Below the pieces are notes generated by a model. That model was not told the DNA's origin. It saw only the letters and a list, made by a program, of their open reading frames with translations, and searched no databases. A DNA stretch of 28,375 nt from a virus: positions 1-28,375 of the IMG/VR virus record IMGVR_UViG_3300005830_000065. The stretch is one strand, 5' to 3'. The translations under genes were made by a program, and so were the position numbers. Below are positions 1 through 28,375 of this stretch, one piece after another; the first letter of the stretch is position 1, and the number at the start of each line of letters is the position of its first letter.

Positions 1-261
1 AGAGTCCAGAAAATAAAATTCGAGGAATGCGGAGAATTTGGAACGATATACGTTGGGTATGATTTCTTGGCGAGGCGATATTACGATTTGCCGCAGCAAG
101 CCATTGACAATTACATTGCGCACAAAGAAATAAGAGAACATCTTCATTCGACAAAGAGAAGCTTCAGGGAAAAGAGAAACGGAAAATCAGACCTGAAAAA
201 ATTTGATGATTTTCAAGAAAAAGAAATCGTTCAAGGAAAACAATATAACGACCCGTTTTGA
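1..261 (+). CDS. 3' end of a hypothetical protein (5' end outside window)
   Basis: The frame is open from base 1 with no stop before the TGA at 259-261, so the gene runs in from upstream and only its last 86 residues are visible. A TTG at 67 could serve as an internal start, but the open frame upstream of it reads as ordinary protein (ending in GTIYVGYDF just before it), so a truncated view of a longer gene is more likely. The visible part is hydrophilic and lysine/arginine/glutamate rich, probably helical, with no recognisable domain. The next gene starts at or just after its stop, so the two are probably co-transcribed. Function unknown. Confidence 0.6.
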   Translation, partial: RVQKIKFEECGEFGTIYVGYDFLARRYYDLPQQAIDNYIAHKEIREHLHSTKRSFREKRNGKSDLKKFDDFQEKEIVQGKQYNDPF

Positions 262-263
262 AA

Positions 264-803
264 ATGGAAGATAAAATAGGGTTTACCGGATGCACTCACG
301 AACGCAAAGTTGAAAACGGAAAGTGCGCCGATTGTGGAAATGAAATAAAAGAAGAGCAGAGAACTTGCGATAGGTGCGGCAGCATCAATGAAGTGCGGTT
401 GCACTATTGGGCGTCGCCGAGCGTTTTTGACGATTATATTTTTTGGCCGAAAAACTGGCTTTGCGAAAGATGCCGTGAGTTTTGGTCTTGGTACATGGTT
501 CCGAAGGTGGAAAAGGCCGAGACGAAAACCTACAAGAAAAGCGACGTTCGCAAGTCGCTCGGAAAGCACGGTAGTTTTGAGTTCATGATGCTTGATATTC
601 CGAGTATTGAGCAATGCGAAGCAGAAAAGATTGAAGATTTTCTTTTGTGCTGCCACGATGAGTTTAACACTCCGTCGCTGGCATACAAAAGCGATGGATG
701 GAAAGTGCTCGGACAGTACGAGACAAACGGAGTAATCAGAGCGTTTGTGCTGAGACCTTTTGAGAAAAAAGAACAGCCTAATTACGACGAGTTGAAAATA
801 TGA
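264..803 (+). CDS. Zinc-ribbon-like hypothetical protein
   Basis: This protein of about 179 residues has three Cys pairs or near-pairs in its first 75 residues: a Cys-His pair followed by CADCG, then CDRCG, then CERC. They look like one or two zinc-binding ribbons. The C-terminal half (from about residue 100) is a mixed alpha/beta segment with no motif I know. The ATG at 264 lies two bases after the previous stop; a TTG at 258 overlapping that stop (TTGA) is an alternative start giving two more residues. Its own stop overlaps the next gene's start as ATGA. Such small zinc proteins are common in phage early regions, where they bind nucleic acid or host proteins, but nothing here shows the partner. 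Confidence 0.75.
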   Translation: MEDKIGFTGCTHERKVENGKCADCGNEIKEEQRTCDRCGSINEVRLHYWASPSVFDDYIFWPKNWLCERCREFWSWYMVPKVEKAETKTYKKSDVRKSLGKHGSFEFMMLDIPSIEQCEAEKIEDFLLCCHDEFNTPSLAYKSDGWKVLGQYETNGVIRAFVLRPFEKKEQPNYDELKI

Positions 804-1153
804 AAGAAATCAAATTCAGATACCACGCTTTTAATAAGCATTTCAGCGAGGAACATTTTGAAACACTTACTGATGAGATGCTTATAAACAGAAAAATTCC
901 ATCATGGATATTGAGTGACAATTGCGATGTATTAGACAAATTGATGTTCACTGGATTGAGAGATAAAAGCGGGAAAGAAATATATGAGGGCGATTGCCTT
1001 GCAATAGACGGAAAAGAATATGCTGTATTTTATGATGACGAGAATGCCTGTTTTTTTCTGCACGATAGTGAGTCTTTTAAAAACAAACTTTTCAGTGACG
1101 TTGACAAGTCGAAATTGACGATCACCGGAAATATTTTCAACATAAAAGCATGA
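800..1153 (+). CDS. YopX-like phage protein
   Basis: This 117-residue protein starts MKEIKFRYHAF. It has the central signature FTGLRDKSGKEIYEGD (about residues 50-66) and ends with an ITGNIFN motif, the layout of the YopX family of phage proteins (M-R-E-I-K-F-R start, TGLKDKNGKEIYEGDI core, VIGNIYENP tail). The family is widespread in temperate phages and is structurally a small beta-rich fold; its role is not established. Start and stop overlap both neighbours by four bases, placing it in the early operon with the downstream helicase. The assignment rests on the motif match and is fairly secure; function stays unknown. Confidence 0.8.
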   Translation: MKEIKFRYHAFNKHFSEEHFETLTDEMLINRKIPSWILSDNCDVLDKLMFTGLRDKSGKEIYEGDCLAIDGKEYAVFYDDENACFFLHDSESFKNKLFSDVDKSKLTITGNIFNIKA

Positions 1154-3711
1154 AGATTTTAATAAGAAAAACCGGCAACAATGAGATGATCGTAAATTTC
1201 AATTATCATCCGGTCGCCGTTGAAAAAATAAAGAGCCTGCCGTACAAAACCCGTAAGTGGGACAAGATTGCGAAAGTATGGGTTGTTGATCTTTCACAAC
1301 TTGAAAATATCTACCGACTTTTCAGTGGTTGCCAGATAGATGCTGATGATGAATTGATCGAACTTTATTCCAAGAAATCAGAGACGCGGGAACGGATCGC
1401 GGTCGAAGTGAAAGAATTGATTAAGAACGTTCCTGACCGCGTGAACGGATACGAGCTTTTTATGCACCAAAAGGAAGCCGTGCCGCAAATGTTGCTGGCG
1501 AGAAAATGTATATTGGGGCACGAACAAGGTCTTGGAAAAGCACAGCCGTTTGATGCAAAAATCTTGACTATTTGTGGTTGGAAAAAAATGGGAGAAATAA
1601 AGATTGGAGATTCAATCATAAATGCAGAAGGAAAAGAATCAAAAATAACTGGAGTGTTTCCGCAAGGAAAAAAGAAATGCTATAGAGTAATTTTCAATGA
1701 TGGATTTTCATGTGAATGTTGTGATGAACATTGGTGGATGGTTAAGAATCATAACATTACTTGTAAAAGAAAAATATTAACTACGAATGAAATTCTTGAA
1801 GATTTGAAAGATAAATCTGGTGTATCGAAATGGACTATACCAATAATCAAATCAGTTACTGAATTTTCAGAAAATAATCTTCCACTCCATCCTTATGTTC
1901 TCGGTTTGTTGATTGGAGACGGTGGCTTTTCAACTGATTCAGTCATATTGAGTCTGTCAGAAGAAAAAAATGAAGTAATGGAAACTGTAAAAAGCATTAT
2001 CGGAAATGATAATGTTAGAAGACGAGAGAGTGGAGTTGATTGGGGATTGGCTGGAGTTTCATCAATTTTAAAAGAACTTGATTTGCAGGGGAAAAGATCA
2101 TTTGAAAAGTTCATTCCTGATATTTATAAATATTCTTCATTTGAAAACAGACTTGCTTTGCTTCAAGGATTGATGGACACAGATGGTTATTATCTTGACA
2201 GTTCTCACAAGGAAAAGCAAGGACAGCATCTTGAATATTCCACAAGTTCGCCGAGACTTGCAGAAGATTTTTGCGAACTGATTTGGTCTTTCGGCGGAAC
2301 GGTAAGAAAACGTTCAAAGATACCTTTCTACACAACGAATGGAGAACGCAAAGCTGGAAAGAGATGCTATTCTTTGACGATCTGTTTACCGAATGAAATA
2401 GAACCATTCAGATTATCAAGGAAGAAGAACGGTTATAAAGGGCGATTAAAATATTTTCCAAGCAGATATATTTCAAAGATAGAATATGTCGGGATGAAAG
2501 AGATGCAATGTATTTCTGTAGATTCTCCTGACAATCTTTATATAACCGATAATTATATTGTCACCCACAATACCATAACGGCATTGGTTGCATCGAAATT
2601 GCTTGAAGATAGAAATGTCCATGTCATCGCACCAATCTCAGTTCATTCAAGTTGGAAAAGTTTCGCCGATGAATGTGGAGTGAAATTGAGCGGGCTGCAT
2701 TCGTGGGCAAAGATACCGAAAGATATTCCAGAAAGAACAATTCTAATTGCCGACGAAGTTCATAAGGCGCAGGGTGGAGTAACCACGCAGCGCGGTAAGG
2801 CGTTTTTGAATCTCGCCCAAAAAGCGGAGTTCCTTTTCCAACTTTCAGGGACTCCGATGAGAAATGACCGAGCATTGAACATTTTCCCGTTACTTGAGGC
2901 CTGCAATCATCCAATCGCTCAGAATTTTTTCTCGTTCCGCGAGCGTTATTGCATCAAGCGTGAAATTTATCGAAAAGGAAAAGAACCGATAGCGGTTTAC
3001 GACGGAATACAGAATGAAGGCGAGTTAAGGAACAGAATCGGAGACGTGCTTTTCGTGAAGAAGAAAATAGACTGCTTGGATTTGCCGGAGAAAATTTACC
3101 AGTGGCGACATGTCGAGAATTGCTTGACCGGCGAGTTGGCAGACGATCTTGAGCAGCTTATCGAAGAGTATCTTAACGAGAAAAGTTGGAAGGAAGATTT
3201 TTCTGACTCATATTTCGACGAATTAAGACGCAGGGCGAAATTCCAAGTTATTCGCCGGCTGACTTCTCTCGCCAAAGTGGATGGGACGTGTGACATTGCG
3301 CAAGACATTCTCGATCAAGGCGAGAGCGTGGTTATCTGCACGTCATTTTTGGAACCGTTGCACAAGATTGCAGAAAAATTCAAAGATTATGGAGTATCGA
3401 TAATTCACGGTGGAATCAAAGCGGAAGATCGCGGCCAGATGGTGAAAGATTTCCAAAGTGGAAAAAAAAGAGTTTTTGTTTTCACCATCGAGGCCGGTGG
3501 AGTCGGCATAACGCTAACGAAAGCATCATATATTATCATGCACGACCGGACGTGGGTTCCTGGTGATGTTGACCAGGCTATTGATCGAGTCCACAGAATA
3601 TCTCAGGACAAGACGGTTTTTGTCACGTCAGTTTCAGTGAACCGCATGGATTACATTATCGACAAAGTTCTTTCACGAAAGAGCAAGTACATCAACAGGG
3701 TGATTTATTAA
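1150..3711 (+). CDS. SNF2/SMARCAL1-like DEAD/H helicase interrupted by an intein
   Basis: This 853-residue precursor would splice to a 509-residue superfamily 2 DNA-dependent ATPase. Residues 12-60 resemble the HARP-type N-terminal module of SMARCAL1-like annealing helicases. The Walker A motif HEQGLGK/T is split after Lys130 by a 344-residue intein (131-474), and Thr475 is the first C-extein residue. Motif II is DEVH at 535-538 (IADEVHKAQGG). A motif III-like SGTPMRND follows. The C-terminal lobe has VVICTSF (motif IV), the AGGVGITLT region (motif V) and QAIDRVHRISQ (motif VI, 809-819). Family members remodel forks or anneal strands, so a replication or recombination role is likely. Without splicing the P-loop is broken and ATPase activity should be absent. 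The start overlaps the previous stop as ATGA. The intein portion is visibly poorer in GC than the exteins. Confidence 0.93.
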   Translation: MKILIRKTGNNEMIVNFNYHPVAVEKIKSLPYKTRKWDKIAKVWVVDLSQLENIYRLFSGCQIDADDELIELYSKKSETRERIAVEVKELIKNVPDRVNGYELFMHQKEAVPQMLLARKCILGHEQGLGKAQPFDAKILTICGWKKMGEIKIGDSIINAEGKESKITGVFPQGKKKCYRVIFNDGFSCECCDEHWWMVKNHNITCKRKILTTNEILEDLKDKSGVSKWTIPIIKSVTEFSENNLPLHPYVLGLLIGDGGFSTDSVILSLSEEKNEVMETVKSIIGNDNVRRRESGVDWGLAGVSSILKELDLQGKRSFEKFIPDIYKYSSFENRLALLQGLMDTDGYYLDSSHKEKQGQHLEYSTSSPRLAEDFCELIWSFGGTVRKRSKIPFYTTNGERKAGKRCYSLTICLPNEIEPFRLSRKKNGYKGRLKYFPSRYISKIEYVGMKEMQCISVDSPDNLYITDNYIVTHNTITALVASKLLEDRNVHVIAPISVHSSWKSFADECGVKLSGLHSWAKIPKDIPERTILIADEVHKAQGGVTTQRGKAFLNLAQKAEFLFQLSGTPMRNDRALNIFPLLEACNHPIAQNFFSFRERYCIKREIYRKGKEPIAVYDGIQNEGELRNRIGDVLFVKKKIDCLDLPEKIYQWRHVENCLTGELADDLEQLIEEYLNEKSWKEDFSDSYFDELRRRAKFQVIRRLTSLAKVDGTCDIAQDILDQGESVVICTSFLEPLHKIAEKFKDYGVSIIHGGIKAEDRGQMVKDFQSGKKRVFVFTIEAGGVGITLTKASYIIMHDRTWVPGDVDQAIDRVHRISQDKTVFVTSVSVNRMDYIIDKVLSRKSKYINRVIY
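1540..2571 (+). other. Class 3 (WCT) intein with LAGLIDADG homing endonuclease
   Basis: The element encodes 344 residues beginning with Ala1 rather than Cys/Ser and ending THN before Thr+1. Block B reads CCDEHWWMV, giving His64 (B:10) and Trp66 (B:12). Block F reads MQCISVD, with Cys324 where other inteins carry Asp (F:4). Block G reads YIVTHN, with Thr342 at G:5, His343 and Asn344. A Trp/Cys/Thr triad with no N-terminal nucleophile is the published hallmark of class 3 inteins, which start splicing by attack from the block F cysteine. Two LAGLIDADG motifs sit in the middle: VLGLLIGDGG (about 1891-1923) and LLQGLMDTDGYY (about 2158-2193), so it is probably a full homing intein. Lower GC than its host gene suggests separate ancestry (line 1741-1800 has about 13 G/C of 60; extein line 3121-3180 about 30). 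Confidence 0.92.
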
Positions 3712-3751
3712 AGCAGAGTGTTCCTTCATCGGCAAGGAAAAGACGCCGACA

Positions 3752-3901
3752 ATGGAAGTGAATTTGACCCCGGCGTCGCGCAAATGTTGGCGTGGCATGC
3801 AGAAATTCGAGATGAACGGCGAGACGTATTATGTGTTGGTGACGTTGATGCCGGAAGCCGTGGGAAAAGTTTTTGAAAAGAATGCCGAAGAAAAAAGTTG
3901 A
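3752..3901 (+). CDS. Small hypothetical protein, 49 residues
   Basis: An ATG at 3752 opens a 49-codon frame ending TGA at 3899-3901. The product is charged with a short beta-like core (GETYYVLVTLMP) and ends in a helical, lysine/glutamate-rich tail. An AAGGA at 3734-3738 is a distant Shine-Dalgarno. The frame stays open upstream to a TGA at 3701-3703, and the extra residues (SFIGKEKTPT) look protein-like, so translation might begin at a non-standard codon such as the ATT at 3707, which has AGGGTG a few bases before it. It overlaps the next gene by 20 bases. No family recognised; I judge it real because it fills a gap in an otherwise tightly packed operon. Confidence 0.5.
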   Translation: MEVNLTPASRKCWRGMQKFEMNGETYYVLVTLMPEAVGKVFEKNAEEKS

Positions 3902-4109
3902 AACCGACAAGAGTGAATCCGAAAAGATCGTCGCGCGGATCATCGCGAAAAGCGGGTGGGAGAATCCGCTCGGCATTCCGGGTTGGCGATGGTTCCAGTT
4001 CGACACCAACGTTGACGCGCGGAACTGGTTTGTCAGTGATGCCAGCGAAATCAAGGCCGGAAGCTGTTTCAGTGAAGCCAAAGAGATAAATGTTGCCATT
4101 CATAGATAA
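3882..4109 (+). CDS. Hypothetical protein, 75 residues
   Basis: The start is placed at ATG 3882 (MPKKKVE); a TTG at 3873 would add three residues. The protein has a basic N-terminus, then a helix (EKIVARIIAKSGW), an aromatic stretch (IPGWRWFQFD) and an SxASEIKAG segment. No domain is recognised. It overlaps the gene before by 20 bases and the gene after (SWIM-like, 4090) by 20 bases, consistent with translational coupling. Two antisense open frames cover the same bases, but + strand packing and the protein-like sequence favour this one. Confidence 0.55.
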   Translation: MPKKKVETDKSESEKIVARIIAKSGWENPLGIPGWRWFQFDTNVDARNWFVSDASEIKAGSCFSEAKEINVAIHR

Positions 4110-4416
4110 AGACGATCATCGCGCGCGAAATCGAAATTCCAAAAAGTCAAAAGCGGCCGTGGTCGAGTCGATAGCCGGTGAGCTGCTGCGTTTCCACGTG
4201 CAGAGCCGGACGGTGGAGGGATTGAGTCATTTAGTTGACCTGGAAGAGTACGGCTTCAATGGCTTTTGTGGTTGTCAGGATTTTGATTTCAGGAAGCGGG
4301 TGCTCGCACAGAAGATGAATGGCGAGCGGTCGCGATGTTGGCATATTGATCGGGCAAGGGACTTTTTTATCGACGCTGTTTTGAAAAAGATGGCGGAGAA
4401 TTTTTACAAAAGTTGA
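4090..4416 (+). CDS. SWIM-type zinc finger protein
   Basis: This 108-residue protein has a Cys-x-Cys pair (FCGCQDF, about residues 58-64) and, about 22 residues later, Cys-x-His (RCWHIDRARDFF). This matches the SWIM zinc-finger pattern CxCx(n)CxH followed by a helix. SWIM domains bind DNA or proteins in transposases, SNF2 helicases and Sws1-type recombination factors. A free-standing SWIM protein close to a SNF2-like helicase may be its accessory subunit, but that link is inference. The start ATG overlaps the previous gene by 20 bases. It is the last gene before a GC-rich hairpin at 4467-4506. Confidence 0.65.
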   Translation: MLPFIDKDDHRARNRNSKKSKAAVVESIAGELLRFHVQSRTVEGLSHLVDLEEYGFNGFCGCQDFDFRKRVLAQKMNGERSRCWHIDRARDFFIDAVLKKMAENFYKS

Positions 4417-4435
4417 CGATCTTATATTGATTCCC

Positions 4436-4537
4436 ATGACCGGATCCATCGCTGAAATAACCCCCAAACGGCGCCGGCGAAACCCCAAGCCCACGTCGGC
4501 GCCGTTGATTTTAAAATTAATCAAGATATTGACGTAA
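4436..4537 (+). CDS. Arg/Pro-rich micro-ORF, possible zero frame of a -1 frameshift
   Basis: This 33-codon frame runs from ATG 4436 to TAA 4535-4537 and has a basic cluster TPKRRRRNPKP. There is no Shine-Dalgarno before the ATG. Near its end lies T TTA AAA (4510-4516), with codons TTA and AAA in its own frame. A -1 slip there would join it to the frame of the 65-residue gene starting at 4555. Most of its length overlaps a strong hairpin (4467-4506), so it may simply be noncoding. Low confidence as a gene. Confidence 0.2.
   Translation: MTGSIAEITPKRRRRNPKPTSAPLILKLIKILT
4467..4512 (+). terminator. GC-rich hairpin followed by a weak T tract
   Basis: AACGGCGCCG (4467-4476) is perfectly complementary to CGGCGCCGTT (4497-4506). 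Three further pairs (one G-U) extend the stem to 13 bp around a 14-base loop. The sequence after the stem is GATTTTAAAATT, a poor terminator tail. It could be a weak intrinsic terminator for the early operon or an RNA structure affecting the slippery site just downstream. Confidence 0.4.
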
Positions 4538-4554
4538 GCCGTGCCGGAGTCTCG

Positions 4555-4752
4555 ATGATAAAAGAGCTTGTGAAAAAAAATGAAATCGAATTGCCAGTGC
4601 TGTTTGATGTTAATTTTAATGTAACATTGAATAAGGCGCAATTGGAGATCATGCTTCAATTAGTGGTGACCGCGCAAACGACCGGCGACATCAACAAGCA
4701 AATCGCGGCGCTGCAAAGATTGCAGAAAATTCTTGAGAGGTTTTTGAAATAA
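4555..4752 (+). CDS. Hypothetical helical protein, 65 residues
   Basis: The ATG at 4555 has GGAG (4546-4549) five bases upstream, a good ribosome site. The product has a beta-like stretch (IELPVLFDVNFNVTLN) followed by a long helix (KAQLEIMLQLVVTAQ, then an amphipathic C-terminus rich in Leu/Ile/Gln). It has no known domain and could be a small oligomeric protein. The frame is open upstream back to a stop at 4453, and the extra residues (KINQDIDVSRAGVS) read smoothly into it, so a longer product made by -1 frameshifting from 4436 is possible. A small terminator follows directly. Confidence 0.6.
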   Translation: MIKELVKKNEIELPVLFDVNFNVTLNKAQLEIMLQLVVTAQTTGDINKQIAALQRLQKILERFLK

Positions 4753-4754
4753 TC

Positions 4755-4773
4755 AAAAAGCGTTTGCTTTTTT
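4755..4773 (+). terminator. Short intrinsic terminator
   Basis: AAAAAGC (4755-4761) pairs with GCTTTTT (4766-4772) around the loop GTTT, ending in a run of six T. It sits three bases after the stop at 4750-4752. The stem is A/T-rich and short, so termination may be partial. Confidence 0.55.
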
Positions 4774-4795
4774 GAAAATAGTTTTGTAAATTGTT

Positions 4796-4890
4796 TTGTG
4801 CTCGAAATTCTCAGACAATTTGTTTGAGAGTTTAACCCGCAAGACGATCTTTCTTCAATGAGAGTTTCGAGCACAACTTGCGGGTTTTTT
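4796..4890 (+). ncRNA. Interleaved inverted repeats: candidate pseudoknot RNA or attenuator
   Basis: Two perfect stems interleave. Stem 1 pairs TTGTGCTCGAAA (4796-4807) with TTTCGAGCACAA (4865-4876), 12 bp. Stem 2 pairs AACCCGCAAG (4834-4843) with CTTGCGGGTT (4877-4886), 10 bp, and is followed by T up to 4890. The order S1, S2, S1', S2' cannot nest. S1' and S2' abut with no spacer, so the RNA would be either a pseudoknot with coaxial helices or two separate hairpins, the second being a terminator. A third hairpin (CTCAGACA/TGTTTGAG, 4809-4827) lies in the first loop. No open frame fills the region, and the next gene starts 36 bases downstream with its own strong ribosome site. It could be a small RNA with its own terminator or a 5' leader controlling 4926 onward. 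Confidence 0.5.
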
Positions 4891-4925
4891 ATTTATAACT
4901 GTGATTTTTTACAAAGGAGATTGTC

Positions 4926-5198
4926 ATGGGAATGACTCAAAAGAAAAACTATTTGAAGGCGGAGTACATTGATGTAAACAACCGTCCGGTTGAGTGCCTG
5001 GTATTGCCGTGCATGAATGCCAGTGTAGTTGATCCAATAATCGAGTTTACGCCGATACGCTGGTATCATTGGTCAACGTTGGTTAATTGCGCCGGTTCGC
5101 AAAACCTTCACAAGGCAGTCAGTGGAATCAAGTTCAAGATCGACGGAGTTTTGCAGTCAACGCAAGAAGTGTATGAAAGAATTTCAAAGATGGTGTAA
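4926..5198 (+). CDS. Hypothetical protein, 90 residues; first gene of the middle operon
   Basis: The ATG at 4926 is preceded by AAAGGAG (4913-4919) at ideal spacing, one of the best ribosome sites in the window, fitting a first gene after the noncoding RNA region. The protein is 90 residues of mixed alpha/beta with several Cys (CLVLPCMNAS) but no clear metal motif, and ends in a helix. No family recognised. It overlaps the next gene's start by 26 bases. Confidence 0.75.
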   Translation: MGMTQKKNYLKAEYIDVNNRPVECLVLPCMNASVVDPIIEFTPIRWYHWSTLVNCAGSQNLHKAVSGIKFKIDGVLQSTQEVYERISKMV

Positions 5199-5400
5199 AT
5201 ATGTCAATGCACAGAAGCTTGAAGCCGCGCAGAAAAAAGAAATCGAAGTCGTTTCATTCAAGTTCATGTCGTGTCCGAAGCACGGCATGGTTGACCGTGG
5301 CAGTTTGATTTATCGCAAGGGCGCGATCATCGGTTGCCTTTCGTGCATGGCCAATGTCAACCTGGCGGGTTTGATCATGGTGAAGAAAAAGGGAAAGTAA
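5173..5400 (+). CDS. Small zinc-ribbon-like protein, 75 residues
   Basis: The start is set at ATG 5173 (MKEFQRWCKYV). A possible earlier GTG at 5122 lies deep inside the preceding gene and has no support. The N-terminal 30 residues form a charged helix. The C-terminal part has CPKHG and, about 20 residues later, GCLSC, a Cys-x2-His/Cys-x2-Cys arrangement typical of a small zinc ribbon. The TAA stop overlaps the next ATG by one base. Function unknown; possibly nucleic-acid binding. Confidence 0.65.
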   Translation: MKEFQRWCKYVNAQKLEAAQKKEIEVVSFKFMSCPKHGMVDRGSLIYRKGAIIGCLSCMANVNLAGLIMVKKKGK

Positions 5401-5642
5401 TGACTATTTCACATGCAAGACAACTAAAACGTGGTGATCAAGTTGTCGCGTTTAACGGCAACGCTACTCTTTACGCACGAGTGGTAAAAACAGAGCCTAA
5501 AAGAAACGCGATATTGATAACTGCGCGTTATCTCAAAAAAGACGGGAAGCTTGGCGAGATGGAAAGAACGCATCGCGGCTTTCTATGGTACGGTGATTTT
5601 CCGTCTGATAATTTTCCGAAATGTGAGGAGATTGGTTTATGA
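5400..5642 (+). CDS. Hypothetical small beta-barrel-like protein, 80 residues
   Basis: The start is ATG 5400, sharing a base with the previous stop. Upstream in-frame codons lie inside the preceding gene and are not used. The product (LKRGDQVVAFNGNATLYARVV, then KRNAILITARY) has alternating hydrophobic strands like an SH3- or Tudor-type small barrel with a turn after GDQV. It has no catalytic motif. Its stop overlaps the exonuclease start as ATGA, so it is translationally coupled to it and may be a nucleic-acid-binding partner; that is inference. Confidence 0.65.
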   Translation: MTISHARQLKRGDQVVAFNGNATLYARVVKTEPKRNAILITARYLKKDGKLGEMERTHRGFLWYGDFPSDNFPKCEEIGL

Positions 5643-6388
5643 GACTTAAACTCTGTAGACCATTGGTCAGCATCGACATCGAGACCACCTCCCTCGACGT
5701 GAACGCGGCTAGAATCGTGCAGATCGGTGTCAAGAAAATTATGCCGGACGGCTCAACCAGCGTTTGGTCGTCACTGGTGAATCCGACCGTTTCGATCACC
5801 AATACCGAGGCGCATGGCATCACCGATGAGATGGTGAAGGATGCGCCGACGTTCGCCGAGCTCGCCAAGATGGTGATGGAGATGATCGACAGCAGCGACA
5901 TTTCCGGCTACAACATTCTGAGTTATGACATGCCGGTGCTGTTCAATGAGTTCATGCGGGCAGGAATAACGTGGGATTATCACAACACGTGGTTCATCGA
6001 CTCCTGCAACATCGCGCGGCGCAAGGAGCCGAGAAATTTGAGTTGGGCGACGGAATTTTACTGCGGCATGAAACTTGAGAACGCTCATAACGCAATGGCC
6101 GATACGGAGGCCGCGGCAAATGTGCTTTTGGCGCAAGTCGAGAGATACACCGACATCGGAGAAGATGTTGCGGCGCTGGCAATGTATAGCAACTACGATA
6201 AGCCATTGCTGGACTTCTCCGGAAAATTCAAAACCAACGAGAACGGAGAAATTATAATAAATTTTGGTAAGAAACATTTTGGTGAGAGGGCACTTGATCA
6301 CCAAGATTATTTGCGATGGATGTTGGAAGAAAATTTTGCGGCGGACACAAAAGCGGTGATCAAAAAACATTTAGGAATTGAGTCATGA
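5639..6388 (+). CDS. DnaQ-like DEDDh 3'-5' exonuclease
   Basis: This 249-residue protein has all DEDDh motifs: Exo I with Asp13 and Glu15 (SIDIETTS), Exo II around Asp97 (GYNILSYDMPVL), and Exo III with His150 and Asp155 (HNAMADTEAA). The family removes nucleotides from 3' ends using two metal ions, as polymerase proofreading subunits or RNase T/Exo X-type processing enzymes. About 80 residues follow the catalytic core (from about 170) with no known domain. A GAGGAG site lies about 10 bases before the ATG, inside the preceding gene. Its stop overlaps the helicase start (ATGA). The operon context of helicase, methyltransferase and resolvase points to replication or recombination work on phage DNA. 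Confidence 0.92.
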   Translation: MRLKLCRPLVSIDIETTSLDVNAARIVQIGVKKIMPDGSTSVWSSLVNPTVSITNTEAHGITDEMVKDAPTFAELAKMVMEMIDSSDISGYNILSYDMPVLFNEFMRAGITWDYHNTWFIDSCNIARRKEPRNLSWATEFYCGMKLENAHNAMADTEAAANVLLAQVERYTDIGEDVAALAMYSNYDKPLLDFSGKFKTNENGEIIINFGKKHFGERALDHQDYLRWMLEENFAADTKAVIKKHLGIES

Positions 6389-7779
6389 GCGGAACAAACG
6401 GAAAACTCCAGATACCTTACGATGAGTTTATCGCCAAGAAATCGCATTTGAAAAACGGCGGTGGTTTTTCTCCAATATTCATGCCTGACTGCATGTTTGA
6501 TTTCCAGAAATATTCTGTTGAATGGAACTTGATCAATGCAAGGTCTGGATTATTTCAGGCGCCAGGAAGCGGCAAGACGTTGGAGGAGCTTGTGTGGGCC
6601 GAAAATATCGTTCGGCATGCTAACAAAAATGTCTTAATAACTACGCCTTTGGCAGTGTCGTTTCAAACCGTGCAAGAAGGGGAGAAGTTCGGAATAGAGT
6701 GTAAAAGGTCAATGGATGGTAAGCCGGCGGGAAAGATAACTATCACGAATTACGAAAAACTTCATCTATTCGACCCGAATGATTATGTTGCAGTGGTTGG
6801 AGATGAAGTTAGCCGCGTTAAAAACGCGCAGGGAAAAACAAGAAAATTTTTCACAGAATTTGTCAAGAAAATTCCGTATCGTCTTGGAGCCACGGCAACG
6901 CCATCCCCTAATGATTACATGGAATTGTTGACTATCTCGGAATGGCTTGGATATATCGGTTTCCAAGACGGCTTGAAAATGTTTTTCAAGAACGATAAAA
7001 ACAATTCAAGCACAGGACGTTATTACGGTAAAAAAATGGAGTGGAGGTTTAATGGATATGCTGAGATACCGTTTTGGAGATATATTGCATCTATCGCTTT
7101 GGCGATGCGTATGCCGTCCGATCTTGGATTCAGCAACGATGGATTCGTGTTGCCTCCGTTGATTGAAAATGATCATATCATTGAAGCAAAGAGTTTAGCG
7201 GACGGATATTTGTTTGAATTGCCGGCCATAGGATTACGTGAACAACTTGCCGAGCAGAAACGAACGATAAAAGAGCGTTGTGAGAAGGCGGCGGATTTGT
7301 GTAATGTGCACAAAGAACCGTCTCTTATCATGTGCAACCGCGATAAGGAAGGTGACTATCTTGAAAAGATAATCGACGGCGCGGTGCAGGTGAGCGGGAG
7401 AGACAGCGATGAGGCCAAAGAAGAAAAATTCATGGCATTCGTGAGAGGAGAAATAAAAAAGATGATCACGAAAAAAAGAATCGGGGCTTTCGGTATGAAT
7501 TTTCAACATTGTGCCCATATTGTTAATTTCGTAGATAACAGTTATGAGCAGTATTTTCAGTTGAAACACAGATGCCATCGTTACGGACAGAAAAAAACCG
7601 TCGTGGTTGACAACGTGACCACACAGGGAGGAAAGATGATGATGCTGAATGTGTCAGAGAAGGCGAAGCGGGCAGACATCATGTTCAATAATTTGATCGC
7701 GGAGATGAGAAATGCAAGAAGAATAGAAAACAAGGTCGAGTTCAACAAAGAAATGGAGATTCCGGCATGGATAAGATAA
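6385..7779 (+). CDS. SF2 (SNF2-like) DNA helicase
   Basis: This 464-residue ATPase has Walker A APGSGKT (Lys64), motif II VVGDEVSRVKN (Asp140-Glu141), motif III LGATATPSPND (about 168-178), and a C-terminal lobe with the motif VI-like QLKHRCHRYGQKKTVVV (about 392-408). This is the compact SNF2-like helicase type often found beside methyltransferases in phages. It is much shorter than the first helicase in the window and has no intein. It overlaps the methyltransferase by 13 bases, so the pair is probably translated together. They may act together in DNA modification-linked processing or in replication; which one cannot be read from sequence. Confidence 0.9.
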   Translation: MSGTNGKLQIPYDEFIAKKSHLKNGGGFSPIFMPDCMFDFQKYSVEWNLINARSGLFQAPGSGKTLEELVWAENIVRHANKNVLITTPLAVSFQTVQEGEKFGIECKRSMDGKPAGKITITNYEKLHLFDPNDYVAVVGDEVSRVKNAQGKTRKFFTEFVKKIPYRLGATATPSPNDYMELLTISEWLGYIGFQDGLKMFFKNDKNNSSTGRYYGKKMEWRFNGYAEIPFWRYIASIALAMRMPSDLGFSNDGFVLPPLIENDHIIEAKSLADGYLFELPAIGLREQLAEQKRTIKERCEKAADLCNVHKEPSLIMCNRDKEGDYLEKIIDGAVQVSGRDSDEAKEEKFMAFVRGEIKKMITKKRIGAFGMNFQHCAHIVNFVDNSYEQYFQLKHRCHRYGQKKTVVVDNVTTQGGKMMMLNVSEKAKRADIMFNNLIAEMRNARRIENKVEFNKEMEIPAWIR

Positions 7780-8867
7780 CAGACACATCGAGATTTAAAA
7801 GTGAAAAAGTCAAATCAGATATTGAAGCTATGGAAGTGATGAATTTGGGGAAAGTGATTGATCAAAAAATAACTGAAAATTATTGTCTATACAACGGTGA
7901 CGTCAAGTTGGTATTGAGGAACATCCCAGATGGAAAAGTCGGTTTTTCGATATATAGCCCACCTTTCGCAAAAAAAAGCGGCGGCGCCTTGTATTCATAT
8001 TCATCAAGCGAATATGATTTGTCGAATTGCAAAAGCTATGAGCAATTTTTTGAGCAGTACGAATACATCGTCAAAGAGATTCATCGCGTTACTATGCCGG
8101 GAAGATTGTCGGCAGTGCATTGCATGGACGTTCCGAACAGCAACAGCGGCGGGGATTACTTGACAGACTTTCCAGGTGATATCATTCGTCTGCACGAAAG
8201 ATGTGGATGGAAGTTCAAAGCGCGTCATGGCATTTGGAAAGAGCCGCTCGGCGTCCGCAATAGAACAATGGCAAAGGACTTGGCGCACAAAACCATTGTG
8301 GAAGATTCGGCAAATGTAGGAGTCGCTTCGATGGATCAGTTGCTCATATTCGTTCGTGACGGAAAGAACAAAGTTCCGATAGCGCATCCGCATGCCTTGC
8401 TTAAATATGCCGGCTCGCAAGAGATACCGAAAGACATTTTGCGATACAAAGGCTATCAAGGCAACCAGATTGAGAATCGCTACTCGCATTGGATTTGGCA
8501 ACAGTATGCAAGTTCTTTCTGGACGGATGTTCGTCTTGAAAGGGTGTTGCCATACGTTGAAGCGCGCGAAGAAGAAGACGAGAAACACGTTCATCCTCTT
8601 CAACTCGATGTTTACGACAGGGCAATAATTTTACGTTCCAATCCAGAAGAAATCGTTCTTGAGCCGTTCATGGGAGTCGGCAGTGGGCTGTATTCAGCGA
8701 TAAGACTCGGACGAAAAGCGATAGGTATCGAATTGAAGAAATCGTATTTTTCTCAAGCTTTAAAAAATATCGAGTCGATAAAAACGAAACCGCAGAACGA
8801 GAACGGCGATTTGTTTGCAGATTTGACCGACGAAGACATTGACAAAATCAGCGAGCAAATATTATGA
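7767..8867 (+). CDS. Beta-class DNA methyltransferase (N4-cytosine or N6-adenine)
   Basis: This 366-residue protein has the catalytic motif IV IYSPPF (Ser64-Phe67) before the SAM-binding motif I EPFMGVGSGLYSA (about 299-311). IV before I is the order of beta-class enzymes. SPP[YF] catalytic motifs are common in N4-cytosine methyltransferases, but N6-adenine specificity is also possible. The middle 200 residues should hold the target recognition domain. No restriction endonuclease gene is adjacent, so it is probably a solitary phage enzyme for protecting its DNA or for regulation. It is flanked by short overlaps with the helicase (13 bases) and nucleotidase (ATGA). Confidence 0.9.
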   Translation: MDKITDTSRFKSEKVKSDIEAMEVMNLGKVIDQKITENYCLYNGDVKLVLRNIPDGKVGFSIYSPPFAKKSGGALYSYSSSEYDLSNCKSYEQFFEQYEYIVKEIHRVTMPGRLSAVHCMDVPNSNSGGDYLTDFPGDIIRLHERCGWKFKARHGIWKEPLGVRNRTMAKDLAHKTIVEDSANVGVASMDQLLIFVRDGKNKVPIAHPHALLKYAGSQEIPKDILRYKGYQGNQIENRYSHWIWQQYASSFWTDVRLERVLPYVEAREEEDEKHVHPLQLDVYDRAIILRSNPEEIVLEPFMGVGSGLYSAIRLGRKAIGIELKKSYFSQALKNIESIKTKPQNENGDLFADLTDEDIDKISEQIL

Positions 8868-9391
8868 TCAAAAACAAAACCATACTCCTTGATATTGATG
8901 GTGTGCTTGCGGATTTCGTTGGAGCTACGCTTGCGTTACTTGGACGGCAAGAAGTTTTTGTCGATCGATGGAACTTCTATACGCAACTTGGTATGACATC
9001 GAATGAATTATGGAAAAGGATAGACAGCGCTGGTCATGACTTTTGGGATAACATGCCGATGTTGTCGTGGGCGCATGAAGTTATTGCCATTGTTGACAAC
9101 CAAAAGACGCTTCTTTGCACGTCGCCATCTCTTTCAGATGGTTGCAACTCCGGCAAAGTAGCGTGGATAAGAAAGAACCTTCCAGAATTTTCACGTAGAT
9201 TCATTATCACACCGTGCAAGCACTTGTTGCGCGGAGATTTTGTGTTGATAGATGATAGCGATGAAAACGTTGAGAAGTTCAAAGAAATTTGGCAGCCAGC
9301 GATTTTGTTTCCGCAGCCGTGGAATAAGAATCGTGAGCATTGTCATGAACGGATTGAATATTTGAAGCGTAAAATAGGAAAATTTTTATGA
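8864..9391 (+). CDS. HAD-family 5'(3')-deoxyribonucleotidase-like phosphatase
   Basis: This 175-residue protein has HAD motif I as LLDIDGVLAD (nucleophile Asp10, acid Asp12), motif II around LLCTSPS (Thr86/Ser87), a candidate motif III lysine (Lys119 in TPCKHLL) and motif IV LIDDSDENV (Asp130/Asp131). Size and motifs match the NT5C group, which dephosphorylates deoxynucleoside monophosphates. In a phage it would shape the dNTP pool or recycle nucleotides. The substrate is not determinable here; other small HAD phosphatases are possible. Four-base overlaps on both sides place it firmly in the operon. Confidence 0.85.
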   Translation: MIKNKTILLDIDGVLADFVGATLALLGRQEVFVDRWNFYTQLGMTSNELWKRIDSAGHDFWDNMPMLSWAHEVIAIVDNQKTLLCTSPSLSDGCNSGKVAWIRKNLPEFSRRFIITPCKHLLRGDFVLIDDSDENVEKFKEIWQPAILFPQPWNKNREHCHERIEYLKRKIGKFL

Positions 9392-9648
9392 ATCAATGCA
9401 ATCCGCTTTACGACATTCACGACCGTCTTGAAGATTTTGACGATTGTGATCCGAACGAAATTTTGTTGATGACCTGTCCGCATTGTTCGCACGTGACATT
9501 CTACAAGGGCAGCGGCATATTTAGCAATATCTGCGAATGCTGCGGCTGGGAGGGATTAAGCGAACATGATGAAGAGGCCTACACAGTGGTTGACTATTGG
9601 GGATTAGAGATTTCGGGATATGATGAAGTGGAGAGTTTTAATTTATGA
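9388..9648 (+). CDS. Zinc-ribbon protein, 86 residues
   Basis: The protein has MTCPHCSH and, about 20 residues later, ICECCGWEG, a two-knuckle Cys4 zinc ribbon. The N-terminal 28 residues are strongly acidic and the C-terminus is also acidic (overall very negative), which is unusual for a DNA-binding ribbon and hints at a protein partner or DNA mimicry. It overlaps the nucleotidyltransferase start by four bases. Function unknown. Confidence 0.75.
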   Translation: MNQCNPLYDIHDRLEDFDDCDPNEILLMTCPHCSHVTFYKGSGIFSNICECCGWEGLSEHDEEAYTVVDYWGLEISGYDEVESFNL

Positions 9649-10250
9649 TCGAATTGAATGACGCACTTACCCATGCCATGAGAGTAAAGAGTTTTCTCGA
9701 TCCATACTGCACTCGCATAGAAATAGCCGGAAGCGTGCGCCGAGAAAAGCCATTCGTAAAAGACCTTGAAATAGTTGTCGTTCCCTGCATCATTCAAAGC
9801 AAAGATTTGTTTGATGAAGGCGAGGGATATTCGGCATTGGAAAATGCGCCGGTAAATCAACTCGGCAAGGTTGTCAAGAACGGCAGCCGTTACAAACAGA
9901 TTGACCTCGGCGGAATTATGCTTGATCTTTTTATTGTGTTGCCTCCCGCCGAGTTTGGGGTGCAGTTCTTGATCAGAACTGGAGACAAGTTTTTCAGCCA
10001 TTGGATGGTCACGCGGAGAGACCGGACGGCTTACTCTGATGATAGCGGGAAGTTTTATCATGGTGTTTTACCGAAATATGCGAAAGTCAAAGATGGTGCA
10101 GTTTGGGAAGGTAGAGACGAAATATTTGACGGCACAAAAATTTTCATGCCGGAAGAAATTGACTTTTTTAAATACTGCGGAATGGATTATGTTGAACCAA
10201 GAAATCGGAATGAAAGATTTGTTGAAAAATTTTTAAATGAAGCTAAATGA
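9645..10250 (+). CDS. Pol X-like nucleotidyltransferase
   Basis: This 201-residue protein carries the DNA polymerase beta-superfamily signature: GSVRREKPFVKDLEIVV with Gly29-Ser30 and carboxylates Asp40 and Glu42, then a third Asp94 in the strand MLDLFIV. Bacterial PolX enzymes use DxD; here the second residue is Glu, still an acidic ligand. The C-terminal part (FGVQFLIRTGDKFF onward) matches the thumb-like region of phage PolX-like proteins. The helix-hairpin-helix fingers and PHP nuclease domain of cellular PolX are absent. It may add nucleotides in gap repair, or be a derivative with another transfer role. It overlaps its downstream neighbour by 14 bases. Confidence 0.8.
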   Translation: MIELNDALTHAMRVKSFLDPYCTRIEIAGSVRREKPFVKDLEIVVVPCIIQSKDLFDEGEGYSALENAPVNQLGKVVKNGSRYKQIDLGGIMLDLFIVLPPAEFGVQFLIRTGDKFFSHWMVTRRDRTAYSDDSGKFYHGVLPKYAKVKDGAVWEGRDEIFDGTKIFMPEEIDFFKYCGMDYVEPRNRNERFVEKFLNEAK

Positions 10251-10605
10251 AATCAAAAACTCAAAACTCCGTGCCCTTATTAAGTTTCAGCTTGAAAGCG
10301 ATAGATATTCCAAGCCGAAACGAAATAGACAAGGCGCATTGGACAGAGAAATCTCGTTTGCGCAAGGTATGGTCGATATTACTGGCCCGCTCATTATTAG
10401 AATTACACGGATCTATCAAGGAAAAGAATATGACGATGACAATTTCATTGGGGGCTGTAAGCAGTTACGCGACGCAATCGCTGCCGCGCTTTCGCGCAAA
10501 GGAGATAGCGAAAAAGATGGGTTGCGATGGGAATATATTCAAAAGGTTGGTGAACCAGAAATAAAGATAGAGGTTTTTAAAGATGAAATGCAATGTTTGC
10601 AATGA
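10237..10605 (+). CDS. RusA-like Holliday junction resolvase
   Basis: This 122-residue protein has the core EYDDDNFIGGCKQLRDAI (about 64-81), giving the RusA pattern D-x-D-N-x5-K-x3-D with Asp66, Asp68, Asn69, Lys75 and Asp79. A further acidic residue (Asp94, KDGLRWEY) corresponds to the later conserved Asp region. Size (about 120) matches RusA of lambdoid phages, which cuts four-way junctions at specific dinucleotides. The N-terminus is basic and lysine rich. Debranching DNA before packaging is the expected role. It overlaps the genes before (14 bases) and after (23 bases). Activity is inferred only from motif spacing. Confidence 0.7.
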   Translation: MKLNEIKNSKLRALIKFQLESDRYSKPKRNRQGALDREISFAQGMVDITGPLIIRITRIYQGKEYDDDNFIGGCKQLRDAIAAALSRKGDSEKDGLRWEYIQKVGEPEIKIEVFKDEMQCLQ

Positions 10606-11146
10606 AAGAAAAGCAACAGAAGAGCATCACGCTTTAATAACAAGACGCGATGCGCAAGGTTGCTCGGAAGCGCTTAAAGAATATATCGAGCAAGATATAA
10701 ATAAGATTCATATTTGTCAGCAATGCCATACCGGAAACGGTCATATTACAAGAGAAAAATCTCTTGAGATTATTCTTAAAAGTGGATATGCGTTGCAGCA
10801 AATAGAAGATTTTTTTGATGGGGCCGATAAGCTGGTCAAGGTTCCGTTTAAAAGATTTTGGAAGATTGTTGCACCTCAAGAGAATCTTGATAGAACTTCT
10901 CCGGCTGTGCTTGCGGCATTAGCGATTCGTACCGCTTTGGAGTTGCGTGGAAACGAAGCAAGAGAAGTATCTGAAATTTTGCAAATAGCAAAGAAGATCA
11001 TCAAAAGCTCCACATCTGCATTGGCTGCGAAGGACGCGACCGCGGCGGTGATCGACAAGTTCTGTCGCAATAGCGACCGGCAGGAAATGTACAAGCCGGT
11101 GTTGAAAATATTGCAAGAAAACATTGAGTATTTCAGATATTTATAA
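10583..11146 (+). CDS. HNH-like zinc protein
   Basis: The N-terminal 50 residues show CNVC (Cys3, Cys6), EEHHAL (His15-His16), Asn40 and CQQCH (Cys45, Cys48, His49), the pattern of HNH/treble-clef nucleases with a structural zinc. Residues 55-187 are helical and rich in Ala/Lys (KIVAPQ, then SSTSALAAKDATAAVIDKF), with no known domain, perhaps a DNA-binding or oligomer module. A phage HNH protein in a recombination operon could nick DNA for recombination or packaging. It is not obviously a homing endonuclease. It overlaps the RusA-like gene by 23 bases. Confidence 0.65.
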   Translation: MKCNVCNERKATEEHHALITRRDAQGCSEALKEYIEQDINKIHICQQCHTGNGHITREKSLEIILKSGYALQQIEDFFDGADKLVKVPFKRFWKIVAPQENLDRTSPAVLAALAIRTALELRGNEAREVSEILQIAKKIIKSSTSALAAKDATAAVIDKFCRNSDRQEMYKPVLKILQENIEYFRYL

Positions 11147-11179
11147 AACACAACTGATCATAACAGGGAGATGCGAACG

Positions 11180-11455
11180 ATGAATTTCAAACTTGCAAAT
11201 TCTTTTAATATAGGCAACCAAGTTGTCTGTGATATGTGTGATGAAGATTTTACCGGCAGCAATGCGAAGGGCGGTATCTTGTTTGGTGGTAGAGCCTGTT
11301 GCCCGAAATGTGCGCTGAGAATCGAAGCATCAGCAAGAAAGTACGGAGAATTTGACCATATTAAAGCACGTTGTCCGGCAGGTGTGACGTTTTACAATTG
11401 GTGTTTGTCGTTGCGTAACGGCGATAATGAAGTGCGAATTTACAAAATTTCATGA
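11180..11455 (+). CDS. Small zinc-binding protein, 91 residues
   Basis: ATG 11180 is chosen over ATG 11171 because GGGAG (11166-11170) is nine bases upstream of the former and only touches the latter. The product has CDMCDEDF (about residues 15-22) and CCPKCALR (about 40-47), two Cys-x2-Cys knuckles forming a ribbon, then a basic/aromatic C-terminus. It is similar in style to the other zinc proteins in the window but not a clear copy of any. Its TGA overlaps the tiny frame at 11452 as ATGA. Function unknown. Confidence 0.7.
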   Translation: MNFKLANSFNIGNQVVCDMCDEDFTGSNAKGGILFGGRACCPKCALRIEASARKYGEFDHIKARCPAGVTFYNWCLSLRNGDNEVRIYKIS

Positions 11456-11487
11456 ATAGCGACAAACAGCAATTTGAATTATTTTAG
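11452..11487 (+). CDS. 11-residue mini-ORF ending in a clamp-binding-like motif
   Basis: ATG 11452 overlaps the previous stop (ATGA) and encodes MNSDKQQFELF before TAG. The last five residues, QFELF, resemble the bacterial sliding-clamp binding motif QL(S/D)LF. The same kind of motif (QLEIF) ends the next gene. Chance is quite possible for so short a frame. Confidence 0.25.
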   Translation: MNSDKQQFELF

Positions 11488-11489
11488 AC

Positions 11490-11786
11490 ATGCTTGATGA
11501 AAAGTTGAAAGCCGAAATCCTTGTGGCCTGTTTCATCCACCAAACCGGCTTTGCGCCCGACAACGTTGTCGGGCTTGACAACGGCGAATCATGCGTGATT
11601 GGAAACGGCTACGGCCTGGCGTGGGGCTGGTCACGAGTGAGAGTGATTGACCAACTCACGGTCAATGAGTTTCAGGCAAAGATTGATATTGTGCTGGAGA
11701 GATTCAAGAAGAGAAAAGAATTTGAGCCGGTTGTCACAGTGGAAACGAAGCCGGCAGAGAATAGCCAACTTGAGATTTTTAAATAA
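11490..11786 (+). CDS. Hypothetical protein with C-terminal clamp-binding-like motif
   Basis: This 98-residue protein has a small alpha/beta N-terminal part (FAPDNVVGLDNGESCVIGNG, then a WGWSRVRVID strand), a charged helix (VLERFKKRKEF) and a disordered tail ending SQLEIFK. QLEIF at the extreme C-terminus resembles the QLxLF peptide that docks onto the bacterial beta sliding clamp. This would fit a phage protein recruited to the host replisome. The domain itself is not recognised. It is the last gene before a strong terminator. Confidence 0.7.
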   Translation: MLDEKLKAEILVACFIHQTGFAPDNVVGLDNGESCVIGNGYGLAWGWSRVRVIDQLTVNEFQAKIDIVLERFKKRKEFEPVVTVETKPAENSQLEIFK

Positions 11787-11788
11787 AG

Positions 11789-11816
11789 AGCAAGAAAGAA
11801 ATTTCTTGCTTTTTTT
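11789..11816 (+). terminator. Strong intrinsic terminator
   Basis: AGCAAGAAA (11789-11797) pairs perfectly with TTTCTTGCT (11802-11810) around a GAAA loop and runs into seven T (11810-11816). It sits two bases after the stop of the preceding gene and separates the nucleic-acid operon from the ParB-like gene at 11840. Confidence 0.85.
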
Positions 11817-11839
11817 GTTTAAAATGATAAAATTAAGGC

Positions 11840-12487
11840 ATGGAAAACGGCGCATTCAAAAATCGGATAGTCGGGCACGGGGTCAAGCCGGCTTCGCAAT
11901 TCCAAGCGAATCCTCTCAATTGGAGGCAACACCCGCAAGAGCAGAGACAGCTTATCAATTCCGTATTGAATGAAATCGGATGGGTGCAGAATGTAGTAGA
12001 GAATATTTCTACGGGGCATTTAATCGACGGCCACGAGAGAGTATGGCAGGGATTGCAGAATGGTGATGCCGAAATCCCATACATACAAGTCGATCTTTCG
12101 CCAGACGAAGAAAAGACCATGCTTGCCTTGCTCGATCCTATCTCAGCGATGGCCTACACGGACAGGGAGAACTTGAAGGAATTGCTTGAGGGGATAACGG
12201 CGATGGACGCGAATATAACGAAATTTTTGAGCGAGATGGCGGAGCGCGAAGAAATTATTCCATCATCTGAAATATTTGATCCAAGTAAATTACCAGATGT
12301 TTTTTCTGGACCAGAAAAATCAGCTTTTTTGATTTATATAACATTTGAAGATTACGAAAATTTTAAAAATACTGTTGAATGCCTGACGCATGGGAAAAGA
12401 AAAGTACCAAATGAAAAAACCAGCAATGTCGTTATTGATTCAAAAGATTATGAATCATTTTGGAGAGATAAATTAAATGGAACTTGA
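11840..12487 (+). CDS. ParB/Srx-like domain protein with composite C-terminus
   Basis: Residues 15-100 form a ParB/sulfiredoxin-type domain: a target-like N-terminus, then HLIDGHERVWQGLQNG (Asp63, His65, Arg67, the conserved DGHxR), then PYIQVDLSPDEEKTMLALLD. Such phage domains often accompany DNA-modifying enzymes; related proteins bind or hydrolyse nucleotides or nick DNA. The C-terminal 75 residues (ITFEDYENFKNTVECLTHGK region) are unrecognised. Base composition falls sharply near codon 138 (about 12255), so the C-terminus shares the low GC of the two genes downstream. It starts 24 bases after a terminator and overlaps the radical SAM gene by 11 bases. AAGG lies just upstream of the ATG. 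Confidence 0.8.
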   Translation: MENGAFKNRIVGHGVKPASQFQANPLNWRQHPQEQRQLINSVLNEIGWVQNVVENISTGHLIDGHERVWQGLQNGDAEIPYIQVDLSPDEEKTMLALLDPISAMAYTDRENLKELLEGITAMDANITKFLSEMAEREEIIPSSEIFDPSKLPDVFSGPEKSAFLIYITFEDYENFKNTVECLTHGKRKVPNEKTSNVVIDSKDYESFWRDKLNGT

Positions 12488-13805
12488 AAAGGAATATTAC
12501 AACTCGCCAAGATGGTCTTGGGAAATTCTTGATTGCGCCATGCCAATGACGTTTGATACTTATTCAAACTGTGCGCATCAATGCGTTTATTGTTTTGCTT
12601 ATTTCCAGCGCGCACTTGGGGCATCGGCAAATGATTATTTGCACCACAAAGTAAAATCAGTAAATGTTGAAAAAGTAAAACGGATGTTTTTAGAACCGGA
12701 TAAATACGCTGGTTCATTTGCTTGGTATATTAAAGACAGAAAAGTGTTGCAATGGGGAGGTCTTTCTGATGGTTTTGATTGGTATGAACAGAGATTTAAG
12801 AAATCATTGGAATTGTTAAAATTTTTCAATGAAATAGCCTATCCAATTTCCATTAGCACCAAAGGGGTATGGTTTTTAAATGATGAAGAGTATTTAAAGG
12901 AATTCAGCGGTGCAAAAAATATCCAAATGAAATACAGCATTATAACTACCAATGATGAACATGCCAAAAAACTTGAAGCAGGGACGCCAACACCAAAGGA
13001 AAGATTTTATGCTTTAAAAAAGTTAAAAGAGATTGGCGTTGCTGTTACGACATTGAGGTTTCGCTCATACGTTTTAGGGGTATCAGATTTATGCGTTGAT
13101 GAAATGTTTGCAATGGCACACGATGCGAAAGTTGATAGCATAACGACTGAAATGCTTTGTCTTGAAAGCCGTTCATCAGGAATTGCGGAAGAAAGATTTA
13201 AGGTTATATCTAAAATTTGTGGATTTGATGTATTCCCGTTTTACAAAAAGAATTCTATGATTCGGGCTGGATTGTTACGTTTAAATTACGATATTAAGCG
13301 TAGCCACATAGAAAGAATGCAAAAGCTTTCTGAAAAATATGGTATTCCGTTTTTTGTAAGTGATGCTCATCATAAAGAAAAAAGTTGTGGAACTGGCTGT
13401 TGCGGTTTGCCGGAAACTGGGCCACTTTCAAATATTGCGCGCGGACAATTTGCCGAAGCTATACAGATCGCTAAAAAAAATGGTTATGTTTATTGGAAAG
13501 ATATATCTGAAAAAGCAGAACCATTAAAAGAAATTCCATTTGTCGGGGCGGAAGGATTTAATACAACTGGTTCATTATTCAGAGCACAAAGAAAATATCA
13601 TACGATGTATGATTACATGCTTGATGCGTGGAATGATATAAAATCGGCAATGTCACCAGCGAGATATTTTGGTGGTGCATTAGTCCCGGGCGGGAGTGAC
13701 GAAAATGGAAATGTTTTTTATCTTTACAACAAACCCTTCATTCAAGATGGTTACAAAGTAAAATCATCAGAAGAACTTCATCAAATAATAAAAAATCAAA
13801 AATAA
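12477..13805 (+). CDS. Radical SAM enzyme, spore-photoproduct-lyase-like
   Basis: This 442-residue enzyme has the radical SAM cluster motif Cys32-x3-Cys36-x2-Cys39 (NCAHQCVYC). The preceding MTFDTYSN and the following aromatic residues are typical of the spore-photoproduct-lyase-like branch. QWGGLSDGFD, ISISTKG and SIITTNDEHAKK follow as further SAM-barrel strands. A second Cys cluster, CGTGCCG (about 302-308), could bind zinc or an auxiliary iron-sulfur cluster. The family makes a 5'-deoxyadenosyl radical to modify or repair substrates, and the substrate here is unknown. I recall similar proteins beside ParB-like genes in other phages. It overlaps the ParB-like gene by 11 bases and is two bases from the region of the FkbM gene, so the three are likely one module acting on DNA or a linked substrate (inference). 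Confidence 0.88.
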   Translation: MELEKEYYNSPRWSWEILDCAMPMTFDTYSNCAHQCVYCFAYFQRALGASANDYLHHKVKSVNVEKVKRMFLEPDKYAGSFAWYIKDRKVLQWGGLSDGFDWYEQRFKKSLELLKFFNEIAYPISISTKGVWFLNDEEYLKEFSGAKNIQMKYSIITTNDEHAKKLEAGTPTPKERFYALKKLKEIGVAVTTLRFRSYVLGVSDLCVDEMFAMAHDAKVDSITTEMLCLESRSSGIAEERFKVISKICGFDVFPFYKKNSMIRAGLLRLNYDIKRSHIERMQKLSEKYGIPFFVSDAHHKEKSCGTGCCGLPETGPLSNIARGQFAEAIQIAKKNGYVYWKDISEKAEPLKEIPFVGAEGFNTTGSLFRAQRKYHTMYDYMLDAWNDIKSAMSPARYFGGALVPGGSDENGNVFYLYNKPFIQDGYKVKSSEELHQIIKNQK

Positions 13806-13822
13806 GATTGGAGTTTAATAAA

Positions 13823-14509
13823 TTGAATATTAAAGGTATTACCGTTAATGGTATAAACTTTGAAATTAGGGAAAATACTACTGATGAAAAAGTTGTAGAT
13901 GAAGTTATTAGGAGAAATACATATTTGAAAAATGGAGTTGATGTTGAAAGAAATGAAATTTGGCTTGATTGCGGAGCTAATATTGGTACTTTTACATGTC
14001 TTGCATGCTCATTGGGAGCATTTGTCATTGCTTATGAGCCAGAAAAAGAAAATTTTGAACGATTGAAAAGGAATATTTTTATAAATGGATTTTCAGTCAA
14101 AGAGATAAGAAGTGCTGTTGTGGCTGGCAAAGAAAAATCAATGTATTTATTTATCTGTAAAGGTGAATACAATAAGTATCGTCATACGTTGAATGTAGTA
14201 AGAGGGAGGAAGTTTGTAAGTATATCTTGTGTTAATTTTGATGATGTTTTGAATGAAAATATTTCTGGAATAAAAATGGATATAGAAGGAGAAGAGTTAA
14301 AAATACTTGATCAACAACATAATTGGTATAATGTAAAAAAGATGGTTATGGAATATCATTTTGATTTTGATAGATATGTTGAAAATTTTTATGAACGAAT
14401 GAATAGACTTAAAGAAGCTGGTTTTATTGTTAATTATAGCAAAATAAAAGATGGTTTGAAACGATATGATTTTTATCCAGCTTCTAAAATTGTATATTGT
14501 ACACGTTGA
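13823..14509 (+). CDS. FkbM-family SAM-dependent methyltransferase
   Basis: The protein has SAM-binding motif I WLDCGANIGTFTCLA followed by VIAYEPEKENFERLKRNI, then the family's second landmark IKMDIEGEELKIL and a C-terminal MVMEYHFD. This is the FkbM pattern, a family that O-methylates sugars, polyketides and other small molecules. TTG at 13823 is chosen because GGAG (13810-13813) lies nine bases upstream; TTG at 13808 would add five residues. It is the AT-richest gene of the window. In a phage it could methylate a modified nucleotide made by the radical SAM enzyme, or alter host surface glycans; the first is favoured only by gene order. Confidence 0.85.
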   Translation: MNIKGITVNGINFEIRENTTDEKVVDEVIRRNTYLKNGVDVERNEIWLDCGANIGTFTCLACSLGAFVIAYEPEKENFERLKRNIFINGFSVKEIRSAVVAGKEKSMYLFICKGEYNKYRHTLNVVRGRKFVSISCVNFDDVLNENISGIKMDIEGEELKILDQQHNWYNVKKMVMEYHFDFDRYVENFYERMNRLKEAGFIVNYSKIKDGLKRYDFYPASKIVYCTR

Positions 14510-14512
14510 ATT

Positions 14513-14743
14513 ATGAGAACCATCACCAGCACTCCCCCGCTCTCAATCTATTTGAGCGGCCTCCCCAAAGGGAAACGTGCCGCCCACGGCAAGTCCAAGA
14601 AGTCCAAGCCGTGCGCAAATCCGGAGTGCGGCAAGACCTTGACGGCGGCACAGATAGCCAAAGGGTATGAGTATCATAGCGTGGACTGCGGACGATCGGT
14701 GATGCGGGCGAGAAATGGGAGAATGATTGAACATAAAGCATAA
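14513..14743 (+). CDS. Small basic zinc-finger-like protein
   Basis: This 76-residue protein has a basic stretch KGKRAAHGKSKKSK then CANPECGKTL and a later HSVDCGR, a Cys-x4-Cys plus His/Cys set that could bind zinc. It starts four bases after the FkbM stop, but composition jumps back to high GC here, so it belongs to the phage backbone. Such small basic zinc proteins often lie just before terminase genes. Function unknown. Confidence 0.6.
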   Translation: MRTITSTPPLSIYLSGLPKGKRAAHGKSKKSKPCANPECGKTLTAAQIAKGYEYHSVDCGRSVMRARNGRMIEHKA

Positions 14744-14782
14744 TTTGTGATACACGGATTGATAAACGAAAAGGAAAAATGA

Positions 14783-15361
14783 ATGGGAAAAAATACAAAA
14801 CTTACTAAAGAGATTCAAACTGCCATGACTGAGGGAATACGGCTTGGCTTGAAGATACATGACGTTTGTGCTCTTGCTGGAATAACAACCACAGCTCATT
14901 ACAATTGGTTGAGCAAGGGAGAGAATCCTAATCCTAAGCCAGTTTATCGTGAATATCGTGATACTATAAAAAAGGCAAAGCCGCAACGTAAACGGCATAT
15001 ACTCGCCAGGATATATCAGGCAGGGCAAGGCGGGAAAATAATCAAAGAGAAAAGAACAGTCAAAAGACAGACTGAATCTGGTGATATTATCATTGAAGAG
15101 ACCATCACTGAAAAAGAATTGTTGCCAGACTGGAAAGCTGATGCTTGGATGTTGGAGCGCGGTTATCCGGATGAATTTGGCCGGAAGTATCAAGTAGAGT
15201 TAAAGGATTGGCGGAAGGATGCACAGGATGCAGGTATCGAACCGGAAGAAGTAGAAAATGCCTTCAACAGAATGGTTGATGAATTTGCCAGAAGCATCCC
15301 GCGAGGCCATGATGAAAGAAGCCTTGCAGGAAGCCAAGAGACGAACGGCAGGCTTGATTAA
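14783..15361 (+). CDS. terS: Terminase small subunit-like HTH protein
   Basis: This 192-residue protein has an N-terminal helix-turn-helix (LKIHDVCALAGITTTAHYNW, about 23-42), a long charged helical middle (PQRKRHILARIYQAG), and a DWKADAWMLERGYPDEFGRK segment (about 117-136). That last motif is common in HTH-type phage terminase small subunits. An AAAAGGAAAA site precedes the ATG. The terminase large subunit overlaps its C-terminus by 104 bases. The expected role is to recognise pac/cos DNA and load it on the large subunit. The assignment comes from motif style plus position directly before terL. Confidence 0.8.
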   Translation: MGKNTKLTKEIQTAMTEGIRLGLKIHDVCALAGITTTAHYNWLSKGENPNPKPVYREYRDTIKKAKPQRKRHILARIYQAGQGGKIIKEKRTVKRQTESGDIIIEETITEKELLPDWKADAWMLERGYPDEFGRKYQVELKDWRKDAQDAGIEPEEVENAFNRMVDEFARSIPRGHDERSLAGSQETNGRLD

Positions 15362-16910
15362 AAAAAATCCACGATATGAGAGTTTCAAAAAACAATATCG
15401 TAATGATCCGGTTGCGTTTATTCATGATTGCATAGAAGGAATAAAACCGACTTTCTATCAAGATGAAATCGGCGCGAATATAGTAAAGTATAAACGTGAG
15501 GCAGTGCGTGGGCCTCACGTCATTGGAAAGACGGCAATCGCTTCTCTCCTTGTTCATTGGTTCGCATTAAGTCGTGATGGCGAAGATTGGAAGATCATCA
15601 CAACCGCAAGTGTGTGGCGGCAACTTTCAAAATATCTCTGGCCGGAAATTCATAAATGGGCAAGAAAAATTCGGTGGAACAAAATCGGAAGGCAATCTTA
15701 CGATAACAGGCTTGAATTGCAAATGCTTTCACTGAAACTCGGAACTGGCGAGGCCTTTGCCGTCGCCAGCGATAACCACGAGCATATTGAGGGTGCCCAC
15801 GCCGATCACATTTTTTACATATTCGATGAAGGGAAGGCTATTCCCAATAAGACCTGGGAAGCTGCCGAGGGCGCGCTTTCCGGAACTGGCGAAGCTTTCG
15901 CGTTGGCGATCTCGACCCCAGGTGATCCAATCGGTGTGTTTTATGATATTCACAGCAGAAAACGAGGATATGATGAATGGCATGCCACGCACATAACCAA
16001 AGACGATGCGATCAAGTCGGGGAGAATGAGCCTTGAATGGGCAAAAGCAAAAGAAAAATTATGGGGAAGCGAGTCAAGCATATTCAAAAATAGGGTAGAG
16101 GGTGAGTTTGCCGCAGGAGATGAGAGCGGCATCGCACCGTTGTCATGGATTGAGGCAGCCAACGAAAGATGGTGGGCATGGGTAGAAACTGGGCGGATGG
16201 GAAAAGCGGCAGTATTGAGCAGCGACATAGCTGCCGGTGGTAGCAATAAGACGGTGGTGACAGATTTGTTCGAGCAATGCGGCGCCTGTGATTTGGTTTA
16301 CTCGGAATTTGATGAGTTTGACCATAAAAACGAGAAGCGATTCGCTACGGCGCGGACAAGCGCAAGATTGACGGAAAGGGTTACAATCAAGAGCCATTCG
16401 TTAGGAATTATCGTTGATGCTGTAGGCATAGGCGATGGTGTCGCCAGCAATCTTACGCAAAAATTCGGAACAGAAAAGGTGATTGCATTCAAGGGCGGGA
16501 TGGCGGCAGAGCACGAATGTTACGGCAAAAAGGAAAAGATATTTGATGGAACTGGAACTTTTGTTTTCAAGAATCTCAACTCGCTTGCTTGGTATATGCT
16601 TCACGAAAAACTCAATCCAGACAGTCAAATCAAGATAGCGCTTCCGCCGAAAGATAAGCTAACTGGTGATCTCGTGAACCGTCGATACGAAAAAAGGTCG
16701 GATGGCGTGATTGTAGTAGAATCAAAAGAAGAAATGATCAAGCGTGTGAAAGCAGAGATTGACGAAGCAATAACTTCACCAGATGATGGAGACACGGCAG
16801 CAATGGCAATATATGCCTATTATCATGGATTCGATAAAAGTTTGAAGAGCAAGCCAAGCATTGCCGTCATGCCGCGCACGGAGCGGCAGATATATGGAGA
16901 TATGCCATGA
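15258..16910 (+). CDS. terL: Terminase large subunit
   Basis: This 550-residue packaging motor has a Walker A-like RGPHVIGKTAIAS with Lys91, adenine-motif residues upstream (PTFYQDEIG), Walker B HIFYIFDEGKA (Asp190-Glu191), and a coupling-motif-like AISTPGDPIG. The C-terminal RNase H-like nuclease shows Asp323 in LSSDIAAGGSN, Asp387 in IIVDAVGIGDG, and a C-terminal DDGDTAAMAIYA. The ATG at 15258 gives a 104-base overlap with terS; later in-frame ATGs at 15279 and 15309 would shorten the N-terminus by 7 or 17 residues without touching a motif, so the exact start is uncertain. It cuts concatemeric DNA and pumps it into the prohead through the portal encoded at 19039. Confidence 0.93.
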   Translation: MPSTEWLMNLPEASREAMMKEALQEAKRRTAGLIKKNPRYESFKKQYRNDPVAFIHDCIEGIKPTFYQDEIGANIVKYKREAVRGPHVIGKTAIASLLVHWFALSRDGEDWKIITTASVWRQLSKYLWPEIHKWARKIRWNKIGRQSYDNRLELQMLSLKLGTGEAFAVASDNHEHIEGAHADHIFYIFDEGKAIPNKTWEAAEGALSGTGEAFALAISTPGDPIGVFYDIHSRKRGYDEWHATHITKDDAIKSGRMSLEWAKAKEKLWGSESSIFKNRVEGEFAAGDESGIAPLSWIEAANERWWAWVETGRMGKAAVLSSDIAAGGSNKTVVTDLFEQCGACDLVYSEFDEFDHKNEKRFATARTSARLTERVTIKSHSLGIIVDAVGIGDGVASNLTQKFGTEKVIAFKGGMAAEHECYGKKEKIFDGTGTFVFKNLNSLAWYMLHEKLNPDSQIKIALPPKDKLTGDLVNRRYEKRSDGVIVVESKEEMIKRVKAEIDEAITSPDDGDTAAMAIYAYYHGFDKSLKSKPSIAVMPRTERQIYGDMP

Positions 16911-17143
16911 ACGAAATGGACAAGATCAATACGCGCGATGAAGTTGCGAAGAAAGCCAATGTTTCACCAACAACCGTTCATCGTGTTGAGAAAGTTTTAG
17001 AAGACAGAGACATCACTCTCGGCCTTTTCATCGGCAAGAAACTCCACGGCACAATCACGATTGAGAAAGGCATAAAAAGTGTAGGCAAGGTATACAGCTT
17101 TCCGCCATTGCCAAATAAAACAAGCACAAAAAAATTTCAATGA
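16907..17143 (+). CDS. Small HTH protein
   Basis: This 78-residue protein has a classic helix-turn-helix TRDEVAKKANVSPTTVHRVE (about residues 9-28), of the type found in ParB/KorB-like and other small regulators. A short beta-like segment follows (LFIGKKLHGTITIEKG). ATG at 16907 overlaps the terL stop as ATGA; ATG 16916 is an alternative. A tiny regulator here may control the promoter at 17362 or late genes, but no operator was identified. Its stop overlaps the next small gene as ATGA. Confidence 0.7.
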   Translation: MNEMDKINTRDEVAKKANVSPTTVHRVEKVLEDRDITLGLFIGKKLHGTITIEKGIKSVGKVYSFPPLPNKTSTKKFQ

Positions 17144-17307
17144 TTCAAGAGCAGGCGCAAGCCTTGTACAGAAACAAATTAGAAAGAATAGCAATGGATA
17201 GAAAAATAAAACGTTGGTTTGAAAAAACTGATTTTGCATTAACTTTTGATTGTTATAATTATTGGGATAGTGGCATTTTTTACATGAGTTTGGTATCTTT
17301 AAATTAA
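17140..17307 (+). CDS. Small hypothetical protein, 55 residues
   Basis: ATG 17140 overlaps the preceding stop (ATGA), and the frame runs to TAA 17305-17307. The N-terminal half is a basic helix (RNKLERIAMDRKIKRWFEKT). The second half is aromatic (FALTFDCYNYWDSGIFYMS). Base composition is AT-rich compared with the terminase genes. The four-base overlap supports translation. No known family; it is the last gene before the moron promoter. Confidence 0.55.
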   Translation: MIQEQAQALYRNKLERIAMDRKIKRWFEKTDFALTFDCYNYWDSGIFYMSLVSLN

Positions 17308-17361
17308 AGTCGCACGAGTTAATTGTCTATTCTGCGTGAAAAATATAAATTAAAATTTTTC

Positions 17362-17390
17362 TTGACAATGGCAAGAAACTTGCTTACATT
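17362..17390 (+). promoter_or_regulatory. Sigma70-type promoter
   Basis: A perfect -35 TTGACA (17362-17367), a 17-base spacer and a -10 TACATT (17385-17390) form a strong consensus promoter. An A/T-rich tract (AAATATAAATTAAAATTTTT, 17341-17360) directly upstream could act as an UP element. The expected start is about 17397, giving a leader of about 38 bases before ATG 17435. It lies in the only gap of over 100 bases in the packaging region. Confidence 0.8.
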
Positions 17391-17434
17391 CAACGCAAAA
17401 GGTTTTCCAGTCATTAACTTGGAGCCGTCCGTCG

Positions 17435-18178
17435 ATGAAGAGACTCTTGACCGTTCTTACTTGCGCGCTGCTTCCGTCACTTCTTGCGGCGCAACCGTTT
17501 ATAGTAGAATTGGGGATTCCTGATTTCCACAACAGCAATTCAAATCCGAAAGTTTTCTCCGCTAATATAGATTTCAAACCGCCGTTGGTCAACAATGATC
17601 ATTTGCGCGTCGTGCTCGGTTTCGCTGGAGTTTTTTCGGACGCGGCGGACAAGACCGGCAACATCGGCGTTGGATTGAAGTATGTCGGACTTCCGCTCAA
17701 TCTTTCTGCCAGTGGAGTGCTTTACATTCCGTCTGCTGACAATGATAATGACGCATCATTCTCGGCGCTTGTGGCCTTCCAGGACAGCAAGTTCGGATAT
17801 TTCGCGCCCGAGTCGACGCCGGCGCAATTGAATTTTGAGACGTGGGCAAATCTCCCTTATGGTCTGCGAACCGATCTTTCGGTTGGCGGGCTTTTTTTAT
17901 TCGTCAATGACAAACAAGTTTTGAGCGAAGACAGTTTCGAATTTTTCGTGCCGTACTCGGCAAGGGTGAGCAAGAATCAAGACAACCTTGAGATCGGCGC
18001 AGCGTTTGGCGGAATATGGTATGCCACTGAAAACGTTGGCGATGCTTCACAGTTGAAATTCGATGCAGGAATTTGGCTGGGGCCGTTCAAGCCGACGATT
18101 GAAGCGACATTTCCGTTGAGCAATGAGTTGTCAGATGTTCTGGACAAAACTTTCACGCTCAAACTCGTGGTGAAATGA
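17435..18178 (+). CDS. Exported outer-membrane barrel-like protein
   Basis: The 247-residue product begins with a clear Sec signal peptide: a short basic start, hydrophobic core LLTVLTCALLPSLL, likely cut after LLAA before QPF. The rest alternates hydrophobic and polar residues in strands such as LRVVLGFAGVF, GNIGVGLKYVG and TDLSVGGLFLFV, typical of a transmembrane beta-barrel. It has no final Phe, so barrel assembly is not certain. GGAG at 17420-17423 is the ribosome site. It is transcribed from its own promoter (17362) and followed by one small gene and a strong terminator. It is not a known virion protein. Possible roles are superinfection exclusion or altering the host surface (inference). 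Confidence 0.8.
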   Translation: MKRLLTVLTCALLPSLLAAQPFIVELGIPDFHNSNSNPKVFSANIDFKPPLVNNDHLRVVLGFAGVFSDAADKTGNIGVGLKYVGLPLNLSASGVLYIPSADNDNDASFSALVAFQDSKFGYFAPESTPAQLNFETWANLPYGLRTDLSVGGLFLFVNDKQVLSEDSFEFFVPYSARVSKNQDNLEIGAAFGGIWYATENVGDASQLKFDAGIWLGPFKPTIEATFPLSNELSDVLDKTFTLKLVVK

Positions 18179-18424
18179 ATGCCGGTGAATTACGACGACC
18201 GCGTGCTACAGGAGTTCACGAAGTTGCCGTGGCGATGGGATGAACACAAAATTCCGAATCGGTTGGCGTTGAACATGTTGACTGGATTTCTTCTTGACGG
18301 ATTCACCGGCAACATCACGATAAACTGCGAGGGCGGGACGGTGATGCGAATAACGCCGGCGCCTGTGATAAAACAGGAAGACATCAAAGAAAGATTCTTT
18401 GAGCAAATAGAGAAAAGCAAATAA
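18179..18424 (+). CDS. Hypothetical protein, 81 residues, second moron gene
   Basis: It starts at ATG 18179 directly after the TGA of the exported protein gene. The product has a hydrophobic central helix or strand (LALNMLTGFLLDGFTGN), a beta segment (ITINCEGGTVMRITP) and a charged C-terminal helix. There is no signal peptide, so it is probably cytoplasmic or membrane-associated. No family recognised. It shares the transcript of its neighbour and ends 42 bases before the strong terminator, so the two may be functional partners. Confidence 0.7.
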   Translation: MPVNYDDRVLQEFTKLPWRWDEHKIPNRLALNMLTGFLLDGFTGNITINCEGGTVMRITPAPVIKQEDIKERFFEQIEKSK

Positions 18425-18466
18425 AGTTTTTTTGAAATAGGCTGAAAAGGTCTACTGACGAAACAG

Positions 18467-18517
18467 AGGCCTTCGATTGGCCGAGCTTGAATGCTCGACT
18501 GGTCGAAGGCCTTTTTT
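18467..18517 (+). terminator. Very strong intrinsic terminator
   Basis: The 20-base arms at 18467-18486 and 18493-18512 pair at 19 of 20 positions (a few G-U pairs, one C-A mismatch) around loop TTGAAT. The stem base AGGCCTTCGA/TCGAAGGCCT is perfect. The stem runs into six T (18512-18517). It closes the unit that starts at promoter 17362 and isolates it from the head genes. Confidence 0.9.
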
Positions 18518-18527
18518 ATTTTGTACC

Positions 18528-18713
18528 ATGCAAAAAATGACGATCAACTCCAAGAGCTTGATTGGTTTCACCGACGAGATCGAGACAGCAAAGCAGCAAG
18601 GCTGGAAGGTGACAGAAACGCGCGCCGAATATTTCGCAGAGTTGGTCAGAACCGACGAGCCGAAGTTGGTGTTCAAGATCGGCCCAGTATCAAACCGAAT
18701 CATGGAAGATTGA
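18528..18713 (+). CDS. Small hypothetical protein, 61 residues
   Basis: The start is placed at ATG 18528 because earlier in-frame codons lie inside the terminator hairpin; ATG 18537 is an alternative. The protein (SKSLIGFTDEIETAKQQGW, then VTETRAEYFAELVRT) has a short helix and strands but no known domain. No clear ribosome site is visible. It ends three bases before the Ig-like gene, so it opens the head operon. A promoter for it was not identified. Confidence 0.5.
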   Translation: MQKMTINSKSLIGFTDEIETAKQQGWKVTETRAEYFAELVRTDEPKLVFKIGPVSNRIMED

Positions 18714-18716
18714 AAA

Positions 18717-19037
18717 ATGGCTATTCAACTTACAGACATTCAAAAAGTGACATTGTCGATTTCAGCCGTCGATGCGGCGGGAAATCCGGCGCCGATTGAA
18801 AATGCGACGTGGGTATCATCTGACCCGACAGTGTTGACGGTGACGGCAGACGCAAACGGACTCACTGCCGTTGCCGAGACGGTCGGGCCTCTTGGCAATG
18901 TACAGGTGCAAGTGAATGCAGATGCGCGAATAGGCGAAGGCGAGGTATTGTTGCAAGGCGTGCTCGATGTTGAAGTGATCGCGTCCGAGGCTACAGCGTT
19001 GACCGTCGCAGCAGGAACACCGGAGTCAAGATTGTAA
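18717..19037 (+). CDS. Ig-like (Big2-type) domain protein
   Basis: This 106-residue protein looks like a single bacterial Ig-like domain: VTLSISAVDAAGNPAPIE, then ATWVSSDPTVLTVTAD, then alternating strands ending VEVIASEATALTVAAG. The WxSSDPxVLTV motif is typical of Big2-like folds. It has no signal peptide, so it is probably a virion part such as a head decoration or an assembly protein. It lies one base before the portal gene. The Ig fold is supported by pattern only. Confidence 0.7.
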   Translation: MAIQLTDIQKVTLSISAVDAAGNPAPIENATWVSSDPTVLTVTADANGLTAVAETVGPLGNVQVQVNADARIGEGEVLLQGVLDVEVIASEATALTVAAGTPESRL

Positions 19038-19038
19038 A

Positions 19039-20514
19039 ATGAGTTCGATAATCGACACGGCAAAATCTCTTCTTTTCAAGCTGATTCCGTCGCGCAAGAT
19101 CGTCGATCAAAGAATCACAGAGAAGAAATCTGCGGAGAGAACTACAGACCAGCAGTTCGCGCAACAGCCGTTCTTTCGCATCCAAGATGACACGTCGTCG
19201 CACAAGCGGCTCCAAACCATATTCGATTGTTGGAGAATGTACGAAGATGACGACCGCGTGAGGTCGACGATACGTGGTTTGTCGGAGGATTTCGTGCGGC
19301 GCGGCGTGGACAGGAAACCAATGTCGATCAAGGTTATATCAGAAAACAAAAGCGATGTCGATGAATTACAAACCATGCTTGATACCATGTTTTCTGAATT
19401 GAAGATATACGACCGTCTTGATTCAATCGCCAGATGCACACTCATAGAAGGTTCGCGATATTACCGTCATGTAGTTGATCTCACGACGAACAAGATCATT
19501 GCCTTCAAAAAATTGCCGAGCGCACGCAATGGGTTTCTCATTACCGGGCCGATAGAGAGTGACGACCCGCAAGTGAACGGCGGATACGTCATGTATGACA
19601 CGAAATACCGCGCAGCAGTAAACTTTTTTTATTGGTGGGAGATCGCAGCATTCCATTGGGATTACGACGAGGACATGGGATTCGGCACACCGCTCTTTTC
19701 AAGCGGGAGAATAAATTACGAACGTTTGAGACGCATTGAAAGGTCGATGGCAAAAGCGCGGGAAAGAATAGGTTATAATAGGCTTGGATTTGAGAATCTC
19801 GGATTCACCAATTCGGATGACTTCAACCAGTTTGTCGCTAACACCGAATCCATGCGAATGCAGAAAGGCGATTCGGACGGCATGAGCGACGTGTACTCAA
19901 ACGGAACCGTTCGGCAGATCAACCAAGCAAATTCATCATTGTTCAACATCAAGGACATCGAATATTCACAGGCTAAGATGCAGGAAAGTGGATTGAAGCC
20001 AAAGGCACTTGGTGGATCCGGCGGGGAGAACGTAAATCGCGCTGTGTTGGAAGTGCAATACGACGATTACATAAATGGTACGGTGATCGACGGCGAGGCC
20101 ATGCTGGAAAATGGTTTGCGTAAGACGATCGAGGTACAGATGGCGTTGCTCGGCAGAGACATAAAAATGACGCCAGTGCAATTCGTGTGGCCATCGAAGC
20201 ATATTGTTGATGCACGTTTGATCGCAGAGGCAAGAGAGGCAAACAAAGCAGGAAAGCTTTCAGACACGACATACCTACAAATGTTCAAAAGCAATTTCGA
20301 GCGTGAGCGGAAATTGATCGAACAAGAAACAATTGCGTTGGAAGAAGAGCAACAACGGCAAGCCGAGAGAACGCAAGCGAACATCGAAATGAATGAGCCA
20401 AACGAAGATGAGATAGAGATTGATGATGAAGAAAATATCGATGATCAGATAGAGTCTTTGCTGAAACGCACGAACGGTAGGGCACGGCATGTTTTTGAAA
20501 AATCATTTTCATGA
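19039..20514 (+). CDS. Portal protein (distantly T4 gp20-like)
   Basis: This 491-residue protein sits between terminase and protease, the portal's usual place. The N-terminal segment EDDDRVRSTIRGLSEDFV and the core EGSRYYRHVVDLTTNKIIAF resemble the wing region of T4-like portals (a GR-YYH-V-D strand pair), followed by a long charged clip/stem region (RRIERSMAKARERIGYN). The C-terminus (about 425-475) is a Glu/Gln-rich coiled coil and an acidic tail. Portals form a dodecameric ring at one capsid vertex where terminase docks. No catalytic motif is expected. GGAG lies 13 bases before the ATG. The stop overlaps the next small gene as ATGA. Confidence 0.8.
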   Translation: MSSIIDTAKSLLFKLIPSRKIVDQRITEKKSAERTTDQQFAQQPFFRIQDDTSSHKRLQTIFDCWRMYEDDDRVRSTIRGLSEDFVRRGVDRKPMSIKVISENKSDVDELQTMLDTMFSELKIYDRLDSIARCTLIEGSRYYRHVVDLTTNKIIAFKKLPSARNGFLITGPIESDDPQVNGGYVMYDTKYRAAVNFFYWWEIAAFHWDYDEDMGFGTPLFSSGRINYERLRRIERSMAKARERIGYNRLGFENLGFTNSDDFNQFVANTESMRMQKGDSDGMSDVYSNGTVRQINQANSSLFNIKDIEYSQAKMQESGLKPKALGGSGGENVNRAVLEVQYDDYINGTVIDGEAMLENGLRKTIEVQMALLGRDIKMTPVQFVWPSKHIVDARLIAEAREANKAGKLSDTTYLQMFKSNFERERKLIEQETIALEEEQQRQAERTQANIEMNEPNEDEIEIDDEENIDDQIESLLKRTNGRARHVFEKSFS

Positions 20515-20690
20515 AAAGCAAATCATATAAATTCGATGCGGACGTTGCGCTCGGAGATAAAATATTCAAGGCAGTTTGCGAGATGATGACGAGCAATAAC
20601 GGAAAGATCACGATGATATTGCGGCGCAAAGACAACGACGAGATGATTTCGAGCGTTGGATTTGACAAAAAAATTTTATGCGGACGGTAG
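20511..20690 (+). CDS. Small hypothetical protein, 59 residues
   Basis: ATG 20511 overlaps the portal stop (ATGA), and the frame runs to TAG 20688-20690. The product (YKFDADVALGDKIFKAVCEM, then KITMILRRKDNDEMIS) is a small mixed protein without a recognised domain. The overlap and the gap it fills between portal and protease support it being a gene. It may be an assembly accessory protein. Confidence 0.5.
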   Translation: MKSKSYKFDADVALGDKIFKAVCEMMTSNNGKITMILRRKDNDEMISSVGFDKKILCGR

Positions 20691-20740
20691 TTGAATTTCT
20701 TCTAGGCGATGAATTGGAAAAAGAAAAAACATCGAGATAA
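20678..20740 (+). CDS. 20-residue micro-ORF
   Basis: ATG 20678 lies inside the end of the preceding gene and encodes a charged 20-residue peptide to TAA 20738-20740, three bases before the protease start. It may only serve to carry ribosomes to that start, or be chance. Confidence 0.2.
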   Translation: MRTVVEFLLGDELEKEKTSR

Positions 20741-20743
20741 AAA

Positions 20744-22357
20744 ATGCCAGGCATAGACGCAAGCGGAAAAGACACGATACGGGCACGTCAGGCCGATCCA
20801 AGCGATTTTGATCAAAAGAGTTTCAGGACAATCGTATTGGATAAGGCCAAAGGCGTCAAGGCCGTGATCGGGAAGAGAAAGGGCGAAAAAAACACGTCCA
20901 CCCAAAGCATACTTTTCCCGAAAGAAAATTTTACCGTCGCTCAGGCGAAAAAATGGTTGAAGGATAACAAGATGAAAACCGAAGAAAAATCACGCAGCGA
21001 GTTTCTTGATCCGGTCAGAAAGTTGTGGCCGCTCTCCTATCCTGCTATATTCGAGACGTTAATTGATTTCAACAACGGCGCATTGTACGAAAGCGGTTAT
21101 TATGGTTGGGATCAAGTCTCAACCTACGGAAGAAAGCTCGCGCGCAAGCTGAATGTCAACACCAATGTCAGCATGAGCGACGAGGAATACGATGATGACG
21201 GAAGACCGACAATCTCTGCATATCAAAGCAACGGCAACAAGCAGACGATGTATAAATTTCATGATGGCCAGGTGATCGTTGTGCGTTCACGCGGTTCAAA
21301 CGATGATGAAATGGAATGGGAATACACGGAAGACAGCGGCGAGAGTGAACCAAACATGACGTTTTCAGGAGAAGAAGACATTGACATTATTGAAGCAGAA
21401 TATCCCGGACAAGTAGTTAAGTCTTTGCGTAATAAGAAAAAAATGAGCCGTGATCAAATGTCCGCGAAGATGAATATTAGTGCGGCACGGTTAAAAGAGA
21501 TTGAGGACGGCGACGACATAGATGATGACGAGATGAGCGAAATATCTGGCGCGCTCGGCATGACCAAGAAAAAAATGAAAAAAGTGATGGATGCGATGAC
21601 CGCCGACATTTCTCCGGATTCTGATGACATAAGCCAAGAAGAAATTGAAATCGAAGATGTGGAGATAGAAGATTTTGATACCGTGCAAGTATACGAATTA
21701 CTTGAAGAGATTATAATAAACAACAAACCGGCAGTGAAGTACAAGTTGAGCGGAGAGCTTCTTTTGGAGGAAAGACGCAACGACGGCACCGTTGGATTCA
21801 CCGTGCCGATGATCAAGGTTGGAGCGTATACCGCGAACGGAAACAGGTACTCGCTGAAGTGTTGCGAGAATATCATACAAGACATCAAGAAACTCCAAGA
21901 GAGCCAATCCCGCAGGGACGGCGAAGCCGCAGACCGGCTCTCCATACTTCACATAAACTCACCGAAGACTAAAAAGTCTGAAACCATGACGACCGAAAAT
22001 TCAGAGACACCGACGATGCTCCCCACGCATGGGGCACGGATCAGCGAGGCACTCGGAAACCCGCTGCTTTCCATATCCGGCATTGTCACCGGGGCACATT
22101 TCAACAACGATCAATCCATCCTTTACATCGACGGAGAAACTATTCCCACGCAAGCAGGAAAGGATATGACCGTGCTTCTTGAAAAGAAGCTGGTCAAGGG
22201 CGTTTCGCTTGCTGGAACACCGGCGAAAGGCATGTATGAGAAGAACGACAAGGGTGCATACGACGTTGACCGCTTGCATTTTTTCGGCTCTGATTTTACC
22301 AACAATCCCGCCATGCCGTTCGAGGCCGATGAAGCGGGATTTAAGTTAGCCGCATGA
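20744..22357 (+). CDS. Prohead protease (T4 gp21-like) with long N-terminal extension
   Basis: The C-terminal third (about 355-537) looks like a prohead protease: IKVGAYTANGNRYS (like the NGRxY strand of gp21-type enzymes), a candidate catalytic His429 (LPTHGAR), ISGIVTGAHF and DGETIPTQAG strands, then KGVSLAG with candidate nucleophile Ser488. The preceding 350 residues are unusual. They hold a segment FTVAQAKKWLKDN (62-75), an acidic stretch, and at about 222-275 a Cro/C1-type HTH-like pattern (VVKSLRNKKKMSRDQMSAKM, then ISAARLKEIEDGD). T4 gp21 is only about 210 residues. The protease would cleave scaffold and capsid at the (L/I)xE-type sites known in T4. Active-site residues are assigned by eye. 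Confidence 0.72.
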   Translation: MPGIDASGKDTIRARQADPSDFDQKSFRTIVLDKAKGVKAVIGKRKGEKNTSTQSILFPKENFTVAQAKKWLKDNKMKTEEKSRSEFLDPVRKLWPLSYPAIFETLIDFNNGALYESGYYGWDQVSTYGRKLARKLNVNTNVSMSDEEYDDDGRPTISAYQSNGNKQTMYKFHDGQVIVVRSRGSNDDEMEWEYTEDSGESEPNMTFSGEEDIDIIEAEYPGQVVKSLRNKKKMSRDQMSAKMNISAARLKEIEDGDDIDDDEMSEISGALGMTKKKMKKVMDAMTADISPDSDDISQEEIEIEDVEIEDFDTVQVYELLEEIIINNKPAVKYKLSGELLLEERRNDGTVGFTVPMIKVGAYTANGNRYSLKCCENIIQDIKKLQESQSRRDGEAADRLSILHINSPKTKKSETMTTENSETPTMLPTHGARISEALGNPLLSISGIVTGAHFNNDQSILYIDGETIPTQAGKDMTVLLEKKLVKGVSLAGTPAKGMYEKNDKGAYDVDRLHFFGSDFTNNPAMPFEADEAGFKLAA

Positions 22358-22367
22358 GGAAAAACAA

Positions 22368-24545
22368 ATGTCAAAGATGACAGCAGATCAATACGCTGAA
22401 ATGAAGGTAAGGGCGGCGCGCGCCGAAGAACTTGAAAAAAAAATAAAGGTTCTCGAGGCGGAAGCCGCAAAGAAAGACAAACCTGGCAGCGAGTCGGCAA
22501 GCAATGAAGAATCGGAAAAGGTCAAAAAGCAACTCCAGCAACTCCAGGAAGAGCAACGCCGCGCAAAGGTGCTTTCCTATCGCGCCGAGGTCGAAAAATT
22601 GATTGCAGAGGAAACAAAACGTCAAAATATCGAGAAGTTCAAAGGCGTATTCGGTGTACTTTTTATCGAAGAGTCCGTGAACAATCTCAAGACGGCGCTA
22701 ACTGACGCCGAGGTCGTTGATTGGATGGGCGATGAAGTTTATGGCAAAGATCGCATGACGAGAGAAATCCAAAAACGAGTCAACGCCGAAATGACCAAGC
22801 GGCATAGGCTCGTAGAGGAAGTCAATGCCAAGCTGAAACGTGATTCCATTGCCAACTCCATCGCGCGTCCGTTTAATATAAACGCACTGACTGCAAAAGA
22901 ATTGGAGGGCGGCCAGCTTCATGAAGAGGCCTATCTCAACGATGAGGCGTCGAAAGTTGATCCGGCTCTTACCCGCCTGCAAAAAGTTTTCATGAGCAAA
23001 GTCTGGGGCATCCCGATCAAATTCAAGGGACGCGATCTTTATGAAGAGATGTTGGCCGATCCGCGCATGGCGCAACTCATTGAACAGCAGCACAAATGGG
23101 AAATCTCAGACGGAACTTATGGTACAGGACAAAAGCACTGGTTGTCGCCCGGAGGCCGTTTATATGAGATGGTAAACAACCATATCAACAAGAGAAATTT
23201 GTTGTTGTTGGAAGCAGATGAGGCTACTACGACAAACTTTCTCGGCGGCACTGGCATTAACCAGCTTCCTATCGACGTTTCAGGCGCCATCGTTATGAAT
23301 GCTTATGGCCGCATGTTGGCGCGTGAGTTGGCGGCAATCACCGAAGACATGCAATCGACCACCAAGCGCGTTTATGAAATTTTGCATCCACGTGGCGAGG
23401 AGCCGTTACGGGCGGGACGTCACTGGTTTGGCGGAGTTGATTCTGATACTCCGACGACTCTTGATACCACCAAGACGCTTGCGGATGGCACGGTCGTGAA
23501 TGACGAAAGCACTTTGGCGCGTGCGAGCAACCAATATCCAAGCGAGGTGTATGCTTATCTTGGCGAAGTTGTGGACGCCGACACCACGATAACCGTCACC
23601 GGAACGGATCAAAACGGCGACTCGGCGACTGCAGTTGTAAAGTTCTTGACGACGGATGCAGTCGGAGCGACAAGGCGTTGTGTACCAACGGTGCGCGGCA
23701 CGATGTTCATGGACATCAGCGCGGTTTCGTCAACAGGTTGGACGGATGCTGCCGCAAAAGGCGAAGTCGGTTTCTTCGCCCCAGACGAAGTTGCAGCGCA
23801 TACGGTCGGAGGCGCGGCTCAAAAGGCCAAGCTAAAAGCATATCATTATGATTGTTCCGAGCGTGAATACGCTATGCAATCAAGTGTTGATCGCAATTTG
23901 ATTGAGGACACATCGAAGGCATTAGCGGCTGGTGGTGGGCCAGGATTGAATTACGTGGCGATGATCACCTCGATGATTTCAGAAGAGGTAATGAATTTCA
24001 TAGACCGGGAATGCTTCGATGATGCCGTGCAGTCGGCGTACAGTTACAATATTGCGACGTTTGATGGCACGAGTCCGGCGGACGGTGCATCGGTTTCAGA
24101 ATGGAAAGAGCAACTCCATTTCAACATCGCCGACTTGATCAGTTGCGTCGGATATTATAGCGGAGTTCGTCCAGACTATATGATTTGGAACTCCAACGAT
24201 GAACCGACTTGGAGTGAATGGTTGCGCGGCAATCGGCTTTCCGCATTCGCGCCAGAGGTGAACGATCCGTTCGCCAATGCACGGGCAAAGTATGCCATTG
24301 CCGGATGCAACGTCTACGTATCAGAGAACACGCCACTCAAACGCATCATCGTCGGATCAAGATCGAAACGCAGCGGACTTGTGGCATTGAGTTACATTCC
24401 GCTCATGATTTTGTCCGGTGAAAATGCGGCGGCGTCATTCCAAGCCGAAGTCATGGCGAGGACTCGCGGTTTTTACGGCATTCCGTCGCAATCCGGACAG
24501 CCGGAGGCCGGGCGTTCGCTTGGCATTTTGAAAGTCACAAGATAG
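22368..24545 (+). CDS. Major capsid protein with fused scaffold-like N-terminus
   Basis: The product is 725 residues. Residues 8-86 form a charged coiled coil (ELEKKIKVLEAEAAKK, then EEQRRAKVLSYRAEVEKL), and up to about 282 it is helical and scaffold-like. The capsid part begins around 285 (TTNFLGG, IDVSGAIVMNAYGRM) and has an HK97-fold helix resembling T4 gp23 (REYAMQSSVDRNLIEDTSKA, then MISEEVMNFIDRE, 499-548). Residues 355-480 are a beta-rich insertion (TTITVTGTDQNGD). A possible gp21-type cut site (LLE/A) falls at 280-283, between the two parts. GAGGA lies eight bases before the ATG. It is the largest structural gene and follows the protease, as expected. Confidence 0.85.
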   Translation: MSKMTADQYAEMKVRAARAEELEKKIKVLEAEAAKKDKPGSESASNEESEKVKKQLQQLQEEQRRAKVLSYRAEVEKLIAEETKRQNIEKFKGVFGVLFIEESVNNLKTALTDAEVVDWMGDEVYGKDRMTREIQKRVNAEMTKRHRLVEEVNAKLKRDSIANSIARPFNINALTAKELEGGQLHEEAYLNDEASKVDPALTRLQKVFMSKVWGIPIKFKGRDLYEEMLADPRMAQLIEQQHKWEISDGTYGTGQKHWLSPGGRLYEMVNNHINKRNLLLLEADEATTTNFLGGTGINQLPIDVSGAIVMNAYGRMLARELAAITEDMQSTTKRVYEILHPRGEEPLRAGRHWFGGVDSDTPTTLDTTKTLADGTVVNDESTLARASNQYPSEVYAYLGEVVDADTTITVTGTDQNGDSATAVVKFLTTDAVGATRRCVPTVRGTMFMDISAVSSTGWTDAAAKGEVGFFAPDEVAAHTVGGAAQKAKLKAYHYDCSEREYAMQSSVDRNLIEDTSKALAAGGGPGLNYVAMITSMISEEVMNFIDRECFDDAVQSAYSYNIATFDGTSPADGASVSEWKEQLHFNIADLISCVGYYSGVRPDYMIWNSNDEPTWSEWLRGNRLSAFAPEVNDPFANARAKYAIAGCNVYVSENTPLKRIIVGSRSKRSGLVALSYIPLMILSGENAAASFQAEVMARTRGFYGIPSQSGQPEAGRSLGILKVTR

Positions 24546-24559
24546 AAAAGAACGAGCAG

Positions 24560-24594
24560 GGCGCACGGTTCGTTTTGAGACGAAACCGTGCGTC
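24560..24594 (+). terminator. Stable hairpin after the capsid gene
   Basis: GGCGCACGGTT (24560-24570) pairs with AACCGTGCGTC (24584-24594), one G-U pair, plus CGT/ACG inside after one bulge. The following TCTTCACTCATTTT is not a good T tract, so this may be a partial terminator or an mRNA 3' stabiliser that keeps capsid mRNA abundant. Confidence 0.5.
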
Positions 24595-24617
24595 TTCACT
24601 CATTTTACGAAAGTATC

Positions 24618-24881
24618 ATGAAACAATATTGCTTGATGAACAACACCGGTAAGGCCGTGTCAGCGTTTGGCATTGTCATACAGCCGAAATCGCAGTCGCG
24701 GAAACTTTCCGAGATGGAGTACAAACGTGCATGTAAAGAGGCAGCTCCAGAAGGCGTATCGCTTGTGCCATTCTTGCTTGAATCAGAAAAGGCGGTGGTC
24801 GAAGCTGAACAGACGCCGCAAACACCAAAAACCACGTCCGGCGCATCAAGGCGAGGGCGCAAGACAGAGGTAGAAGAATGA
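24618..24881 (+). CDS. Hypothetical structural-region protein, 87 residues
   Basis: ATG 24618 is chosen because the earlier in-frame GTG at 24588 lies inside the hairpin. The protein has a beta-like start (SAFGIVIQPKSQSRKLSEME), a helix and a disordered Pro/Thr-rich, then basic tail (SGASRRGRKTEVEE). It resembles small linker or head-associated proteins in composition, but no family is recognised. It overlaps the next gene by four bases. Confidence 0.6.
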   Translation: MKQYCLMNNTGKAVSAFGIVIQPKSQSRKLSEMEYKRACKEAAPEGVSLVPFLLESEKAVVEAEQTPQTPKTTSGASRRGRKTEVEE

Positions 24882-25693
24882 AGCGTTATCCAAGATACAG
24901 AGTTTTTGCGGGATCATTAACCGATGCTACGGCGAAGGTCGATCTTGCCGCCACATACGGAAAAGTCGGAAACGCGGTCAATATTTGGGGATACGACAAC
25001 ATGGCGATGCTGCTTGCGGAAATTGCCAACAATGAGGGCGGCGTAGTGAAGTTTTTTCTCGCGCCGAGCGGTTCTCAACCTGCAAACTCGACAGGCATGT
25101 ACCAACTTGTTGCAGCGGCTGGTACGGAAGTCGAGGTAACGGTGACGCAGAATGTTCGTCATGAATATTCACTCACCGGAGTTTCTGGAAAATGGTTGCT
25201 CGTAGAGGGCAAGGGCGCGAGCAGTACGACCGCCGATCTTGTCGCATTTCTTCATGCGCAAGAATTGCTCGGTGCGTACACCGGGCAGGATCACGAATAT
25301 GGCCGCGGCGTCGGTCATGGCTTGATCGCGACCAACAATATCCCGATAGTGGCAACAGCGACAACGTTGACGACAGATTTGACTGATGTTGGATTGATTG
25401 TCGATGTTGGTGGATTGTCTAATCTCACTCTTTACGTGACTAACAGCGGACTGCAAACCGGCAGGATAAATGTCTATTACGAGAAGTCACAGGCCGCTCC
25501 AGCTGATACCACGACCATGTGGCGTTTATGCGGAACAAATGGCGCGGCGTTGAATTTCGACACGCTCACCGCCGAGAAAGCAGCGCATCCGCTTCTTGTT
25601 TCTGGCGCGAGATGGCTTGCGATAAAAGCTGCCGGACTCACCGATGCGACGGACATAGCGGTATCTGTTTGCGGCGTCGCGCAAGGAGGATGA
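24878..25693 (+). CDS. Putative beta-rich virion protein, 271 residues
   Basis: The protein is rich in Ala, Gly, Thr and Val with short strands (EVEVTVTQNVRHEYSL, NLTLYVTNSGLQTGRINVYY) typical of beta-sandwich virion proteins such as decoration or fibre-like proteins. It has no signal peptide or catalytic motif. It lies in the head operon directly after the capsid region, with the next gene one base away. The second half (about 165-271) looks like a separate jelly-roll or Ig-like domain. Role assigned by position only. Confidence 0.6.
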   Translation: MKRYPRYRVFAGSLTDATAKVDLAATYGKVGNAVNIWGYDNMAMLLAEIANNEGGVVKFFLAPSGSQPANSTGMYQLVAAAGTEVEVTVTQNVRHEYSLTGVSGKWLLVEGKGASSTTADLVAFLHAQELLGAYTGQDHEYGRGVGHGLIATNNIPIVATATTLTTDLTDVGLIVDVGGLSNLTLYVTNSGLQTGRINVYYEKSQAAPADTTTMWRLCGTNGAALNFDTLTAEKAAHPLLVSGARWLAIKAAGLTDATDIAVSVCGVAQGG

Positions 25694-25694
25694 T

Positions 25695-26024
25695 ATGGCG
25701 AATTTCCCGAACATCGTTCGCGGTATCGCCTCTTCCGGTCCAGTGCTTTCGTTTACCAACAAGACAGGTACGCCGATAGCTAACGTTACCGGAACCGCGA
25801 CCAGGAAAGGGGCGTGGCGGCTCACGTTCAAAACCGTTGACACGACCGGTAAGGCAGTCGATGCTTATGATTTTCACAACAATTTCAAGACCAGTCGACA
25901 GATCGTGGTCAGCCAGGCATATACCGATATAATCCCAGGACTCACTATAACGCTCGGCGCGACGATCAATGCTGGAGACGCGGCGAACGTAACGTACTCT
26001 GACATCTTCACGGTAAACACGTAA
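25695..26024 (+). CDS. Putative small beta-rich virion protein, 109 residues
   Basis: The protein is made of strands separated by Gly/Thr turns (LSFTNKTGTPIANVTGTATR, then ITLGATINAGDAANVTYSD). It resembles the C-terminal style of the preceding protein and probably adds to the capsid surface or neck. A GGAGG motif (25686-25690) lies upstream of the ATG. The stop shares its last base with the next gene's ATG. No specific family recognised. Confidence 0.6.
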   Translation: MANFPNIVRGIASSGPVLSFTNKTGTPIANVTGTATRKGAWRLTFKTVDTTGKAVDAYDFHNNFKTSRQIVVSQAYTDIIPGLTITLGATINAGDAANVTYSDIFTVNT

Positions 26025-26383
26025 TGAGTTCGTTTTCTTACATAGCGAGATCGCAACAAATAGTCCTCTCCGGGCCTGCGGTATACGAATCGCTGTTTAC
26101 CGCGCAGCATATCACGACGGTGAAATCCATACGAGTCACCTACGATGAGGCAAGCTCATCAAACACAGGTGTGACGTTGCGCGTCGGAAAAGTCGGCGAT
26201 TCGGATTACTTCGCATCGCATACGAGCGAGGTATCAAAGTCTCTCGGTTACTCGAAGTGGCTTACTTTGTCGAACACGATGTTGGCGCAAGACGAAGTGT
26301 TGACGATTGAGTGCGACGGCGACAAAGTCGGAACCGGAATAGTTTCAATACAAATAGATTTGCGGTGGACACTGAATGAATGA
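26024..26383 (+). CDS. Putative beta-rich virion protein, 119 residues
   Basis: This 119-residue protein has repeated strand patterns (HITTVKSIRVTYDEASSS, TGVTLRVGKVGDSDYF, then DKVGTGIVSIQIDLRW), consistent with a single beta-sandwich. No signal peptide or catalytic residues are seen. ATG 26024 overlaps the previous stop by one base, and its end overlaps the next gene by eight bases, so it is part of the same transcript. It probably is a head or neck decoration protein. Confidence 0.6.
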   Translation: MSSFSYIARSQQIVLSGPAVYESLFTAQHITTVKSIRVTYDEASSSNTGVTLRVGKVGDSDYFASHTSEVSKSLGYSKWLTLSNTMLAQDEVLTIECDGDKVGTGIVSIQIDLRWTLNE

Positions 26384-27041
26384 GATTAAAAAAATTGTTA
26401 TTGTTTTGTTGCTGCTTGCTGCAACTGCGGACGCGCAGCAAAAGCAGGCGTGGTCACGCATAGAGAGAGGAACGTCGCTTCCGAGCGTGGTACGTCCGGT
26501 ATCTTATTTGTTTTTCAGGACGGCGGACTCCACGCTTTGGGCATCAACAGGACTCACATGGGTGCGTGTACCAAATCCGACATTGATCGAAATATCGGTA
26601 GCAGAAATGTTGTCCAACACAACGGCAGACAGCGCGGCAGACTCGACGGTGTATTATCAGCCGGTGAAAATGTTCGCTCTTGGAGATACCGTAACCTTCA
26701 GTTTCGTTGTGTCGGATAACTTCGCATCCATTGATTCAGTAGTGGCGTTTGCGGCAACAACTTCAACGGTAGGAGATTCGGCAGCATTTGCCATACAAGT
26801 TAAACGATTCGGAGTGGGGAATGCTTTGAGTGGGGCGTTTAACTCTGCGGTCATTGACACAGTTGATCTCGGAACAACAGCCAATGCGATCAAACGTTTC
26901 TCGTTCACATCTCTCGGTAGCATTACAGTAAAATCACGCGCTGTTATTGGCGGCAAGATATGGCGAAGCGCCTGCGCCAACAACGCAACCGCTGGAGTAT
27001 ATTTGTTGCGGTTATTAATATACGGAATTGGGCTTCGTTGA
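26376..27041 (+). CDS. Virion-region protein with Sec signal peptide
   Basis: The N-terminus MNEIKKIVIVLLLLAATADA is a classic Sec signal peptide, with cleavage expected before QQKQ. The mature 200 residues are beta-rich and Ser/Thr/Ala rich (ADSTLWASTGLTW, then VTFSFVVSDNFASIDSVVAF, and SITVKSRAVIGGKIW), like an Ig or carbohydrate-binding sandwich. ATG 26376 is used; ATG 26380 is in another frame. Virion assembly occurs in the cytoplasm, so a cleavable signal peptide here is unexpected. It may be an exported accessory protein, or the helix may anchor the protein to the membrane. Confidence 0.75.
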   Translation: MNEIKKIVIVLLLLAATADAQQKQAWSRIERGTSLPSVVRPVSYLFFRTADSTLWASTGLTWVRVPNPTLIEISVAEMLSNTTADSAADSTVYYQPVKMFALGDTVTFSFVVSDNFASIDSVVAFAATTSTVGDSAAFAIQVKRFGVGNALSGAFNSAVIDTVDLGTTANAIKRFSFTSLGSITVKSRAVIGGKIWRSACANNATAGVYLLRLLIYGIGLR

Positions 27042-27042
27042 T

Positions 27043-28005
27043 ATGGCATCGACTCTTGCACAACTTCGCGCATCGGTTCGTCAAGAAGTGGGAGACGAAG
27101 AGCGGATTACCGGAACGGCGACTGGCGGCTCGCTAACTGAAGTCATCGACACGTCAAGGTTGACGCAGGCGGACGATCATTGGAAAGGACATAAGGTTTT
27201 TATCAAGGATACTACCGATGACCTTGCGCCTAAAGGCGAGTCAAGAAAGATAGCGGCGAGTGCATCGGCAACTGCAAAATTGATCGTAGAGTTTCCGTTC
27301 AGTGCGGCAGTCGCATCTGGAGATACATATTCAATAGCAGTATTTTCTGATGCCCAGATCGACGCAGCAATAAACAACGCCTTGCAAATGGAGGTGAGCA
27401 AATGGTTACCGGAAAAAACGTTCGAGAATCTCGCAGTATCGGCAAATCTTCATCGCTTTGCGCCGACCAGCGCCAACTCCATTCGCTGGATAGATAAGAT
27501 CGAATATGTGGATTCGGCGTTGAATCAACAGATCGATTATGCTGGAATGTGGTCGTGGAACTCGTTTCTGAGAAAAGTTGAATGGACGTTTTTTTGGAAC
27601 GAGAGCAAGACGTTGATGATGCAAATAGCCCGCGATCACGCCAAACTCACGACGGATGCCAGCACCGTTACCGTGTTGCCGCGTGAAGAACCTTTGTTGA
27701 CGAAACTTGCGGCGGCTGATTTGCTGCTCGGACTTTCAGAGAAGGAACTGCGGAACGACTTCGGAAATTTGAAGCCTAAATCATGGCGGCGCGGCGACGT
27801 ATCTGAATCTTATGAATCTGCACAAGAGCATTTCGGAGAGATGCGTAAAGGAATAATAAATCAAATGAAAGAATTGGCATCCGCGCCAGTGGTTGGATTT
27901 TATCCGAGAACAGGCGCGCCGTACTCAATAGAAAATTTGAACGTCAACACGTTTTCCGATCCAGACGGAAAACCGGCACCGCAAATGTTTTGGCAACTAC
28001 GATGA
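27043..28005 (+). CDS. Putative head-tail adaptor/connector protein
   Basis: ATG 27043 is preferred over the upstream TTG 27028. The 320-residue protein starts STLAQLRASVRQEVGDEERI, the style of phage adaptor/head completion proteins that dock under the portal. It continues with a strand-rich part (KVFIKDTTDDLAPKGESRKI) and a long helical second half (PLLTKLAAADLLLGLSEKEL). Position after the capsid and before the likely tail genes fits. Assignment is by N-terminal pattern and position, so moderate. Its stop overlaps the next start as ATGA. Confidence 0.6.
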   Translation: MASTLAQLRASVRQEVGDEERITGTATGGSLTEVIDTSRLTQADDHWKGHKVFIKDTTDDLAPKGESRKIAASASATAKLIVEFPFSAAVASGDTYSIAVFSDAQIDAAINNALQMEVSKWLPEKTFENLAVSANLHRFAPTSANSIRWIDKIEYVDSALNQQIDYAGMWSWNSFLRKVEWTFFWNESKTLMMQIARDHAKLTTDASTVTVLPREEPLLTKLAAADLLLGLSEKELRNDFGNLKPKSWRRGDVSESYESAQEHFGEMRKGIINQMKELASAPVVGFYPRTGAPYSIENLNVNTFSDPDGKPAPQMFWQLR

Positions 28006-28375
28006 AAAAGACATTAACATTTATTTTGTTATTTGTAACTTCAGCATCGGCGCAAACCGTGCACTGGCAGACGTTTCAGCAAAGCATAGACTCTGCCGGA
28101 GTAGATACGTCATGGTTCGCATTGCGCAGCGGATTTCTCGCGCGCGACGTTGACGCCGATTCGCTTCCAATAGTTCCACCTGAAAATGCAACGATTGATG
28201 AAACGCCAGTCGTCACTTTCAGGCAGGTGTCAGGAACGGTTTCCGACTCGTCGATCACCTACGCCAAGCCGGTCGTGTCTTACGACGGGGTGGCGTATAT
28301 CGTGCAGAATGATTCGATATTCGTTACCGGCTCCAGCTTCGCGGCGCCGGCTTCCGCCAACACGTTCGGTGACGG
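28002..28375 (+). CDS. 5' part of a protein with Sec signal peptide (continues beyond window)
   Basis: ATG 28002 overlaps the preceding stop (ATGA), and the frame is open to the last base (about 124 codons visible). It begins MKKTLTFILLFVTSASA, a strong Sec signal peptide with cleavage expected before QTVHW. The mature part is Ser/Asp/Val-rich and beta-like (IVPPENATIDETPVV, then SYDGVAYIVQNDSIFVTG). Like the gene at 26376 it combines a signal peptide with a structural-operon location. The remainder is outside the window, so size and domains are unknown. Confidence 0.75.
   Translation, partial: MKKTLTFILLFVTSASAQTVHWQTFQQSIDSAGVDTSWFALRSGFLARDVDADSLPIVPPENATIDETPVVTFRQVSGTVSDSSITYAKPVVSYDGVAYIVQNDSIFVTGSSFAAPASANTFGD

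Follow-up and report, generated by a model that had tools for sequence, protein, structure and literature searches.

Organization of the cassette

The DNA analysed here, referred to as the window, is the whole stretch of 28,375 nucleotides taken from the IMG/VR virus record IMGVR_UViG_3300005830_000065. Three genes follow one another on its plus strand, with the two terminase genes downstream:

11840..12487, plus strand: ParB/Srx-like protein, 215 aa, with a DGHxR motif
12477..13805, plus strand: radical SAM (rSAM) enzyme, 442 aa, with a CX3CX2C motif
13808..14509, plus strand: FkbM-family SAM-dependent methyltransferase, 233 aa from the first TTG
14783..15361, plus strand: terminase small subunit (phrog_4102, 3.3e-18)
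15258..16910, plus strand: terminase large subunit, conserved downstream context

A preliminary description of this DNA had reported three consecutive genes in this order, the first two overlapping, and the open reading frames were indeed found on the plus strand with an 11-base overlap between the ParB-like and rSAM genes. A ribosome site (GGAGAG) lies 9 nt upstream of the rSAM gene, and a GGAG at 13810-13813 precedes the TTG at 13823 of the FkbM gene, which is probably the actual start of this gene since it has the better ribosome site. Both terminase genes represent conserved context downstream of the cassette and stand outside its chemistry. The GC content of the cassette, 35% versus 45% for the whole window, suggests a recent acquisition.

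The first protein matches ParB and ParB-methylase families of PHROG (phrog_498, 7.3e-16; phrog_620, 1.5e-14), its DGHxR motif reads IDGHERV, and its N-terminal 128 aa share 48% identity with the ParB domain of a Stenotrophomonas phage protein annotated as a DNA methylase; Pfam ParB_N gave no match to it at E 0.1. PHROG matches and motif agree with its earlier description as a DGHxR ParB/Srx-type protein, so that it can be assigned to the ParB/Srx superfamily with a putative ParB N-terminal domain, and it is presumed to be a DNA-targeting or assembly partner. The second protein is a member of the radical SAM superfamily, as indicated by a match to PF04055 (1.1e-10) and by its CX3CX2C cysteines (C32/C36/C39), invariant in 73 sequences of the family described below. 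The third carries an FkbM domain, as shown by matches to both PF05050 (2.2e-14) and TIGR01444 (1.6e-19, 70.8 bits versus a cut-off of 37.7), in line with its earlier identification.

No TET, TAGT (TET-associated glycosyltransferase), ADDT (amino-acid:DNA-transferase), 5hmdU-kinase-like or thymidylate-synthase-type genes were found in the window, and a local TET HMM had no match in its six frames. Apart from the cassette, the phage encodes a conventional DNA modification enzyme, an N6/N4 DNA methylase (7767-8867; PF01555, 2e-19), and immediately 3' of its gene lies a 5'-deoxyribonucleotidase-like gene (8864-9391; NT5C, 2e-13), the product of which could be involved in the trimming of nucleotide pools. 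A helicase ORF of 853 aa (1150-3711), whose residues 105-478 match terminase and primase families, contains at residues 334-390 a LAGLIDADG_3 domain, a segment that is probably an intein.

A viral radical SAM family with similarity to spore photoproduct lyase

The motif pattern CxYC[FY]AY[FY]Q retrieved 13 loci, all of them true relatives of the window's rSAM (full-length or partial, with 36-63% identity), and an alignment-based search found the family in at least 207 IMG/VR viral loci, 80 of which were kept. Only 13 loci were detected in 84,980 bacterial and archaeal genomes. Searches with two members against 50,697 phage records yielded generic matches below 25% identity only; the first phage matches were generic proteins resembling spore photoproduct lyase (SPL) and were dropped. 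Single-sequence searches of viral and genome contigs returned no relatives, the patterns chosen for them being non-conserved positions, and phmmer and profile searches of PDB sequences gave no credible match. Literature searches on radical SAM enzymes together with phage DNA hypermodification turned up nothing about this family, although a 2013 survey of such systems (Iyer et al.) may mention it. As defined by sequence, the window's rSAM founds a new viral family, and its absence from records of phage isolates would explain why it stayed unnoticed.

The predicted rSAM model (pLDDT 93.9, pTM 0.91) has SPL as its best solved fold (Z 20.7, 265 residues, rmsd 2.9), followed by SuiB as the next fold family (Z 16.7), and the region after residue 296 is left uncovered by the SPL match. 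An overall SPL-type fold is thus predicted, and the label "spore-photoproduct-lyase-like" given to the protein in the preliminary description is right at this level. SPL (SplB, PF20903) is likewise an rSAM enzyme, and thymine in DNA is its known substrate. However, the window's rSAM has an extra C-terminal region with a CC motif and four extra conserved cysteines, and the clean HMM of the rSAM family does not detect SPLs.

SPL generates a thymine allylic radical that is quenched via Cys141, Tyr99 and Tyr97, and when Cys141 is missing this radical can be trapped by an external reagent (PMC5368176). A profile alignment of SPL with rSAM (P 8e-4) places Gly95 at the position of Cys141 and Phe40 at that of Tyr99, and these two residues are present in 72/73 and 73/73 rSAM sequences, respectively; the SPL residues for hydrogen return, Cys141 (or an alternative cysteine) and Tyr99, are thus replaced. 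These replacements indicate that the SPL hydrogen-return path is missing in rSAM. Clostridial SPLs are also devoid of Cys141, yet they keep the tyrosine. Having SPL as its best structural match, rSAM could be regarded as an SPL-type DNA-repair lyase, with FkbM acting on an unrelated target and lying next to it incidentally. This is very improbable considering the replaced hydrogen-return residues, the fusion of rSAM to TAGT, and the neighbourhoods with ParB, ADDT and TAGT together with the FkbM-TET operon, all of which are presented in the following sections.

Among the 73 relatives, conserved cysteines beyond the CX3CX2C motif comprise C20 (73/73), C228 (72/73) and the invariant pair C308-C309. 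An extra CxxxCC cluster had been pointed out earlier: its CC pair stands, but its first cysteine, C304, is kept in only 20/73 relatives, and the conserved C20 and C228 had been missed. C20, C228, C308 and C309 would be enough for a candidate auxiliary cluster able to oxidise a substrate radical so that water adds.

Conserved neighbours and exchange of decorator genes

For 55 non-redundant loci with sufficient context, the genes within 6 kb of rSAM were counted. ParB was present in 50 of them, TAGT in 25, a P-loop kinase in 16, ADDT in 11 and GNAT in 9; counted by records, TAGT occurs in 25/46 rSAM records. A common neighbourhood of rSAM homologues, on which the preliminary description had made its proposal depend, is thus strongly conserved and consists of ParB, TAGT, ADDT, 5hmdU-kinase-like and GNAT genes. 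Pfam searches on representatives confirmed TAGT (PF20691) and ADDT (PF18724), and the kinase assignment was weak in those tested (HMUDK, 2.7e-4; Ploopntkinase3, 2.1e-4); the local kinase HMM also recognises a strong Ploopntkinase3 protein of phage Mithril as well as M6 gp54.

ParB lies at most three genes away from rSAM in 39/55 loci, versus 13.8 expected for genes picked at random from these loci and a maximum of 23 loci among 1000 draws. Nevertheless, many of 24 TerL-matched loci without rSAM also carry ParB, so that a nearby ParB gene, taken by itself, was not accepted as specific evidence. In several TerL relatives without rSAM (L118, L121, L122, L125, L128-L130 and L132-L134), ParB is found upstream of the terminase with other partners. 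No TAGT was found in the flanks of the 24 TerL-matched loci, several of these flanks being short. ParB is therefore a general lodger beside the terminase, whereas TAGT goes with rSAM. These data bear on the idea that the genes are just loose cargo near the terminase and have no joint function, which would be in agreement with the AT-rich composition of the cassette and with the occurrence of ParB near the terminase also in loci devoid of rSAM. It is nonetheless extremely improbable, given the number of close ParB-rSAM pairs relative to random draws, the flanks without TAGT where rSAM is missing, and the operon-like gene overlap in the window.

TAGT is fused to rSAM in four lineages, C-terminally in L021, L022 and L024 and N-terminally in L081, L023 being a near-copy of the L022 fusion. 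The grouping of TAGT and rSAM in one cluster was an artefact of these fusions in single-linkage clustering and was resolved into two clusters.

Decorator genes tend to avoid each other at rSAM loci, TAGT being seldom found with GNAT (p 0.003) or kinase (p 0.002) and, only at p 0.05, with ADDT, while kinase and ADDT co-occur (p 3e-6); all these p values are rough because the loci are related. Mapped on the tree of rSAM sequences, the TAGT label must have changed at least 15 times along branches with good support. The clade of the window's rSAM, with six members and a support of 100/100, includes partnerships with FkbM, with GT-B, with ADDT and kinase, or with TAGT, ADDT and kinase. The combination of rSAM with FkbM occurs in only two rSAM lineages, that of the window and that of L006/L009, which sits on a very long branch, and this narrow distribution speaks against the exchange proposed below. 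One conserved rSAM with swapped decorators is what would be expected of an enzyme making a shared intermediate, and decorators swapping at least 15 times while rSAM stays imply that this intermediate is one and the same.

Some loci show additional arrangements. A recurrent trio of kinase-like, cytidylyltransferase-like and TAGT genes near ParB and rSAM (L029, L061, L076, L078, L086, L102, L103 and L105) may serve to attach a CDP-activated group to the sugar. In L049, L050 and L051, the genes ParB, TET, ParB, rSAM, TAGT and a second, SPASM-type rSAM stand in one run, and this coexistence means that TET and rSAM are not strictly interchangeable. In L035, a degenerate S-adenosylmethionine synthetase-like gene (5231-6061) adjoins rSAM, possibly as a SAM supply or as a derived enzyme.

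The oxidiser slot and the proposed chemistry

Hypermodified phage pyrimidines of this kind normally start from a hydroxymethyl group with one of two origins: a thymidylate-synthase-type hydroxymethylase introduces it at the nucleotide level, or the O2-dependent TET/JBP enzymes introduce it in DNA. Relatives of the window's FkbM, compared at 80 loci in IMG/VR viral contigs, are closely linked to the second route: TET/JBP lies within five genes in 69/80 loci and ParB is found in 61/80, usually in the order ParB-TET-FkbM or ParB-FkbM-TET, and 17/17 TETs sampled at these loci match Pfam Tet_JBP. Where the contig runs on, terminase-size proteins come next, and in two annotated reference phages the proteins that follow the FkbM cassette are the terminase. 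The reference cassettes of Pelagibacter phage HTVC112P and cyanophage MED4-117, together with approximately 60 ParB-TET-FkbM cassettes from IMG/VR, resemble the window in the ParB-like gene, a similar gene order and the terminase downstream, and the FkbM proteins of the two phages are 35-37% identical to that of the window (same family). They differ in that an Fe/2-oxoglutarate dioxygenase is encoded where the window has rSAM. The Tet_JBP domain has no match in the window's rSAM, which has the slot alone in common with TET/JBP. The window thus appears to follow the layout ParB-[oxidiser]-FkbM, i.e., ParB, an oxidase slot, a TET-linked FkbM and the terminase downstream, with rSAM placed in the slot. 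The suggestion that this is an undescribed system has to be narrowed accordingly: the cassette is less isolated than thought, since its operon layout is known and common to TET systems, but one enzyme class has been exchanged.

Three types of decorator show this exchange, namely FkbM, ADDT together with kinase, and TAGT. In Mycobacterium phage Mithril the order is TET-ADDT-kinase-TerL, with TET immediately ahead of ADDT and recognised by Tet_JBP at 4.6e-6, a score that does not reach the cut-off set by Pfam; rSAM is found with ADDT and kinase in L013, L021, L022 and L024. In the third case, TAGT, a TET-associated family, adjoins or is fused to rSAM. Other enzymes that might supply a hydroxymethyl group are rare alongside rSAM: among the 46 rSAM records, TET was found in 2, PF00303 in 1, ThyX in 2 and a C5-methylase in 2; since these records are virus contigs of unknown completeness, the absences are soft. 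By comparison, PF00303 is present in seven of eight ADDT phages that lack rSAM, and the remaining one, Mithril, has TET.

By profile, the nearest characterised phage relative of rSAM is gp53 of Pseudomonas phage M6 (P 1.3e-8), annotated as a DNA repair photolyase, which we take to be the rearranging rSAM isomerase of the 5-NedU pathway and not a hydroxylase. This distant relative belongs to a thymidine hypermodification set with ADDT, kinase and a PLP enzyme. The gp53 group is nevertheless distinct, a gp53-like gene and the family rSAM are both present in L071 and L075, and M6 carries a thymidylate-synthase gene whereas the L075 and L071 records do not. An apparent membership of gp53 in the rSAM family (5e-20) was discarded, as the HMM had absorbed the gp53-like proteins of L071 and L075; the clean HMM, built from an alignment without these proteins, scores gp53 at only 12.9 bits. 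Likewise, the window's rSAM is not a member of the gp53 sequence family, gp53-like proteins forming a separate group. The L075 locus carries ParB, a PLP enzyme (52% to gp52), a gp53-like rSAM (42%), ADDT and kinase, and encodes the family rSAM separately; PF00303 was not found in its 39-kb record, so that the family rSAM stands there in the place of the missing hydroxymethyl source.

The profile similarity to gp53 and the co-occurrence of ADDT and kinase genes with part of the family would also fit a later-step enzyme that, like gp53, rearranges a group on hydroxymethyluracil, the handle being provided by the host or by an unseen gene. We consider this unlikely, because a gp53-like gene and the family rSAM are separate in L075 and likewise in L071, the clean HMM barely recognises gp53, most rSAM members pair with TAGT in loci without ADDT (the window's with FkbM), and the handle would be left without a source.

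Taking the context as a whole, the three genes very probably constitute a phage DNA-base hypermodification cassette. Within it, rSAM is probably the maker of a hydroxymethyl-type handle in the place of TET; thymine has a slightly better than even chance of being its substrate, and the chances that FkbM yields a methoxymethyl base are about even. A two-step modification of phage DNA, as first proposed for these genes, is well supported by both the rSAM neighbourhood and the partnership of FkbM with TET/JBP and ParB. That a host target would be modified instead, the alternative offered at the time, appears less likely. In broader terms, and with somewhat less than even confidence, we propose that the rSAM family is an O2-independent counterpart of TET/JBP that converts the thymine methyl group to 5-hydroxymethyluracil and feeds interchangeable decorators (glycosyltransferase, kinase plus amino-acid transferase, FkbM), mainly in phages of anaerobes.

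According to this model, rSAM would bind phage DNA and abstract a hydrogen from a pyrimidine C5-methyl group, most likely that of thymine. An auxiliary Fe-S cluster, with C20, C228, C308 and C309 as candidate ligands, would oxidise the resulting radical and water would add, giving 5-hydroxymethyluracil, the same type of handle that TET/JBP makes with O2. FkbM would O-methylate the new hydroxyl to produce a 5-methoxymethyl base, the ParB-like protein may recruit or position the enzymes on DNA near packaging, and the phage DNA modified in this way could be disguised from host nucleases. We know of no rSAM that hydroxylates a DNA base; if the model is correct, DNA would acquire a chemical handle by a novel, O2-independent route, and the editing of thymine in DNA would gain a new enzyme.

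The gene context demands only a common acceptor, and rSAM could instead install another C5 substituent (by carbon transfer, at another oxidation level, or on cytosine) that still offers a hydroxyl to TAGT, kinase and FkbM. This appears rather improbable: in ViI- and M6-type phages, the pathway leads from 5hmdU via the kinase to further transfer, kinase and further enzymes acting on 5hmdU (PMC6449724), the SPL-type fold acts on thymine, and no C5-methylase was found in 44/46 records, which argues against 5mC as a substrate. C5 handle chemistry on phage DNA accompanied by frequent ParBc genes is also a trait of the CmoX carboxymethylcytosine system, which differs in relying on a cytosine C5-carboxymethyltransferase with carboxy-SAM, versus rSAM in the window, and in which the role of the nearby ParBc genes was called unknown (PMC12783734).

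The named TET cassettes found belong to phages of the aerobes Pelagibacter, Prochlorococcus and Mycobacterium. By record titles, the 13 genome loci of the rSAM family are mostly from Clostridia, Oscillospiraceae, Selenomonadaceae, Bacteroidaceae and Prevotellaceae, which are largely anaerobic. This comparison is suggestive of a split by host oxygen and does not constitute a test of it. The O2-dependent TET/JBP enzymes are not a dependable option for phages whose hosts are strict anaerobes; a radical SAM route to the hydroxymethyl handle would fill this gap, and would explain the occurrence of TAGT, kinase and ADDT genes in phages that have neither of the known routes. One carrier locus of the family, the prophage locus L106 with two ParB genes, a kinase, rSAM and terminase, belongs to the sequenced strain Selenomonas ruminantium S137.
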